Shown here piece by piece: positions 1 to 62,023 of a stretch of 62,023 nt of DNA. The stretch is from contig DASUTC010000025.1 of NCBI GenBank assembly GCA_036374795.1, positions 1 through 62,023 on the forward strand, read 5' to 3'. The position numbers were made by a program, and so were the translations under genes. The DNA is from Herpetosiphonaceae bacterium (GTDB lineage Bacteria; Chloroflexota; Chloroflexia; Chloroflexales; Kallotenuaceae). Position 1 is the stretch's first letter; each line of letters begins with the position of its first letter. A model generated the notes under the pieces. That model made no database searches and was not told where the DNA came from. It saw only the letters and a list, made by a program, of their open reading frames with translations.

Positions 1-363
1 CTGCTGCTCAGGCGATGAGCGGCGAAACCAGTACAGCAGGATCAGATACGCGATGCTGATCAGCGCGAGGCTTCCGAACATCCAAAAAGGATCGGCAGCC
101 GCCTCCTGCGAGCGACGCGACGCCATCACCCGTTCTTCTGAAAAAAGCGTCTGATAAAACCAGCGCCAGTACCCGCCAAGCGGATCGAGCACCTGGCCGG
201 GTGCCCAGGATCGGCTCCGCAGATGCATCACCACAAAAAAGCTACAGTACGCCAGCACATGAAGCACGGCCAGCCCCGCCAAGATCCAATCGCGCTCGAT
301 GAACGCCAGGCGTATGACTCGCCGAGGAAAAGCCCTGGCGCTGATTCCTTCTCCCAAAGACAC
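1..363 (-). CDS. Partial membrane protein, N-terminal 121 residues
   Basis: The reading frame is open from a GTG at 363 to the window edge, so the C-terminus is missing. A strong Shine-Dalgarno AGGAGG (370-375) lies 6 nt upstream of the GTG, which fixes the start. Two hydrophobic segments are visible at about residues 26-47 and 94-115, separated by a polar loop rich in Arg, Gln and Trp. This pattern suggests an integral membrane protein, with the loop probably outside. No family signature is recognisable in this fragment. It is transcribed divergently from mreB, with its own extended -10 promoter at 394-402. The function is unknown. Confidence 0.7.
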   Translation of the reverse strand, partial: MSLGEGISARAFPRRVIRLAFIERDWILAGLAVLHVLAYCSFFVVMHLRSRSWAPGQVLDPLGGYWRWFYQTLFSEERVMASRRSQEAAADPFWMFGSLALISIAYLILLYWFRRSSPEQQ

Positions 364-393
364 GTCTAGCCTCCTGTCGAGAGTCGAGCGAGC

Positions 394-402
394 ATTATAC
401 CA
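394..402 (-). promoter_or_regulatory. Extended -10 promoter of the partial membrane gene
   Basis: On the minus strand the sequence reads TGG followed by a perfect TATAAT. No convincing -35 is seen at 17 nt. The start GTG at 363 would have a leader of about 24 nt containing the AGGAGG. Confidence 0.6.
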
Positions 403-432
403 TCGGGCTATCAGCCGGTTGTGGTGGAGCCA

Positions 433-441
433 TGTTATAAT
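433..441 (+). promoter_or_regulatory. Extended -10 promoter of mreB operon
   Basis: The plus strand reads TGT followed by a perfect TATAAT (436-441), an extended -10 without an obvious -35. It lies about 30 bp from the divergent promoter at 394-402, so the two promoters are nearly back to back. The mreB leader would be about 78 nt. Confidence 0.6.
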
Positions 442-526
442 GGCGCGAAACATTCAAAATCTATGTGCGTCAGCAACTTTCTTGCCAATGTTCGCACACA
501 CGTGACGTGGGGTCGAAAGTTCAACA

Positions 527-1603
527 ATGGCAAATCCTCTTTCGGGATTGATCGGTGCGTTCAGTCGCGACCTGGGAATAGATCTTGGGACGGCTAATAC
601 GCTGGTTTACGCGCGCGGCAAAGGGATCATCATCTCGGAGCCGTCCGTGGTGGCGATGGATAGCCGCACGAAAAAGCCCCTGACGGTCGGCGCGGAGGCC
701 AAGGCGATGGTCGGGAAAACGCCCAGCAGCATCGTCGCGGTCCGTCCGCTCAAAGACGGCGTGATCGCCGATTTCAACGTCGTCGAAAAGATGTTGGAGT
801 ACTTCATCAAGAAGGCCGGCTCGCCGCGCCCGCGCGTGGTCGTGGGCGTGCCTTCGGGCGTCACCGAGGTCGAGAAGCGCGCGGCCAAAGATGCCGCCGA
901 AAACGCGGGCGCGCGTCAGGCGTTTGTCGTCGAAGAGCCGATGGCGGCGGCGATCGGCGCGGGGCTGCCCGTGGAAGAGCCGATCGGCTCGATGATCGTC
1001 GATATTGGCGGCGGCACCACCGAGGTCGCGGTAATCTCGCTCGGCGGCATCGTCGTCAATCACTCGCTGCGCATCGCGGGCGACGAGATCGACGAGGCGG
1101 TGATCCAGTTTGCCCGCCGCGAGTACAACCTGCTGATCGGCGAGCGCATGGCCGAGAAAGCCAAGATCGCGGCAGGCTCGGCGTATCCGCTCGACGAAGA
1201 GATTACCGTCATGCTGCGTGGCCGCGATCTGCTGACGGGGCTGCCCAAGGCGGTCGAGATTTCGAGCGTCGAGCTGCGCGATGGCATCTCCGGCCCGGTT
1301 TCGTCGATCGTGGAAGAGGTACGCACCGCGCTGGAAGAAACACCGCCGGAGCTGGTAGCGGACATCATGGAGCACGGCATTATGCTGGCCGGCGGCGGCG
1401 CGCTGCTGCACGGCCTGGCCCAGCGCATCGCGGCGGAAACCCGCATGCCGGTGCATATCGCCGACGATCCGCTAAGCTGCGTGGCGCGCGGCGCTGGCCG
1501 GATGGTAGAAGAGTTTGCCAATCCGAAGTATCATCGGATCTTGGAGCGCAGCCAGAACAGCGGACGCCCGCGCATGCTCGAAGGCCGCTTTGGGCGACGC
1601 TAA
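527..1603 (+). CDS. mreB: Rod-shape-determining actin-like protein MreB
   Basis: This is a 358-residue bacterial actin homologue, close to the usual 330-350. It forms membrane-bound filaments that guide lateral cell-wall synthesis. The actin-fold nucleotide motifs are present: phosphate loop 1 DLGTAN (residues 19-24), the loop 2 region around DIGGGTTEV (about 160), and the adenosine motif AGGGALLHG near residue 288. The start ATG follows a poor ribosome-binding sequence; the next in-frame ATG would remove conserved residues. It is the first gene of the mreBCD-pbp2 cluster. Confidence 0.96.
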   Translation: MANPLSGLIGAFSRDLGIDLGTANTLVYARGKGIIISEPSVVAMDSRTKKPLTVGAEAKAMVGKTPSSIVAVRPLKDGVIADFNVVEKMLEYFIKKAGSPRPRVVVGVPSGVTEVEKRAAKDAAENAGARQAFVVEEPMAAAIGAGLPVEEPIGSMIVDIGGGTTEVAVISLGGIVVNHSLRIAGDEIDEAVIQFARREYNLLIGERMAEKAKIAAGSAYPLDEEITVMLRGRDLLTGLPKAVEISSVELRDGISGPVSSIVEEVRTALEETPPELVADIMEHGIMLAGGGALLHGLAQRIAAETRMPVHIADDPLSCVARGAGRMVEEFANPKYHRILERSQNSGRPRMLEGRFGRR

Positions 1604-1675
1604 ACCGGAGCTACAGCAGCCAGCAGGCGAGGGAGTCTGATCCACCTTCGCTGCTTTGGTATGGGATGATCGATC

Positions 1676-2566
1676 ATGCGAACTACCTTCGACGCACCAA
1701 ACGAACGCCGTTCGATCAACCTGAGCCGTCGTCGGGTCACGCTGTTGCTGCTGCTGACCGCGATCGCGCTTGGGCTGATCTTGCTGGACGAAGGCGGCCA
1801 GCTCGATCCGGTCAAAGGCCGTGCGCAGGCGATCCTACAGCCGATCGAGCAAACGCTGACCCAGACGCGCATCGCTGTCGGCGAGACGATCGGCAGCGTG
1901 ACGGGCATGGGCACCATGCAGCGGCAGATCGACGCGCTCGAGCGCGAGGTGAGCGCGCTGCGCGAAGAGAATATTCGCCTCAAGACCTACCAGAATAAGA
2001 TCGGGCTGCTGGAACAGGAGCTTCAGATCCGCCAGACCTACAACTGGCAGACGTTGAGCGCAACGGTCGTGCGGGGCAGCACCGACAACGGTCGGCGGAT
2101 CGTACGCATCAGCCGTGGCCGGGTCGATGGCATCGCGCCGGGCATGGGCGTCGTCAGCAAAGAGGGCGGCAGCCCGGCGGCGCTGATCGGCGTGGTCGAC
2201 AGAGTATATGCGCAGACCGCAGACGTGCTGCTGATCACCGACTACGGCTCGACGATCAGCGCGCGCACGGCGGGAACCGAAACGCCCGCCGAGGGCTTGA
2301 TCGCGGGCCAGTGGCAGCTCGGCAGCCGGATCAAGCTGACGGATGTCAGCCGCGACGTGCCGCTTGAGATCGGGCAGTATATCGTCACGGCGGGCTTGAG
2401 CAAAGCCCTGGCTACCGACACGCCGATCGCGCAGGTGCCGCCCGACGTGCCGATCGGCACGATCATCAGCGTGTCACAGACCGGCCACAGCCAGACCGCC
2501 GAGGTCCAGCCATTCGTCGACCCGGATCGAGTACGGAACATATGGGTGATTACCGGCCAAAAATAG
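1676..2566 (+). CDS. mreC: Rod-shape-determining protein MreC
   Basis: This 296-residue bitopic membrane protein links the MreB filament to the periplasmic wall-synthesis enzymes. It has a basic N-terminus, one transmembrane helix (about residues 20-38), a coiled coil (about 78-115, rich in Glu, Arg and Leu heptads), then the beta-rich periplasmic domain typical of MreC. Length and architecture match the family. It follows mreB by 72 nt and its 3' end overlaps mreD by 25 nt, which suggests translational coupling. Confidence 0.93.
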   Translation: MRTTFDAPNERRSINLSRRRVTLLLLLTAIALGLILLDEGGQLDPVKGRAQAILQPIEQTLTQTRIAVGETIGSVTGMGTMQRQIDALEREVSALREENIRLKTYQNKIGLLEQELQIRQTYNWQTLSATVVRGSTDNGRRIVRISRGRVDGIAPGMGVVSKEGGSPAALIGVVDRVYAQTADVLLITDYGSTISARTAGTETPAEGLIAGQWQLGSRIKLTDVSRDVPLEIGQYIVTAGLSKALATDTPIAQVPPDVPIGTIISVSQTGHSQTAEVQPFVDPDRVRNIWVITGQK

Positions 2567-3069
2567 AACAGCGCATCCTGCGCCAGATCTTGCGCGCGCT
2601 GATGCTGCTGTGTGTGGCCTTGCTCCAGACCGCGCTCGCGCCGACGTTCTGGCGCTTTCGCGCCGACTGGGTGCTGATCGCCGTGATCGGGTGGACCCTC
2701 CTGCGGGGCCTGATTCCGGGCGTGCGCTGGGCGATCTACGGCGGCCTGTCGCTCGATCTGCTGGGCACGCTGCCGATCGGCAGCCATCTGCTGGCGCTGC
2801 TCTTCTGCGTCGTCGTCGTCGCGGTAGTCGTCGAGCCGCTGGACCGCGAGCAGCCGCTGCTGCTGATCGGGGCGATGCTGGGAGCGTCGCTGCTCTACGG
2901 CTTCACGCTGGCGCTGCTGCTGCCGCTGACCAACTTCAACGTGCCCTGGCAGCACTATCCCCTGGTCGAGATCGTGCCGACCGCGATCGTCAACACGATC
3001 GTCGCGATCCCAACGTTTGCCCTGCTGCGGCGCTTACACCGTCGCGGGCAGCCAACCATTGAAGCGTAA
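2542..3069 (+). CDS. mreD: Rod-shape-determining membrane protein MreD
   Basis: This 175-residue, very hydrophobic protein has about five predicted membrane helices, as usual for MreD. MreD is an integral membrane partner of MreC and PBP2 in the elongasome. Sequence conservation in MreD is low, so the assignment rests on size, topology and its position between mreC and the PBP2 gene. The start ATG lies inside the mreC coding end (25-nt overlap). The stop is 5 nt before the next start. Confidence 0.88.
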   Translation: MGDYRPKIEQRILRQILRALMLLCVALLQTALAPTFWRFRADWVLIAVIGWTLLRGLIPGVRWAIYGGLSLDLLGTLPIGSHLLALLFCVVVVAVVVEPLDREQPLLLIGAMLGASLLYGFTLALLLPLTNFNVPWQHYPLVEIVPTAIVNTIVAIPTFALLRRLHRRGQPTIEA

Positions 3070-3074
3070 CCTGT

Positions 3075-5465
3075 ATGCGTCGTCTTGTCGTCTTTCGGAT
3101 CTTCGTGCTGCTCACCTTCGTCGCACTGGTCAGCCAGCTCTGGGTGCTGCAATTTCAGGAGGGCGCGTCGCTCGCGATCAACGCGCGGGGCAATACCGAG
3201 CGTCCGGTCTATGAGCGTCCGCTGCGCGGCGAGATCTTTGCCCGCGACAGCAAAACGATCTTGGCGGAGAGCCTGCCGAGCTACACGATCGGCATCCTGC
3301 CCAGCCAGTTGCCGGGCAAGCCCGGCGGCCCTGAGCGGCAGGCCATGTTCGCCTGGCTCGACGATCTGCTGAAGTTCCAGAGCACGCTGGTGGTCACGCC
3401 CAGCGAGCAGCTCACGTACGAGCCGCGCATGAAGCAGGACATGGAGCTGATCACGGGTCCGTTCGAGACGCCGACGCCGTCTGTCACCGAGGCGTTTACT
3501 ATCACCGTGCCGATCTCGCGCTCGGTCGAGGCCTTTCAGCTGACGCGCACCTACTCGACCACGCTCCTGTTTCACTCGCCGATCGAGCATATTCTGGCCC
3601 ACGCGGGCCTGCCCGCCTACGAGACGGTACCGCTGACCACGACGCGGGATCTGGCGATCGGGCGGATCATCGAGGAGAACAAATCGATCGCGCCTGGCCT
3701 GCCGGGCGTGCAGGTCGAGCCGAACTATCAGCGCTCCTATCCCAAGAGCGTCGAGGTGATGTCGCTCTCGCATCTGCTGGGCTACGTCGGGCCGATCGAC
3801 CAGTGCGGCATTATCAGGCACAATCCTGAGCGCTTCTGGAGCCCGATCTATATCACCGGGCAGATCACGTCGACGCTTGAAGAAAAGCGGGCCGCCCTGA
3901 TCGAGGCGTGCGGCCTCGACCCGTTCGAGCTGGCGCGCAAAGACGAGCGGGCCGGTATTCAATACCTGCTGACCGACCGGATCGGCAAGGACGGGCTGGA
4001 ATATACCTACGAGGCAGATATGCGCGGCCAGCTCGGCGAAAAGAAGATCGAGGTCGACGCGCAGGAGCGGCTGGTTTCAGAGCCGGTCGAGGTGCGTCCG
4101 ACGAGGCTGGGCAACAACCTGGTGCTGACGATCGACTACGAGCTGCAAAAGCAGACCGAGCAGATCTTGCGCAAATGGATCGCCGAGGCCGAGCGCCGCC
4201 GCCAGACCTCGCCGCCGCCCTCAAAGCCGGGACAGCCCGACAAGCGGCAATACTTCCCGATCGAGGCCGGCGTGGCAATCGCGCTTGAGGTGAAGACGGG
4301 CCGCATTCTGTCGATGGTGAGCTGGCCGGCCTTCGACAACAACATCTTCAACCGCCGCCGCAGCCAGCAAGAGGTCGATACGATCTTCAGCCCGCCCTAC
4401 CCGAAGCAGGCCCCGGCGATCAACCAGGCGATTCAGGGCTTGTTCCCGCCCGGCTCGACCTGGAAGCAGATCTCGGCGGCGGCTGCGCTCGAAGGCGGCG
4501 TGATCCGGCCCGATACCAAGCTGCGCGATCCGGGCTATCTCGACGTGAAAAACACCTACTTCGAGCACGACCGGAAGTACGATCAGCGGTTTCCGAACTC
4601 GATCCGGCGCGACAACGGCTGGATCGATGTGCGCCAGGCGCTTCAAGTTTCGTCCAACGTCTTTTTCCAGTCGGTGATCGGCGGGACGGAGTACGTGCGC
4701 AACCTGGCCGACGGCGAGAAGATCCCCGGTCTGGACGAGACGGGCGAGAAGCTGGCCGATATGGCGTTTGCGTTCGGCTTCGGCAGGCCAACCAACATCC
4801 CGCTGCCGGGCGAGTACAGCGGCGTCGTGCCGTCGAAGTCGTGGAAGAAAAAGCAGCTGGGCGCGTTCGGCCAGGAGGCCTGGACGATCGGCGATACCTA
4901 CAACACGACGATCGGGCAGGGCAACTTGCAGGTGACGCCGCTCCAGCTCGCGATTGCGTCGGCGGCGGTCGCGAACGGCGGCACGCTCTACCAGCCCCAG
5001 GTCGTCGAGAAAGTGATCGATCCGAACGGCGAGCTTGTGCGCGAGATCCCGCCCGTAGTCAACGGTAAGCTGCCCGTCTCAGATGAGCATCTGCGGGTGA
5101 TCCGCGAGGGCATGCGGCTGGCGATCACCGATGGCCTCGACGTGTGCGCGCGTAAGGATGTTTCGGGCCTGGACATCGCGGGCAAGACCGGCACCGCAGA
5201 GTATCTTGAGCGGCTTGATCCGGACAAAGGCCCGACCGAGGACAACATTCGCAAGCGCTCGCACGCCTGGTTCGCCGGGTTCGCGCCCTACGACGATCCG
5301 CAGATCGAAGTGGTGGTGCTGGTCGAGGGCGCGGGCGATATGAACGACGGCTCTGCGACGATCGCGGTCCCGGCTGTCACCGAGATCATGCAATCCTACT
5401 TCAAGGTAACGCCGCCGATCGATCCGGCCAAGCCGATCCCGCCGTACAATCTGCCGTGTCACTAG
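3075..5465 (+). CDS. mrdA: Penicillin-binding protein 2 (elongasome transpeptidase)
   Basis: This class B penicillin-binding protein cross-links peptidoglycan during elongation, working with RodA and MreBCD. It has an N-terminal membrane anchor (about residues 7-25), a dimerisation/pedestal region, and a C-terminal transpeptidase domain with the three active-site motifs: S461-TWK (SxxK), S526-SN (SxN) and K704-TG. At 796 residues it is clearly longer than typical PBP2 (about 600-650). The extra length lies mainly in the pedestal (about 80-300) and in a Pro-rich insertion near 375-395. It starts 5 nt after mreD and a strong hairpin follows its stop. RodA is not in the window. Confidence 0.93.
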   Translation: MRRLVVFRIFVLLTFVALVSQLWVLQFQEGASLAINARGNTERPVYERPLRGEIFARDSKTILAESLPSYTIGILPSQLPGKPGGPERQAMFAWLDDLLKFQSTLVVTPSEQLTYEPRMKQDMELITGPFETPTPSVTEAFTITVPISRSVEAFQLTRTYSTTLLFHSPIEHILAHAGLPAYETVPLTTTRDLAIGRIIEENKSIAPGLPGVQVEPNYQRSYPKSVEVMSLSHLLGYVGPIDQCGIIRHNPERFWSPIYITGQITSTLEEKRAALIEACGLDPFELARKDERAGIQYLLTDRIGKDGLEYTYEADMRGQLGEKKIEVDAQERLVSEPVEVRPTRLGNNLVLTIDYELQKQTEQILRKWIAEAERRRQTSPPPSKPGQPDKRQYFPIEAGVAIALEVKTGRILSMVSWPAFDNNIFNRRRSQQEVDTIFSPPYPKQAPAINQAIQGLFPPGSTWKQISAAAALEGGVIRPDTKLRDPGYLDVKNTYFEHDRKYDQRFPNSIRRDNGWIDVRQALQVSSNVFFQSVIGGTEYVRNLADGEKIPGLDETGEKLADMAFAFGFGRPTNIPLPGEYSGVVPSKSWKKKQLGAFGQEAWTIGDTYNTTIGQGNLQVTPLQLAIASAAVANGGTLYQPQVVEKVIDPNGELVREIPPVVNGKLPVSDEHLRVIREGMRLAITDGLDVCARKDVSGLDIAGKTGTAEYLERLDPDKGPTEDNIRKRSHAWFAGFAPYDDPQIEVVVLVEGAGDMNDGSATIAVPAVTEIMQSYFKVTPPIDPAKPIPPYNLPCH

Positions 5466-5498
5466 CAGCGAAAGAACCAAGAACCGGGTGCCCATGCA

Positions 5499-5544
5499 GG
5501 TGCCCATGCGGGTGCCCTCTGGGCATGGGCACCCGCATGGCACC
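5499..5544 (+). terminator. Strong hairpin ending the mre operon
   Basis: A stem of about 18 bp with one bulged C pairs 5499-5517 with 5527-5544 (core GGTGCCC/GGGCACC). The motif GGTGCCCATGC is also repeated just upstream. No T-run follows, so this is either a T-less terminator or an mRNA-end hairpin. The rest of the 318-nt gap to minC (5545-5753) shows no supportable gene. A GAACCAA-type repeat lies at about 5472-5484. Confidence 0.5.
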
Positions 5545-5766
5545 CGGCGTGGTGAGGGCCTGAACGCGAAACTCAGGACTTGGAACAAAAGGGCGGGAGA
5601 AAGCCCACGAAAAATCCCTCTCGCATCAAACCGCCGGGCCGAAGATGATCCTCACGTTGCGCGGGATTGGCGCAACCGATACTCCTAATCCGAACCAGGA
5701 AGATGGTTCGAGCACAACTGTCATCTTGCCGACATCGCTCCCCTACAACATAGTTGACATCTCGAT

Positions 5767-5772
5767 TATAAT
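5767..5772 (+). promoter_or_regulatory. -10 box directly upstream of minC
   Basis: A perfect TATAAT ends 11 nt before the minC ATG, so transcription would start about 4-6 nt from the start codon. A TTGACA at 5754-5759 is only 7 nt from it and cannot serve as its -35. No Shine-Dalgarno precedes the ATG, which points to a nearly leaderless mRNA. Confidence 0.5.
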
Positions 5773-5783
5773 CCGGCACAACT

Positions 5784-6458
5784 ATGAGTACACCGATCGC
5801 GATCAAAGGAAACAAAGACGGCCTCCGGCTGATGCTGGCCGAGGATACAGGCTGGGACGAGCTACTGGCCGCAGTGCGCAGCCAACTGGAGCGCGGCACC
5901 GATTTTTTCCACGGCGCGGAGCTGACGATCGACATCGGCGACCGGCCATTGCAGGAAGAGCAGCTCGCTGAGCTGCTGAGCCTGATGCGCGAGCACGGGC
6001 TTCAGCCCTCGGCGCTGGCAACCAGCTCGCGCGAAGGGCGCAGCGCGGGGCGAGGCGTGGGCCTGATGACACGACCGGCCAACCGGCAGCCGTCGGTGGT
6101 GCCGCGCGAGAAAGAGCCGGAGAGCGCGCTGCTTGTGATGCGCACGCTCCGCTCCGGCCAGGTGCTGCGCCATCCGAGCCACATTACGATCATCGGCGAT
6201 GTCAACCCAGGCGCGGAGGTCGTTGCCGGTGGCAGCGTGCTGGTCTGGGGGCGGCTGCGGGGCACAGTCCATGCTGGCGCGCTCGGCGATCAAAGCGCTG
6301 TCGTCTGCGCGCTGGAGCTGATGCCGTCGCTGCTGCGGATCGCCGATCTGATGTCGCGACCGCCCGATCAGCGACCGAACGGCCCTGAGACGGCGCGTAT
6401 TCAGGACGAGCAGATCGTCGTCGAGCAGTGGGAAGGGATCAAACCTCGGCCCGCGTGA
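5784..6458 (+). CDS. minC: Septum-site-determining protein MinC
   Basis: This 224-residue FtsZ-assembly inhibitor is delivered to the membrane by MinD and blocks division away from mid-cell. The N-terminal domain (about residues 1-85) would bind FtsZ. A linker rich in Arg, Ser and Pro follows. The C-terminal part (about 115-190) has the repetitive Gly-rich beta-helix of MinC, with the motif IGDVNPGAEVVAGGSVLVWG and then LRGTVHAGALGD. It heads a minCDE cluster and appears to be transcribed from a promoter immediately at its start codon. Confidence 0.93.
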   Translation: MSTPIAIKGNKDGLRLMLAEDTGWDELLAAVRSQLERGTDFFHGAELTIDIGDRPLQEEQLAELLSLMREHGLQPSALATSSREGRSAGRGVGLMTRPANRQPSVVPREKEPESALLVMRTLRSGQVLRHPSHITIIGDVNPGAEVVAGGSVLVWGRLRGTVHAGALGDQSAVVCALELMPSLLRIADLMSRPPDQRPNGPETARIQDEQIVVEQWEGIKPRPA

Positions 6459-6629
6459 GCATCCAGGATCGAGCGTAGATTGAGACGGCCTGATGTGTCG
6501 TAGGGGTGCCGATGTGATTGTGTGGCAGCGCCGCCGCGCAACCGGCAGCGCCCGATGGTTCAGGCGGCGTTTGGTCGGCAGACGATGAAACGCCGACGAG
6601 CGACACTGGTCTAGTGAAGGAGCGTACCG

Positions 6630-7442
6630 ATGGCGCGAGTAATCACCATTACGTCCGGTAAAGGTGGCGTAGGAAAAACAACTACCACTGCTAATCTAGG
6701 GACCGCACTGGCGACGCAGGGGCAGCGCGTGGTTGCCGTCGACGCCGATATTGGCCTACGCAACCTGGATGTCGTGATGGGATTGGAAAATCGCATCGTG
6801 TACGATCTGGTCGACGTAGTCGAGGGCCGCTGCCGTCTGCGCCAGGCGCTGATCAAAGACAAGCGCTTCCCCGAACTCTTCTTGCTCCCGGCAGCGCAGA
6901 CCCGCGATAAAGACGCGGTCAGTCCCGAAGATATGATCGAGCTGTGCAACCAGCTGCGGCGCGAGTTCGACTTCGTGCTGATCGACTCTCCGGCAGGCAT
7001 CGAGGGCGGGTTTCGCAACGCAATCGCCGGTGCCGACGAGGTGCTGATCGTCACGACGCCCGAAGTCTCGGCAGTGCGCGACGCCGACCGGATCGTCGGG
7101 CTGGTCGAGGCGTTCGAGAAGCATCATCCCCGGCTGATCCTGAATCGTATTCGGCCCCAGATGGTGGCGCGCGGCGAGATGATGAGCAAAGAGGATGTCG
7201 TTGAGATCCTGGCGATCGACCTGATCGGCGTGGTTCCCGATGACGAGACGATCGTTACGTCAACCAACAGGGGCGAGGTCGCGGTGATGCAGAAAGGATC
7301 GCTGGCCGGCAAAGCCTACATCGATATTGCGCGGCGGCTGCTGGGCGAAGACGTGCCGATGATTGTGCTAACCGAAGACCAAAGCTTGCTGGATAAATTT
7401 TTTGGCGCGCTCGGCCTGCGACCACGCCGGGCGGCCAGGTAA
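6630..7442 (+). CDS. minD: Septum-site-determining ATPase MinD
   Basis: This 270-residue ParA/MinD-type ATPase binds the membrane in its ATP form and recruits MinC. The deviant Walker A motif KGGVGKTT carries the signature Lys11 and the P-loop Lys16. The DADIGLRNLD switch region follows at about 38-47. The C-terminal helix LLDKFFGALGLR (about 253-264) is the amphipathic membrane-targeting sequence. A clear Shine-Dalgarno (GAAGGAG) precedes the ATG. It sits 171 nt after minC and 35 nt before minE. Confidence 0.96.
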   Translation: MARVITITSGKGGVGKTTTTANLGTALATQGQRVVAVDADIGLRNLDVVMGLENRIVYDLVDVVEGRCRLRQALIKDKRFPELFLLPAAQTRDKDAVSPEDMIELCNQLRREFDFVLIDSPAGIEGGFRNAIAGADEVLIVTTPEVSAVRDADRIVGLVEAFEKHHPRLILNRIRPQMVARGEMMSKEDVVEILAIDLIGVVPDDETIVTSTNRGEVAVMQKGSLAGKAYIDIARRLLGEDVPMIVLTEDQSLLDKFFGALGLRPRRAAR

Positions 7443-7477
7443 GCTCGGACGAGCGCCAGCGATCATAAGGAAATGAC

Positions 7478-7738
7478 ATGAGCTTTTTGGATACGTTACT
7501 TGGCCGTAAACGCGAGAGCAGCTCGGCGATTGCCAAAGAGCGCCTGCTGACGGTGCTGGTGCATGACCGCGTGAAGCTGACGCCGGAGATGCTGGAGGCG
7601 ATGCGCAAGGAGATCATCGAGGTCATCTCCAAGTACGTCGACATCGCCGATCCCGATGCGATCGATGTAAGCCTGATGCGCGGCGAGGAGAGCGATCACC
7701 TGAAAGCCGACATTCCCGTACGGCGGTCACGAACCTGA
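7478..7738 (+). CDS. minE: Cell-division topological specificity factor MinE
   Basis: This 86-residue protein stimulates MinD ATPase activity and drives pole-to-pole or ring dynamics of MinCD. The N-terminal amphipathic membrane segment (SFLDTLLGRK), the MinD-contact stretch around residues 17-31 (AKERLLTVLVHDR) and the C-terminal topological-specificity region ending near residue 75 are all visible. Its stop codon shares one base with the start of the downstream transporter gene (TGATG), indicating one operon. Confidence 0.94.
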   Translation: MSFLDTLLGRKRESSSAIAKERLLTVLVHDRVKLTPEMLEAMRKEIIEVISKYVDIADPDAIDVSLMRGEESDHLKADIPVRRSRT

Positions 7739-8967
7739 TGCAACCGATACAGCATAAACCGATTGTTTTTCCGCTCTGGGCGAAGATCACCACCGTCAGC
7801 ATCATTATCGTGCTGACGATTCTGCTGCTGCGCTCGGTCGGCGGGCTGCTCAACCCCTTCATCTGGGCGATCATCACCGCCTACCTGCTCAACCCGCTTG
7901 TCTCGGCGCTGACGACACGCACCCACATCGCGCGGCTCTGGTGGGTCGTGCTGCTGTATATCGTCGCCGGGCTGCTGCTCTACCTGGGCATCAACTGGCT
8001 GGTGCCACGGCTTGCCAATCAGTACAGCGATCTGGTGCGGGCGCTGCCGGATTTCGCGCTGCGGGTGGAGCACTGGATTGCCGAGAACGGCGTGGTCGAG
8101 CTGGGCGGCACGACGCTGGATCTCAGGCCGGACGAGCAGGAAGTCGCCAATTTTTTCACCGAGCTAGGCCGCGAGCTGCCGTCGAGCGTGCCTGAGCTGG
8201 TGCTGGGCGTGCTTGAGCGGCTGGTGCTGCTGCTGGTCTATCTGGTCGTCACCTTTTACCTGCTACTGCAAGCCGATCAGATCACCGAGCGGATCTATGG
8301 CCTGATCCCGGCGCCGCAGCGCCACGAGATTCGCGAGCTAGGCCGCTCGATCGATCGGGTGCTGGGCGCGTACATTCGCAGCCAGCTGCTACTGATCATG
8401 ATCATGGCCGTGCTGACCTATATCCCGCTCTCGATCCTGGGCGTGCAGTACGCGCTGATCCTGGCAATCGCGACAGGCTTTCTTGAGATCATCCCGTTTG
8501 TCGGACCCTACACCGCCGCCGGATCGGCGATGCTGGTGTCGGTCCTTCAGTCCACCAACACCTTCGGCTGGCCCGGCTGGGTGCTGGCGCTGGTCGTCGG
8601 CGTGATCTATCTCATTCTGCGTCAGGCCGAGGATCACCTGATCATTCCAAATCTGGTCGGCCATATCGTCGAGCTCCACCCGATCATCGTGATCTTCTCG
8701 ATCCTGGCGGGTGGCGCGATGGGCGGCGCGCTTGGCCTGCTGATCGCGGTGCCGGTCGCGGCGACGATTCGCATCATCCTGATCTACCTGTACTCCAAGC
8801 TGGTCGACTCGCCGACGCCGATCGCGGATGTCGAGGCCGAAGAGCATCGCATGCTCGACACGCCGCCGACGCCGCTGGCCGCGCCGCCGGGCCACGGCGA
8901 TCTGACCGAGCCCAAGACTGGCAAGCGCCAGCGTAGCGAGCCTGCCGATGGACGTTCGTCAAGCTGA
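7738..8967 (+). CDS. AI-2E family (PerM-like) membrane transporter
   Basis: This 409-residue polytopic protein has the helix arrangement of the AI-2E/PerM family: paired N-terminal helices, a soluble amphipathic segment (about 90-155), then a helix-rich C-terminal half. The conserved region around GFLEIIPFVGPYTAAG and the later HPIIVIFSILAGG match the family. Members export autoinducer-2 or act as Na+/H+ antiporters, and the substrate cannot be told here. The C-terminal tail after about 365 is hydrophilic and Pro/Thr-rich. It is translationally coupled to minE by a one-base overlap, although a role in division is not established. Confidence 0.88.
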   Translation: MQPIQHKPIVFPLWAKITTVSIIIVLTILLLRSVGGLLNPFIWAIITAYLLNPLVSALTTRTHIARLWWVVLLYIVAGLLLYLGINWLVPRLANQYSDLVRALPDFALRVEHWIAENGVVELGGTTLDLRPDEQEVANFFTELGRELPSSVPELVLGVLERLVLLLVYLVVTFYLLLQADQITERIYGLIPAPQRHEIRELGRSIDRVLGAYIRSQLLLIMIMAVLTYIPLSILGVQYALILAIATGFLEIIPFVGPYTAAGSAMLVSVLQSTNTFGWPGWVLALVVGVIYLILRQAEDHLIIPNLVGHIVELHPIIVIFSILAGGAMGGALGLLIAVPVAATIRIILIYLYSKLVDSPTPIADVEAEEHRMLDTPPTPLAAPPGHGDLTEPKTGKRQRSEPADGRSSS

Positions 8968-9490
8968 GCCAGACGATCTGCCATACTGCGCGGCGCTGTC
9001 GGCCAGCGTCCAGAGCACGCATGTCTGGCAACTGCGCCTGGGCTACGATCCGAGCGTGTCGCAGGTGGGCGACGAGCTGGGCGCGACGCTCCACTGCACG
9101 CGCCTGCCGCGCCCGATCATGGTGCGGCCAGCCAGCGCCGAGCCGATCGAGCAGTTGTGGTCGCGGGCGGCAGAGGCGCTGATCGCGGAGGAGCTTGACG
9201 GTATCGCGGGCTATGTCGTGCTGACGATCGGCGCGACATCTGCCGCCGCTACGATCGCGCGGCTGGTCGTCGCGCCACAGATGCGGCATCGCGGGATCGG
9301 CGGCGCGCTGCTCAGCGCGGCAGCTCAGTGGAGCCGGGCCGTTGGCCTTGAGATGCTGGTAGCGCACTGCTCGGCGCGGAATCATCCCGCGGCCAATTTT
9401 TATATGCGCCGTGGCCTGCGCTTTGCCGGATATAGCGAGGCGTTCTACCCGCGCGGCGAGGTCGCGCTCTTCTTCCAGCGGCCAGTATAG
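8948..9490 (+). CDS. GNAT-family N-acetyltransferase
   Basis: This 180-residue protein has the acetyl-CoA site of GNAT enzymes: beta-4 ARLVVAP followed by RHRGIGGALL (residues 113-122), and a C-terminal NHPAANFYMRRGLRFAGY segment typical of motif B. The substrate is unknown. It overlaps the end of the AI-2E gene by 20 nt and so is probably the last gene of the min operon. No family-specific feature points to a ribosomal or metabolite substrate. Confidence 0.85.
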   Translation: MDVRQAEPDDLPYCAALSASVQSTHVWQLRLGYDPSVSQVGDELGATLHCTRLPRPIMVRPASAEPIEQLWSRAAEALIAEELDGIAGYVVLTIGATSAAATIARLVVAPQMRHRGIGGALLSAAAQWSRAVGLEMLVAHCSARNHPAANFYMRRGLRFAGYSEAFYPRGEVALFFQRPV

Positions 9491-9512
9491 CCGCTAGAGA
9501 TTCACTGCCGCG

Positions 9513-9598
9513 CTTTGCTCCGTTAAACATAGCGTAGGGACGCTGCATCGCTTAAGCGTGGCACGGGGCAAAGTACCAGTCGCGAGCGTGCAGCGTCC
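9513..9598 (+). other. Interleaved inverted repeats (pseudoknot-like element)
   Basis: Two inverted-repeat pairs are interleaved. CTTTGCTCC (9513-9521) pairs with GGGGCAAAG (9565-9573, one G-T pair), and GGACGCTGCA (9538-9547) pairs perfectly with TGCAGCGTCC (9589-9598). A 10-bp palindrome CGCTTAAGCG lies between at 9549-9558. The order A-B-A'-B' is that of a pseudoknot or of alternative hairpins. It lies between the convergent GNAT and guaA genes, and no ORF in the 297-nt gap is supportable. Confidence 0.4.
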
Positions 9599-9738
9599 GT
9601 CTGCATTATATAAGCTTTGAGCGCGCTCGATTCTATCGATCCGCTGACTCATGCCGAGTGACGGCGGAGCGTTCGATCACTCCTCGGCGCACGGACTCAC
9701 TGCTTCTCTCACCCACACCCCAGCCGCCGGACACAAAC

Positions 9739-9765
9739 GCCGCCGGATACAGCGTACCCGGCGGC
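9739..9765 (-). terminator. guaA: Probable terminator of guaA
   Basis: A perfect 8-bp GC stem (GCCGCCGG with CCGGCGGC, loop of 11 nt) lies 22 nt beyond the guaA stop. On the minus strand it is followed by GTTTGTGT, a weak T-tract. Confidence 0.5.
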
Positions 9766-9787
9766 ATTCGGCTGATCAGCACCGCGT

Positions 9788-11332
9788 CTACTCCCACTCG
9801 ATGGTTGCGGGCGGCTTGGAGGTAATGTCGTAGACGACGCGGTTAACACCCTGCACCTCGTTGACGATCCGGTTGGCCGCGCGCTGAAGCAGATCGGCGG
9901 GCAAACGCGCCCAATCCGCCGTCATAAAGTCCTCGGTCGTCACCGCCCGCAGCGCAATTGCATCGGCGTAGGTGCGATAATCGCCCATGACGCCCACGCT
10001 CTGCACAGGCAGCAGCACCGCGAACGCCTGCTGCACCTCGCGCTCCAGCCCGAAGTGGCGCAGCTCCTCCAGGAAGATCGCGTCGGCGCGGCGCAGCGTC
10101 TCCGCCCGCTCGTGCGTGATCGGGCCGAGGATGCGCACGGCCAAGCCGGGGCCGGGGAAGGGATGCCGCCAGACCCACGCTTCGGGAAGGCCAAGCTCCA
10201 GGCCCACCGCGCGCACCTCGTCCTTGAACAGGTAGCGCAGCGGCTCGACCAGCTTCAGGTTCATCTTTTCGGGCAGGCCGCCGACGTTGTGATGCGTCTT
10301 GATCTTAGCCGCGACGTTGCGATCCGCCGCCGTGCTCTCGATCACGTCGGGGTAGAGCGTGCCCTGGGCCAAAAACTGCACATCGCCCAGCGACTCGGCC
10401 TCGCGCTCGAAGATGCGGATAAACTTCTCGCCGATGATCTTGCGCTTGGCCTCAGGATCGGAGACGCCCTCCAGCGCGCTGAGAAACTCCTCGGCGGCAT
10501 TGACCGCGACCAGCGGAATATGCAGATGATTGCGGAAGGTTTCGATCACCTGCTCGGCCTCGCCCAGGCGCAGCAGGCCGGTATCGACAAAGATACACGT
10601 GAGCTGCTCGCCGACCGCCCTGCCGATCAGCGCCGCCGCCACCGCCGAGTCGACGCCGCCGCTGAGGCCGCAGATCACACGGCCCGCGCCGACCTGCTCG
10701 CGGATGCGCGCAATCGCCTGCTCGGCAATCGCCTCTGCCGTCCAGCCGCCCTCACAGCCGCAGACGCGGTAGGCGAAGTTGCGGATCAGCTCGCGGCCCT
10801 GCGGCGTATGCACCACCTCAGGATGGAATTGCAGGCCATACCAGCGCCGCCGCTCGTCGCCCATCGCGGCGTAGGGCGAGTTCGTCGAGTGCGCGATCGG
10901 GTGGAAGCCCGTGGGCAGGCCCGTCAGCCGATCGCCGTGGCTCATCCAGACGCGCTGCTGCTGATCGAGCGCGGCAAAAAGCGGCGATTCGGGATGGTCG
11001 ATCGTGATCTCAGCGGGGCCGAACTCGCGTTTGATCGACGCCTCGACGCCGCCGCCGAGCGTCTGCGCGATCAGCTGCATGCCGTAGCAGATTCCCAGCA
11101 CCGGCAGCCCGCTCTCGATCACCCAGGCGGGCATCTGCGGCGCTCCCGGCGCGTAGACGCTCGCGGGACCACCCGACAGCACCACGCCGCGCGGATTGAG
11201 AATCAGCGCTTGCTCGGCCTCGGCGTAGAACGGCAGCAGCTCGCTATAGACGCCCGCCTCACGCAGCCGCCGCACGATAAGCTGGCTGTACTGCGAGCCA
11301 AAGTCGAGCACAATAATCGATTCTGTGGGCAT
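9788..11332 (-). CDS. guaA: GMP synthase (glutamine-hydrolysing)
   Basis: This 514-residue enzyme converts XMP to GMP using ATP and glutamine. The N-terminal class I glutamine amidotransferase has its nucleophile in GICYGM (Cys82) and its catalytic His in QFHPEVVHT. The ATP-pyrophosphatase P-loop SGGVDSA follows near residue 225. The C-terminal dimerisation domain ends in the invariant [11 protein letters not shown]. Length equals the family norm (about 510-525). It is monocistronic by layout, with an extended -10 promoter about 90 nt upstream and a hairpin downstream. Confidence 0.97.
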
Positions 11333-11419
11333 GGATCACCTATCTATCAACGGCATTGTCGAGCATGCGGCAGCAGTACAGATTCAGGTGGCATGCGCAA
11401 CCCGGCCAATCTATCGCCC

Positions 11420-11428
11420 GAAGTGTAG
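11420..11428 (-). promoter_or_regulatory. guaA: Extended -10 promoter of guaA
   Basis: On the minus strand TGC is followed by TACACT (4 of 6 bases match the consensus TATAAT). The implied leader is about 80 nt. No -35 is obvious. Confidence 0.4.
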
Positions 11429-11570
11429 CATGACCTGCTACCGGCGACAACCGACCGAGGCCATCACCCCGGCGCGTGCGCGCCACCGCTCTCCAAGCCC
11501 AGAGGGCACCCTCCGCAGGAGAGGGGTAGTCTTTGGCGCTTGGTTCTTGGTTCTTTTGTTCTTTCGTACC

Positions 11571-12197
11571 TCAGGCAATGCACTCGGCAATCTCGTCGAC
11601 CCGCGCGAAGACCTGGGCAGGCGCATACGCCTTGAGCGCCTCTAGCCTGGTAAAGCCCCAGGCGACAGCGCCGAACGGAATATGTTCTTTGGTCGCCGCC
11701 TCGATGTCTCGGATCTCATCGCCAATGCACAGCGCCTCGCTCGGCAGCACGCCGCTCTGCTTGAGGATTTTTCTGAACCGCGCCCGCTTCCCAAAGAGCG
11801 ACGCGCCGCACTCGTAGTACGCGATCAGCGCCGCATTGTCGGGGCCGAGCACGCGCCGAACGTTGTCGTAGGAGTTTGAGCTGACGATCGCCAGCGTCAC
11901 GCCCATCTGCGATAGCCGCCGCAACAGACGATCGACGCCCTCGAAGAGCGTGATATGCTCAATGTCGCGCGCCGTCAGGCTCCGCGCGTGTCGGGCGATC
12001 AGCGGCATTTTCCAGAGCGGCACGCCGAGATGCTGGATCATCTGCCGGGCGCTATAGCCGCGCAGCGCCTCGATCTCGCTAGCCTCGATGCGCTTGAAGT
12101 TGTAGGTGTCGGCGATTGAGTTGGCGATCCCCAGGAACCAGGGAAACGAATCGGCTAAGGTGCCGTCGAAATCAAAAATGACGAGCTTATATTTCAC
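11571..12197 (-). CDS. HAD-superfamily phosphatase (Gph/PpaX-like)
   Basis: This 208-residue haloacid-dehalogenase hydrolase has motif I DFDGTLADS (nucleophile Asp9, acid Asp11), motif II VSSNS, a motif III Lys in the FGKRARFRK region, and motif IV GDEIRDIEAA. The overall cap and length resemble phosphoglycolate or pyrophosphate phosphatases; the substrate is not decidable. The frame stays open upstream to 12371, but that extension is Pro/Arg-rich and unlike the family. The GTG at 12197 is chosen because GGAG lies 7 nt upstream and motif I then sits at the usual position. Confidence 0.85.
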   Translation of the reverse strand: MKYKLVIFDFDGTLADSFPWFLGIANSIADTYNFKRIEASEIEALRGYSARQMIQHLGVPLWKMPLIARHARSLTARDIEHITLFEGVDRLLRRLSQMGVTLAIVSSNSYDNVRRVLGPDNAALIAYYECGASLFGKRARFRKILKQSGVLPSEALCIGDEIRDIEAATKEHIPFGAVAWGFTRLEALKAYAPAQVFARVDEIAECIA

Positions 12198-12307
12198 CGG
12201 GCTGCTCCGCTTGCTTCTGTCCTCTCGTGTCGGCGGAGTGTAGTGTAACGTGGAAAGAGCGCGTCGGGTAGGGTCGATAGGCTCATTGGGACTCGGACCT
12301 GGAACCC

Positions 12308-13495
12308 TTACCCGCCGAAGAATCGGATCGGCAGGCGTGCAGGGCCGCGCACGGTGAGCGTCTGATGCCACGGAATGTCGCTCGTGGTGATCGTAAAGCC
12401 GTCAAAGCGCGACAGCAGGCACTCCAGCGCCAAGCGCGACTCCAGGCGGGCAAGGGCAGCGCCCAGGCAGAAATGCGGCCCATGTCCGAACGCGACATGC
12501 CCGTGATTGCGGCGGTCGAGATCGAACATGTCGGGATTGGGAAACTGATCGGGGTCGCGGTTGGCCGATGCCAGCATCACCATCACGAACGTGCCCGCCG
12601 GAATTCGCACACCGGCAACCTCGACATCGCGGGTGGCCTGACGATAGAGGTTGTGGGTCGGAGGATCGTAGCGCAGCATCTCCTCGATGAAGCGCGGAAT
12701 GAGCGCCGCATCGGCCCGCACGCGCTCCAGCACATCGGGCTGCCGCGAGAGCATGAGCAGCGATTTGCTGAGCAGATGAACCGTCGTCTCGATCCCGGCG
12801 ACGACCAGCAGGAACATAAAGGCGATCAGATCGTCTCTGGTCAGGCTCTCGCCGTCGATCGTCGCCTGCGTCAGCAGGCTGATAATATCCTCTCCGGGCG
12901 CTGCCGAGCGCTCGTCGATCACCGATCCGAAGTAGCTTTCGAGCTCCGCGACGGTTCTACGCACATCCTCCGCGTGCTCCGGGCTGTGCGGCACCGGCGA
13001 GACGCTCGCGAGCGAATCGGACCAGCGCTTGAACTGCGGGTACAGATTTGGATCGAGCGCCAGGAATTGACCGAGCGCCCCAGCGGTAAGCGGCGTGGCA
13101 AACTCGCTCACAAACTCGACCTCACGACCGTCCGCCAGGCGATCCGCCAGACGCTCGACCAGCGCGCGGACGCTCGGCTCGATGCGGGTCATGACCGACG
13201 GCAGGAATGCCCGGTTGAGCAGATTGCGGTATTTGGTGTGCGCGGGCGGGTCCTTCGAGAGCATCGTGTGCGCGCCTGGGTTGTGCCCCAGCCACTCCGG
13301 CTCGAAGGCCAGGTCGAATCCGGCGGACGAGAAGCGATCCGGAGATTTCAGGACCGCGTCGACATCGGCGTACCGGCTGATGCCCCAGAAGCCGCCCGGC
13401 TCCACAGGAGCCACCGGGCGCTGCTCGCGCATCTTCGCGTAGAACGGGTACGGGTCGGCGATGAACTCAGGGGCGAAGAGGTTGATCGGTTCCAT
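12308..13495 (-). CDS. Cytochrome P450
   Basis: This 395-residue soluble class I bacterial P450 monooxygenase carries the oxygen-binding I-helix motif AGIETT (residues 234-239), the K-helix ExxR motif EMLR (272-275) and the haem loop FGHGPHFCLG with ligand Cys343. The family would need separate ferredoxin and ferredoxin reductase partners, and none is encoded nearby. The start ATG at 13495 is preceded by GAGG at a 6-nt spacing; an upstream start at 13549 would add 18 non-conserved residues. The substrate is unknown. It points in the same direction as the HAD gene downstream, separated by 110 nt. Confidence 0.94.
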   Translation of the reverse strand: MEPINLFAPEFIADPYPFYAKMREQRPVAPVEPGGFWGISRYADVDAVLKSPDRFSSAGFDLAFEPEWLGHNPGAHTMLSKDPPAHTKYRNLLNRAFLPSVMTRIEPSVRALVERLADRLADGREVEFVSEFATPLTAGALGQFLALDPNLYPQFKRWSDSLASVSPVPHSPEHAEDVRRTVAELESYFGSVIDERSAAPGEDIISLLTQATIDGESLTRDDLIAFMFLLVVAGIETTVHLLSKSLLMLSRQPDVLERVRADAALIPRFIEEMLRYDPPTHNLYRQATRDVEVAGVRIPAGTFVMVMLASANRDPDQFPNPDMFDLDRRNHGHVAFGHGPHFCLGAALARLESRLALECLLSRFDGFTITTSDIPWHQTLTVRGPARLPIRFFGG

Positions 13496-13745
13496 GAGTG
13501 GCCTCGCTTCAAGCGATAGCTTGCGCCTGGCTGTTGCACCAGCAGGCATGTTACGCTGCCGGACGATTGCCTGCGTCGATCGGCAAGCCGCTGATCGTGC
13601 AGCTCGATACCGAGCTAGATCTGTTGTGTCGCATATGGTATACGTTGAGCGGTGAAGAGGTGACGCACGAGCACAGCCATTGTATCATCTGGCAGGAGTA
13701 GCTACAATAGGCGAGCAATCGTATCCAGAGCGGAGGGCTGCACGG

Positions 13746-14402
13746 ATGAGCCAAGCGTTCCAGATCCCGGTCGCCGCGCGCCGCCACCCACGGCCAAGCG
13801 CCGTGCTGCCGTGCGTCGATTGCGGGCAGCCGCGCGGCACGAACTACCCGCAGTGTCCCTCGTGCTATCAGGCCGTCGAGGTCTTCTGGCTGGCCGACTG
13901 GCAGGCATTGCTCGATCAGGAGCAGATCCAGCCCGGCTCAGCCGACGAGCTGCTGCTCGCGCAGGTGGTGCTGGTCGAGTTCGAGCGCCAGCCCTGGACC
14001 GTCGTCGATCTGGCGATGAGCTTCGTTCGCTGCACGGCGTGCGGCTGTGAGCTTGGCGGCGGGCCACATGCGTGCTCGGAGTGCGCGATGGCCTTCGGCA
14101 ACGCGCTGTGGTCCGAGGTTCTGGCCGGGCGGCAGGGCAACGTCACCACCAACGAGCACGCGCTGCATATCGGGCGCCGGGTCTTGCGCTACCCGCATCG
14201 ACAGTCGGCTAACGCGACCAAGGGCTGGCGGCTGACCTTTCCACGGGTGCTGACCGGCTGGCTGCCGACGACACCAGAGGCGCAGCGCATGGCAGCCTAC
14301 ATCAAGCAGGGGCGCATCGCCGAGGTCGAGGCCGGGCTGGCCGAGGTCGATGCCGCGATCAACGGCGCGGGCGGGATACCGAGCGAGTCGCCGGCTCGCT
14401 AA
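13746..14402 (+). CDS. Double zinc-ribbon protein of unknown function
   Basis: This 218-residue protein has two clusters of paired cysteines: Cys23/Cys26 with Cys37/Cys40, and Cys96/Cys99/Cys101 with Cys110/Cys113. These suggest two zinc ribbons in the N-terminal half. The C-terminal half is soluble and ends in an acidic helix. No catalytic motif is evident and I do not recognise the family. The ATG at 13746 is chosen over an upstream frame start at 13680 because GGAGG lies just ahead of it. Gap 13496-13745 holds only possible promoter sequence. Confidence 0.75.
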   Translation: MSQAFQIPVAARRHPRPSAVLPCVDCGQPRGTNYPQCPSCYQAVEVFWLADWQALLDQEQIQPGSADELLLAQVVLVEFERQPWTVVDLAMSFVRCTACGCELGGGPHACSECAMAFGNALWSEVLAGRQGNVTTNEHALHIGRRVLRYPHRQSANATKGWRLTFPRVLTGWLPTTPEAQRMAAYIKQGRIAEVEAGLAEVDAAINGAGGIPSESPAR

Positions 14403-14454
14403 CATCCGCATAGACCCAGGTCCACCCTCCAGCTTCCCAAGCACAACTCCACAC

Positions 14455-14483
14455 TTGACACAGGCCGCGCCGTCTCCTACGAT
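14455..14483 (+). promoter_or_regulatory. Sigma-70-type promoter
   Basis: TTGACA (14455-14460) is followed after exactly 17 nt by TACGAT (14478-14483). It lies about 100 nt upstream of the start at 14586. Confidence 0.5.
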
Positions 14484-14585
14484 AGGCGCGCAGAGTTGTA
14501 CGCGGTCGAACACGACCAGTCCTCGTGATCAAGCGCCGTTCTTAGCGGCAACGTTGCGTCTGTTTCTATGTTTGGGGGAAGCCCT

Positions 14586-15275
14586 GTGCTGACTGATGTT
14601 TTAGTTTTGGGTATGGCCCGCACCAGAAGCGGTGTGACGATCGCGGGGATGACAACGCAGCCCGATCCGATCACCGGCCTGCGCTGGATTCGGCCCATCA
14701 AAGCCAACGGCCCGGTGACGGTTGACGACGTGCGCTACGAAGACGGCACCCTGATCCGGCTGGGCGATGTCGTGCAGTTGGAGGTGCTCCAGCCACAGCC
14801 GGAGCCGCCCTTCGTCGAGAACATGATCGTCGATTGGAACCAGGGACCGCCCGCGTTTATCCGCGAGCTGACGGATGCGCGCCGCCAGGCATTCTTTCCC
14901 AAACACATCGACCCCGCGCCGATCGAGGTGCTTGGGCGGCAGCCGCAGCGCTCGGTGTGCCTGGTGCGGCCCGACACCGTCGAGGCGCTCTTCTCCTACG
15001 ACGAGGAGGCACAGCGCTTCGAGGCGCGGCTGATGCCCCGCATCGGCAGGCTCTACAGCGAGGAGGGCGTGCCAGTCTTCGATCCGTACTGGCGTAAGTG
15101 GGGCCAGCAGCAGTTGAGCGAGGAAGAGTATCGCGAGATCGATCACGACACGCTGCACGGCATCGTCGGCGAGATCTACCTCGTGCTTGGCCTCGGCGCG
15201 CGCGGCAGGCCGCAGGTAATCGGCGTGCATACCATCCCCGCCTACCAGCTCGACCCGGATGAGGCGGTGCTTTAG
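14586..15275 (+). CDS. Possible dual OB-fold domain protein
   Basis: This 229-residue soluble protein begins with a stretch of alternating beta strands (LVLGMARTRSGVTIAGM, then LRWIRPIK). It resembles the first half of proteins annotated as dual OB-containing domain, some of which occur in defence or signalling loci. The match is from memory of the family pattern and is not secure. GTG at 14586 has GGGGGAA about 5 nt upstream; the in-frame ATG at 14568 has no ribosome-binding site. No catalytic residues are apparent. The genes on both sides are also uncharacterised. Confidence 0.6.
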   Translation: MLTDVLVLGMARTRSGVTIAGMTTQPDPITGLRWIRPIKANGPVTVDDVRYEDGTLIRLGDVVQLEVLQPQPEPPFVENMIVDWNQGPPAFIRELTDARRQAFFPKHIDPAPIEVLGRQPQRSVCLVRPDTVEALFSYDEEAQRFEARLMPRIGRLYSEEGVPVFDPYWRKWGQQQLSEEEYREIDHDTLHGIVGEIYLVLGLGARGRPQVIGVHTIPAYQLDPDEAVL

Positions 15276-15432
15276 GCGGAGAACCAAGCACAAAAAGCAA
15301 GGGAAACTTGAAGCCTGGAACTTTGCACTCGAAACTCAGCAATCAGCGGTACATCCCTTGCAGGGGCGAGAGCAGGAAACTCGTCAGCAGCCGGAGCGGA
15401 CAGCGCATCCGGCGGAGCAAGGAGACGATCGC

Positions 15433-15846
15433 ATGAGCAGCGAACGACGAAGCGTAGAAGGAGAATTGCCGGACGGCATCGGTGATCGCGCGCACGGCTA
15501 CGAGCATAACCCGAATCCTGAAGATCAGGTCGAGGCCAATCGCGCGCGCTTCGAGGAGATGCAGCGCAAATTGCAGCGGGAGCGTGAGGCCGCCGCCAAA
15601 GCGATCCAGGGCGTGCAGCGGCAGCTTGAGGAGCAGTACGTGGCCGCGCAGCAAGACCCGGAGCATCAGGCCTTTATCGCCGAGCAGGTAGAGCACGAGT
15701 ACACCGATCGACCGAGTCTGCGGGGTGGTCAGGAGCAGAGCGGCGATGAGCACGTTGGCACCGTGGGATCGAGCAACGCCGAGGTCGGGCGGCACGTTCC
15801 CGTACCGACCACGCCGAGGAACGCCGAGGAGTTCAACCGCGAGTAG
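15433..15846 (+). CDS. Small acidic coiled-coil/disordered protein
   Basis: This 137-residue, highly charged protein has no hydrophobic core. Residues 35-75 (rich in Arg, Glu, Gln and Ala) should form a helical coiled coil; the N- and C-terminal parts look disordered, with many Gly, Asp, Glu and Pro residues. The start ATG follows AAGGAG at an appropriate distance; the frame upstream to 15259 crosses an intergenic repeat-like stretch and is unlikely to be coding. The function is unknown. The composition resembles hydrophilins or stress proteins, but that is only a compositional hint. Confidence 0.65.
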   Translation: MSSERRSVEGELPDGIGDRAHGYEHNPNPEDQVEANRARFEEMQRKLQREREAAAKAIQGVQRQLEEQYVAAQQDPEHQAFIAEQVEHEYTDRPSLRGGQEQSGDEHVGTVGSSNAEVGRHVPVPTTPRNAEEFNRE

Positions 15847-16116
15847 CATCGATTCACATGCGTAACCTGCGAGCACGGCACATGCCTTGTTCGGCAGAAG
15901 TCAGAAGGTCATGGCTGAGACTGGCGCACCCCCCACAGCGGCGGTTGTGACTGAGCTACGGCGAGACGCGCATCGCCGCGATCTTCGCTGCGCCCGACGA
16001 GCCGCCGAAGGTGATAAAGGCTCAACTGCGCGCCTACTCCTACGACTGTGCTGGTGGCATAGACTACCGGCTCAGTCGATTTTTGATCCTGGGCTGCTGG
16101 ATGTGCCCGTTTCGGC
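15847..16116. other. Intergenic region without recognisable gene
   Basis: This stretch between the acidic protein gene and the glycosidase gene has only short ORFs without ribosome-binding sites. Apart from the promoter at 16117-16125, no structure stood out on reading it. Confidence 0.5.
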
Positions 16117-16125
16117 TGCTATAAT
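16117..16125 (+). promoter_or_regulatory. Extended -10 promoter of the glycosidase gene
   Basis: TGC followed by perfect TATAAT (16120-16125), with no clear -35. It would give a leader of about 95 nt before the ATG at 16228. Confidence 0.55.
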
Positions 16126-16227
16126 GTATGGACTGGATACATATCGTGGCTCGATAGCACGTAGTTAGACTGGCGATGAGTCCGGGCGCGATCCGCGCTG
16201 GCTCATCTGCCAGCTTTGAATGGAATA

Positions 16228-18432
16228 ATGATTCGCACAACACAACAATCGCTGCGTTTCGGGCCGGTCGCCCTGGAAGCGTCCGATCCCAGGCCGGCGC
16301 CATACTTTCTGTCGGGGCGGAAGCTGTACGCGATCGGCACAACCAACGGCGCGCTCGAACCCGTCGGCGCGGAGCATCTGGTGGGTGAGATGGGCGGCGT
16401 CTGGGCGCATCCGGTCAAGTTTTTAGACGGCTGGTATCTCTCGATCCAGGATCAGTTGGGCCGCGACGACCTGCTGCGCTGCCAGGCATTTGAAGGCCAT
16501 CTCAGCGATGTCACGATGCAGTTCGCGCACGGGCCGCTCCGCATCAGCCGCACCGACTTCGTAGCCGACGACGAAGCTGTGCTCTTCTCGCTGATCGAGA
16601 TCGCCAACACCGGAGCGACCGCCTGGAGCGGAAAGCTTGGCTTTGTGGCGCAGGTCAATATCCTGCCGACGTGGTTTAGCGGCTGGGAGCGCGGCGGCGT
16701 CGAGATGCTGCAAGATCATGGCCTGGTCGTGGCCTTCGATAAGCTCTGGCAGGGCCGCTGGGGCGTCGTCTTCGGCAGCTCAACGATGCCCGGCGAGATC
16801 GCCTTCGGCAAGCGCGACCGCAGCCACACGGCGGAGCTGCGCTACAACCTGACGCTCCAGCCCGACGAGCGCGTCAATCTGGAGTTTCTGGTAGCCTGCG
16901 ATCACCAGAACGGACACTACGGCGCGCTCCAGCTCTTTGGCAACGCGACCGGACGCGGCGCTGAGCTGCTGCAACACAAACGCGAGCGCTACCACAAGAC
17001 CGCCCTGGAAGGCGTAGCGCTGAGCACGCCCGACCAGCAGATCAACCACGACTGGATCCTGGCGAAGGCCAATCTGCTGATGCTTGAGGCCGACTACGGC
17101 CCGTATCTGCCCGGCTTTCTTCTGGCTGGCATTCCCGAATATCCCCAGCTCTTCGGCTGCGACAACACCTACACCACGCCCGGCGCGACCGCCGCAGGCT
17201 TTACGACGATCATGCGCTCCACGCTTGGCCTGCTGGGCGATCATGCTCGCCGCGCCTGTGGCCGCGTGCCGCACGAGATCACCACCAACGGGCGGGTCTT
17301 CAATCCGGGCAACACCCAGGAAACGCCGCAGTTCGCGATGGCCGTCTGGGATTATATCCGCTGGACCGGCGACATCTCCTTTTTGCGCGTGATCTACCCG
17401 GTCTGCCGCGAAGGCGTGATGGACTACCTGCCGGGTATCTGGGACTGGGACCGCGACGGCTATCCCACAGGAGACGCGATGGTCGAGCGGACCGGCATGG
17501 GATCGCTCAAGCTCGACTCGGCCTGCTACCTCTACGGGGCGTGGCGCGCGCTGGCCGAGATGGCGCGCGTGCTGGGCCGGCCTGAGGCAGAGGACTACGC
17601 CCGCCTTGCCAACGACTGGCTCCATCGCTTCGAGCGCGACTGGTGGCTGCCCGACCAGGGATTGTACGCCGACTCGCTGCACTCGGACTACCGGCCACAG
17701 CTCGACGGACACTGGACGCAGGTCGTGCCGGTGCAGCTCGGCATCGCGCGGCCCGATCGCGCGGTGCGGGTGCTGGAAACGCTGGAGCGCGAGTTCACCA
17801 ATCGCTGGGGCCTGGTGCATACCCGCGATCGTGAGGATCGCGTGTGGACGCTGCCGACCGGGCTGATGGTGCTGGCGGAGCTCCGCTATGGCCGTGTCGA
17901 GCACGCGCTGCGCTTCTTGAGCAACATCTCGCTGACGGTGCGCCAGGGCATGCTGGGCGCGTTCAAAGAGCTGATCCCGGAGGGCCTATGCTTCGTCCAG
18001 TTGTGGTCGGCGGGGCTCTACCTCCAGGGCTGGCTCGAAGGCGTGCTCGGCCTCGATCCGCGCGCTCACGAGCACCGGCTGTCGATCGCGCCCGTGCTGC
18101 CGGAGGCATGGCCCTCTGCGACCGTGAGCGGCCTACGGGTTGGGGCGCACCTGCTCAACATCACTGTCGCCAGGAGCGGCTGCACCGTCGAGCACCTGCA
18201 AGGCCCGCAGGCCATCGGCATTAGCTTCTCGCCCCGTGGTACAGCAGTTGCAGCGATCGAAACGACCGGCTACAGTCCAAGTCTGCCAGCGCGACACAGC
18301 ACCATGCTGGGCGATAGCCTGGTATTCGAAGTCGGCGTCGGGCAGCAGGTTGCAGTGCAGATCGATGCCGGACGAGCACAGATCGCGTACGGCGACCGCC
18401 GCTCGGCGGCGGTGTCGGTCGAAGTGGCCTGA
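16228..18432 (+). CDS. Glycogen-debranching-type glycosidase
   Basis: This 734-residue protein is probably cytoplasmic, as it has no signal peptide. The first third is a beta-sandwich domain like the N-terminal domain of bacterial debranching enzymes. The C-terminal half is an alpha/alpha toroid with motifs such as FGCDNTYTTPG, TGMGSLKLDSACYLYGAW and WTLPTGLM, typical of amylo-alpha-1,6-glucosidase-like and related inverting glycosidases. The likely substrates are alpha-glucans or their oligosaccharides, an inference helped by the sugar transporters just downstream. Start: ATG 16228 is taken; a TTG at 16216 in the same frame is an alternative. Neither has a strong ribosome-binding site. Confidence 0.8.
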   Translation: MIRTTQQSLRFGPVALEASDPRPAPYFLSGRKLYAIGTTNGALEPVGAEHLVGEMGGVWAHPVKFLDGWYLSIQDQLGRDDLLRCQAFEGHLSDVTMQFAHGPLRISRTDFVADDEAVLFSLIEIANTGATAWSGKLGFVAQVNILPTWFSGWERGGVEMLQDHGLVVAFDKLWQGRWGVVFGSSTMPGEIAFGKRDRSHTAELRYNLTLQPDERVNLEFLVACDHQNGHYGALQLFGNATGRGAELLQHKRERYHKTALEGVALSTPDQQINHDWILAKANLLMLEADYGPYLPGFLLAGIPEYPQLFGCDNTYTTPGATAAGFTTIMRSTLGLLGDHARRACGRVPHEITTNGRVFNPGNTQETPQFAMAVWDYIRWTGDISFLRVIYPVCREGVMDYLPGIWDWDRDGYPTGDAMVERTGMGSLKLDSACYLYGAWRALAEMARVLGRPEAEDYARLANDWLHRFERDWWLPDQGLYADSLHSDYRPQLDGHWTQVVPVQLGIARPDRAVRVLETLEREFTNRWGLVHTRDREDRVWTLPTGLMVLAELRYGRVEHALRFLSNISLTVRQGMLGAFKELIPEGLCFVQLWSAGLYLQGWLEGVLGLDPRAHEHRLSIAPVLPEAWPSATVSGLRVGAHLLNITVARSGCTVEHLQGPQAIGISFSPRGTAVAAIETTGYSPSLPARHSTMLGDSLVFEVGVGQQVAVQIDAGRAQIAYGDRRSAAVSVEVA

Positions 18433-18451
18433 CGGCGAGAAGGAGCGCAGC

Positions 18452-18712
18452 ATGAGCGATCGAACGCAAAATACGGGTAGTTCCGGCGACAGGCCGCTCT
18501 TCCAGAACATGGATGAGCAGGAGCGCATCTACGCCCCACAGCAGGTGCCGGGTGAGATCAGCGACGAGCTGGACGAGCGCGGCGCGCGGGCTGCGGGCAC
18601 GGAGCCGATCGTGCCGGGCACCCCGACGACAGCGATCGACACGCCGATACCGGGAGCCAAAGCGATCGACCCGCTTGACCGCGACGAGCCGACGCGCAGC
18701 CGCGAGCTCTAG
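18452..18712 (+). CDS. Small disordered protein, DEQExIYAPQQVPGE family, copy 1
   Basis: This 86-residue acidic, hydrophilic protein has no predicted membrane or globular segment. Residues about 14-34 contain the motif PLFQNMDEQERIYAPQQVPG, shared almost identically with the next gene and, in shorter form, with the gene at 27819. The C-terminal tail (Pro, Thr, Asp, Arg) is unlike that of its copies. A good Shine-Dalgarno (AAGGAG) precedes the ATG. It follows the glycosidase gene by 19 nt, probably in the same transcript. I know of no described function. Confidence 0.75.
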   Translation: MSDRTQNTGSSGDRPLFQNMDEQERIYAPQQVPGEISDELDERGARAAGTEPIVPGTPTTAIDTPIPGAKAIDPLDRDEPTRSREL

Positions 18713-18796
18713 GCGGGGGCGAAAGAACGAAGTTCAACGTTCAAGGCTCGACAAGCTTGAAACCTTGAAACTCGGACCTCGGAAAGGAATGATGGT

Positions 18797-19087
18797 ATGA
18801 GCGATCGAAATCAAAACACCGGCTCATCCGGCGACAAGCCGCTCTTCCAGAACATGGACGAGCAGGAGCGCATCTACGCCCCGCAGCAGGTGCCGGGCGA
18901 GATCAGCGACGAGCTGGACGAGCGCGGCGTGGGAGAAACCGGGCGTGGACAGGATACCGCCGATCGAGTAGGCGTCGTGCCGGTCCGCCCCGATACCGGC
19001 ATCAACTCGCCTGTGCCGGTGCCGATTGTCACGCACGAGCGCGAGGACAATGAGGGCGCGCGCGATACCACCCAGGGCAAAGGCTAG
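18797..19087 (+). CDS. Small disordered protein, DEQExIYAPQQVPGE family, copy 2
   Basis: This 96-residue paralogue of the preceding gene has 41 of its first 43 aligned residues after Met identical (differences Thr/Asn and Arg/Lys), while the C-terminal halves do not align. At the DNA level the differences in the shared part are mostly third-base changes. This indicates a tandem duplication kept under protein-level selection at the N-terminus. A Shine-Dalgarno AAAGGAA lies upstream. It lies 240 nt ahead of the first sugar-binding lipoprotein gene. Confidence 0.75.
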   Translation: MSDRNQNTGSSGDKPLFQNMDEQERIYAPQQVPGEISDELDERGVGETGRGQDTADRVGVVPVRPDTGINSPVPVPIVTHEREDNEGARDTTQGKG

Positions 19088-19186
19088 GCGGCACAACCCT
19101 CCCAAACACAGCCGACACAGCGCCGCTCGATGATTGGGATGCGCTGTGTCGGCGTATACGGAGCAAAACGCGGCATCGATTGCGAG

Positions 19187-19192
19187 TATAAT
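19187..19192 (+). promoter_or_regulatory. Possible -10 of the first sugar transporter operon
   Basis: Perfect TATAAT about 135 nt upstream of the lipoprotein gene. No -35 or TG extension is evident, so support is limited to the hexamer and position. Confidence 0.35.
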
Positions 19193-19327
19193 CTATAGCT
19201 GCTCCCCAGCCTATAGCTCGGCTCGTGCTACCGCGATTTCGTAGACATCGGGAGGAGGTGAGGCCGCACTCACACCGAATCACAGCCGATGGATTAAGCC
19301 GCGTTCGCTCACAACAGTAAGGAGTCG

Positions 19328-20821
19328 ATGAAGATGTCTAACAAGCGAATCTATCTCGTGACGCTGCTCCTGTCGCTGCTCCTGCCGCTCCTCGCGGCAT
19401 GCGGCGGTGGCGGTGCAGGAACCACGACCACCCCCGGCGCAGGCTCGCCAGCTGCATCCGCGCCAGGATCTCCGGCGGCGAGCGCTGAGCCATCGCCTGC
19501 TGCATCAGAAGCGGCCACTGGTGAAGCATCCCCCGCCGCCACCTCGACGACAGCAGCAGATGCATCGCCCTCCGGATCGCCTGCGGGATCGCCTGGCGCT
19601 GGCGGCGCTGAACTCGATTTCAGCAAGCTGGAAGTCGAAGACGGCGCGCAGCTCCGCTTCCTCGCGTCGGGCAACAACACCGAGCAGCAGCTCTACACCG
19701 AGGGCGCGGAGCGCTTCAACCAGCTCTTCCCCAATGCCAAGCTGACCTTCGAGCCGGTGCCCGCCGAGTATGAGACGACGATCACCGCTGGCTTCTCCGG
19801 CGGCAACGCGCCCGATGTCTTCTTGCTCAACGGGCAGTTGATGGGCACGCTCGCCCCGCAAGGGCTGCTCCTGCCCCTCGACGACACGATGAGCCAGGTT
19901 GGGCGGGCGGCAGACGACTACTACGAGTCGCTGATCAGCCTCTACCAGGCCGACGGCAAGACCTATGGCCTGCCCAAGGACTTCAACCCGCTGGTGCTGT
20001 TCGTCAACACCGATCTTGCCCAGAAAGCGGGCGTCGATCCGGCCAGCGTCAAGACCTGGAACGATCTCAGAGACGCCGCCAAGAAGATGACGCAGGGCGA
20101 AGGCGCGGGCAAAGTTTACGGGCTGTGCCTCACGCCGGACATCGAGCGCTACGGCGCGTCGATGCTTCAGAACGGCAACCCGATCATCGAGAACGGCAAG
20201 GCGGTCTTCAACAACGAGAAGGGCATTCAGGCGATCCAGTTCTGGAAAGACGTTCAGGAAGAAGGCTCCGCCGCCACGTTCCAGGATCTCAGCGCGGGCT
20301 GGTGCGGCGAGGCGTTCGCCAAGCAGGCGGCGGCGATGGTCGTCGAGGGCGGCTGGCTGGTGCCGTTCATGGCCGATCCGCAGCAGGGCGGCCAGGATGT
20401 GAAATATACCGCCGTGCCGCTGCCGACGCCTGAGGGCGGGCAGCAGACCTCGCTGCTCTTCACCAACGGCTTTGCCGCCAACGCCAACACCAAGTATCCC
20501 AAGGCTGCGGCAGCCGCCGTGCTCTTCCTGACCAGCGAGCAGAACCAGCAGGCATTGATCCCGAGCGGCCTGGCGCAGCCCAGCTTGCAGAGCCTGGCCG
20601 ACGATCCGTACTTCGCGCAGAACCCGGTCGCGCAGACGTTGGTCCAGGCCGCGCAGAACGGGCGCGTCTCAGAGGTGGTCTTCGGCGGACCCGCCAAGAA
20701 AGCCGACGTGGTGCGCGCGATCAACCAGAACGGCATCGAGGCGATTCTGGTCGGCGGCTCGGATGTGAAGTCGGCGCTCGACGCGGCGGCACAGGAAGTC
20801 GATCAAATTATGCAGCGGTAG
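19328..20821 (+). CDS. Sugar ABC transporter substrate-binding lipoprotein (family 1)
   Basis: This 497-residue extracellular solute-binding protein of the maltose/oligosaccharide class has a signal peptide ending in the lipobox LLAAC with acylated Cys25. It is followed by a Gly run and a roughly 65-residue Ala/Ser/Pro/Thr tether. The binding domain (from about residue 95) has the family pattern, for instance AGFSGGNAPDVFLLNGQLMG and the later GWLVPFMADP. ATG 19328 is 3 nt from AAGGAG; the second in-frame ATG (19334) has a more usual 9-nt spacing and may be the real start. It heads an operon with two permeases. No ATPase gene is present. Confidence 0.92.
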   Translation: MKMSNKRIYLVTLLLSLLLPLLAACGGGGAGTTTTPGAGSPAASAPGSPAASAEPSPAASEAATGEASPAATSTTAADASPSGSPAGSPGAGGAELDFSKLEVEDGAQLRFLASGNNTEQQLYTEGAERFNQLFPNAKLTFEPVPAEYETTITAGFSGGNAPDVFLLNGQLMGTLAPQGLLLPLDDTMSQVGRAADDYYESLISLYQADGKTYGLPKDFNPLVLFVNTDLAQKAGVDPASVKTWNDLRDAAKKMTQGEGAGKVYGLCLTPDIERYGASMLQNGNPIIENGKAVFNNEKGIQAIQFWKDVQEEGSAATFQDLSAGWCGEAFAKQAAAMVVEGGWLVPFMADPQQGGQDVKYTAVPLPTPEGGQQTSLLFTNGFAANANTKYPKAAAAAVLFLTSEQNQQALIPSGLAQPSLQSLADDPYFAQNPVAQTLVQAAQNGRVSEVVFGGPAKKADVVRAINQNGIEAILVGGSDVKSALDAAAQEVDQIMQR

Positions 20822-20830
20822 GCAGCTCGC

Positions 20831-20864
20831 GTGGGCGACGTACCCACCTGGGCGCGTCGCCCAC
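20831..20864 (+). terminator. Intergenic hairpin between lipoprotein and permease genes
   Basis: A perfect 10-bp stem GTGGGCGACG/CGTCGCCCAC with a 14-nt loop and no T-run. In this position it could stabilise the upstream mRNA or partly terminate, so that more binding protein than permease is made. Confidence 0.45.
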
Positions 20865-20894
20865 AAGGGTCTACCGGCTAGAAGGAGGCGAGGC

Positions 20895-21887
20895 ATGGCG
20901 GCCTCAACCAATGCGGCGACTCCGCCCCAACGGCGCAGCAGCACACTGGCGCGGCAGGAGGCGCTGACCGGCTATTTGTTTATTGCGCCCTATTTGATCA
21001 TCGCTGGTATTTTCACGTATGGCCTGCTGGCCTACGTGTTCTACATCAGCTTCACCGATCTGACGGCTTCGTTCGCGCAAAAGCCACCGGCCTTTGTCGG
21101 GCTGCGTAACTACATCCGTGCCCTGAACGAGCCAGACTTTCGGGTGTCGCTGACGAATGCCTTCTGGTACTTTGTGATCGTCACCACGTTCCAGACGATC
21201 GGCGCGATCCTGCTGGCGGTGCTGCTCAACACGCGGCTTCAGGGCATTCGCTTCTTCCGCACGCTGCTCTACTCGCCCAGCGTGGCCTCGTCGGTGGTGA
21301 TCTCGCTGATCTTCTTCTGGCTCTACCAGCGGCGCGGCTTTATCAACTACGCGCTCGGCACCGATATTGCCTGGCTGCGCAACGCCGACCGCATCTTTGA
21401 TCCGATCCTTCAGGTCTTTGGCGTCACCAGCCCGCCGAACTTTTTTCGCGGGCCGAGCATCACCTGGACCGCGCTGATGGTCATGAACATCTTTACAACC
21501 ATTCCGACGTTCATGATCATGTTCCTGGCGGCGCTGCAAGACATTCCCGGCCACCTGTACGAGGCCGCATCGATCGACGGGGCGACCGGGCCGCGCGCCT
21601 TCTGGTATATCACGCTGCCGATGCTCCGTCCGGTGATTACGCTGGTGGTGATTCTGGGTACGATCGGCACCTTCCAGGTCTTCGACCAGGCGTACGTACT
21701 GACTGAGGGCGGGCCGCTCAAGACGACGCTCACGCCGACGCTGCTAATCTATCAAAAGACGCTCGGCAAGGGCACGCAGCCCGAAGCGTCCTTCGGCGCG
21801 GCGATGGCGTTCATCCTGGCGGCGATCATCGTGCTGATTACCATCATCCAGCGCCGCTATATCGAGCGCGCGAATCTCGGCGAGTAG
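20895..21887 (+). CDS. Sugar ABC transporter permease (MalF type)
   Basis: This 330-residue inner-membrane permease has about six helices. The EAA loop that docks on the ATPase is at about 229-250 (EAASIDGATGPRAFWYITLP). An extended loop in the middle is typical of MalF/UgpA-type subunits. It forms a heterodimer with the following permease. A Shine-Dalgarno AAGGAGG lies upstream. It lies 73 nt after the binding protein and 23 nt before the second permease. Confidence 0.92.
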   Translation: MAASTNAATPPQRRSSTLARQEALTGYLFIAPYLIIAGIFTYGLLAYVFYISFTDLTASFAQKPPAFVGLRNYIRALNEPDFRVSLTNAFWYFVIVTTFQTIGAILLAVLLNTRLQGIRFFRTLLYSPSVASSVVISLIFFWLYQRRGFINYALGTDIAWLRNADRIFDPILQVFGVTSPPNFFRGPSITWTALMVMNIFTTIPTFMIMFLAALQDIPGHLYEAASIDGATGPRAFWYITLPMLRPVITLVVILGTIGTFQVFDQAYVLTEGGPLKTTLTPTLLIYQKTLGKGTQPEASFGAAMAFILAAIIVLITIIQRRYIERANLGE

Positions 21888-21910
21888 CTGCGACGAAAAG
21901 GGGGATTTGT

Positions 21911-22816
21911 ATGGCTGTCTCGGCAAAACAGCAACCAGTTGCAGCGACCAGCGCGCGCGAGGAGCGTCCGGCGTCGGCCTATATCGGCATCACGATCCGC
22001 TACCTCTTGCTGGCGCTGCTATCGCTCTTTGCTTTTACGCCCTTCATCCTGTCGTTCCTCGGCACCTTCAAGACCGCCGCCGAGGTGAATGCGTTTCCAC
22101 CGACGATCGTGCCTGAGCAGTGGCGCGTCGACAACTGGGTGCGTGTCTGGAGCTTTTCGATCCCGGCGGTCCAGGGACGTCTGCTGCCGCGCTGGCTCTT
22201 CAACAGCACCTGGCTGGCGCTGGTCAACGTGATCGCCCAGCTCTTCTTCTGCTCGCTGGCGGCCTATGCCTTCGCGCGGATTCGCTTTCCGGGCCGCGAT
22301 CTGATCTTTACGGCGATCATCGCCAGCATGGCGATCCCGGCAGCCGTCACGCTGATTCCGGGCTACGTCTTCTACTCGCGCCTGGGCTGGATCAACACGT
22401 ACTGGCCGCTGATCGTCCCGAAGCTGATCGTGCCGGTGGGCATTCTGATGCTGGCACAATTCTTCAGGTCGATCCCCAAGGAGCTTGAGGAGGCGGCCTA
22501 TATCGACGGCCTGGGGCGCTTCGGCACCTACTGGAATATCGCGCTGCCGCTGTCGAAGCCCGCGCTACTGACGTTCGCGATTCTGCAATTCCAGGGCTCG
22601 TGGAATGATTTTGTCGCGCCGCTGCTCTTCCTGCAAAGCCCGAAGCTGATGACGCTGACCGTTGGCATGAGCTTCTTCCGCTACCAGTATACCAACGACC
22701 TGACCGCAATTCTGGTCGGCGCGATGTTCAACGCGATCCCGATGCTGATTCTCTTCTTTATCTTCAGCAAATACTACATCGAGGGCACCAGCTACAGCGG
22801 CCTGGCGGGACAATAG
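21911..22816 (+). CDS. Sugar ABC transporter permease (MalG type)
   Basis: This 301-residue partner permease has six predicted helices. The EAA motif (EEAAYIDGLGRFGTYWNIAL) is near residues 195-214. The N-terminus is hydrophilic for about 28 residues. It is the last gene of the first sugar-transport operon and is followed by a large hairpin at 22891. The missing ATPase must be supplied from elsewhere, as known for MsmK/MsmX-type shared ATPases in other bacteria. Confidence 0.92.
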   Translation: MAVSAKQQPVAATSAREERPASAYIGITIRYLLLALLSLFAFTPFILSFLGTFKTAAEVNAFPPTIVPEQWRVDNWVRVWSFSIPAVQGRLLPRWLFNSTWLALVNVIAQLFFCSLAAYAFARIRFPGRDLIFTAIIASMAIPAAVTLIPGYVFYSRLGWINTYWPLIVPKLIVPVGILMLAQFFRSIPKELEEAAYIDGLGRFGTYWNIALPLSKPALLTFAILQFQGSWNDFVAPLLFLQSPKLMTLTVGMSFFRYQYTNDLTAILVGAMFNAIPMLILFFIFSKYYIEGTSYSGLAGQ

Positions 22817-22890
22817 ATCACCAGAGCGTACCCGGTCATCCGCTCTCATACAGCTTTTATCCTGCGGCAGCAAGCTACGAACCAGGTGAA

Positions 22891-22929
22891 GGTGCATCGC
22901 CTCGCGCTTTCAGCGCAAAGCGATGCACC
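22891..22929 (+). terminator. Nested hairpin after first sugar operon
   Basis: Perfect 10-bp outer stem GGTGCATCGC/GCGATGCACC enclosing a second inverted repeat GCGCT/AGCGC. AAAAG follows rather than a T-run. In the rest of the gap up to the next gene (22930-23309, 380 nt) I see no supported gene or repeat. Confidence 0.5.
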
Positions 22930-23309
22930 AAAAGAAACGCAGTACCGCCCTGCCCGAAGGCTCGTCCCATACGCGGGGTCAGCCTTGCTATACCAGCCTG
23001 GGCAACATACGATCACAGGGACAGGCACACATTCCCATAGCTGTATCCCACGCGAGAGCGGAGCATCGATCGCCGCAGCAGGCAAGGCCCAAAGGTCCTG
23101 TATGGCTGCAAGCAGATTGCGAGATTGTGGTAGTATTGAAGAAAGCATTGACGGAATCGCCCCAGAAGGAGCGCAAGATCTCGCTCGTGCGCCGTAAGGC
23201 CAGGGCTTTCTCACACAGCGCTTTGATTCTGAACTGGCAGCTATGATCATCTGGACGGTATTGGCGAGCGCAGGTAGGATCAACCTTGGAAGCAGCGAAA
23301 GGGAGCGTG

Positions 23310-24062
23310 ATGACATCTGACCGACCCGATCGTTCACCCGCTCGGCGTCGCGCGCCGTCGGTTGCGATTGCCTTTCGCACGCTGATGCGCACCCTACGTC
23401 ATGGGTACGAAAACCTCGGCACGCTGCTGCTCGTGAGCCTGCTGTGGTACGCCGCCGCGATCCTGATCCTGCCGATCGGGGTAGGCACGGCAGCGCTGCA
23501 CCGGGTGGTACAGCCGATGACCGAGGAGCGCAGCGCCGACTGGCGTAGCTTTTTCAGCCACCTGCGCGCCGATCTTCGCTGGAGCTCGCTGCTGACGATC
23601 ATCCTCGCGCTCGGCTTCTTCATCATCCGGCTCAACATCGGCTTCTATGGCGCATCCGACTCAGCGGTTTTTCAGGTGATCGCTGTGTTCTTTGGGACGC
23701 TCCTGATCATCTGGTTGGGCATAGCGCTCTTTGCCTTTCCGCTCGCGCTGCGGCAGCAGGAGCAGCATCTACGGACGACATTGCGCAATGCCTTGATCAT
23801 GGTGTTTGCCAATGCGCCCGGCGTGCTCATCTCGCTCGTCCTGCTGCTCCTGCTGGTCGTCGTGCTGGTCTTCATCCCGCCGCTCTTCGCGATCGTGCCC
23901 GGCGTGATTGCCCTCTGGAGCGCGGAAAACACACGCCTGCTGCTGGTCGCATCGGGCTACGTGCCGCGCGACGAGATCGCCGACCGTGAAAAAGGCAGCG
24001 CTCCGCCAGATCTAACAACTCGTCCGCATCCTCGGCGCTCGACGAAGAGGCCGATCAAATAG
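23310..24062 (+). CDS. YesL-like (DUF624-type) membrane protein
   Basis: This 250-residue protein has about five or six membrane helices (visible hydrophobic stretches near 35-60, 95-115, 120-145, 165-190 and 190-215) and a basic, Pro-rich C-terminal tail. The N-terminal arrangement, with a long helix followed by GVGTAALHRVV and a Trp-rich cytosolic segment, resembles YesL/DUF624 proteins. These commonly sit beside carbohydrate ABC transporters, as here, and their function is not defined. ATG 23310 has GGGAG 4 nt upstream; an earlier TTG at 23286 is less likely. Confidence 0.65.
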   Translation: MTSDRPDRSPARRRAPSVAIAFRTLMRTLRHGYENLGTLLLVSLLWYAAAILILPIGVGTAALHRVVQPMTEERSADWRSFFSHLRADLRWSSLLTIILALGFFIIRLNIGFYGASDSAVFQVIAVFFGTLLIIWLGIALFAFPLALRQQEQHLRTTLRNALIMVFANAPGVLISLVLLLLLVVVLVFIPPLFAIVPGVIALWSAENTRLLLVASGYVPRDEIADREKGSAPPDLTTRPHPRRSTKRPIK

Positions 24063-24212
24063 GGGTATCGCCGCCCCTGAACAACTCGCGCAACTCGCCA
24101 GTTCGCAGCGTGCTCCAACCTATCCCCCCATCACAGCTATGTTGGTATGTATGTTGCTGCTACAGGGTGATCGTACCGTAGACATCTAGGCACGTTCCCC
24201 TGTTACGCTGGC

Positions 24213-24221
24213 TGATATAGT
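24213..24221 (+). promoter_or_regulatory. Extended -10 promoter of second sugar operon
   Basis: TGA followed by TATAGT (5 of 6 consensus). It gives a leader of about 55 nt for the lipoprotein gene. No -35 is seen. Confidence 0.45.
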
Positions 24222-24282
24222 GGTCAGTGCCGTCTTGTTGTCCCGCGACGGCGTGGGAATCAACGGCGGCAAAGGAGCATAT

Positions 24283-25848
24283 ATGGTCCATCGACGAAGT
24301 TTCGCCTGGCTACTCTTGATCGCGCTCCTCGTGCCGATCTTGGTCGCGTGCGGTGGTGGCGAGGGAGCAGCACCGGCGGGAACAACCGGGGCGGCATCGC
24401 CATCGGCGTCACCGGCAGCATCACCAGCCGCATCGGCGTCACCGGCAGCATCACCATCACCAGCAGAATCACCGGCAGCCACCACCGAGGCATCTCCTGC
24501 GGCAACGACGGGCGCGGCGGCATCGCCATCGGCAACCGACACAGCCGCCACCGGCACGGCGGGCGGCGCCACGGGCGGCGGCGATGAGTCGCTGATCGGC
24601 GCGGAGCCTTCGGCTGAGACAGCTCCGGCCTTCGCGGGCGCTGAGCAGGCCAAGCAGTACAGCGGCGCGACCATCACCTACTACGGCGATACGGTCGGCA
24701 TCGGCGCGAACCTGGACAAGGCGCTCGCGGATCGCTTCACCCAGGAGACTGGCATCAAGGTCAACATCGTGCCCAAGCCGCAGAACGCGACGGAGAACTA
24801 CGCTACCTACCAGCGCTTGTTCCAGGCACAGTCGGGCGACATCGACGTGCTGATGGTCGACGTGATCTGGCCGGGCGCGTTCGCTCCGCATCTGGCCGAT
24901 CTGACCCAGGCGCTGGGCGAGGAGGCCAAGCAGCACTATCCGGGCATCATCCAGAACAACACCATCGAGGGCAAGCTCGTGGCGATGCCCTGGTTCGGCG
25001 ACTTCGGCATGCTCTTCTATCGCACCGACCTGCTTCAGAAGTACGGCTACAGCGCGCCGCCCAAGACCTGGGACGAGCTTGAGGAGATGGCAAAGAAGAT
25101 TCAGGACGGCGAGCGCGCCAGCACGCCTGACTTCCAGGGCTTCGTCTTCCAGGGCAACGCCTACGAGGGCCTGACCTGCGACGCGCTTGAGTGGCTGGCG
25201 TCGAGCAACGGCGGCACGATCATCGACGAGGACGGCAAGGTGACAGTCAACAATCCGCAGGCCGTCGAGATCCTCAACAAGGCGCGTGGCTGGATCGGCA
25301 CGATCTCGCCGCGTGGCGTGACGGGCTACCAGGAAGAAGAAGCGCGCAACACCTTCCAGGGCGGCAACGCCGCCTTCATGCGCAACTGGCCGTACGCCTA
25401 CTCCGCGGGCAACAGCGCGGACTCGCCGATCAAGGGCAAGTTCGACGTCGCGCCGCTGCCGGCAGCGGAAGACCAGAAGCCGGTCGGCACCGTCGGCGGC
25501 TGGCAGCTCGCCGTCTCGAACTACTCCAAGAACAAGGACGCCGCGATCGAGTTCGTGCGCTACATGACCAGCCCTGAGGTCCAGACCTACCGCGCGCTGA
25601 TCGGCAGCTACGTGCCCACGATTGCGAGCGTCGCCGAGGATGCGGCGGTGATCAAGGCTATGCCGTTCCTGGAGAACCTGGCGGACGTGCAGCGCGTGAC
25701 GCGCCCATCGGCCACCACCGGCGAGCGCTACAACGAAGTCTCGACCGCGTTCTTCCAGGGCATGAACCAGATCCTCAACGGGCAGGATGCCGCGCAGGTG
25801 CTACCGGGCGTCCAGCAGCGCATCGAGCGGATCGTCGGCTCACGCTAA
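24283..25848 (+). CDS. Sugar ABC transporter substrate-binding lipoprotein (second system)
   Basis: This 521-residue lipoprotein has a signal peptide ending in LVAC-Gly with acylated Cys near residue 24. It is followed by a very long tether (about 28-110) of Ala/Ser/Pro/Thr repeats encoded by near-repetitive DNA. The mature domain is a family 1 solute-binding protein resembling trehalose/maltose-binding subunits (motifs GATITYYGDTVG, LMVDVIWPGAFAPHL, FMRNWPYAYS). ATG 24283 follows AAAGGAG at a suitable distance; an earlier GTG at 24220 would disrupt the signal peptide. It starts the second transporter operon, again without an ATPase gene. Confidence 0.92.
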   Translation: MVHRRSFAWLLLIALLVPILVACGGGEGAAPAGTTGAASPSASPAASPAASASPAASPSPAESPAATTEASPAATTGAAASPSATDTAATGTAGGATGGGDESLIGAEPSAETAPAFAGAEQAKQYSGATITYYGDTVGIGANLDKALADRFTQETGIKVNIVPKPQNATENYATYQRLFQAQSGDIDVLMVDVIWPGAFAPHLADLTQALGEEAKQHYPGIIQNNTIEGKLVAMPWFGDFGMLFYRTDLLQKYGYSAPPKTWDELEEMAKKIQDGERASTPDFQGFVFQGNAYEGLTCDALEWLASSNGGTIIDEDGKVTVNNPQAVEILNKARGWIGTISPRGVTGYQEEEARNTFQGGNAAFMRNWPYAYSAGNSADSPIKGKFDVAPLPAAEDQKPVGTVGGWQLAVSNYSKNKDAAIEFVRYMTSPEVQTYRALIGSYVPTIASVAEDAAVIKAMPFLENLADVQRVTRPSATTGERYNEVSTAFFQGMNQILNGQDAAQVLPGVQQRIERIVGSR

Positions 25849-25937
25849 CATGTCGGCAGTGGTTCGCCGAGGAGGGAGCTACACCCTTACAACGCGAACA
25901 ACGTGACTCGGTTGTAACCGGCACGCGGGCGGGGAGC

Positions 25938-25957
25938 GGGGAGCAGCCTGGCTCCCC
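25938..25957 (+). terminator. Intergenic hairpin between lipoprotein and permease genes
   Basis: GGGGAGC pairs with GCTCCCC across a 6-nt loop; GGGGAGC also occurs directly upstream as a tandem copy. No clear T-run follows. It has the same position as the hairpin in the first sugar operon. Confidence 0.4.
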
Positions 25958-25983
25958 CTCTTCGCCCAGAAGGAGAGTTTCTC

Positions 25984-26925
25984 ATGGGACAAGGACAACC
26001 GGTTGTCAGTACCCGGCAGGCAACCACTGCGCCTAAACGCGGCAAAGATACCGATCTCACACGTGCGCGTACCCGCCTGGCCTGGCTGTTGCTCACACCA
26101 ACGCTCGCCATCGTCGCCTTCATTGCGCTCTGGCCGCTGCTGCAAACGATCTATCTGAGCTTCACCAACGCGCGTCTCGCCAGCACGTCGCCTACCAAAT
26201 TTATCGGCCTGGAGAACTACGCCTACCTGATTCAGGATCAGCAGTTTCGCCAATCGATCTGGGTTACGGTTCAGTTCACGGCGCTCACCGTCGTCTTCGA
26301 GTTTCTGCTCGGCCTGGGCGTGGCGCTGGTGATCAACTCCAACTTCAAAGGGCGCGGCCTGATGCGCACGGCGATGCTGATCCCGTGGGCGATCCCGACG
26401 GTAGTCTCGGCCCAGATGTGGAAGTGGATGTACAACGACATCTACGGCGTGATCAACGATCTCTTCAGGCGCTTTGGGCTGATCAGCCAGAACGTCGCGT
26501 TCGTCGCCGATCCGGGCACCTCGATCCCGGCGATTGCGGCGGTGGACATCTGGAAGACCACGCCTTTTGTCGCGCTGCTGCTGCTGGCGGGCTTGCAGGT
26601 GATCCCCGGCGATGTCTATGAGGCCGCGTATGTGGACGGCGCAAACCGGATTCAGCAGTTCTTCCGCATCACGCTGCCGCTGCTGCGCCCCGCGATTCTG
26701 GTCACGCTGATCTTCCGCACGCTGGACGCGCTGCGCGTCTTCGATGTCTTCTACGTGATGTTCGGCGCGCGCCAGGATACGCAGACGATGGCGATCTATA
26801 ACCAGCAAAATCTGGTCAACTTCTCCGATCTGGGATACGGCGCGGCGATCAGTATGGCGATCTTTATCATCATCGGCATCTTTGTAGCGCTGTATGTCAC
26901 GTTCCTGAAAGTAGAGGAGGCGTAA
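25984..26925 (+). CDS. Sugar ABC transporter permease (MalF type, second system)
   Basis: This 313-residue permease has about six helices and an EAA loop at about residues 214-233 (EAAYVDGANRIQQFFRITLP). The cytoplasmic N-terminus is basic. A strong Shine-Dalgarno AAGGAG precedes the ATG. It lies 135 nt after the lipoprotein gene and its stop is 1 nt from the next start, so the two permeases are translationally coupled. Confidence 0.92.
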   Translation: MGQGQPVVSTRQATTAPKRGKDTDLTRARTRLAWLLLTPTLAIVAFIALWPLLQTIYLSFTNARLASTSPTKFIGLENYAYLIQDQQFRQSIWVTVQFTALTVVFEFLLGLGVALVINSNFKGRGLMRTAMLIPWAIPTVVSAQMWKWMYNDIYGVINDLFRRFGLISQNVAFVADPGTSIPAIAAVDIWKTTPFVALLLLAGLQVIPGDVYEAAYVDGANRIQQFFRITLPLLRPAILVTLIFRTLDALRVFDVFYVMFGARQDTQTMAIYNQQNLVNFSDLGYGAAISMAIFIIIGIFVALYVTFLKVEEA

Positions 26926-26926
26926 T

Positions 26927-27778
26927 ATGCCGGAATCTCGTTCAAATATTGTCTCGCGTGGCCTCTTTTACTTTCTGGTCGCCGTCATTCTAGTCTATAC
27001 CATGTTTCCGTTCTACTGGGCGCTGAAATCGTCGTTTACGCCGACCAACGAGCTTTTCAAGACGCCAGTCGAGTACTGGCCCAACAGCCCCACATTGGCG
27101 CATTACGGGACTGTCTTTCGCAACAATGTCTTCCTGGTGGCGCTGCTCAACTCGACGATCGTTGCCGGGTCGGTGACGATTCTGTCGCTGATCATCGGCG
27201 CGTTCGGCGCGTACGCCCTGGGCCGCTTCCGCTTCCGAGGCCGCAGCCCCGTGCTGTATCTCGTGCTGTCGATGACGATGTTTCCGCAGATCGCGGTGCT
27301 CGGCTCGCTCTATAACATGGTCAACCGCTTTGGGCTGTTCAACCGGCTTGGCGCGCTGATCCTGACCTATCTGATCTTTACGCTGCCGTTTACGGTCTGG
27401 GTGCTGACCAATTTCTTCAAGGCGATGCCAAGCGAGCTGGAGGAGGCGGCCTACGTAGACGGCGCGACGCCGTTCCAGACCTTCTACAAGGTGCTGCTGC
27501 CGCTCGCCGCGCCCGGCCTGGTGACGACGGGCCTGCTGGCGTTTATCGCCGCCTGGAACGAGTTTCTCTACGCGCTCTCGTTCACACAGACGCCCGATCG
27601 CTACACCGTCACGCTGGCGATCTTCAACTTCGCGCCGCAGACCAGCGGCGGCTTTGAGATCCCCTGGGGTCCGATCATGGCCGCGACTGTCGTGGTGACG
27701 GTGCCGCTGGTGGTGCTGACGCTAATCTTCCAGCGCCGAATCATGGCCGGCCTTACTGCAGGCGCGGTCAAGGGCTAG
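26927..27778 (+). CDS. Sugar ABC transporter permease (MalG type, second system)
   Basis: This 283-residue permease has six helices and an EAA motif (EEAAYVDGATPFQTFYKVLL) around residues 171-190. It pairs with the preceding permease to form the membrane channel. Its ribosome-binding site GGAGG is inside the end of the previous gene. A small disordered-protein gene follows 40 nt later with its own -10 box. Confidence 0.92.
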   Translation: MPESRSNIVSRGLFYFLVAVILVYTMFPFYWALKSSFTPTNELFKTPVEYWPNSPTLAHYGTVFRNNVFLVALLNSTIVAGSVTILSLIIGAFGAYALGRFRFRGRSPVLYLVLSMTMFPQIAVLGSLYNMVNRFGLFNRLGALILTYLIFTLPFTVWVLTNFFKAMPSELEEAAYVDGATPFQTFYKVLLPLAAPGLVTTGLLAFIAAWNEFLYALSFTQTPDRYTVTLAIFNFAPQTSGGFEIPWGPIMAATVVVTVPLVVLTLIFQRRIMAGLTAGAVKG

Positions 27779-27789
27779 CCGTGTGAGGC

Positions 27790-27795
27790 TATAAT
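27790..27795 (+). promoter_or_regulatory. Possible -10 of the third small-protein gene
   Basis: Perfect TATAAT 23 nt upstream of the ATG at 27819, with AGGAGGGGAG between. The -35 region is weak. Confidence 0.4.
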
Positions 27796-27818
27796 ACCGA
27801 GGAGTACAGGAGGGGAGC

Positions 27819-28130
27819 ATGAGCGAAGATCGATTGTTCAAAAACGCAGACGAGCAGGAGAAGATATACGCGCCGCAGCAAGTGCCAGGCGAGCCGCAGG
27901 AGCAGGTAGCGGCGGACGAGCATAGCATGACGCCACGCGATCGCACCGAGGATCACACGCCGGTCGCGGTGGGCCTTGGCACCGGTGGCAGCGCTGCTGC
28001 GACTCCCGCCTCGGATGAGTTCGAGCCGGGTATGAACCGCGAAGAGCGCGATCTGCGGCGCGGAGATACCGATGTGGTCGGGCCTGATCCCAGCGATCAG
28101 GCGGGCGTGGAGCGTCGCCGCGTGCGGTAG
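27819..28130 (+). CDS. Small disordered protein, DEQExIYAPQQVPGE family, copy 3
   Basis: This 103-residue hydrophilic acidic protein has an N-terminal RLFKNADEQEKIYAPQQVPG that matches the signature of the two proteins at 18452 and 18797, while the rest differs. The conserved core is LFxNxDEQExIYAPQQVPGE. It lies immediately downstream of the second sugar transporter, whereas the other two lie immediately upstream of the first. A strong Shine-Dalgarno (GGAGGGGAG) is present. No known domain is recognised. Confidence 0.72.
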   Translation: MSEDRLFKNADEQEKIYAPQQVPGEPQEQVAADEHSMTPRDRTEDHTPVAVGLGTGGSAAATPASDEFEPGMNREERDLRRGDTDVVGPDPSDQAGVERRRVR

Positions 28131-28230
28131 CACGTTACACCATATCCGATTGTCTCCTACAAGGTGCGCTGGAAGAAAAGAATCTGGTGCGCCTTGTTTA
28201 TTTTTGTGGGCTACTGGGCAAATCGCTTTT

Positions 28231-28263
28231 GAACAAAGGAACAAAGGAGCAAGCGAACAAAGG
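28231..28263 (+). repeat. GAACAAAG repeat cluster
   Basis: Two tandem GAACAAAG units and two degenerate copies. It belongs to a dispersed intergenic repeat family seen at about ten places in the window. Confidence 0.6.
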
Positions 28264-28361
28264 CTTAACGCCCGTGCTCCTCGCACCCATATTGACGCGC
28301 GCCGCCTTCCAATCGTATAGTTTATACATCCTGTCGCTTAAGCTCAGGGGAAGGACCAGCA

Positions 28362-31300
28362 GTGACGATGGAGGCATGGCGCACCGCAGCTACCCGCTGG
28401 GGAGATACCGTTTTTGAGCTGGCGCTGCTGCTGACGAACCAGCGCGCAGCAGCCGAGGCCGCCACCGTGGCAGCATTTTGCCGCGTATTTTCCGGCGCGA
28501 CCGGCGCCGAGGCCGAGCAGGCGCTCTACCACGCGCTGATCACCGAGCGGCAGCGCTGGCGACAGCCGCTCCGCAACCGGGTGCTGCCGCGCGCGCTCGC
28601 CCGGATCGAGCCGCTTGATCGCGCGCTGCTTGGCCTGTGGCTGCTGCGCCATGTGGACGGCGAGCGGCTTGCAGCGATCGTCGGGCAGACTCCGCAGGCG
28701 ATGATCGCGCGGCTGACGACGCTGCTGACTCGCACGACCAATATTCCGCTCGCGGACACGCAGCCCGACGGAGCGCATCTGACGCTAGGGACCTGGCTGG
28801 AGGCCGAGCTTGGGCTGCATACGCAGCCCATGGCGCATCTCCGCACATGCGCGCGCTGCCGGGCGGCTCAGACAAGCTGGCAGAACGCGATCGCGACACT
28901 GCGCGGGATGCTTCAGGAGACGCTCAAAAAAGAGCACCTGCCGCCCGCCTGTATCGACGCGATCGAGGATGCGCTGATCGCTCGGCAGGCAGCGGAGCCG
29001 CAGCGCTGGTGGCAGCAGCGCCGCGTCTGGATTCCGGCGTTTTTCCTCAGCATCGGCCTGGTGGTCGCGCTGCTCGTCGTGCCCTGGGGCAATCGTATCG
29101 CTCAGCAGGCAGCAGCGCCCGCCACCGCCCGCGCGCTGGTGCAGGAGACGATCGACGGCTGGATGAGCGCGCCGGTTTCGGATACGCTGCATCGGCAAGT
29201 GTGGGCGATCGATCCACGGCTCCAGAGCGCCGAGCCGCTGATCACCGATCTGTGGCTGAGCGGAGCAGCGCCGGAGCACTATCGCGTCGAGGTGCGGTAT
29301 AACAACCGGCTGGTCGAGTGGCAGCTTGGCGACGGCAAGGGCCGCCTGAGCTACGCGGGCGAGCCGAGCTATTCCTCGTGTCCCTGGCGCACCGACGCCA
29401 GCGCCCAGTTTCGGATGCTCGATCAGGCCGCGCTGACCTTCCGGGTGACGCCGGAGCAGCAGCGCGCCGCGCGCGAGGCGCGGCTGTCGCAGGGCGCGTA
29501 CGGCCTGGGCTACGGCGCGCTGCGGCAAGCGCTGGTCGCCGACGACCTGCGCTCGTTCGGTACGCGGCAGGAGCAGCAGCGCTCGCTGGTGGTGCTGGGC
29601 TACACCGACCGACAGGCGGAGCCCGCGCGGCAGATCTTGCTGCGGATCGATCCCGTCTCCAGGCAGCTCTACGGCGTTCAAGAGGTCGCCCTGGGCGGCG
29701 GTCAGACCAAGACGCGCGATCTGTGGCGGCTTCAGGCCCAGGAGCAGATCGAGACATCCATCCCGGCGCATTTACCACGCTGGCCTCAGTCGGTCACGCG
29801 CGAGCAGCTTTTCGATGCAGCATGCCCCGCCCTGAATCCGCAGCACGTGGTCAGCCTGAGCACGCTCGTCGGCGACTCCCAGCAGTGGTATCTGCCGCGT
29901 GAGATGCCGCCGGACACCAGTCGCGCCGCGATGCTGACGCTCAACCCGATCGTCGCTTATATCGACTACACGCCGCTGGGCGTGCCCCGTGGCAGCGTCG
30001 CTACGTTTCTAGGCAACGATCGCTGGCTTACGATCTCGGATCTGGACTGGCATCCTGGCGCGGCTACGGTTAAGCAGATCGCGCGCGGGCCGTGGCTGGT
30101 CGACGTCGCCGCGCAGCCCAGGCCGGGCATCTGGAGCGCGCGGCTGCGCCCGGCGCGGGAGCGGGACAATAAGTTCAGCCCGACGATCGCGCTATATGCT
30201 GGCGGCTGGTCCGAAGCAGAGCTACTGGACGTGATCGACACGCTGCAACTCTTCGATCCCCAGATCTGGATCGCGCTCGACGCCGGGTTTCTCGACGCGC
30301 GACCGCTGCCGCAGCCGGTTCACGACAGCATTCGACGCGCCTTTATCGCGCTGCAACCACAGCCTGACAGTGCCCTGTACAGCGCGACTAAAACCGTCGT
30401 TCGCGTCAACCCCGAGTCGACGCACCTGAGCGATCCCTACCAGATCGCCGCTGCGCAGCGCTCGCCGGAGTCGCTGATCAGAAAGCAGTGGCAGATCTAC
30501 GCCGACGGCCAGCTAAGCGGCTTCCGCGATCTGCGCGCGCTTCCCGACGACACGCCCTACGCGCTGATCGCCAGCGACGGCAGCCAGTTCAAAGTGTATA
30601 TGAGCGTTGATGGTCGGCTCTACACCGGCGACGCGGCAGTGCTCCCGCTCAAACCGCAGCAGCCCGGCGTCGAGATGGTGCGCTCGCTGTTACGCGCCAA
30701 CGAGCCGATCACGATCCTCGATCAGGACGGCGCGTGGGTCTTGCAACAGTCGTCGCCGTACCGCTTCGTCACGCTTAGCTTCGAGTTCAACAGCCCCGGA
30801 CTCCAGCAGACGCCCTGGACCGAGGGCCTGATCGACGGCGTGATCGTGCGGCGGCTCTGGCTGGACCGCGAGACGTTCATGCCCAAGGCGTTCGCGCTCT
30901 TCCACCGCTCGCCGCAAGGCCAGGAGACGCCCCTGGTGAGCACAACCATCATCGAGCGAGGGGCGGTCGCTGCGCCGGCGAAGGATGCGCTGCTGGAGCT
31001 GTCGCCGCTGCCCGCCGATACGCTGACGATGCAGGTGACGGCAGTACGTGAGACGGCGATCGATACCTCGATGTACCCGCCCGTCCGGCGCGTGCTGGCC
31101 TGGCCCGCGTCGCCGGAGGTGGCCGTCGGCGAGCCACCCCAGCAGCGCGGCTCGCGCACGCAACTGTCGAACAGCGGCCTCTGGCAGCAGCGCTGGGATA
31201 GCTTCGTGCCCTCCGACATCTGGCATCAGCGGATCTATCGCTTCCCGCCCGACGATCTTCCGATCACGATCACGCAGGGACCGCACGATCTGATGCGTCA

Positions 31301-31529
31301 TATCCTGCGCTACCAGACATCGGTGCAGAGCTGGAGCAGCAGCCGCGCGATCCCCGTCACCATCGCCGGAGAATCCCAGACCGCCTGGCTGCTCTCCAAC
31401 GACAACGCGGCGGCGCTCGTCATCGAGGTCGACGATCTGCTGGTGCATATCGCCGGGCCGATCGGCTACCTGCAAGGGCCGCTCATCGATCGGCTGCCCA
31501 ACCTGGTGTGGACGCCGGTCCAGCCGTGA
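28362..31529 (+). CDS. Sigma-like/zinc-finger/transmembrane fusion protein
   Basis: This 1055-residue protein has an unusual architecture. Residues 1-125 resemble a degenerate ECF sigma factor; the stretch 82-125 ([20 protein letters not shown], then a helix-turn-helix-like segment) resembles region 4. Residues 159-166 carry His-x3-Cys-x2-Cys as in anti-sigma zinc-finger proteins. A single membrane helix lies at about 222-241. The remaining roughly 800 residues would be outside the membrane, rich in beta strands and without a recognised domain. GTG 28362 is chosen because GGGGAAGG lies 7 nt upstream; ATG 28368 is an alternative. A sensing or regulatory role is inferred from domain order only. 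Confidence 0.75.
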
Positions 31530-31553
31530 CGGAGAACCAGGAACCAAACGAAA

Positions 31554-31574
31554 GAACAAAGAACAAAGAACAAA
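31554..31574 (+). repeat. GAACAAA heptamer, three tandem copies
   Basis: Three perfect 7-nt units, flanked by degenerate GAACCAA/GGAACC versions from about 31533 to 31585. It lies between the fusion-protein gene and treS. Confidence 0.75.
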
Positions 31575-31657
31575 GGAACCAAACGTACAACTTCGTTGTT
31601 CGCTTGTGCTCTGATCGCTGGACTCTGCCCGAACGCACGGTACATAGGTTGCTGAGC

Positions 31658-31685
31658 TTGCAACATCGACAAAGTTGCGTACAAT
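31658..31685 (+). promoter_or_regulatory. treS: Probable treS promoter
   Basis: TTGCAA (31658-31663), 16 nt, then TACAAT (31680-31685). It would give a leader of about 47 nt before the TTG start. Confidence 0.5.
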
Positions 31686-31738
31686 CCCGTCAACCGACGG
31701 AAGGGGTAGCTCGAACTAGACGCAGAGTGAGGCAGCTA

Positions 31739-33379
<1,641 letters not shown>

Positions 33380-33395
33380 CCTCAGGCCCTCGCAC

Positions 33396-33421
33396 TGCCG
33401 CACGAAAACAGCCCCCGCAGA
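33396..33421 (+). repeat. 26-bp direct repeat, copy 1
   Basis: Identical over 26 bp to 34210-34235 (begins TGCCGCACGAAAACAG). It includes the left arm of a terminator. The two copies bracket the toxin-antitoxin pair. Confidence 0.8.
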
Positions 33422-33440
33422 TCGTTTGTCTGCGGGGGCT
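33410..33440. terminator. Bidirectional terminator between treS and PIN toxin gene
   Basis: A perfect 12-bp stem AGCCCCCGCAGA/TCTGCGGGGGCT with a 7-nt loop. On the minus strand GTTTTCG follows, a good T-tract for the PIN gene; on the plus strand TGGTTATC follows. The rest of the gap to 33480 is short. Confidence 0.75.
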
Positions 33441-33479
33441 TGGTTATCGTGGAGCTATCATCTATGGTCGCCTCTTTGG

Positions 33480-33890
33480 CTACCACACATCGCAAACATA
33501 CCGCTTGAACTGTGAAACTGAGAGCACAGTTGTATTCACTATCTTATACGCTTCAGTAAAATCTCTATCCCCTGTGATCAGGTATTCGGCATCGGCTGCA
33601 ATGGCACATGCTAAAAACTTAGCATCTTTTTGGTCGCGAGGAAAATCTACTGTCTTTTGTACATCGACGCACATGACCAGATGTGTGAACATCACCATCC
33701 ATCTCTGTAAAATAACCTCCGGCAATCGAAACTTTGGCCGATGTAAAACACCAATGTACTCATCCAAAATTTCCTGTGACGCGATCCATTCAAATGCCGG
33801 ATGCTGTACGACAAACAAAATAACGTGCTCAGGATTCCGATCCTTTAAAGCGGCAGAAATAACGACATTGGTATCAATAATAACTTTCAT
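33480..33890 (-). CDS. PIN-domain toxin of a toxin-antitoxin pair
   Basis: This 136-residue PIN-fold ribonuclease has acidic metal ligands visible at Asp6 (IIDTNV), Glu44 (ILDEY), Asp89 (DQKDAKF) and Asp108/Asp110 (ITGDRDF). This arrangement belongs to the PIN toxins annotated as putative toxin component of the COG1569 type. Its start overlaps the antitoxin stop by 4 nt. Base composition is visibly more A+T-rich than in neighbouring genes, suggesting acquisition. RNA cleavage is the family activity; the target is unknown. Confidence 0.85.
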   Translation of the reverse strand: MKVIIDTNVVISAALKDRNPEHVILFVVQHPAFEWIASQEILDEYIGVLHRPKFRLPEVILQRWMVMFTHLVMCVDVQKTVDFPRDQKDAKFLACAIAADAEYLITGDRDFTEAYKIVNTTVLSVSQFKRYVCDVW

Positions 33891-34126
33891 TGACCGTCCC
33901 GGTAGGCAGCGATCTCTGCAGCAATGTCGTCGTCCGTCAATGCCTGAATCTGTGGCAGAGCTTGAGTCTCCGCCAGGAGCGCTTGTAGCTCTTGGACGGC
34001 TGCCGGATCTGTCTCACCAGTTGTAAGCACCAGAACCTCAACTCGTTGCCCAGGCTGGAATGGAACATCATTGAGAACAACTTGCTTGGCATCGGTGACA
34101 GTCAGATACGTTCGATAGGCTTTCAT
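33887..34126 (-). CDS. Antitoxin partner of the PIN toxin
   Basis: This 79-residue protein lies directly upstream of, and overlaps, the PIN gene. The N-terminal half (TYLTVTDAKQVVLNDVPFQPGQ is beta-rich) looks like an AbrB-type or related DNA-binding/dimerising part. The C-terminal helix, with acidic residues (LTDDDIAAEIAAYRDGQ), probably wraps the toxin. Assignment rests on gene order, size and overlap. GAGGTG serves as ribosome-binding site. The promoter at 34159-34167 likely drives and is autoregulated by the pair. Confidence 0.75.
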   Translation of the reverse strand: MKAYRTYLTVTDAKQVVLNDVPFQPGQRVEVLVLTTGETDPAAVQELQALLAETQALPQIQALTDDDIAAEIAAYRDGQ

Positions 34127-34158
34127 GCGAGCACCTCGTTCGGCTCTACCTTTTGAAA

Positions 34159-34167
34159 ATTATAGCA
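34159..34167 (-). promoter_or_regulatory. Extended -10 promoter of the toxin-antitoxin operon
   Basis: On the minus strand TGC is followed by perfect TATAAT, with an A/T-rich stretch after it. The leader would be about 27 nt. Confidence 0.6.
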
Positions 34168-34209
34168 TAGGGCACGATGCTGTTTCAGTGCTTGAGCAGC
34201 AGCGCCGTT

Positions 34210-34235
34210 TGCCGCACGAAAACAGCCCCCGCAGA
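34210..34235 (+). repeat. 26-bp direct repeat, copy 2
   Basis: Second copy of the 26-bp sequence found at 33396-33421, again forming the left arm of a terminator hairpin. Confidence 0.8.
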
Positions 34236-34254
34236 CGAACGATCTGCGGGGGCT
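34224..34254 (-). terminator. Terminator of the DinB-like gene
   Basis: The same 12-bp stem AGCCCCCGCAGA/TCTGCGGGGGCT as at 33410, with loop CGAACGA. On the minus strand it is followed by GTTTTCG. It lies 25 nt past the stop at 34279. Confidence 0.75.
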
Positions 34255-34278
34255 GCATCGATGGTGCATCGGATCTGC

Positions 34279-34851
34279 TTACGCGCCGCGCGCCGCGCGC
34301 GCCTGCCGCATAATCTCGCGCAGTTGATCGAGATGCCCGTCCTCGTGGAACAGCCCAAACAGAAAGCGTGCGACCGCGTTCATCGGGCCGAAGATCGGGA
34401 CCGGCGTCACGATCAGGTCAAGGCGCGGCTCGTCCGGCCAGGCGTTCAAAAATGCGTGACGCATCCGGCGGCTTTCTTCCAGGCGCGCGCGCACCTGCTC
34501 AATCGACCGTATGGTCGTCCAGTGCGTCTCGGCGTGTGAGCGCCCCTCGAAGTGGACGCCACGCGCCAGCCACGCGGCCACCGCCGCCGCCTCCTCCGAG
34601 CCAGCGGTTGTATGCACCACCACATGGCCGAGCGTCCAGGCCATCGTCGCCTCTTCTTCGGATGCGCCGGAATCATGCGCATGGGGATCGTGTGGCACAA
34701 AGACGACATCGGCGTCGTTCGCGCCCGCGATAATCGACAGCATCGTATCGATCATCTCGTCGGTCAGGGCATGCAGCTCGCCGGGAGTAAGACCTTCCGC
34801 CAGATCGGCCAGCGCTTTCTCGCGCCGCGCTACGGGTGAAAAATCGAGCAT
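34279..34851 (-). CDS. DinB-like four-helix protein
   Basis: This 190-residue, mostly helical protein has histidines spaced as in the DinB/YfiT superfamily metal site (TLGHVVVHTT in the middle and LFHEDGHLDQLREI near the C-terminus). The family includes thiol-dependent transferases and stress-induced proteins; the activity here is unknown. The start at 34851 has AAGGAA 6 nt upstream; an upstream ATG at 34875 would add eight residues with no ribosome-binding site. Confidence 0.7.
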   Translation of the reverse strand: MLDFSPVARREKALADLAEGLTPGELHALTDEMIDTMLSIIAGANDADVVFVPHDPHAHDSGASEEEATMAWTLGHVVVHTTAGSEEAAAVAAWLARGVHFEGRSHAETHWTTIRSIEQVRARLEESRRMRHAFLNAWPDEPRLDLIVTPVPIFGPMNAVARFLFGLFHEDGHLDQLREIMRQARAARGA

Positions 34852-34883
34852 AGAGCGTTCCTTGAGCTTTGGCACATAAACAA

Positions 34884-34914
34884 CGACGGCCTGTAACAGT
34901 CCAGACCGCCGTCG
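34884..34914 (-). terminator. Probable terminator of the citrate synthase gene
   Basis: CGACGGC pairs with GCCGTCG across a 17-nt loop; on the minus strand TTGTTTATG follows. It lies about 45 nt past the citrate synthase stop. Confidence 0.5.
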
Positions 34915-34959
34915 CAGATACGCGATCGCGCAGCAACACGCTGTCGTTGCCGAGACAAA

Positions 34960-36108
34960 CTAGCTGCGCTCCTCGATTGGTACGTACTTAACATCCACCG
35001 GGCCGGTGTAGAGAGATTCGGGGCGCACAAGGCGATTGTTGGCAAGCTGCTCGATCACATGCGCCGTCCAGCCCGCGACGCGGCTCATCGCGAAGATCGG
35101 CGTGAAGAACGCGATCGGAATACCCAGGACGTGGTACGTCGAGGCCGAGTAGAAATCGACGTTGATCGGCAGGTTCGGCTTCAGCTCGCCCATGCGCTGC
35201 TCGATCTGATCCGACAGCTCGTACCACTGCGGATTGTTGTTGGCATCGCCCACATCCTTCGAGATCCGGCGCAGGATCAAGGCGCGCGGATCGTCGGCGC
35301 GGTAGACGCGATGGCCGAAGCCTGAGATCTTCTTCTTGTTCGCCAGCGCGTCCTCCAGCCAGCTCGACGCCCGCTCCGGCGTCTTGATCTCTTGGAGCAT
35401 GCGCATGACCTGCTCGTTCGCGCCGCCGTGAAGCGGGCCTTTGAGCGTGCCGACCGCCGAGGTGATAGCCGAGAACATATCGGAGAGCGTGGAGGCTGTC
35501 ACCCGCGCGGCAAACGTCGAGGCGTTCAGGCCGTGATCGGCGTGCAGAATCAGCGCAACGTCGAGCACCCGCGCGGCGCGTTCGTTCGGAACTTCGCCGT
35601 TGAGCATGTACAGGAAGTTGGCGGCATGGTTCAGGTCCTCGCGCGGGTGGAGCACCTCTTTGCCCTGGCTGATCCTGCCCCAGGCGGCGATGATCGACGG
35701 AAAGCTGGCCGTCAGACAGATCGCGTGCTTGACCAGCGCCTCGTGTGAGGTGGCCTCGCTGTCGTCGACGAAGCCGGCGAGCGCCGACGTTGCCGTGCGC
35801 AGCACGCTCATCGGCGTTGTGCCCTTCGGCAAGCGCTGCATGATCTGGATCAGCTCATCGGGAATGCCATGCTGCGCCTTGAGCTGCTGTTCGAGATCGG
35901 CTAGCTCCTGACGATTCGGCAGCTTCCCATGCCAGAGGAGGTAGATCGTTTCCTCGAACGATGAGTGCTCGGCAAGCTCGTTAATTTCGATACCCTGATA
36001 AAAAAGCCGACCATTCTGACCATCAATATAGCTAATTGCTGTCTTGGCCGCAATAATGCCTTCCAGGCCCTTTTCAGCAGGCGAAGCGTCAACCGCCTTA
36101 TTCGTCAT
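34960..36108 (-). CDS. gltA: Citrate synthase (possibly 2-methylcitrate synthase)
   Basis: This 382-residue enzyme condenses oxaloacetate with acetyl-CoA in the TCA cycle. The catalytic triad is His227 (GPLHGGAN), His266 (GFGHRVYR) and Asp318 (VDFYSA). The short type of about 370-390 residues fits Gram-positive-style dimeric citrate synthases; methylcitrate synthases look similar and cannot be excluded. No other prp or TCA gene is adjacent. The ATG has a Shine-Dalgarno AAGGAGC upstream, and an extended -10 promoter lies about 95 nt upstream. Confidence 0.93.
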   Translation of the reverse strand: MTNKAVDASPAEKGLEGIIAAKTAISYIDGQNGRLFYQGIEINELAEHSSFEETIYLLWHGKLPNRQELADLEQQLKAQHGIPDELIQIMQRLPKGTTPMSVLRTATSALAGFVDDSEATSHEALVKHAICLTASFPSIIAAWGRISQGKEVLHPREDLNHAANFLYMLNGEVPNERAARVLDVALILHADHGLNASTFAARVTASTLSDMFSAITSAVGTLKGPLHGGANEQVMRMLQEIKTPERASSWLEDALANKKKISGFGHRVYRADDPRALILRRISKDVGDANNNPQWYELSDQIEQRMGELKPNLPINVDFYSASTYHVLGIPIAFFTPIFAMSRVAGWTAHVIEQLANNRLVRPESLYTGPVDVKYVPIEERS

Positions 36109-36204
36109 CGAATTGCTCCTTACCTATGCTTGCCACATGCAATATCGTGGGGCAGTAGGGCTCTATGGCTTTGATATGCCGCAAACCAGATTGTCAATAT
36201 GCTC

Positions 36205-36213
36205 ATTATAGCA
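36205..36213 (-). promoter_or_regulatory. Extended -10 promoter of citrate synthase
   Basis: On the minus strand TGC precedes perfect TATAAT, with the same ATGCTATAAT core as the toxin-antitoxin promoter. The remainder of the 349-nt gap 36109-36457 has no supported gene. Confidence 0.6.
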
Positions 36214-36457
36214 TGACTTGTCCGAACCTCTGTAGCGCGTTAAATCAACAGCACAGCCTGTGCCAACAGCTTGCAGCGCATGGCCTAGGCCTGCTACACT
36301 GGCGCAACTCATGCTCAACAGCAGGGCGTACGTGCTGGGAAGCCTCATGCTGGATGTGAGCCTGCCGCAGGAAGATACGATCGAGGTACATCGTACCGCG
36401 CTGCGGAAGGCTCGTTCAGCCCGGCGCGTAGCTCCTGTCGATCAACAAGGAGGCACA

Positions 36458-36853
36458 ATGGGACGGCTGGTACTGCGGCTCATAGTAACGGCGGCGGCGC
36501 TCTTTGTCGCGATTGCACTGGTCGATGGCGTCGATCTGGCAGGCGTGACACCCGGAGCATTGCCATCTGCACAAACATTCTTGAATCTGTTGCTGGTCGC
36601 GGTGATCTTTGGCCTGGTCAATGCGATCGTCCGGCCTATCTTGAAAGCGATGACCTGCGCGATCACGTTCTTTACGCTCGGCCTGTTCATCTTTGTGATC
36701 AACGCGCTGATGCTGCTGCTGACATCGTTCATCGCGCAGCAGTTCGATCTGGGCTTCACGGTCGACGGCCCGATCCCGGCGCTGCTTGGCTCGATCGTCG
36801 TCAGCATCGTCAGCATCGTCCTGTCGATCTTCGTGCCCGACAAGGACGACTAG
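36458..36853 (+). CDS. Four-helix phage-holin-family membrane protein
   Basis: This 131-residue protein has four membrane segments, at about residues 4-22, 42-62, 66-92 and 107-126. It matches the 4-TM phage holin superfamily (PF04020-like), common in bacterial chromosomes and generally of unknown function. The conserved VNAIVRPILK between helices 2 and 3 and the TFFTLGLFIFVINALML stretch support this. The ATG follows AAGGAGG by 5 nt; the long open frame upstream is not needed. No lysis genes are near, so a phage origin is not indicated. Confidence 0.85.
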   Translation: MGRLVLRLIVTAAALFVAIALVDGVDLAGVTPGALPSAQTFLNLLLVAVIFGLVNAIVRPILKAMTCAITFFTLGLFIFVINALMLLLTSFIAQQFDLGFTVDGPIPALLGSIVVSIVSIVLSIFVPDKDD

Positions 36854-36987
36854 CGCGGAATCAAAGAGCATGTTTGCGCAGGTCGGGACTCTCCGGGACC
36901 AAAGGGTGCCCTCCTGGCCTGTCGGCGTGCTCGCGTGCTCCTGGCACAGGATGTGGAGTCGCAGACGGCGACACGTAGCGGTTGTAG

Positions 36988-36993
36988 TATAAT
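36988..36993 (+). promoter_or_regulatory. Possible -10 upstream of the acidic protein gene
   Basis: Perfect TATAAT about 30 nt before the ATG at 37023, with AAGGAGG between. The -35 region is poor. Confidence 0.45.
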
Positions 36994-37022
36994 GGTGCAA
37001 GCTGAAGGAGGAATACACAGCA

Positions 37023-37658
37023 ATGGCTGAGCGAATGACCGAGCTTGATCTGGTAGTCGGCTCGATGATTACCACAACGCCTCAAGAAGACCGCGAGGCG
37101 TACGAAGAAGAGCGCGATTGGTTACAGGATGTGCAGGATCTCCTGCGCGAGGAAGGCGTCGAGGTCGATCTCCTATCGCAGCCCGGCACCGAGGTCTGGG
37201 AAGGCGGCATCGAGAGCTTCTACGATCTTTACCAGCTTCGTCGGCTGGCGGCCCACCTGGAGCGCGGCAACGATGTCGGCGCGCTGCTCAACGACCAGAA
37301 CGCGAACGGCGAGGACATCGACGATCTGCTGGCCGACATCTGGGACGAAGAGGCCGAGACGCGCTTCCCGCACCTGATCAAGCACCAGGGCGATGGCGGC
37401 TACTATCTGCCCGCCGACTTCCCGGAGCCGATCTGGGTCGACTACGGCGAGGAAGAGGACGAAGACGCGGAGTTTCTGGAAGAAGACACCGCTGTGTCGT
37501 TCGGCTCATCCTATGGCCTGATGCGCGAGCTGACCGAGATCGAGAATCTCTTCCAGCAGGCGAATATCCCTCAGGTCGGCGCGCGCCGCGCGCTGCAAGT
37601 CCTCAAAACTGCTGCTCAGCAGAGCATCGACAACGGCCTGCCGATCATTCTGTGGTAA
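37023..37658 (+). CDS. Acidic protein of unknown function
   Basis: This 211-residue soluble protein is very rich in Asp and Glu, with an acidic run around residues 140-158. The N-terminal part is helical and charged; the C-terminal 50 residues (from about GLMRELTEIENLFQQ) look like two helices. I do not recognise a family. AAGGAGG lies 11 nt before the ATG, slightly far but still credible; a second ATG at 37035 is possible. It is flanked by its own -10 box and a clean hairpin, so it is probably monocistronic. Confidence 0.7.
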   Translation: MAERMTELDLVVGSMITTTPQEDREAYEEERDWLQDVQDLLREEGVEVDLLSQPGTEVWEGGIESFYDLYQLRRLAAHLERGNDVGALLNDQNANGEDIDDLLADIWDEEAETRFPHLIKHQGDGGYYLPADFPEPIWVDYGEEEDEDAEFLEEDTAVSFGSSYGLMRELTEIENLFQQANIPQVGARRALQVLKTAAQQSIDNGLPIILW

Positions 37659-37661
37659 GCC

Positions 37662-37690
37662 CGTGGCCCTCACTCAACCCAGGTGAGGGC
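37662..37690 (+). terminator. Terminator after the acidic protein gene
   Basis: Perfect 10-bp stem TGGCCCTCAC/GTGAGGGCCA with a 9-nt loop, directly after the stop. The following stretch up to 37866 shows no supported gene. Confidence 0.6.
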
Positions 37691-37866
37691 CATCGCTTGC
37701 TTCCAGCTTCATGGGTCTGAGCCGCCATCGCAGGGCCCCACACGCTGCTTAGTAAGCGAGCCGCCGTAGAAATCGCCAGCCTCCGCTCGCTTCCGCGCCC
37801 CACCGACGAAATACGCATCCTAAAAAGCGGACCACTGGCTGTCTGCTCCTGTGACTCATCCGGGGT

Positions 37867-37895
37867 TTGACGCTACCCCAGGTGCCCCTTATACT
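37867..37895 (+). promoter_or_regulatory. ychF: Promoter of ychF
   Basis: TTGACG (37867-37872), exactly 17 nt, then TATACT (37890-37895). The leader to the ATG at 37981 would be about 80 nt. Confidence 0.55.
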
Positions 37896-37980
37896 TTCAG
37901 CAACACATGATACATATCTCAACAGCCGCGAGCGGATCTTCCGTGATGTGGTTTGTTTTTTGTGTGATGTTGGAGCAGCT

Positions 37981-39066
37981 ATGAAGATTGGTATCATCGG
38001 CCTGCCGAACAGCGGAAAAACCACCGTGTTCAACGCCCTGACGGGCGGCAACGCCGAGACGGCGGCCTACTCGTCGGGCCAGCTTGAGCCGAATCTGGCG
38101 ACCGTGAAGGTGCCCGACGAGCGGCTCAACGTGCTGGCGCAGATGTATAAGCCCAAGAAGATCACCTTTGCCGACGTGCAGTATATCGACGTGGCCGGTC
38201 TGAGCGGCGACCGCAAGGGCGGCGGGCTGCCCGCGGCATTTCTCAACTATATCGCGCAGGTCGACGCGCTGCTGCATGTGGTGCGCACCTTCGAGGATGC
38301 CAGCGTGCCGCATCCCGAAGATTCGGTCAATCCCAGCCGCGACATCGAAACCGTCGATCTGGAGCTGATGTTCTCCGATATGGCGATCATCGAGCGCCGG
38401 TTGCAGCGCATCGAGCCTGAGATCAAGAAGATGACGGGCAAAGAGAAAGAGCTGCGCGTGCAGGAGCGCGATGTGTTGCTGCGGCTCCAGAGCGGCCTTG
38501 AGCAGAATGTTCCGATCCGCGATCAGGAGATGTCGGCGGACGAGGAGAAGATGCTGCGCGGCTTTCAGTTCCTATCGGCCAAGCCGATCCTGATCGTGCT
38601 CAACATCGGCGAGGCGCAGCTCGGCCAGGATCTCGCGGGCGGCATCGCCTACGCGCACAAGAAGGCCGCGATCGTCCAGCTCGCGGGCAAGGTCGAGGCC
38701 GAGATCGCGCAGCTCGACGAGGCCGACGCGCAGGTCTTTCTTGCCGATCTCAACATCGACGAGCCCGCCCGCGACCGCGCGATCGAGGCGTCGTACAACC
38801 TGCTGGGCCTGATCTCGTTTCTCACGGCTGGCCCCGACGAGGTACGCGCCTGGCCGCTGCGGCAGAACACGCCCGCCGTCGAGGCCGCAGGCGAGATCCA
38901 CTCCGATATTCAGCGCGGCTTTATTCGCGCCGAGATCGTCGCCTACGACGACCTGATCGCCGCCGGGTCGATGGCCGAGGCCAAGAAGCGCGGCACGGTG
39001 CGCATGGAAGGCAAGACCTATATCGTCAAAGACGGCGATATCTGCAATTTCTTGTTCAATGTGTAG
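37981..39066 (+). CDS. ychF: Ribosome-binding ATPase/GTPase YchF
   Basis: This 361-residue Obg-family protein has the P-loop GLPNSGKTT (residues 7-15) and the DVAGLSGDRKGGG switch. NIGE replaces the G-protein specificity motif NKxD, which explains the ATP preference known for YchF. The C-terminal TGS-like domain ends in KDGDICNFLFNV, a typical end. YchF binds ribosomes and affects stress responses and leaderless-mRNA translation in E. coli. ATG 37981 is chosen since the P-loop normally begins at residues 7-9; the frame open from 37867 overlaps the promoter. Confidence 0.95.
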   Translation: MKIGIIGLPNSGKTTVFNALTGGNAETAAYSSGQLEPNLATVKVPDERLNVLAQMYKPKKITFADVQYIDVAGLSGDRKGGGLPAAFLNYIAQVDALLHVVRTFEDASVPHPEDSVNPSRDIETVDLELMFSDMAIIERRLQRIEPEIKKMTGKEKELRVQERDVLLRLQSGLEQNVPIRDQEMSADEEKMLRGFQFLSAKPILIVLNIGEAQLGQDLAGGIAYAHKKAAIVQLAGKVEAEIAQLDEADAQVFLADLNIDEPARDRAIEASYNLLGLISFLTAGPDEVRAWPLRQNTPAVEAAGEIHSDIQRGFIRAEIVAYDDLIAAGSMAEAKKRGTVRMEGKTYIVKDGDICNFLFNV

Positions 39067-39070
39067 AGTA

Positions 39071-39147
39071 AAGAACAAAGGAACAAAGGCGTAAATTCGT
39101 TATTCCCTTGTTCACCTGTTCACCTGCTCTCTTGTTCTTGGTTCTTC
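39071..39147 (+). repeat. GAACAAAG repeats with inverted counterpart
   Basis: Two GAACAAAG units at 39073-39088 are followed about 20-50 nt later by TTGTTC/CTTGTTCTTGGTTC units in the opposite orientation, giving a loose inverted repeat between ychF and the HD gene. Confidence 0.6.
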
Positions 39148-39159
39148 TTAGGAGGAGAG

Positions 39160-39762
39160 ATGTTCGACGAGACGAATGCTCGTGCGATTCTATACGAGTG
39201 GGTAACATCCGAAAGCCTGCGCAACCACTGTGAGGCTGTCGCCGCCTCGATGCGCCACTTTGCGCGGAAGCATGGCGAGAATGAATCGCTGTGGAGCGCG
39301 GTGGGCCTGCTGCACGACCTCGATTATGAAAAGTTTCCTAACTACGAGCAAAGCCCAACCGAGGGCCATCCGTTTGTGGCCGTAGCGTGGCTGCGTGAGC
39401 AGGGCTGGCCCGAAGAAGTCACCCGCGCTATCCTCTCGCACGCCGACTACAGCGGGGTGCCACGCGAGACGATCATGGAAAAAACGCTCTACGCCGTGGA
39501 TGAGCTGTCGGGTTTTGTGACGGCTGTCGCACTTGTGCGGCCCACCAGGAGCGTCCACGATGTGGAGGTCAAATCGGTCAAGAAAAAGCTCAAGGACAAA
39601 GATTTTGCCGCCAAGGTCAACCGCCAGGACATCGCGCGCGGCGCTGAGGAGCTGGGCTTGCCGATCGATGAGCTGATCGCCGAGGTGATCGCAGCGCTGC
39701 GGGCATCGGCCTCACGCCTGGGCCTTGAGGGCCAGAGCGCGGCGCAGCCCAACGAGCGCTAG
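39160..39762 (+). CDS. HD-domain hydrolase
   Basis: This 200-residue protein has the metal-binding HD pattern: His23 (NHCEAV), His52-Asp53 (LLHDLDYE), His94 (ILSHAD) and a later Asp in YAVDELSGF. The C-terminal part (about 130-180) is helical and Lys-rich. Family members hydrolyse phosphate esters of nucleotides; the closest style is the small HDIG proteins. The substrate is unknown. GGAGGAG precedes the ATG by 4-8 nt. Confidence 0.85.
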   Translation: MFDETNARAILYEWVTSESLRNHCEAVAASMRHFARKHGENESLWSAVGLLHDLDYEKFPNYEQSPTEGHPFVAVAWLREQGWPEEVTRAILSHADYSGVPRETIMEKTLYAVDELSGFVTAVALVRPTRSVHDVEVKSVKKKLKDKDFAAKVNRQDIARGAEELGLPIDELIAEVIAALRASASRLGLEGQSAAQPNER

Positions 39763-39793
39763 ACTATCACCTGCGTTTCCACATGCCGATCAA

Positions 39794-39822
39794 AGGCGGG
39801 GCGCGTATCGACGTTGCCCCGC
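39794..39822. terminator. Hairpin between convergent genes
   Basis: Perfect 8-bp GC stem GGCGGGGC/GCCCCGCC with a 13-nt loop, placed between the HD gene (plus) and the VOC gene (minus). Confidence 0.5.
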
Positions 39823-39881
39823 CGCATGATCCCCACACTAGCACCGCGCGATGCCGCGCATCGGACACTGATACGCCGCAG

Positions 39882-40316
39882 CTATTGCAGGCAAAACTCG
39901 TTGCCCTCAGGGTCGGTCATCACCACCCAGTAATCGCCGCGCTCCTCTGCTTCACGCAGCTTCGTAGCACCCAGCGCGATCACCCGCTCCACCTCGCGAT
40001 TCACCCGTGTGCGCCGCTCCTCCATGGGCGTGCCAGCCGGACCGCCGACGTTGACATCCAGATGCACTCGATTCTTGACGGTCTTCGGCTCAGGCACGCG
40101 CTGAAAGAAGATCCGCGCGCCCTGCCCATCGGGATCGACGATCGCGCTGGCAGAGTTCCAGTGCTCCTCAGGCACATGCTGCGCGCGCAGCCAGCCCTGC
40201 CAGCTCTCGAAACCCTCAGGCGGATCTTGCAGCTTGTACCCGAGCGTCGCTGCCCAAAATCGTGCCAGCCGATCGGGATCGGCGCAATCGAAGACGACCT
40301 GAATCGACGTAGCCAT
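39882..40316 (-). CDS. VOC-superfamily (glyoxalase-like) protein
   Basis: This 144-residue protein has the paired beta-alpha-beta-beta-beta modules of the vicinal oxygen chelate fold. It begins with IQVVFDCADPDRLARFWAATLGY, and later has NRVHLDVNV and the ending VVMTDPEGNEFCL. These are typical of glyoxalase/bleomycin-resistance/dioxygenase-like proteins of unknown substrate. AGGAGG lies 6 nt before the ATG at 40316 and only 3 nt before the adjacent ATG at 40319, so the second is preferred. A short palindrome GATACCCGTATC lies just upstream. Confidence 0.85.
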   Translation of the reverse strand: MATSIQVVFDCADPDRLARFWAATLGYKLQDPPEGFESWQGWLRAQHVPEEHWNSASAIVDPDGQGARIFFQRVPEPKTVKNRVHLDVNVGGPAGTPMEERRTRVNREVERVIALGATKLREAEERGDYWVVMTDPEGNEFCLQ

Positions 40317-40371
40317 CATACACCTCCTGAAAGAACAGATACCCGTATCGTGAGCTTGTTTGCCTCAGATA

Positions 40372-40986
40372 TTACTGCTTGCGGCAGTAGCAGTAGATAA
40401 ACTTCTGATCGGTTCCAAACGGCGTTCGATGCGTTTCGTTGGCGCTCGATATCAGAGTAAAATCGTCACCAAACTCGTCATGAAGCGTCCGCGCATCATA
40501 GCGGACGACATCCAGGCCGCTGCACTTCCTCGGCCCCTCCGGCGCGAAGGTGGCAACGATCACATGACCGCCAGGCTCCACCGCATGGCGCATCGCTTCG
40601 ACATATCTTCGACGATCGTCAGGATCGGTCAGGAAATGAAAGACAGCACGGTCATGCCAGACCGTATAAGCATGGTGCGGCAACTGCACCTGAGCAATAT
40701 CGGCCTCTAGCCAGGTAACGGCGGCTGCGCGTGGACCGAGCCGCTTCCGTGCGGCCTCAAGCGCAGCCGCCGAGATGTCAAGCACGGTGATGTTCTGAAA
40801 TCCGTGCGCGAGCAGGTCATCCACAAGCGTCGCAGCTCCGCCGCCGACATCAATGATCGGAGCCGTCGGATCGATTCCCGTGCTCTGGATGAGATGGAGC
40901 GAGAGCCGGGGATGTTCCTGATACCAGCTCACCTGTGTAGGATCTTTTGTGCTATACATCGTTTCCCACCCGGCTTTGGTATCCAT
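40372..40986 (-). CDS. Class I SAM-dependent methyltransferase
   Basis: This 204-residue enzyme has the SAM-binding motif I PIIDVGGGAATLVDDLL (around residues 43-59), acidic motif II after VTVLDIS, and motif IV near VWHDRAVFHFL. This form resembles thiopurine-type or small-molecule methyltransferases, and the acceptor is not known. The ribosome-binding site GGAGG is 7 nt from the ATG and lies inside one arm of a perfect 12-bp inverted repeat, an unusual upstream arrangement. Confidence 0.85.
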   Translation of the reverse strand: MDTKAGWETMYSTKDPTQVSWYQEHPRLSLHLIQSTGIDPTAPIIDVGGGAATLVDDLLAHGFQNITVLDISAAALEAARKRLGPRAAAVTWLEADIAQVQLPHHAYTVWHDRAVFHFLTDPDDRRRYVEAMRHAVEPGGHVIVATFAPEGPRKCSGLDVVRYDARTLHDEFGDDFTLISSANETHRTPFGTDQKFIYCYCRKQ

Positions 40987-40993
40987 CGCGCTT

Positions 40994-41034
40994 CCTCCAA
41001 TCGCAATAGGAATAGTCTAGCATGCGATTGGAGG
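40994..41034 (-). promoter_or_regulatory. Perfect 12-bp inverted repeat over the ribosome-binding site
   Basis: CCTCCAATCGCA (40994-41005) and TGCGATTGGAGG (41023-41034) are exact inverse complements, spaced by 17 nt. The gene-proximal arm contains the Shine-Dalgarno GGAGG. The spacer carries a possible extended -10 (TGC TAGACT on the minus strand). It could act as an operator or as an mRNA hairpin hiding the ribosome-binding site. Confidence 0.55.
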
Positions 41035-41068
41035 CCAGGCGGTCAAATCGGGCAGGTATCGCGAGGAT

Positions 41069-41105
41069 CAAAAAACGCTCAGCCATATGTGCTGAACGCT
41101 TTTGA
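41069..41105 (-). terminator. Rho-independent terminator of tRNA-Asp
   Basis: On the minus strand a 10-bp stem with two G-T pairs (AGCGTTCAGC with GCTGAGCGTT, 7-nt loop) is followed by a run of T residues. It begins a few nt after the tRNA CCA end. Confidence 0.75.
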
Positions 41106-41109
41106 GTTC

Positions 41110-41186
41110 TGGCGGGCCCGAGGGGATTCGAACCCCCGATCTCTGCCGTGACAGGGCAGCATGTTAGGCCGCTACACCACGAGCCC
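41110..41186 (-). tRNA. tRNA-Asp (anticodon GTC)
   Basis: A full cloverleaf can be folded: acceptor GGGCTCG with CGGGCCC (one G-T), D stem GTGT/ACAT, anticodon stem CTGCC/GGCAG with loop CTGTCAC (anticodon GTC), T stem GGGGG/CCCCT with loop TTCGAAT, discriminator G, and an encoded CCA. A consensus promoter lies upstream and a terminator downstream, so it is an independent single-tRNA unit. Confidence 0.95.
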
Positions 41187-41202
41187 CCGAATTGATGGCA
41201 AG

Positions 41203-41231
41203 ATTATAACAATGCTCAGGCGAGTTGTCAA
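41203..41231 (-). promoter_or_regulatory. Consensus sigma-70 promoter of tRNA-Asp
   Basis: On the minus strand TTGACA, exactly 17 nt, then TATAAT: a perfect match at both hexamers. The tRNA 5' end is 16 nt after the -10. Confidence 0.9.
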
Positions 41232-41250
41232 ATTGTTTGCGCGGGGTCGA

Positions 41251-41318
41251 GAGCAAGAGAACAAGGAAACAAGGGAGCAAGGAAACAACGAAGTTAGACG
41301 TTTGTTCTTTGTTCGTTG
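41251..41318 (+). repeat. GAACAAG/TTTGTTC repeat cluster
   Basis: Degenerate GAACAAGG/AAACAAGG units (41251-41288) followed by TTTGTTCTTTGTTCG in inverse orientation. It belongs to the dispersed intergenic repeat family. Confidence 0.55.
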
Positions 41319-41325
41319 TGCTCCG

Positions 41326-41994
41326 TCACTCCTCCCACCTCACGGTGATGCCGAGCAGACTAGCCACCAGCGCCGCCTGTGTCGGATCGATGATCGCGCC
41401 CTGCATCTCCTTGACGCCAACCTTCAGGCCGTCGACCGTCGAGCCGCGCAGATCCGCGCCGACCAGCTTCGCGCCCTGGAGATCGGCCTGGCTCAGATCA
41501 CAGTCCTTGAAGACCACGCCCGACAGATCGGCCCCATGAAATGACGTCGCGTGGAGATTACACCTCTCGAAGCGCACGGCTTTGAACACCGACGACCAGC
41601 AGAGCATAAACTCGGCGTTACAGTCGACGATCACCGCGTCGGCGATCTCCGACTCCATCAGCTTCAGGCCCGTCAGGCGGCAGCCAAGCCACTCGATCCG
41701 GCTGAGATGCGCCTTCTCCCACTCTGCCCCTGCGAGATCGCAGACCTCGCAGCGCGCATCGAGCATCTGGAGCGTCGTCAGGTGCGTGCGGGCGAGGCTC
41801 ACGCGCTTCAAGTGGACCTGCTCGAAGAGCGCATCGGCGGCGGATTGGTCGCTGAGATCGCCGCCTGTCAGGGTGCGCTGCGCGAATGTGGCCTGATCGG
41901 CCAGGCGCTCGACGGAAAGCGTCTCCGATGGCAGCCTGGCTGGAAGCTGCGGCGATTGAATGCCGGGATAGACCCGGCGGCGCTTGCTCTGCAT
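41326..41994 (-). CDS. Pentapeptide-repeat protein
   Basis: This 222-residue protein has imperfect A(D/N)Lxx pentapeptide repeats from about residue 45 to 190 (for example FHGADLSGVVFKDCDLSQAD, then LQGAKLVGADLRGS). They would form a right-handed quadrilateral beta-helix. Some members mimic DNA and protect gyrase; most are of unknown role. The gene has a possible extended -10 at 42041-42049, which overlaps an alternative GTG start (42042). The ATG at 41994 is therefore the better start. Confidence 0.85.
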   Translation of the reverse strand: MQSKRRRVYPGIQSPQLPARLPSETLSVERLADQATFAQRTLTGGDLSDQSAADALFEQVHLKRVSLARTHLTTLQMLDARCEVCDLAGAEWEKAHLSRIEWLGCRLTGLKLMESEIADAVIVDCNAEFMLCWSSVFKAVRFERCNLHATSFHGADLSGVVFKDCDLSQADLQGAKLVGADLRGSTVDGLKVGVKEMQGAIIDPTQAALVASLLGITVRWEE

Positions 41995-42040
41995 AGTGGC
42001 TTGTCCCGCTCTGATACACGTTGAAAACGACAGCTCGATC

Positions 42041-42049
42041 ACTATACCA
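42041..42049 (-). promoter_or_regulatory. Extended -10 promoter of the pentapeptide-repeat gene
   Basis: On the minus strand TGG precedes TATAGT (5 of 6). A transcript would start about 40 nt upstream of the ATG at 41994. Confidence 0.45.
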
Positions 42050-42140
42050 GGTGCATCAAACGCATGCCTCGTGGTCTAAAATATGATGCAGCCTGGCATA
42101 GATGTGGGCACGAAGGAAACAGGAGGATAAAGCAAGTCCT

Positions 42141-42926
42141 ATGAGCTACCGTGGAGCAATTTTCGATGTCGATGGCGTGCTGGTGGACTCGCCCCACGAG
42201 CGAGCCTGGCGCGATACACTACAACACCTGATGATGGACGAGTGGCGCGATATTCTGTCTCAGACCAGCTACACGCCGGAGGGCTACACCACGGCGGTGT
42301 ACCAGGAGTTCGTGGCCGGAAAGCCGCGCATGAGCGGCGCGCGCGCCGCGCTCGACTACTTCGGCATTCCCGATGCCGAGCGGCGGGCCGTCGAGTATGC
42401 CGAGCGCAAGCAGCGGCATGTCGTCGAGCTGATCGAGGCGGGCGAGTTCCTGGCCTTTCCCGACGCACTGCGCTTCATTCTGGCGGTCAAAGCCGCCGGG
42501 ATCAAGGTCGCGGCGGCGTCGTCGTCGAAAAACGCCGAGCTGTTTTTGAAGCAGATCCGCCTCGACACCTTCGCCGACGCACACGGCCTGCGGTACGATT
42601 TCTTAAGGCCCGGCCTGACGCTGCTTGACTTCTTCGACGCCAACGTTGCCGGACGCGATTTTCCGCAGGGCAAGCCGCACCCGATGATCTTTCTGACCGC
42701 CGCCGCAGAGCTGGGCATTGAGCCTCAGGCGTGTTTTGTCGTGGAGGATGCCAGCTCCGGCGTGCAGGCGGCGAAGGCAGGCAGCATGACCGCGCTCGGC
42801 GTGGCGCGGCTGAACGACGAGGCATTGCTGGCGGAGGCGGGCGCGGATCTCGTGGTGACGACGCTCGACGATGTGGCGCTCGACGCGCTGCTCGCCGGGC
42901 GGCTGGAGCGAAGGAGAGTACGCTGA
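42141..42926 (+). CDS. pgmB: Beta-phosphoglucomutase-family HAD enzyme
   Basis: This 261-residue HAD enzyme has motif I DVDGVLVDS (nucleophile Asp9, acid Asp11), a helical cap (about 20-110), motif II AAASSSKN, motif III Lys in GKPHPMIF and motif IV VVEDASSGVQAAKAGSM. This motif set is that of beta-phosphoglucomutases, which convert beta-glucose 1-phosphate to glucose 6-phosphate. The assignment is supported by one-base coupling (TGATG) to a GH65 phosphorylase-like gene whose product would be that sugar phosphate. The Shine-Dalgarno AGGAGG is some 12 nt upstream. Confidence 0.88.
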   Translation: MSYRGAIFDVDGVLVDSPHERAWRDTLQHLMMDEWRDILSQTSYTPEGYTTAVYQEFVAGKPRMSGARAALDYFGIPDAERRAVEYAERKQRHVVELIEAGEFLAFPDALRFILAVKAAGIKVAAASSSKNAELFLKQIRLDTFADAHGLRYDFLRPGLTLLDFFDANVAGRDFPQGKPHPMIFLTAAAELGIEPQACFVVEDASSGVQAAKAGSMTALGVARLNDEALLAEAGADLVVTTLDDVALDALLAGRLERRRVR

Positions 42927-45196
42927 TGGCAACGCATACGGAGCGCGATCTCTGGGCGCTCACAGACGATCCGCGCTGGCGGATGACGATCGAGGGCTGG
43001 AATCCGCAGCAGGAGCCGGGGATCGAGGCGGTGCTGGCGCTGGTGAACGGCTACCAGGGCACGCGCGCCGCCGTCGAGGAGGGCAGCACGGCGTCCACAC
43101 CGGCCACCTTTATCAACGGCGTCTTCGACGCATCGACCAAGCAGGCGGCCCAGGCTGCGGCCACGCCCGACTACGCCGTGATCGCCGCGCCGACGCCGGA
43201 GCTCGTCGTCGCGCCGAACTGGTCGAGGCTGCGGATCATGGCAGGCGACAAACCGCTTGCGATCGAGAGCGGCGAGCTGTTGGAGCAGCGCCGCACCCTG
43301 GACTTTCGCCGGGGCGTGCTGCTGCGCGAGTGGCGTATCGGGCAGGATGGACGGACCACACGGCTGCGCTCGCTGCGCTTTGCCTCGCTGCACGAGCGGC
43401 ACGTGCTCTGTCAGGTGTTGGAGATCACGCCCGAAGACTGGTCGGGCACGATCACGCTGGAGGCGATCGTGGATGGCGCGGTGACGAACGAGGGCAGCGT
43501 GCAGCATCTCGTCAGCTACCAGAGCAGCGCCTTCGACGGCGGCATGCTGCTCAGCACCGCGACCTCCGAGAAGCAGACCCGGCTGTGCTTTGCTACCGCC
43601 GCCGAGCTACACGGCGCTGCCTCAAGCGCAGACCAGGATACCGGTCAGGCATTGATCAAGCGCTGGCAGGTCGAAGCGCGCCAGGGCCAGCCGCTCACAA
43701 TGCACAAGATCGTGACGGTCTTTACCTCGCGCGACGATCCCAACCCGGCGGATCGAGCGGTCGAGCGGCTCAACGAGGCCGTGGCACTGGGCATTCCGGC
43801 GCTGCTTGAGCGCAGCGCAAGCGCCTGGGCCGAGCGCTGGTCGACGGCGGATGTCGAGATCGGCGGCGACGAGCAGATGCAGCGGCAGACGCGCTTCGCG
43901 CTGTATCACCTGATCGGCAGCGCCAACCCCGACGACGAGTATGCCTCGCCGGGCGCTCGCTCGCTGACCGGCGAGCGCTACAAAGGGCATGTTTTCTGGG
44001 ACACTGAGATTTTCGTGTTTCCGTTCTTCGTCTATACCCACCCGCCGACGGCGCGCGCGCTGCTGATGTACCGCTACCATACGCTGCCCGCCGCCCGCGA
44101 CAAAGCCCGCGCCCACGGCTATCGCGGCGCGCTCTACGCCTGGGAATCGACCGATAGCGGCGTGGATGTGACGCCGCCATTCGTCTATAACGCGGCGGGC
44201 GAGCGGCTCGAAATTCTGACCGGGCTGCAAGAGCATCATATCTCGGCGGATATAGCCTACGCGGTCTGGCAGTACTGGCACGCCACGCAGGATGAGCAGT
44301 TTTTGCTGAGCGCGGGCGCTGAGATGCTGCTGGAGATGGCGCGCTTCTGGGCGTCGCGGGCCGAGCGCGGCGAGGACGATCGCTATCATATTCGCAAGGT
44401 CATCGGGCCGGACGAGTTTCACGAGCACGCCGACGACAGCGCCTACACCAACCGGATGGCGCAGTGGGTGCTCCGGCGTGGCCTGGAGGTGGTCGATTGG
44501 CTCAAAGCGCAGCACGCCGCGCGCTGGCAGGATCTCGCCGCCAGCATCGGCTTCGACGACGGCGAGCTAGCGACCTGGCACGAGGTGGCCGATGGCCTGG
44601 TCGACAACTTCGATCCTCAGACCGGGCTGTTCGAGCAGCATCGCGGCTACTACGATCTGGAGCAGGTCGATCTCCAGAGCTTCGAGCCGCGCAACAAGAC
44701 GATGGATGTGCTGCTGGGCTGGAACCGGCTCACGCGGACGCAGATCATCAAGCAGGCCGATGTGGTCATGCTGCTCTTCCTGCTCGGCGATCGGTATCCG
44801 CGCGAGATTCACGAGGCCAACTTCCGCTTCTACGAGCCGCGCACCTCGCACGATAGCTCGCTCAGCCCCAGCTTCCACGCGCTGGCCGCGGCCCGACTCG
44901 GCGAGCTAGAGCTTGCCAGACGCTACTTTGCCCAGGCCGCCAGCATCGATCTTGATTTTACAAAGGGCGTGACGGCGGCGGGCGGCGTGCATAGCGCGGC
45001 GCTGGGCGGCATGTGGCAGGCGCTAGTCTTTGGCTTTGGCGGCATGTTCGTCGAGGCAGATCGCCTGCGTTTCGAGCCGCATGTGCCGCAGGAGTGGAGC
45101 ACGCTGCGCTTCCCGATCCAGTGGCGTGGCTCGACGCTTCACGTCAGCGCCAGCGGCGCCACCGCCGAGGTCATGCCGCCGTCGCTAGGGTTCTAA
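42926..45196 (+). CDS. GH65 family disaccharide phosphorylase
   Basis: This 756-residue protein has an N-terminal beta-sandwich (about 1-270), a linker, and an alpha/alpha barrel with the GH65 signatures: GHVFWDTEIFVFPF, the acid motif GPDEFHEHADDSAYTN (general acid at or near Glu497) and the phosphate-site region around HDSSLSPSFHA. Members phosphorolyse maltose, trehalose, kojibiose or related alpha-glucosides to beta-glucose 1-phosphate. Some GH65 proteins are hydrolases, but the neighbouring pgmB favours phosphorolysis. The exact disaccharide cannot be assigned. Reading in this frame continues upstream of 42926 inside pgmB, but GGAG and the family N-terminus support the ATG at 42926. Confidence 0.9.
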   Translation: MATHTERDLWALTDDPRWRMTIEGWNPQQEPGIEAVLALVNGYQGTRAAVEEGSTASTPATFINGVFDASTKQAAQAAATPDYAVIAAPTPELVVAPNWSRLRIMAGDKPLAIESGELLEQRRTLDFRRGVLLREWRIGQDGRTTRLRSLRFASLHERHVLCQVLEITPEDWSGTITLEAIVDGAVTNEGSVQHLVSYQSSAFDGGMLLSTATSEKQTRLCFATAAELHGAASSADQDTGQALIKRWQVEARQGQPLTMHKIVTVFTSRDDPNPADRAVERLNEAVALGIPALLERSASAWAERWSTADVEIGGDEQMQRQTRFALYHLIGSANPDDEYASPGARSLTGERYKGHVFWDTEIFVFPFFVYTHPPTARALLMYRYHTLPAARDKARAHGYRGALYAWESTDSGVDVTPPFVYNAAGERLEILTGLQEHHISADIAYAVWQYWHATQDEQFLLSAGAEMLLEMARFWASRAERGEDDRYHIRKVIGPDEFHEHADDSAYTNRMAQWVLRRGLEVVDWLKAQHAARWQDLAASIGFDDGELATWHEVADGLVDNFDPQTGLFEQHRGYYDLEQVDLQSFEPRNKTMDVLLGWNRLTRTQIIKQADVVMLLFLLGDRYPREIHEANFRFYEPRTSHDSSLSPSFHALAAARLGELELARRYFAQAASIDLDFTKGVTAAGGVHSAALGGMWQALVFGFGGMFVEADRLRFEPHVPQEWSTLRFPIQWRGSTLHVSASGATAEVMPPSLGF

Positions 45197-45208
45197 CAGG
45201 TCAGCAAT

Positions 45209-45231
45209 GAGGGGCACCGCGTGTGCCCCTC
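45209..45231 (+). terminator. Hairpin after the GH65 gene
   Basis: Perfect 9-bp stem GAGGGGCAC/GTGCCCCTC with a 5-nt loop and no T-run. It is one of several GGGGCAC-type hairpins placed after genes. No supported gene lies in the 332-nt gap to 45528. Confidence 0.5.
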
Positions 45232-45302
45232 GTACCGCATCCAGGTCGTGAGTTCGGAGCATCAGCGAGTGATTCTATCCAAATATACGCCCCAGACACC
45301 GA

Positions 45303-45331
45303 TTGCAAACCAGCATCCACAGGTATATACT
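45303..45331 (+). promoter_or_regulatory. Possible promoter of the unknown gene at 45529
   Basis: TTGCAA, exactly 17 nt, then TATACT. The leader would be about 190 nt, rather long. Confidence 0.4.
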
Positions 45332-45528
45332 CGGATTAACAACCGCTTCCTACTTCGTATCCTTACAATCTCCCAATAACACCGATTCGCACGACGTTCA
45401 TCGCACCCAATTGCTCATCCGCTGCCATGGTATGTCGCCGCTTGGCTGGTGAGTCTCGATAGGCCATCGCTAGACGACAATGCGCCGGAGCCTCACGTAG
45501 CCAATCACGTGATAAGGAGGGCTCGACC

Positions 45529-46092
45529 ATGGGATTAGGAACGCTGAACATCTGGGTCAGTGACGTTGCTGACCCCTGCGGAACATGGTCAGGGGATGGA
45601 AGGATGACGATCTTCGATTGCAACGGCATCTTGGAATGGCGCTGCGGTCGCTTCCGAACGCCCGAAGGTGAGTGGAAAGAAGTGCCGAATGGTAGATATA
45701 AGGATCTACCCTTCCGATGCGGTCATCTGGAGGTCGAGGTTCCGCCCGGATGCTATTGGGTTGTCGCCGGGTATGTCGGTGCGCCGGGGCCGGTGATCCA
45801 CCTCAACTACACTACTCACGTCGGCATTGTTCAGGTTGGCTGTGACGAAACCGCGTGTGTCAAAGTGTACAACCCCACGGTTCGGCTCTGCTGGGACTGG
45901 TTCCTGGTAGGCCTGCGCGTGCTGGCTACCAAAGGTCAGGCAGGCATCGATCCTGAGCGAGTCCGAGAGCTTGAAAATACGGTAGAGGAGATGCTGCGCA
46001 ATGCTCCCCGTCTTCCGATCGAGCGGGTGCTTGAACGAGAGCTGGAGGATCTGGCCGAGTCGGCCAGGCGAAATCGTCCAGAATCAGCATAA
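45529..46092 (+). CDS. Unknown protein with Cys-rich beta domain and C-terminal coiled coil
   Basis: This 187-residue protein has an N-terminal part (about 1-115) rich in Cys, Trp and Gly with alternating strands (NIWVSDVADPCGTWSG, then VEVPPGCYWVVAGYVG). It resembles a small beta-sandwich or carbohydrate-type fold. The C-terminal part (about 135-187) is a charged helix likely to be a coiled coil. There is no signal peptide. AAGGAGG lies 8 nt before the ATG, so expression is credible. I do not recognise the family. Confidence 0.72.
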   Translation: MGLGTLNIWVSDVADPCGTWSGDGRMTIFDCNGILEWRCGRFRTPEGEWKEVPNGRYKDLPFRCGHLEVEVPPGCYWVVAGYVGAPGPVIHLNYTTHVGIVQVGCDETACVKVYNPTVRLCWDWFLVGLRVLATKGQAGIDPERVRELENTVEEMLRNAPRLPIERVLERELEDLAESARRNRPESA

Positions 46093-46143
46093 CGTGCGGT
46101 AGCTGATGCCGAAGTAGCACGGAAACCATCTCGTGCAATCATG

Positions 46144-46164
46144 GGGGACACTGCTGGTGTCCCT
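46144..46164 (+). terminator. Hairpin after the unknown gene
   Basis: GGGACAC pairs with GTGTCCC across a 5-nt loop, extendable by a G-T pair. No T-run follows. It is of the same type as the hairpin at 45209. Confidence 0.45.
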
Positions 46165-46238
46165 CATCGCGTGATTGGCTTAAGATCGCACTCACTGACA
46201 AGCATATTTGATGATCAAGAGCAGCCTGAGCGCCTCAC

Positions 46239-46255
46239 GTGACAGTACGTGTCAC
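46239..46255 (+). promoter_or_regulatory. Palindromic operator candidate upstream of SRAP gene
   Basis: GTGACA and TGTCAC form a perfect inverted repeat with a 5-nt spacer. It sits where the -35 would be, relative to the extended -10 at 46263-46271. This suits a repressor site. Confidence 0.45.
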
Positions 46256-46262
46256 AGCGCTG

Positions 46263-46271
46263 TGCTATACT
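46263..46271 (+). promoter_or_regulatory. Extended -10 promoter of SRAP gene
   Basis: TGC followed by TATACT (5 of 6 consensus). It implies a leader of about 32 nt. Confidence 0.5.
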
Positions 46272-46308
46272 CGACTACAACAATAAGATTATTGATAGAG
46301 GTACAGCG

Positions 46309-46935
46309 ATGTGTGGTCGATATTCAAATGAAGGCACAAACGTAGAGCAGCTCGTCGAGCGCTTCGATGCCCAGCCAACGCTTGAATCGTTTGCGCCGAG
46401 CGCCAATATCAAGCCAACCCATACCGCGCCGGTCGTCATCGAGCACAAGGGCCAGCGCGAGCTACACGCGATGCAGTGGGGGCTGATTCCCGCGTGGGCC
46501 AAAGATCCCAAGATTGGCTATAAAACCTTCAACGCACGGGCCGAGACGATCGCCGAAAAACCGGCGTTCCGCCATGCCTTCAAGCACAAGCGCTGCCTTG
46601 TTCCTGCGCGTGCCTTCTACGAGTGGCTGACCGAAAACGGGCGCAAGGTGCCGTATAGCTTTTCGCTCGAAGAGAACGAGCTGTTTGCGTTTGCCGGGCT
46701 GTATGACGTATGGAAGACGCCGAGCGGGGAGCCGCTGTACACCTACACTATTATCACGACCACGCCGAACGAGCTTGTTGAAAAGGTTCATAACCGCATG
46801 CCGGTGATGCTGTCGCCCGACGCCGAGGCCGTGTGGTTAGATCCCAACGCTGCTGATCCGGACCGCCTGCAAGCGCTGCTGGTGCCGTATGACGCCTCGC
46901 TGATGGCCGTGCAGCGCTACGAGGGCACGCTCTAA
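46309..46935 (+). CDS. SRAP-family abasic-site processing protein (YedK/HMCES-like)
   Basis: This 208-residue protein has the SRAP active-site residues. Cys2 becomes the N-terminal residue after Met removal and crosslinks to abasic sites in single-stranded DNA. Asn75 (FNARAET), Glu105 (FYEW) and His161 (VHNRMP) complete the site. It protects stalled forks from abasic lesions. Because Cys must be residue 2, the start is fixed at 46309 despite an open frame upstream to 46249. It is monocistronic, with a palindrome in its promoter that may be a damage-responsive operator. Confidence 0.94.
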   Translation: MCGRYSNEGTNVEQLVERFDAQPTLESFAPSANIKPTHTAPVVIEHKGQRELHAMQWGLIPAWAKDPKIGYKTFNARAETIAEKPAFRHAFKHKRCLVPARAFYEWLTENGRKVPYSFSLEENELFAFAGLYDVWKTPSGEPLYTYTIITTTPNELVEKVHNRMPVMLSPDAEAVWLDPNAADPDRLQALLVPYDASLMAVQRYEGTL

Positions 46936-46938
46936 ACA

Positions 46939-46980
46939 GACACCGCCCCTGATCGGCGTGGCGTGTCCAGGGGCAGTGTC
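46939..46980. terminator. Hairpin between convergent SRAP and arsM genes
   Basis: GACAC-c-GCCCCTG pairs with CAGGGGC-a-GTGTC, 12 bp with one mismatch and a 16-nt loop. It could serve both converging transcripts. Confidence 0.5.
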
Positions 46981-47037
46981 GCATTAATGATCCGCGATGT
47001 GCTGCGCTCGTCGTTCTTCCTCTAAGCGCTGGCTCAT

Positions 47038-47958
47038 CTACGCGCCGGGCTTCGTCGCGCGAACGAAGGTGCTCGCAAAGCGGCTGACGATCTGCTCGGC
47101 CCGCTCATTACCCAGACGTGCCACCCACTGCGGCAGCGGCTGCGGCAGATCGCTGGTGCTGTAGCGCCGCGTAACCTCCAGCTCGACCTGCTCGAAGCCA
47201 GCCGCCGCCAGCCCCGCGCGATACTCGGCGTCGGTCAGCGCGCCCGCGATGCAGCCCGCCCATGACGAGAGATCGCGCCGGAGCTCCCCAGTGTCGACCA
47301 GATCGGCTGGCAGCCCGCCGTGGATCACAATGTCGGAGACGGCGAAGCGACCGCCGGGCTTGAGCACCCGAAACGCCTCGCGCAGAACCGGCGCTTTGTC
47401 GGCAGCCAGGTTGATCACGCAGTTCGAGATGATCACGTCGACGCTGTTGTCGGGCAGCGGGATTGCCGCGATGTCGCCCTTGAGAAACTCGACATTTTGC
47501 ACGCCGGACTCCGCCGCATTGCGCCGGGCAAGCTCCAACATCTCGTCGGTCATGTCCAGGCCATAGGCAAAGCCCGTAGAGCCCACACGTCGCGCCGAGA
47601 GCAGCACGTCGATCCCGCCGCCGCTGCCCAGATCCAGCACTACCTCGCCCGCATGCAGCTCAGCCAGCGCGGTCGGGTTGCCGCAGCCCAGCGAGGCCAG
47701 CGCCGCCTTGAGCGGCAGACCCTCAAGCTCGGCGGTAGCGTAGAGGCCCTGCGAGATCGTATTGTCGGCGCTGCCGCCGCAGCAGCTTGCGCCGCAGCAG
47801 CTACTCGTGCTCTCGCTGCTCTGGGACACTGCGCTATCGCCGCAGCAGCTTGTGCCGCAGCAGCTACTCGTGCTCTCGCTGCCCTGGAGCACTTCGGCGG
47901 CGATCGAGCCATAGCGGGCGCGGACGGCTTCGGTGATCGTCTGATTTTCGGTGGACAT
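47038..47958 (-). CDS. arsM: Arsenite S-adenosylmethionine methyltransferase
   Basis: This 306-residue enzyme methylates arsenite to volatile or exported methylarsenicals. The SAM motif VLDLGSGGGIDVLLSARRVG (residues 108-127) and the conserved cysteines Cys180 (SNCVINL) and Cys236 (WAGCIAGA) are typical of ArsM. The N-terminus (about 27-61) has a duplicated Cys-pair module SSCCGxSCCG (Cys33/34/38/39 and Cys54/55/59/60), which may bind As(III). AAGGAGG lies ahead of the ATG at 47958. It is probably the last gene of the ars operon. Confidence 0.92.
   Translation of the reverse strand: MSTENQTITEAVRARYGSIAAEVLQGSESTSSCCGTSCCGDSAVSQSSESTSSCCGASCCGGSADNTISQGLYATAELEGLPLKAALASLGCGNPTALAELHAGEVVLDLGSGGGIDVLLSARRVGSTGFAYGLDMTDEMLELARRNAAESGVQNVEFLKGDIAAIPLPDNSVDVIISNCVINLAADKAPVLREAFRVLKPGGRFAVSDIVIHGGLPADLVDTGELRRDLSSWAGCIAGALTDAEYRAGLAAAGFEQVELEVTRRYSTSDLPQPLPQWVARLGNERAEQIVSRFASTFVRATKPGA
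47776..47880 (-). repeat. arsM: 63-bp duplicated segment inside arsM
   Basis: Two near-identical in-frame copies with a 21-codon offset encode SESTSSCCGxSCCG twice (residues 27-40 and 48-61). Only a few bases differ, indicating a recent internal duplication. Confidence 0.8.
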
Positions 47959-48045
47959 AGCTTCCTCCTTGGTGAATGGCTTCACTAGCAGATGAGACGG
48001 AACGACAAACGGTGAGAAGTAAACGGGCCGACGAGTGGTAACTAC

Positions 48046-48245
48046 TCAGCAGGCGCAGTGGACATAGGCCGGAGCTTTTGCTTGCCGCCGCGATTGCAGC
48101 CATGTGCCGATCCAGGCGAACAGGCTCACGTGATACCACGCGCCTGCTGCCGCGCCGACGTACGCTGGCACCTCCGTGCCGTGTCGTGCAGGGCGGTTTC
48201 GTGCCTTTCGCTCAGCACCATCAGTTCCAGTTGCAGCGGACTCAT
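48046..48245 (-). pseudogene. Possible frameshifted small gene between arsR and arsM
   Basis: ATG 48245 has an excellent Shine-Dalgarno (GGAGG, 5-nt spacing) and encodes 39 residues (MSPLQLELMVLSERHET and so on) up to a stop at 48126. A second frame then continues with a hydrophobic, protein-like stretch (VPAYVGAAAGAWYHVSLFAW) ending in HCAC at 48046. Joining the two with one frameshift gives about 65 residues. This may be a broken small membrane protein, or only the first 39-residue ORF may be real. No family is recognised. Confidence 0.35.
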
Positions 48246-48315
48246 GATTGCCTCCCGGCTATATCGAAATTTATCAATATATGCACCAAAAAAAGGACAC
48301 GTTATCGCGCACAGT

Positions 48316-48702
48316 TTAGCGCAACGTGTCCAGCAGCGCGTGAATCTCGGCCAGGCGCTCGCGTTGAACGAAGTAGTAGACCCACAAGCCCTGCTTCTCA
48401 CAGTCCACCAGCCCGGCATCGCGCAGCACCCGCAGATGATGCGAGATCGTCGGCTGCTTGGGCCGCTGCCCCGTCTGCGGGTCTGGTAGCCCAACCACGC
48501 CCTCGAAATCGCAGACACAGACCTTCCCGGTATGCTGCACGAGAATATCGAGGATCTGTAGGCGCGTCGGGTCGGCCAGGGCTTTGAAGAGATCCGCCGC
48601 CGTTTTCGCCGCCGCGTCGTCCAGCCGAGATGTTACAACCGTGCAGCAGCCCTGCCCCGTCTGTCGCTTTGGCTCTAAGATGATTGTTTCAGCCGTTGCC
48701 AT
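48316..48702 (-). CDS. arsR: ArsR-family arsenic-responsive repressor
   Basis: This 128-residue winged-helix repressor has the metal-binding CVC motif VCVCDF (Cys62, Cys64) in the alpha-3 region, the recognition helix QPTISHHLRVLRDAGLV (about 84-100) and the wing around EKQGLWVYYFV. An additional Cys19-Cys20 pair near the N-terminus could be a third ligand. It dissociates from DNA on binding As(III). Its likely operators are the duplicated 31-bp repeats directly upstream at 48726-48799. Confidence 0.93.
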   Translation of the reverse strand: MATAETIILEPKRQTGQGCCTVVTSRLDDAAAKTAADLFKALADPTRLQILDILVQHTGKVCVCDFEGVVGLPDPQTGQRPKQPTISHHLRVLRDAGLVDCEKQGLWVYYFVQRERLAEIHALLDTLR

Positions 48703-48722
48703 GATTTCTCTCCTTCGTGGAG

Positions 48723-48756
48723 AGGATACACCTTATATCGATGTCTGTCAATACGC
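48723..48756 (-). promoter_or_regulatory. ars promoter-operator, proximal copy
   Basis: On the minus strand TTGACA (48751-48746), 17 nt, then TATCCT. The spacer holds the palindrome ATCGATAT. It is the proximal copy of a 31-bp direct repeat with a 43-bp period. Confidence 0.65.
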
Positions 48757-48765
48757 TACGTGATA

Positions 48766-48799
48766 AGCATACACCTTATATCGATGTTTGTCAATACGC
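48766..48799 (-). promoter_or_regulatory. ars promoter-operator, distal copy
   Basis: On the minus strand TTGACA (48794-48789), 17 nt, then TATGCT, with the same spacer as the proximal copy. The 31-bp repeat differs from the other at one position within ATACACCTTATATCGATG and the bases after it. Confidence 0.65.
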
Positions 48800-48862
48800 C
48801 TTAAGCTGAATGCGCCGCCCGCGTATGCAGACGGCGCTGATCTTCGATCGCCACAGTTATGG

Positions 48863-49291
48863 CTAACCGTTTTGAGTCTGCGGCAAGGTAGCAAGCCACT
48901 CCCGAATGCGCGCGGCAATTGCATCGCGCACCTCACGATACGCCGCAAGCTGCTGCGCCTCCGTCCCCGTAGCGCGCGACGGATCGGGAAAGCTCCAGTG
49001 GAGCCGGTGGGCGGCGCCGGGAAAGATCGGACAGGACTCATTGGCCTGATCGCAGACCGTGATCACGTAATCGAAAGGCTGCCGAAGATACCCGGTGAGC
49101 ACCTCCGAGCGCTGCCCGCTGATGTCCAGCCCCAGCTCGGCCATCGCTTTGATCGCCAGAGGCCGCACATGTGTCGCCTCGGTTCCGGCGCTGAAGACCT
49201 CGAAACCAGGCCCGCCGATCGCGCGGAGCAGCCCCTCCGCCATCTGGGAGCGGGCCGAATTATGCGTACACAGGAAGAGAACTCGCGGCAT
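48863..49291 (-). CDS. arsC: Thioredoxin-coupled arsenate reductase (LMW phosphatase fold)
   Basis: This 142-residue enzyme reduces arsenate to arsenite. The P-loop CTHNSARS begins with nucleophile Cys8 and contains Arg14 and Ser15. The resolving cysteines Cys80 and Cys87 lie in VCDQANESCP, as in the thioredoxin-dependent ArsC class. The start is placed at the ATG just before PRVLFLC, since the P-loop is near the N-terminus in this family. It lies upstream of arsR on the same strand, with 160 nt containing the tandem promoters between, and 29 nt after the preceding gene. Confidence 0.92.
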   Translation of the reverse strand: MPRVLFLCTHNSARSQMAEGLLRAIGGPGFEVFSAGTEATHVRPLAIKAMAELGLDISGQRSEVLTGYLRQPFDYVITVCDQANESCPIFPGAAHRLHWSFPDPSRATGTEAQQLAAYREVRDAIAARIREWLATLPQTQNG

Positions 49292-49320
49292 GATCACCCT
49301 CTTTAGGCTATGCGTGCGGC

Positions 49321-49755
49321 TCAAGCGCTGTCGTCCAGCCGATCCAGCAGCGCGTTCCAGATCTTCATGCGCTGCTCGTCGCCGCCGACATCGGGATGAT
49401 GCAGGCGAGCCATTGCCTTGCGAATCGCCTTAGCCTCGTGCGATGTAATGTCGAGATCCAGAAAGCTGAGGTTGATGCTCGGCGCCACGCGCGCGGAGCG
49501 TTTGAGCCGCTCCAGCTCATGCGTCAGGACCGCGTTTTCGCGGGCGATCTCGACCATATTCCTGACGGTCTTCGTGTATGCCTCGGATGTCTCTGCGTGA
49601 CGCGCCTGTTCTTTCGCCAGCTCGCGTGTCAACCGACGGATCGTGGTCTGTGCTTCGGCAAGCTGTCGTTGCAGTTCGCTCACCGATCGCGGCGGCTCCT
49701 GCTCGGCCAGGCGAGACGTCGGACCAGGATCACGAGATGGAGGGTGCGATGACAT
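49321..49755 (-). CDS. Coiled-coil protein with C-terminal J-like domain
   Basis: This 144-residue protein has a Pro/Ser-rich N-terminus (1-25), a coiled coil at about 25-86 (heptads of Leu, Arg, Glu and Gln), and a C-terminal helix-HPD-helix unit. His120-Pro121-Asp122 lies between SHEAKAIRKAMARLH and DEQRMKIWNALLDRL. HPD is the DnaK-stimulating motif of J-domain proteins, although helix I is not obvious. The domain order is opposite to classical DnaJ. ATG 49755 has AAGGAG 7 nt upstream. It is the first gene in line with arsC, so it may be co-transcribed; no ars function is known for it. Confidence 0.7.
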   Translation of the reverse strand: MSSHPPSRDPGPTSRLAEQEPPRSVSELQRQLAEAQTTIRRLTRELAKEQARHAETSEAYTKTVRNMVEIARENAVLTHELERLKRSARVAPSINLSFLDLDITSHEAKAIRKAMARLHHPDVGGDEQRMKIWNALLDRLDDSA

Positions 49756-49872
49756 CAAGCTTCTCCTTAAAGGCTAACAGTCGCGGCGCAGGTACTCTGT
49801 ATTATACCGCTTGCATCAAGCCCCAACACGAGCACATGCTGTGATATTGAACCGATCCGGCGGCGCGTCTGC

Positions 49873-51189
49873 TCACGAAACCGTTACGGGATCGGCCCCC
49901 GTCGCAGTGCGCTGCTCGACGACGGCAGCGTAGCGGCGCTGCAAATACAAGCCCTCGACGCCGATCGCCACGAGCACCGCCACCGCTGCGACCACGATTC
50001 CCGGCAGTTGCAGCGCGACGCCAGCCGCCAGCAGCGCGCCGTTGACCGCCAGGTTAATACCCATCCCGCGATACACGCTGCTCGTGGTTCCTGCCGCCAC
50101 CAGCAGGCCGCGCAGCCAACTGGTCAGCGCCGTCAGCCCCGGCAGCAGGATCAGAACTTGCAGCCCCGTCCGCACGTAGCTCCATAAGCCTGTATCCAGC
50201 GTGATCACCTCGCGCAGATAGACGCTCAGCAGCGGAGTGAACGCCAGCCCCACGGCGGCAAGCGACGTGACCGCCGCCACGATCAGCGTAAACTCACGCA
50301 GCGGTCGGTGGGCGCGCTGATCGGCGGCCTGAGCGATCGTCGTCTCTTGCAGCGCCATGCCCCAGCCACGCAGCACCAGCGTCGCCGAAAAGAGCACCGG
50401 CCAGGTCGCCAGCGTCTCGGTTGGATGTGGCAGACGGGCCAGGGCCGCCGCCGTGAGCGGCTGAACCACCAGCGTCAGCAGCGAGGTCGCCGCGAGCGGC
50501 ACATGGAAGCGCAGGATCGCGCCCAGCGTAAGCGGCTGCTCGGTCATCTCGCGGCTGGCATACGCGCGCCGCACGATCGGCAGCGCCAACAGATGAGTCG
50601 CCAGCGCCTCGGAGAGCACGCCCGCCATCAGCGCGCACGCTCCTACCTGCGCCCCCGGCAGGCCACCCCAGATCACCAGCCCCACCGCTGTGCCGATCGC
50701 GCAGACCAGGCGGATCGCGGTGCCGTAGCTGACGCGAGTCGTCATGTCGTGGCGGATCAGAATGCCCTGGTAAAAGCGCCGCCAGCCGATCGCCGCCGTC
50801 CACAGCAGCATGATCCGCAGAGCAGGCCGCGCCGCAGTGCCGATCGAGGTGGGAATACCGAGCATGCCGCCGACGATCAGATCGTAGAGCGGCGTCCAGG
50901 CCACCAGCGCGGTCAGCGCCGTGAGCGCCAGATTGAGCCAGATCAAAAACGTCCGCAGCGCGCGGTACGACTGAGCATCGCGCGCCAGGGCGATTGATGT
51001 CGAGATCAGCATGATCACCGGGCTTTCGATGATCAGCGAGATCGAGAGCACCAGCCCGAACGCTGCCAGATTGAGCGCCGCGTCGTCGAGGCGCGCAATC
51101 GCCGCCTGCACCGCCGGACCTTCGAGCATCATCAGCGTAAACGACACGGCCAGCGGCAGCCAGAGCCAAAAGATTCGGCGGCGGCTCAT
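49873..51189 (-). CDS. Multi-helix MATE/flippase-like membrane protein
   Basis: This 438-residue protein has about twelve hydrophobic segments spread evenly, with no signal peptide. The size, topology and stretches such as LNLAAFGLVLSISLIIESP resemble MATE-type exporters, polysaccharide flippases, or ANKH-like proteins. The residues that define the subfamilies are not clear enough to choose one. It is transcribed alone, toward the J-like protein gene. Function unknown. Confidence 0.65.
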   Translation of the reverse strand: MSRRRIFWLWLPLAVSFTLMMLEGPAVQAAIARLDDAALNLAAFGLVLSISLIIESPVIMLISTSIALARDAQSYRALRTFLIWLNLALTALTALVAWTPLYDLIVGGMLGIPTSIGTAARPALRIMLLWTAAIGWRRFYQGILIRHDMTTRVSYGTAIRLVCAIGTAVGLVIWGGLPGAQVGACALMAGVLSEALATHLLALPIVRRAYASREMTEQPLTLGAILRFHVPLAATSLLTLVVQPLTAAALARLPHPTETLATWPVLFSATLVLRGWGMALQETTIAQAADQRAHRPLREFTLIVAAVTSLAAVGLAFTPLLSVYLREVITLDTGLWSYVRTGLQVLILLPGLTALTSWLRGLLVAAGTTSSVYRGMGINLAVNGALLAAGVALQLPGIVVAAVAVLVAIGVEGLYLQRRYAAVVEQRTATGADPVTVS

Positions 51190-51384
51190 CGGCGATCCCT
51201 CCGATCGCTTGGTTGAGCACCCCGGTACGATCTATGAACGTGCGTGGATCGCATCTTGTCATCCTTTGTCTTGCCGTCGAGCGGCGCGCTTGCCGACTCA
51301 CAAAAGAAGTATTGTACGCTAAAATCAGGGCGCTGGCTGGACATTGAGCATACAGCCTGACACAACACAAGAAAGGCAGCGCTT

Positions 51385-52107
51385 TTGACAGCACCATCCG
51401 CCGCGTTTCGCGCCTCGGCCCGTCTGATGACTCGGCTGGCCCATAAGTTCCGGCTGATCGAGCAGGCCGTTCCGCTGCCCCAGAGCGGGATCACCTACGG
51501 CATCTTTCAGCCCGCGACCTTCGATCGGCTGCTGACCGCCGCCGCCCGCGATCCTGAGCAGCAGCTTCCCTACTGGGCGACGATCTGGCCCAGCGGCATC
51601 GCGCTGGCCGATCTCCTGTTGCAGCACAGGAGGCAGCTCGCGGGGCGGCGCGTGCTTGAGCTTGGCAGCGGCCTGGGCGTCACCGCCGCCGCCGCGCTTG
51701 CCGCAGGCGCGCAGATCCACGTCACGGACTACTCGCCGGAAACGCTGCTGCTGTGCCGCCTGAACACACTGCGCAACGTCGGCCTTGCGCCTCAGACACT
51801 CCGCATCAACTGGCGACAGCCCTCGCCGCCGCTCCTGGCGCTCGCTCGTCCGCGCCTGCCGATCATCCTGGCCGCCGATGTGCTCTACGAGAAGCGCGAT
51901 GTCCAGCCGCTGCTGAGCCTGGTCGAGCAGCTTTTAGCGCCCGACGGCGTGCTCTGGCTGGCGGAGCCGGGACGACCGCCCGCGCAGCACTTTGTCGAGA
52001 CGGCGCTCGCCAGCGGATGGCGCGACAAGCTGACACAGCATGTCGGCCCCTGGCCGGACCCGGAAGACGCCGATGTCGTGGTGAATGTCCATCGTCTGCA
52101 ACGGTAG
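51385..52107 (+). CDS. SAM-dependent methyltransferase (lysine-methyltransferase-like)
   Basis: This 240-residue enzyme has motif I VLELGSGLGVTAAAALAAGA (about 93-112), acidic motif II HVTDYS and the later VLYEKRDV. With the preceding PYWATIWPSGIALADLLL it matches the Methyltransf_16/ETFKMT-type pattern, whose members methylate protein lysines or nicotinamide. The precise substrate is unknown. The frame begins with TTG 51385, which has GAAAGG upstream; a later ATG at 51427 would lose the N-terminal part. Confidence 0.8.
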   Translation: MTAPSAAFRASARLMTRLAHKFRLIEQAVPLPQSGITYGIFQPATFDRLLTAAARDPEQQLPYWATIWPSGIALADLLLQHRRQLAGRRVLELGSGLGVTAAAALAAGAQIHVTDYSPETLLLCRLNTLRNVGLAPQTLRINWRQPSPPLLALARPRLPIILAADVLYEKRDVQPLLSLVEQLLAPDGVLWLAEPGRPPAQHFVETALASGWRDKLTQHVGPWPDPEDADVVVNVHRLQR

Positions 52108-52160
52108 TACAATGAAGAACAAAGAACAAAACATATGTGGTTTAAAGTTCGGAGTTTCGA

Positions 52161-52188
52161 GTTCAAAGTTCAAAGTTCAAAGTTCAAA
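52161..52188 (+). repeat. GTTCAAA heptamer, four tandem copies
   Basis: Four perfect 7-nt units, flanked by degenerate copies (GAGTTTC, AAAGTTC) from 52140 to 52205. GAACAAA copies lie before (52113-52127) and TTTGTTC copies after (52220-52240). Confidence 0.85.
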
Positions 52189-52258
52189 GTTTTGAGTTTC
52201 GAGTTTTCTCGCTTCTCCCTTTGTTCTTTGTTCTCTGTTCTATGATAGGAGGCAGGAG

Positions 52259-53230
52259 ATGCAATACCGCACGTTCGGGCGACTCGGCTGGCAGGTGAGT
52301 GAGATCGGCTATGGCATGTGGGGCATGGGCGGCTGGACCGGCTCCGACGATGATCAGTCGATGGCCGCGCTCGATGAGGCCGTCGCGCTTGGCTGCAATT
52401 TCTTCGATACAGCCTGGGGCTATGGCGAAGGCCACAGCGAGCGGCTGCTAGGCGAGCTTGTCAGCAGCCACCCCGACAAGCGGCTGTACATCGCCACCAA
52501 GATCCCGCCCAAGAACTTTATCTGGCCCTCGCGGCGCGGCTTCAAGCTGGCCGAAACATTCCCGCCCGATCATATTCGGGAGTACACCGAGAAAAGCCTG
52601 ACCAACCTGGGCGTCGGTCGCATCGACCTGATGCAGTTCCACGTCTGGGAGGATGCCTGGTCGCAGGATGATCGCTGGCAGCGCACGGTGGAAGACCTCA
52701 AGCACGAGGGGCTGATCGGCGGCATCGGCATCAGCATCAACCGCTGGGAGCCGTGGAACGCCCTCGATACACTGCGCACCGGCATGATCGACGCGGTGCA
52801 GGTGATCTACAACATCTTCGACCAAGCGCCTGAGGACGAGCTATTCCCGCTCTGCGATCAACTGCAAATCGCCGTGATCGCGCGCGTGCCCTTCGATGAG
52901 GGCTCGCTGACAGGCACCCTGACCAAAGAGGCGCGCTGGCCTGAGGGCGACTGGCGCAACAGCTACTTCGTGCCCGAAAACCTCGCGGCCAGCGTCGATC
53001 GGGCCGATGCGCTCAAGCCGCTGATCCCCGCAGGCATGACCATGCCGGAGTTCGCGCTGCGCTTTATCTTGAGCAACCCGACTGTCAGCACGATTATTCC
53101 GGGCATGCGCAAGCTCAACCATGTCCGCTCCAACATCGCCGCCAGCGACCGCAAGCGATTGCCCGCCGAGCTGCTCGAACAGCTACGCGCGCACCGCTGG
53201 GATCGCGTCCCGACGGAGTGGTCGCAGTAG
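52259..53230 (+). CDS. Aldo/keto reductase
   Basis: This 323-residue NAD(P)H-dependent oxidoreductase has the catalytic tetrad Asp50 (FFDTAWGYG), Tyr55, Lys81 (IATKIPP) and His128 (MQFHVW). The overall beta/alpha barrel resembles the YhdN/Tas-like bacterial group rather than the animal aldose reductases. The C-terminal segment around IPGMRKLNHVRSNI binds the coenzyme adenine part. AGGAGG and GGAG lie close to the ATG. The substrate is unknown. Confidence 0.92.
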   Translation: MQYRTFGRLGWQVSEIGYGMWGMGGWTGSDDDQSMAALDEAVALGCNFFDTAWGYGEGHSERLLGELVSSHPDKRLYIATKIPPKNFIWPSRRGFKLAETFPPDHIREYTEKSLTNLGVGRIDLMQFHVWEDAWSQDDRWQRTVEDLKHEGLIGGIGISINRWEPWNALDTLRTGMIDAVQVIYNIFDQAPEDELFPLCDQLQIAVIARVPFDEGSLTGTLTKEARWPEGDWRNSYFVPENLAASVDRADALKPLIPAGMTMPEFALRFILSNPTVSTIIPGMRKLNHVRSNIAASDRKRLPAELLEQLRAHRWDRVPTEWSQ

Positions 53231-53255
53231 CACGCGCCCATCCAGCGCGGCGGCA

Positions 53256-53276
53256 GGGCACGTCGCTGGCGTGCCC
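53256..53276 (+). terminator. Hairpin after the aldo/keto reductase gene
   Basis: GGGCACG pairs with CGTGCCC across a 7-nt loop. No T-run follows. It is another GGGCAC-type hairpin and lies between convergent genes. Confidence 0.5.
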
Positions 53277-53343
53277 CTCCGAATCGTCGATGGCTCAATC
53301 AAGCTGACAGGCGCTATAGCGCGTGCCCTACATCGACCGGCGC

Positions 53344-54306
53344 TCATTGGCCCGGCGAGAGCTGCGACGATCCGATAAGCTGCACGGCCTCTGCCGCACA
53401 GCCCCACGATAGCGTGACGCCTGCGCCGCCGTGACCGTAGTTATGGATACAGCAGGTGCCGTTCGGAAAATCCTCGCGCTCCAGCCGAATCGCCGGGCGA
53501 CCAGGGCGCAGGCCAACCTTATGCTCCAGAATCGGCGCGTCGGCGAGACGCGGCTCAAGCGCCGCGCACCGTCGCACAATCGCCGCCGCCACCGCCGGAT
53601 CTGGCTGCATATCCCACACGCCGTCCACCGCCGTACCGCCCAGAATGCAATCCTTCGTGCGCGGCACGATGTAGGTAATACCTTCGGGATTGTCCTCGTC
53701 GAGCCAGGTGCGCTCGATGCCGGGATTCTCTACGCGCACGATCTGGCCGCGAATCGGCACGAGCTGTGTGTCGTGGACCAGCGAGTACGAGCCGAGGCCG
53801 GTGCAGTTGAATACAACGGGATAGATCCCTGTGGCCTCGGAGAGCGTATGCACCATCCGCAGATCAATCGTTCCACCGCCCAGCGTAAAGCGATCCATGA
53901 GATAGCGCAGATAGACCGGCATTTCAATCACCGGCGTCGTAAACATCAGGCCGTCGACGTAGCCGGGCGGCAGCTCCTCAGGCACGCACCGCCGCAGATC
54001 AGGCACCACGTCGCGCCACCAGGGATCGGGCAGCGGCGTGCGCGACACCTCGATGTTCTCGCGCATCTGGACGCCAGTTGCCGAGTTGCGCGCAAACGTC
54101 TGGAACACGGCATAGGTCAGGCCACCCCATTGCAGCACCCGATCTTCAGGATAGGCCTTGTATGGATACCAGATCGCGGCGGCGACGCTTGAGGTCGTAT
54201 CGGGCGGCAGTGCAGCGGTCCAGATCTTGACACGCCAGCCTGCCTCTTGCAGACAGATCGCCGTGGATAGACCGCTCACGCCGCAGCCGATAACAAGTGC
54301 TTCCAT
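53344..54306 (-). CDS. D-amino-acid oxidase
   Basis: This 320-residue FAD-dependent oxidase has the Rossmann motif VIGCGVSGLSTA (residues 5-16). Features of the D-amino-acid oxidase family include the LVPIRGQIVRVE strand, the YIVPRTKDCILGGT segment and the C-terminal YGHGGAGVTLSWG near the flavin. D-aspartate oxidase is an alternative specificity. Start ATG 54306 has AGGAG 6 nt upstream; the frame open to 54363 overlaps the next gene and is not needed. It is probably co-transcribed with the phosphotransferase gene 19 nt upstream. Confidence 0.9.
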   Translation of the reverse strand: MEALVIGCGVSGLSTAICLQEAGWRVKIWTAALPPDTTSSVAAAIWYPYKAYPEDRVLQWGGLTYAVFQTFARNSATGVQMRENIEVSRTPLPDPWWRDVVPDLRRCVPEELPPGYVDGLMFTTPVIEMPVYLRYLMDRFTLGGGTIDLRMVHTLSEATGIYPVVFNCTGLGSYSLVHDTQLVPIRGQIVRVENPGIERTWLDEDNPEGITYIVPRTKDCILGGTAVDGVWDMQPDPAVAAAIVRRCAALEPRLADAPILEHKVGLRPGRPAIRLEREDFPNGTCCIHNYGHGGAGVTLSWGCAAEAVQLIGSSQLSPGQ

Positions 54307-54325
54307 GATAGGCTCCTGATGTGAC

Positions 54326-55402
54326 TTAGTCGAGGCGCGCCTGTTCGAGCTTGCGCAGACCAAGCTGTAGACTCGTCGAGATGGCAGCTTTGCCGCCGGT
54401 ACGCAGCCGCTGCTCTTCGCTGATCGCGGAGTTCAGCAATTGATAGTTATCGTGTGTCGATCCCAGCAGCCAGAGCCGCTCCTCCATATCGAGCGCGTGG
54501 CGCAGCGCGGGATCGCCCTGAGTGTAGCCAGCGGTATAGCCCTCGGCAATCGCGGCCATAATCGCCGCATGACGCTTGAACTCGTGCCGCGCGTAGCGGG
54601 GCGCGTCGCCGAGCGCTGGCAGCAAGAAGGTATAGCAGAACCGAAACCAGCTCGCGTAGCGCGTCGGGCGATGCAGCAGCGGCACGGGATCGACCAGCCC
54701 CAGCGCGCCATCGGCCTTGATCAGCAGGTTTTCGGGCGTAATATCGCGGTTCACCAGCGCGATCGGCTCGTCGAACCCTCCGCGCCATTCCAGCGCGTGC
54801 TCGACCGCGCGCCGCACTCTGGCGCGGTCGAAGTGGAGGTCGGATGCGAGCACGCGCTCCAACTGCTCTTGTATACGAAGAACCTCGGCCTGTCTGATCG
54901 CCGCTCGATCGCCCTGCTCCTGACCTGCCACTCGTCCATCGCGCCAGCCAAGCAGGCCGAAGCCGTCGAGGGCCGGATCGATCGCGTGCATCGCGCGAAA
55001 GAAATCGCCTACCCGCCGACCATAGGCCAGGGCAGCGCCGGTCGTGAGCGACGACAGATCGATCGACGCGCCCGCGTACGACTCGATCGTGCAGATCAGA
55101 TCGGGCGCGATATGATACGTGTAGATCGCCGGGCAGACGCCGGGACGGCACCTATGCGCCTGAGCATAGTACACCCCGACCGGCGCGTACTCTTCGTGGA
55201 GCGCCTGGGCGTCGAAGGCTTCCTGCCGCCCGTAGATCACCTGTTTGCGCAAGCGAATCACGAGCTGCTCGCCGTCGGCAAGTGTCACCAGATAGGCATC
55301 GTGCCACGCGCCCGCGCCGACCTGACGGTACGACGACGGCGACTGGAGCGGCGGAAAGCCGCAGCAGCGGAGCGCGCGATCGAGCTGTGCGGGGAGATCC
55401 AT
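54326..55402 (-). CDS. Aminoglycoside-phosphotransferase-family kinase
   Basis: This 358-residue protein kinase-like phosphotransferase has the catalytic loop NRDITPENLL (catalytic Asp220, Asn225), in which Asn218 replaces the usual His, and the metal-binding Asp238 in GLVDP. The N-terminal lobe carries the nucleotide-binding strand ending in LVIRLRKQ. Such APH-fold enzymes phosphorylate antibiotics, choline, homoserine, sugars or other small molecules; the substrate cannot be read from sequence. It lies between the Trk genes and the D-amino-acid oxidase gene on the same strand. Confidence 0.82.
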   Translation of the reverse strand: MDLPAQLDRALRCCGFPPLQSPSSYRQVGAGAWHDAYLVTLADGEQLVIRLRKQVIYGRQEAFDAQALHEEYAPVGVYYAQAHRCRPGVCPAIYTYHIAPDLICTIESYAGASIDLSSLTTGAALAYGRRVGDFFRAMHAIDPALDGFGLLGWRDGRVAGQEQGDRAAIRQAEVLRIQEQLERVLASDLHFDRARVRRAVEHALEWRGGFDEPIALVNRDITPENLLIKADGALGLVDPVPLLHRPTRYASWFRFCYTFLLPALGDAPRYARHEFKRHAAIMAAIAEGYTAGYTQGDPALRHALDMEERLWLLGSTHDNYQLLNSAISEEQRLRTGGKAAISTSLQLGLRKLEQARLD

Positions 55403-55410
55403 CGCTTCGC

Positions 55411-56757
55411 CTAGCCTACTAAAATACGCTCCTCAGGATAGCTGATCGGCGAGGGACGCTGCGTGCGCGCCATCGCCACGACGATCGTGAGCGGCCCCAG
55501 ACGGCCCCAGATCATCAGCAGCGCGACGACCAGCCGCCCAAATCCGTCGAGGCTGCCGGTCAGGCCCAGGCTAAATCCGCAGGTAGCAAACGCCGATACC
55601 GCCTCGAAGAGCGCAGCCTCGAGCGCCGCGCCCTGCGTCACCATCAGCAGCCATGCGCCCGAACCGACGACCGCCGTCGAGACGAACAGGATCGCGACCG
55701 CCTTGTGGATCGAGTCGCGTGAGATCGCCCGCCTGCCGATGCGAATCTCGTCGGCGCCGCGCACGTAGGCCACCGCCGCCAGCATCAGCACGCCAAAGGT
55801 GCCCGTGGTGATGCCGCCCGCCGTGGAAGCCGGAGAGCCGCCGATGAACATCAGCGCCAGCAGCGTCAGCACGCTCGCGGGAGCCAGCGACTCGATCGGC
55901 TGCACGTTGAAGCCCGATGTGCGGCTGGCGATCACGTGAAATAGCGCCAGCAGCAGCCGATGCATCGGCGGCTCGGACGAGAAGGCGGTGTCGCCCTGGC
56001 TTTCGCTGATCACGACCAGCGCGGTGCCCGCCACGGTCAGAATCGTCCAGAGGCTCAGCGTCAGCTTGGTATGCAGCGTGAACTTGGGATGCGTCCGCCA
56101 GTTCAGCACGTCGGCGATCACCGGAATGCCGATACTGCCCAGCGCGATCAGCAGTGCGATCACCAGCAGCGTGTACCAGTCGTTGGGAAACGGATTGGTC
56201 GCCACGCCCACGCCGCCGCCAAACAGATCGAAGCTGGCATTACAGAATGCCGAGACACTGTGAAACAACGCCAGGAAGAACGCGCGTCCAGCGCCGAAGC
56301 GACCGGCCCAGCTCGACCACAGCAGCAGCGTGCCCAGCGCCTCGATCGCCAGCACGCCCAGCAGCACTCGCCGCGCCAGCTGGACGATCGCCCACAGATC
56401 GACCACGCCCAGCGAGTCGCGCAGCGCCACGCGCTCGGCAAAGGTGATGCGCCGTCCCAGCAGGCGGAAGACCGTGACTGCCAGCACGACGAAGCCGATC
56501 GCGCCGAGCTGCATCAGCACCAGCAGCACAAGCTGACCGAAGAGCGTCAGATCGCGGCTCGGCTGGATCACCGATAGCCCGGTGGTGGTCAGCGCCGAGA
56601 CAGCGGTGAAGGCCGCCTCGCTCAGCGTCAGCGGACGGCGCGCGCCCGACCACGGCAGCGCCAGCAGGGCCGTGCCGCTGCCGATCAAGACCAGTAGGCC
56701 CAGGATCAGGCGTACCGCAGGGCGCGGCACATGCCGGGCGAGCGAGCGAGCATTCAT
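55411..56757 (-). CDS. Trk/Ktr-type K+ transporter membrane subunit
   Basis: This 448-residue pore subunit has four repeated membrane-pore-membrane units. The filter regions are visible as TTTGLSV, NASFDLF, SRTSGFN and ATCGFSLG. Size and motif style are closer to KtrB/TrkG than to long TrkH. The start ATG 56757 overlaps the regulatory subunit stop (ATGA), so the two are translationally coupled. Only in the wrong N-terminal extension does the frame continue upstream. Confidence 0.92.
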   Translation of the reverse strand: MNARSLARHVPRPAVRLILGLLVLIGSGTALLALPWSGARRPLTLSEAAFTAVSALTTTGLSVIQPSRDLTLFGQLVLLVLMQLGAIGFVVLAVTVFRLLGRRITFAERVALRDSLGVVDLWAIVQLARRVLLGVLAIEALGTLLLWSSWAGRFGAGRAFFLALFHSVSAFCNASFDLFGGGVGVATNPFPNDWYTLLVIALLIALGSIGIPVIADVLNWRTHPKFTLHTKLTLSLWTILTVAGTALVVISESQGDTAFSSEPPMHRLLLALFHVIASRTSGFNVQPIESLAPASVLTLLALMFIGGSPASTAGGITTGTFGVLMLAAVAYVRGADEIRIGRRAISRDSIHKAVAILFVSTAVVGSGAWLLMVTQGAALEAALFEAVSAFATCGFSLGLTGSLDGFGRLVVALLMIWGRLGPLTIVVAMARTQRPSPISYPEERILVG

Positions 56758-57419
56758 GCGCGCCTGGGAGATTGCTGGACGCCAAACGCGCGCAGCCGCT
56801 CGTCGGTGCCGACGACGATCAGATGATCGCCAAACTCCAGCCGGTCGTCGGCACCCGGCGCGACGACCAGATCGGTGCCGCGCCGGATCGCGATCACCAG
56901 CGTGCCATGCTTGCGGCGAATATCGAGCTGGCCGATCGTCTGCCCAACCCACGCATCGTGTACCAGCCGCTCGCCCGCCGATACGCCGGTCTGATCGCGT
57001 ATCACCTGGCTGATCCCAGGCGCGAGCAGATGCGCGGCCAGCCGCTCGCCCGCCTCCTGCTCCGGCAGCACCACCTCGTCCGCGCCGATCTTGAGCAGGA
57101 TCTCGGCCTGCCGCCGGGTGAGCGCCTTGGCGACGATGTGGCGCACGTTGAGATGCTTGAGCGCCAGGGTTGCCAGCAGGCTGCTTTCGAGATCGCCGAT
57201 CGCCACAACCACGCCGTCGAAGTCGCTGATGCCCAGCAGCCGCAGCGCCTGGTCATCGCAGGCATCGGCTCTCACTACGTCGGTCAGCTGATCGGCTAGC
57301 TCCTGAACGATCTCCTGATCGGCGTCGACACCGACGACGGTACAGCCTGCCTCGGCCAGGCCCAGCGCCACGCCCGTCCCAAAGCGCCCCAACCCGATCA
57401 CCGCAAACTCGCGCGCCAT
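56754..57419 (-). CDS. Trk/Ktr K+ uptake regulatory subunit (RCK domain)
   Basis: This 221-residue cytosolic gating ring subunit begins with the Rossmann motif GLGRFG (residues 9-14) and the acidic Asp after VGVDADQ that binds NAD or ATP ribose (RCK-N). The C-terminal RCK-C domain is at about 135-215. The single-RCK length matches KtrA/TrkA-half proteins that form octamers under KtrB. GGAGG precedes the ATG. It lies directly upstream of, and overlaps, the membrane subunit gene. Confidence 0.92.
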   Translation of the reverse strand: MAREFAVIGLGRFGTGVALGLAEAGCTVVGVDADQEIVQELADQLTDVVRADACDDQALRLLGISDFDGVVVAIGDLESSLLATLALKHLNVRHIVAKALTRRQAEILLKIGADEVVLPEQEAGERLAAHLLAPGISQVIRDQTGVSAGERLVHDAWVGQTIGQLDIRRKHGTLVIAIRRGTDLVVAPGADDRLEFGDHLIVVGTDERLRAFGVQQSPRRA

Positions 57420-57522
57420 AGCACCTCCGCCAACACACCTCGGTCGCGCAGGATACGATAGGGCGTGTCCGGCTTGCTGTCAAGCGGCGATCCGGGATAG
57501 TGTGGGCAGGGAAGATCCTATC

Positions 57523-57921
57523 TTACCGTCGGCGTAATTCCCAGCGCGCTACTTGACCCCGCACCCCGGCATCGCGCAGTTGGCGCGTGACGAACGCGCG
57601 AGCCTGCCGCACCCGGCGCTGCTGTACGGCAGCCGTAATGTCCGCTCCCGCGATCACCCGCCCATCGCGCTCGATCAGGCCCAGGCCCCGCCACCACAGC
57701 CGACGCTCCAGCACGTCGACATCGGTTCCGGCGGGCAGCGCCACACCCAGCACGACCGGGCTCCATGATTGTGGATGGTACACGCCCCGCGCCGACGGCG
57801 TGCAGAGCCGCCCGACGCCGACGAGGATATGCAGCGCCTGCTGGCTCCAATGGTTGAGCACAGCCCACCGCGATGGCGGCTGTTTTGCCCGTTTCCGCGC
57901 TGGCTGTTCTATCGCCCGCAT
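57523..57921 (-). CDS. Unknown small basic protein
   Basis: This 132-residue, Arg-rich protein has no membrane segment. It has strands around LHILVGVG and SPVVLGVALPAGTDVDVLERR and a helical C-terminus. No motif is recognised. The start at 57921 is uncertain; an upstream start at 57945 is open. Coding is supported mainly by an uninterrupted frame and a codon pattern similar to that of its neighbours. Confidence 0.5.
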   Translation of the reverse strand: MRAIEQPARKRAKQPPSRWAVLNHWSQQALHILVGVGRLCTPSARGVYHPQSWSPVVLGVALPAGTDVDVLERRLWWRGLGLIERDGRVIAGADITAAVQQRRVRQARAFVTRQLRDAGVRGQVARWELRRR

Positions 57922-57949
57922 ACTCACCGATCCAGTTTCTATCACTTGG

Positions 57950-58012
57950 TTCTGAGTTCCGAGCTTCGAGTTCTCGGTTCCTTAGTTCTTGGTTCTTTGC
58001 TTGGTTAAGTGT
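57950..58012 (+). repeat. GGTTCTTGGTTC-type repeat cluster
   Basis: Degenerate units GGTTCTGAGTTCCGAG, CGAGTTCTCGGTTCC and TTCTTGGTTCTTTG, members of the dispersed GAACAAA/TTTGTTC family. In the rest of the gap to 58421 (about 410 nt) I see only short frames; a possible gene remnant is noted at 58098-58200. Confidence 0.5.
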
Positions 58013-58421
58013 AGCAGACCGTGCGCCGCTTGTCGAACAGGTGTTTTCCTTTGAAAGAGATGAGGCCTGGCAGTGGAGAAGCCAAGTGATGGTGTTGCGA
58101 TGATCGCAGCAGGCGCTACGGCAGCAGGTGCGTGATCATCATCCTGGCGTCTGGCACCGCCAGTGGCGCAATCAAGCCGCCACGGGTCAGCGCTACCGAT
58201 GACCCGCTGAGCGATTAAGGAAAGCATACAAGATCACCAACGGAATTTTCCCCAAAAACCCGCCCATTAGCAGCTTCTCGTGTGTTGCAACTCCTCAACG
58301 AAGGAGAGTGATAGATTTTCTTACGGATGTTCCCTTTCTCGTATAGTGGATCTGTTCGACGTTGTGTATAACCAGCATGTGAGTACGAGCACTTGGCAGC
58401 ACTTCAAGCAAGGAGACTACG

Positions 58422-58736
58422 ATGATTACGTTTACTGTCGGCACGTATGAGGTGATGGAGTTCGCGGGATCGGGCCAGCCCGTACGAGTGTACATAAATG
58501 ACGACACCAATGTCTATCGCGGATACATCGAATTCATCAAAGACTACGCGGGCGCGCAGCGGTTCGTCGTGTGGCCCAACGGCATCATCAACGCTTTCAT
58601 GCCCCTCGAAAAGCTGCATGTCACGCTCGACATTCTGCGGAACGAGGAGCCGGTCTTTTTCTCGGTCAACGAGCAGTATAACTGGGCCGCGCTGAAGACC
58701 GGCAGAGAGCCCACGGGCGAGGAAGAAACACCGTAG
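58422..58736 (+). CDS. Small protein of unknown function
   Basis: This 104-residue protein has a beta-rich first half (ITFTVGTYEVMEF, then PVRVYINDDTNVYRGYIEF) and a short helix in the second half, ending in an acidic tail. It is soluble and has no signal peptide. CAAGGAG precedes the ATG at a good distance. I do not recognise the family. It converges with livM and has a hairpin downstream. Confidence 0.7.
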   Translation: MITFTVGTYEVMEFAGSGQPVRVYINDDTNVYRGYIEFIKDYAGAQRFVVWPNGIINAFMPLEKLHVTLDILRNEEPVFFSVNEQYNWAALKTGREPTGEEETP

Positions 58737-58774
58737 CCGCGCCCTTCGTCCGACCTGAAACCGCCCTGCAAAGC

Positions 58775-58805
58775 ACACCACCGCCCGCAACCAGGACGGT
58801 GGTGT
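58775..58805. terminator. Hairpin between convergent genes
   Basis: Perfect 9-bp stem ACACCACCG/CGGTGGTGT with a 13-nt loop, between the small unknown gene (plus) and livM (minus). Confidence 0.55.
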
Positions 58806-58833
58806 CTACGTGTCGAAAGCCGAGAGCGGCGCG

Positions 58834-59769
58834 TCAGGACCGCTGCTCCCGACCTGCGGTGCGTTGCAGCAGCGTGCCCCAGATCCCACGACGAAAGCTC
58901 AGCACCACCAGCACAAAGATCGCCCCCGTGATCACACCCCAGGCGTCCGTCCAGTTGGAAAGCCAGTCGCGCAGCAGCAGCACCAGCGCCGCTCCCACGA
59001 TGCCGCCCCACAGCGTGCCGATGCCGCCCAAAATAGTCATCATCACCACCGTGCCCGATGTAGTCCAGTGAACGACCTCAAGCGCGGTAAAGCCGTGTCC
59101 CAGCGCAAAGAGTCCACCGGCCAGCCCGGAGAGGCCCGCCGAGATCAGAAAAACAATCAGCTTGTAGCGGTCGGTGGGGTAGCCCAGCGCCCTGGCGCGC
59201 GCCTCGTTGTCCCGAATCGCCACCAGCACATGGCCGAACGGCGAATGCACCACGCGGAAGGTGAGCCAAAAGCCCAGCAGCACCAGCGGCAGCACCGCAT
59301 AGTAGAAGATCGTCGGGTCAGAGAGGTTGAGGCCCCACAGGGTGCGCGGAATACCTTGCAGCCCATTCTCGCCGCCGGTGACACCGCGCCACTGATTGAC
59401 GATGTAGAAGATCATCTGGGCAAACGCGAGCGTCACCATCGAGAAATAGATCCCGGTGCGGCGGATCGAAAGATAGCCGATCGGCAGCGCCAGCAGCACC
59501 GCCACGACCATCCCGCTCAGCGCTGCCAGCGGAAACGGGAGGCCCCACTGCTTGGCGGCGATCCCGGCGGCATAGGCCGCGCTGCCCCAGAACGCGGCGT
59601 GCCCGAACGACAGGAGGCCGCCGTAGCCCAGCAGCAGATTCAGCGCCAGCGCGAAAAGGCCCCAGAGCAGAATATCCAGCGCCAGGATCGGATACACAAG
59701 CTGAGGCAGCGCCAGCACAAAGATCAGCGCCGCTCCCAGCAGGCTACGCTGCATCGCCCGATTGCTCAT
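58834..59769 (-). CDS. livM: Branched-chain amino-acid ABC permease LivM
   Basis: This 311-residue inner-membrane permease has about eight helices. The LivM-type cytoplasmic loop (IRDNEARARALGYPTDRYKL) is near residues 185-205. It dimerises with LivH. It overlaps the upstream livH stop by 4 nt. No livG or livF ATPase gene follows in the window; the next gene is convergent, so the ATPases must be upstream of livK or elsewhere. Confidence 0.92.
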   Translation of the reverse strand: MSNRAMQRSLLGAALIFVLALPQLVYPILALDILLWGLFALALNLLLGYGGLLSFGHAAFWGSAAYAAGIAAKQWGLPFPLAALSGMVVAVLLALPIGYLSIRRTGIYFSMVTLAFAQMIFYIVNQWRGVTGGENGLQGIPRTLWGLNLSDPTIFYYAVLPLVLLGFWLTFRVVHSPFGHVLVAIRDNEARARALGYPTDRYKLIVFLISAGLSGLAGGLFALGHGFTALEVVHWTTSGTVVMMTILGGIGTLWGGIVGAALVLLLRDWLSNWTDAWGVITGAIFVLVVLSFRRGIWGTLLQRTAGREQRS

Positions 59770-60635
59770 GTTCCCTCCGGATTACCAAACAGTCCGGCTG
59801 GCCGCCAGAGCAGGACCACCGCCATCAGGATGAAGACGAGCGTATTCGCCAGCGACGGGTAGAAGACCGCGCCCAGCGTGGTGATGATGCCGATCAAGAA
59901 ACCGGCCAGCACCGCGCCGAAGATCGAGCCTAGCCCGCCGATCACCACGACCGCAAAGACGACGATGATCAGATCGGAGCCCATCAGCGGCGATACGTTG
60001 CGCATCGGCGCGGCCAGCACGCCTGCCAGCGCGGCCAGCGCGATCCCGAAGCCGAAGACGGGTGTTACCCAGCGATCCACATTGATGCCGAGCGCGCGCG
60101 TCAGATCGGGCTTTTCGGTGGCGGCGCGCACAATCATACCAACCCGCGTGCGCGTGATCACATACCAGACCACCACGCAGATCGCGATGGCAAATACGAT
60201 CGTGAACAGGCGATAGGTGGGGTAGGCGAAGAGGCCAAGGTTCACCGCCCCTTTGAGCGCGTCGGGCGTGCCGTAGGGCTGGCCCTGCACCCCGTAGCGC
60301 AGCCGCATCGCGTCTTGCAGCATCAGCGTCAGACCAAAGGCCAGCAGAAAATTATAGAGCGGGTCCAGCCGGTACAGCCGCCGAAACAGCAGCCGCTCCA
60401 GAATCATGCCCAGGATTCCCACGCCGAGCGGAGCCAGCAGCAGCGCCCACCAGAACCCGATCGCGGCCTCTTGCAGCAGAAAGTACGCGCCGAACGCGCC
60501 CAGCATGTAGAAGGCACCGTGCGCGAAGTTGACCACTCCCAGCATACCGAAGATCACCGCCAGACCCAGCGAGAGCAGCGCGTAGAAGCTGCCAGTCACC
60601 AGCCCGTTGAAGGTTTGTTGGAAGAAATAGCTCAT
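59766..60635 (-). CDS. livH: Branched-chain amino-acid ABC permease LivH
   Basis: This 289-residue permease has about eight helices. The family's typical N-terminus NGLVTGSFYALLSLGLAVIF and the loop ATEKPDLTRALGINVDRWV (about 190) are present. It partners LivM. It lies 91 nt downstream of the binding-protein gene, with a 12-bp hairpin between them, and overlaps livM at its 3' end. Confidence 0.93.
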   Translation of the reverse strand: MSYFFQQTFNGLVTGSFYALLSLGLAVIFGMLGVVNFAHGAFYMLGAFGAYFLLQEAAIGFWWALLLAPLGVGILGMILERLLFRRLYRLDPLYNFLLAFGLTLMLQDAMRLRYGVQGQPYGTPDALKGAVNLGLFAYPTYRLFTIVFAIAICVVVWYVITRTRVGMIVRAATEKPDLTRALGINVDRWVTPVFGFGIALAALAGVLAAPMRNVSPLMGSDLIIVVFAVVVIGGLGSIFGAVLAGFLIGIITTLGAVFYPSLANTLVFILMAVVLLWRPAGLFGNPEGT

Positions 60636-60669
60636 ACGTCGCCGCTTACCTCGCGATAGATGGCGTGAA

Positions 60670-60701
60670 ACGTGATGCGCCCGCTGCGAGGCGCATCACG
60701 T
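60670..60701 (-). terminator. Hairpin between livK and livH
   Basis: Perfect 12-bp stem ACGTGATGCGCC/GGCGCATCACGT with an 8-nt loop. No strong T-run follows on the minus strand. It is likely a partial terminator or mRNA-stabilising hairpin. Confidence 0.55.
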
Positions 60702-60726
60702 CTCACACAATGCTCATCCCGAACGA

Positions 60727-62022
60727 CTACTGCATCTTGCAGGTCGTCTCCGACACGGGCTTGAACGCCTCGGCAGCCGGGATCGTCCGCAAGATCTTCA
60801 CGTAATCCCAGTCTTCCGTGACCTCGGCGGCGGGCTTGACCTGCGCCAGGTACACGTCGTGGATCACGCGGTGATCCTCAGCCCGAATGGTTGCGTTGCG
60901 GGCGAAGAAATCGTTGAATGAGAAGCCTTCCAACTGCTTGACCACATCGTCGGCGCTGTCGGAGCCTGCGCGGCGGATCGCCTCAAGGTACTGCATCGCC
61001 GCCGAGTAGTTGCCTGCGTGCGCAAACGAGGGGCGGCTCTGCGTCCGCTGCTGGAATCGGTCGGCCCAGTCACGCGCCTCTTTGTCCATATTCCAGTACC
61101 AGGCATCGGTATAGATCGTGCCGTTGAAGGCATCCGCGCCCAGTGCATGAATATCGGTGATGAACATCAGGCCCACGGCCAGCGTCACGCCCTGATTGCG
61201 CAAGCCGAACTCGTTGAACTGCTTGACCACGTTGACCAGATCGTTACCGGCCTGCATGGTGCCCAGCACCTCCGGCTTGGGATTGAGCGAGGGCGCTTTC
61301 AGCAGAAACGTCGAGAAGTCATCGTTGGGAAACGGCGTCGCATCGCTCTGGATCACCTTGCCGCCGTTACCCTCGATCGCGCTGCGGAAGCTCTTCTCCA
61401 TGTCCTGCCCGAAGGCATAGTCAGGATACATGATGTACCAGTTCTTGCCGACATCTTTGGTGACAACCGCGCCGGTGCCGTTCGCCAGCATGTAGGTGTC
61501 GTAGGCGTAGTGGAAGGTGTACTTATTGCACTGATCGCCGGTGAGGGCGGTCGTCGCGGCGGTGATGTTGATGTGCAGCCGCTTCTTCTCCTTGGCGACG
61601 TTCGCCACCGCCAGCGCGGCAGAGGAGGTCGGCACGTCCAGAATCACGTCGGCGGCGCTGCGATCGTACATCTCCTGCGCTTTGGAGTTCGCCAGATCGG
61701 GCTTATTCTGGTGGTCGGCGCTGATCACCTCGATCGGACCGCCCAGCGCGCTCTCGCCGTACTTGGCCTTGAAGTCCTCGACCGCCATCTTGACGGCCTC
61801 GACGGAGTTATTGCCCGACAACTGGGCATAGACTCCAGACTGATCGTTCAGCACCGCCAGGACCACCTTGTTATCGGTCAGCGTGACCGGTCCCGCCGGA
61901 GCGGCAGCGGCGCTCCCCGACGGCGCGGCTGCCGCGCTCTCTGATGGTGATGCGGCGGCGCTCGGCTCCGCTGATGCCGCAGGACTCTGTGTGGTGCTGC
62001 CTGTGGGAGGGGCTGGCTGCCC
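60727..62022 (-). CDS. livK: Branched-chain amino-acid binding protein LivK, N-terminus missing
   Basis: 432 codons are visible; the frame runs out of the window, so the signal peptide is not seen. The visible start is an Ala/Ser/Pro-rich tether like those of the two sugar-binding lipoproteins, which suggests a lipoprotein. The mature domain begins near VTLTDNKVVLAVLNDQSG and matches periplasmic binding proteins of the LivJ/LivK type (for example ADVILDVPTSSAALAVANVA and the later MYPDYAFGQDMEKSFR). Ligands can be branched-chain amino acids or other amides and aromatics. It is the first gene of livKHM. Confidence 0.9.
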   Translation of the reverse strand, partial: GQPAPPTGSTTQSPAASAEPSAAASPSESAAAAPSGSAAAAPAGPVTLTDNKVVLAVLNDQSGVYAQLSGNNSVEAVKMAVEDFKAKYGESALGGPIEVISADHQNKPDLANSKAQEMYDRSAADVILDVPTSSAALAVANVAKEKKRLHINITAATTALTGDQCNKYTFHYAYDTYMLANGTGAVVTKDVGKNWYIMYPDYAFGQDMEKSFRSAIEGNGGKVIQSDATPFPNDDFSTFLLKAPSLNPKPEVLGTMQAGNDLVNVVKQFNEFGLRNQGVTLAVGLMFITDIHALGADAFNGTIYTDAWYWNMDKEARDWADRFQQRTQSRPSFAHAGNYSAAMQYLEAIRRAGSDSADDVVKQLEGFSFNDFFARNATIRAEDHRVIHDVYLAQVKPAAEVTEDWDYVKILRTIPAAEAFKPVSETTCKMQ

Positions 62023-62023
62023 G

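Follow-up and report, generated by a model that had tools for sequence, protein, structure and literature searches.

A lineage-specific family of small, predicted disordered proteins in Chloroflexota, partly associated with sugar importers that lack an ATPase gene

Three short genes, W1, W2 and W3, lie around two sugar-import operons in the window (i.e., the whole stretch of 62,023 nucleotides that was analysed), and all of the features described here are on the forward strand. W1 (18452..18712; 86 aa) starts about 20 bp past the stop codon of a six-hairpin glycoside hydrolase gene (16216..18432; MGH1-like, rhamnosidase-6H and GH65C matches) and is followed by W2 (18797..19087; 96 aa), such that the pair is placed between the hydrolase and the first CUT1-type sugar ABC operon (19328..22816), which encodes a binding protein (SBP_bac_1) and two permeases. 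Beyond a gene for a DUF624/MusI-like membrane protein (23286..24062) is a second CUT1-type operon (24220..27778), again with a binding protein and two permeases, and W3 (27819..28130; 103 aa) starts about 40 bp past the last permease stop of this operon. Neither operon contains an ATPase gene. A purine-rich ribosome-binding site precedes each of the three small genes, whose open reading frames, coordinates (starts at 18452, 18797 and 27819) and common motif, LFxNxDEQExIYAPQQVPGE, proved to be as given in the original prediction for this DNA, which had also correctly placed two tandem copies upstream of the first sugar operon and the third downstream of the second.

Each protein consists of a conserved N-terminal part, or head, and a tail with a motif of its own. 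The head PLFQNMDEQERIYAPQQVPG occupies residues 15-34 of W1 (18494..18553) and is encoded at 18839..18898 in W2; the tail motifs are EPIVPGTPTTAIDTPIPGAKAID in W1, VGVVPVRPDTGINSPVPVPI in W2 and PVAVGLGTGGSAAATPASDEFEPGM in W3. The 5' part of W2 has up to 97% DNA identity to W1 and the tails have diverged, a pattern that probably reflects gene conversion: the head region of the tandem pair is homogenised, and the tails retain their orthology.

The original prediction had proposed a profile search of related genomes, and this search recovered 35 copies (with E-values reaching 1e-26) in 14 of the 15 genomes from the Kallotenue/Herpetosiphon branch of Chloroflexota, so that the motif is not confined to a single genome. 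Five of the copies are in the window genome. No credible copy was present among the other genomes of the class outside the Kallotenue and Herpetosiphon families, and a draw of 400 genomes from the phylum, searched with the first profile, returned only weak off-family matches that we take as chance. Relatives were likewise absent from viral contigs, and plasmids yielded a single match (E = 0.4), also taken as chance, and none when the Herpetosiphon copy was the query. Since Kallotenue papyrolyticum and Herpetosiphon aurantiacus, both of which are cultured, are among the hosts, the family is open to experiment.

Short proteins of low complexity raise the question of whether such matches might be chance similarities or non-coding open reading frames. 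We rejected this explanation as next to inconceivable, given that the start codon and head are in register in all 35 copies, that matches extend to E = 1e-26, and that the protein is conserved despite synonymous change. The head consensus is PLFxNxDEQExxYAPQQ[LV]P, in which five residues (F, D, E, A and P) never change across 25 copies. Because of this invariance, and because synonymous sites have diverged with the protein sequence of the motif unchanged, the N-terminal motif is far from chance.

A comparison of dN/dS between motif and tails, which had also been proposed, gave values of 0.06-0.13 for the head and 0.20-0.39 for orthologous tails (with dS of about 0.6-1.7 where estimable), demonstrating purifying selection on both portions rather than neutral evolution. 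For W1 and its orthologue in G001 (L082:9464-9712), the values are 0.06 for the core and 0.20 for the tail. The view that the C-terminal tails are unrelated holds between paralogues only: orthologous pairs (W1/G001a, W2/G001b and W3/G001c; z of 13-30) have kept similar tails, and the tails sort into recurrent orthologous subgroups, each with its own motifs. The W2-type tail, for example, has a second motif, VPVRxDxxxNxPVPxP, that is kept across two families. These genes constitute an undescribed protein family under selection, from a part of the Chloroflexota that has received little study.

A conserved N-terminal part, a diverging C-terminal part and genes that are scattered over the genome would also be expected of the precursors of modified peptides (RiPPs), in which a conserved leader precedes a variable core, as in scattered lanthipeptide/NHLP precursors. 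However, all 25 copies are devoid of cysteine, the orthologous tails are conserved (dN/dS of 0.2-0.4), no modifying enzyme or exporter was recognised beside the copies examined, and there is no match to a RiPP family; hence, we rejected this candidate as very improbable.

With respect to composition, the proteins are acidic and hydrophilic, with 11% Gly overall. The original prediction had described them as disordered as well, and this is borne out by two predictive approaches: charge-hydropathy analysis assigns 22 of 25 copies to the disordered side, and the AlphaFold model of W2 (pLDDT 56, pTM 0.11) has no secondary structure. Searches of Pfam, NCBIfam and PDB sequences with the family returned no significant profile or sequence match (W1-W3 hit zero Pfam families at E ≤ 1, and the divergent members hit nothing meaningful), nor did a literature search on the motif letters find a relevant match, in keeping with the earlier statement that no described family was known. 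We classify these as members of a lineage-specific, undescribed family whose proteins are small, intrinsically disordered by prediction and presumably cytosolic, and are made of two short motifs.

Predicted disorder, together with the acidic, hydrophilic and Gly-rich make-up, could also mean that these proteins are protectants resembling hydrophilins or LEA proteins, which are amassed during drying, heat or osmotic stress; their adjacency to transporters would then result from co-induction with genes for the supply of trehalose, maltose and osmoprotectants. Consistent with this explanation, a TreS trehalose synthase gene is situated downstream of W3, an OpuAC glycine-betaine operon is upstream of G004 C6, and the family is multicopy in organisms from soil and hot springs. 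But hydrophilins are defined by a Gly content of more than 6% and a hydrophilicity index above 1 (PMC7448490), and when the index is taken as the sign-inverted Kyte-Doolittle mean, 22 of 25 copies have sufficient Gly whereas at most eight (GRAVY of about -1 or lower) are sufficiently hydrophilic. Moreover, unlike LEA proteins, W1-W3 have no LEA or other Pfam match (E ≤ 1), nor is there a meaningful one for the divergent members, and a fixed, strictly positioned 18-residue motif with a dN/dS of about 0.1 would be unexpected in a bulk protectant. We therefore view a protective role as rather unlikely, though a serious rival; if true, it would add a motif-bearing class to the disordered proteins of bacteria.

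The original prediction had linked the family to sugar ABC transporters, and the genomic neighbourhoods support this idea in part, because the link to CUT1 systems is real but partial. Based on the real density of binding-protein genes, 12 of 25 copies are within 4 kb of a CUT1 sugar-binding-protein gene when 0.89 are expected (P = 1e-11), and after orthologous sites are collapsed, five of 12 sites are still within this distance (P = 6e-4); for a 2-kb limit, the collapsed sites show no significant excess (P = 0.40). One site, immediately 5' of the binding-protein gene, has been kept in five genomes from two families: G000, G001 and G005 (one family) and G012 and G027 (another), where the copies in G001, G005, G012 and G027 are W2 orthologues. 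In G012 the hydrolase stop and the start of the small gene overlap (ATGA). It lies directly 3' of the last permease in six cases: W3, its orthologue G001 C983, G005 C4, G004 C206, G003 C74 and G003 C247. ATPase genes are absent from these operons. The glycoside hydrolase adjoins the binding-protein gene also in genomes that are without the small gene.

Against a general link, copies of the VPAAGAGLLGQTGGG tail group have no transporter neighbour, and neither do the six of six copies found in Herpetosiphon, where the gene is single-copy; moreover, G002 and G003 retain the small gene at its ancestral site, still beside the DUF624/MusI-like gene, after both hydrolase and transporter are gone. Such cases would be explained if the protein had a general role in regulation or assembly, with a partner unconnected to transport, and if its adjacency to transporters came from conservation of the ancestral site and from duplicates that inserted into large regions of carbohydrate genes. 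That sugar genes abound in these genomes, and that copies of the Herpetosiphon type have a conserved location of their own, flanked by a lipoprotein gene and a DUF4230 gene and shared with G027, both accord with this possibility, which we nevertheless consider somewhat unlikely: the enrichment withstands site collapse when real binding-protein density is used (P = 6e-4), and the gene is only tens of bases from permease stops in several separate operons.

Their above-chance placement in sugar-importer operons suggests that these small proteins may assist in sugar uptake or regulate it. A tentative model is that they are cytosolic, disordered adaptors or regulators, with a head that would dock on a partner common to many sugar systems, and tails that would confer subgroup specificity. 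The head would fold on, or thread into, this one partner of all copies, and the tail, differing from copy to copy, would make a subgroup-specific contact; through these two contacts, a copy in a transporter operon could connect the importer with a component that sugar-uptake systems have in common. The homogenised heads and orthologous tails of W1 and W2 are what would be expected if the head has one partner and the tails have different ones. One candidate partner is the MsmX/UgpC-like ATPase, of which there are one to few serving 13-31 binding proteins per genome; another is the DUF624/MusI-like membrane protein, which stays beside the gene after transporter loss. Copies without transporter neighbours might reach the same shared partner in trans.

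Small or accessory proteins whose genes accompany those of sugar importers, or which act on such importers, have precedents, to which the present family is comparable in this respect. SgrT of E. coli is a single small protein that acts on a PTS transporter; MusI, named by NCBIfam for Corynebacterium maltose uptake, resembles the DUF624 product encoded in the family's own cluster. The family has no sequence similarity to either: its members are soluble and disordered, with two motifs and many paralogues, and MusI is a membrane protein.

Sharing of MsmX-type ATPases among importers is established in Bacillus (PMC7658222). As with the orphan CUT1 importers described there, the window's two importers are without an ATPase gene, and the genomes carry 1-4 OB_MalK ATPases vs. 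13-31 SBP_bac_1 proteins; but a small adaptor is not part of the described system (PMC7658222), and here it would be an extra, lineage-specific component. If the adaptor model is true, it bears on how many importers share one ATPase. A stricter version, in which paralogous adaptors, one per importer, each with the universal head and an importer-specific tail, would assign or regulate the shared ATPase among ATPase-less importers, is in our estimation doubtful, and if true would add a previously unknown level at which sugar uptake through a shared ATPase is controlled. Against the adaptor model in general, no copy adjoins a shared ATPase gene, and tail subgroup correlates only loosely with transporter type, a weak association that is confounded by orthology. 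The family is multicopy, and its hosts are organisms of soils and hot springs.

The three small genes of the window, all on the forward strand, proved as predicted to be open reading frames sharing LFxNxDEQExIYAPQQVPGE, each with a good ribosome-binding site: W1 (18452-18712, 86 aa), W2 (18797-19087, 96 aa) and W3 (27819-28130, 103 aa). W1 and W2 are flanked by a six-hairpin glycoside hydrolase gene (16216-18432, +), 5' of W1, and an SBP_bac_1/permease/permease operon; another operon of this kind ends in a permease gene, and W3 lies about 40 bp beyond it, with a trehalose synthase gene (TIGR02456) farther 3'.

These genes belong to a family that is new to the libraries searched and is confined to one branch of Chloroflexota, the Kallotenue/Herpetosiphon branch (families f1 and f2). 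Five copies lie in G000, the genome from which the window comes (7.7 Mb, 373 contigs), and a 20-copy profile recovered 2-7 copies per genome in the six f1 genomes and one in the sister-family genome G012. Wider searches, with a profile of the head alone run on the order's full set of 82 genomes, inspection of weak matches, and another profile run on 158 genomes from the class, added divergent copies: six Herpetosiphon-like genomes contributed one each, G027 two, G012 a second and G003 a degenerate one, bringing the overall count to 35 copies in 14 of the 15 f1 and f2 genomes; the fifteenth is 75% complete. G021 is presumably Herpetosiphon aurantiacus DSM 785. The named matches of a contig search were Chloroflexota MAGs. 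Three weak matches elsewhere in the class (E 0.0025-0.024), and those of the phylum draw outside f1 and f2, were judged to be chance.

The family is under selection. When dN/dS was measured separately in motif and tail, as suggested with the original prediction, the core gave 0.06 (W1) and 0.13 (W2) against the G001 counterparts, and the tails 0.20 (W1), 0.39 (W2) and 0.29 (W3); the W3 core has a dN of 0.20 at saturated dS. Neither of the outcomes said to count against that prediction, a motif limited to a single genome or dispersed homologues with no neighbourhood link and evolving neutrally, was what we found. Because the DNA of W1 and W2 is up to 97% identical over much of the first 135 bases and unrelated beyond, yet G001 carries a separate orthologue of either tail, gene conversion appears to have homogenized the heads of this tandem pair. 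The tails had been called unrelated, the one point of the original observation that did not stand: shuffle z-scores against G001 are 30 (W3), 24 (W2) and 13 (W1), those of tail pairs inside the VPAAGAGLLGQTGGG group are 18-26, and the W2-type motif VPVRPDTGINSPVPVPI recurs across two families (G012: VPARGDTSQNQPIPLPA; G027: VPVRGDLSQNQPVALPA).

Across 25 aligned copies, F, D, E, A and P of the head are invariant. The proteins are rich in Ala, Gly, Asp, Pro and Glu and lack Cys, charge-hydropathy analysis places 22 of the 25 among disordered proteins, and an AlphaFold model of W2, built with 14 sequences (pLDDT 56, pTM 0.11), contains neither helix nor strand. Such chains might act as stress protectants, but most copies are not hydrophilic enough to qualify as hydrophilins, and we consider this role unlikely.

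The proposed association with sugar importers is only partly upheld. A family member occupies the position directly before a CUT1 binding-protein gene (site 1) in G000, G001, G005 (which matches Kallotenue papyrolyticum JKG1; PMC4669399), G027 and G012 (which matches Candidatus Anthektikosiphon siderophilum OHK22; PMC7511795), its start codon in G012 overlapping the hydrolase stop (ATGA). In f3 and f4 relatives the same hydrolase and binding-protein genes are adjacent with no small gene between; therefore, the small gene was either gained in the f1/f2 branch or lost elsewhere. Copies also lie directly 3' of a last permease, of at least three types, at W3, G001 C983, G005 C4, G004 C206, G003 C74 and G003 C247. 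Scored against all SBP_bac_1 matches plus one from PF13416, 12 of 25 copies have a binding-protein gene within 4 kb, versus 0.89 expected (P = 1e-11); when orthologous sites were merged manually, 5 of 12 did (P = 6e-4), and at 2 kb the enrichment of merged sites is not significant. Against a strict link, the VPAAGAGLLGQTGGG group and the Herpetosiphon copies have other neighbours, and a partner having nothing to do with transport, although we think it somewhat unlikely, would be the alternative. G003 and G002 have lost the hydrolase and first importer and keep a family member between DuOB and DUF624 genes (L046 10450-11229 and 11521-11946; L044 5601-5870 and 6160-6771); DUF624/MusI-like genes adjoin the small gene at site 1 even where the transporter is lost.

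Since no ATPase gene accompanies the importers, and OB_MalK ATPases number 1-4 per genome against 13-31 SBP_bac_1 proteins, ATPase sharing is likely, by analogy with Bacillus MsmX (PMC7658222). A head common to all copies, joined to tails particular to each subgroup, suits a protein with one shared partner, which the head would meet, and several specific ones, which the tails would meet. As regards candidates for the shared partner, an OB_MalK gene adjoins none of the family copies, while DUF624/MusI-like genes do so at site 1. We tentatively propose a putative adaptor or regulator of sugar importers, a role that we rate less likely than not but slightly ahead of a partner unrelated to transport and further ahead of stress protection.

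Among atypical copies, the divergent Herpetosiphon-type (LFKDADEFERTYVGEQ) has its own conserved site between lipoprotein and DUF4230 genes, G027 included (L149 4217-4420, -; L148, L150, L151, L152, L171, L172). A degenerate G003 copy, PLFQRVDEIEADQ (L173, C100:7338-7556, -), is missing the YAPQQ part and adjoins a LacI-type regulator gene. On G005 C2 (L054 4984-5619, -), a family member is in frame, with no stop between, with an apparent C-terminal piece of a TIM barrel of the sugar isomerase type, which would be a fusion or gene remnant. Adjoining a DuOB-domain gene is another small protein, likewise hydrophilic and conserved (MSSERRSVEGELPDGIGDRAHGYEHNPNPEDQ...; window 15433-15843, +; L041 8324-8809, -; L053 18207-18773, -), for which a family search gave no meaningful match. 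A 1055-residue protein (window 28362-31529, +), whose orthologues follow the family copies of L042 (G001 C983) and L053 (G005 C4), had no Pfam match and only a weak NCBIfam match to SigE (E = 0.013); its first part, which resembles an ECF sigma factor, and the CxxC finger, single transmembrane segment and large remainder that come after it are possibly a sigma/anti-sigma/sensor fusion.
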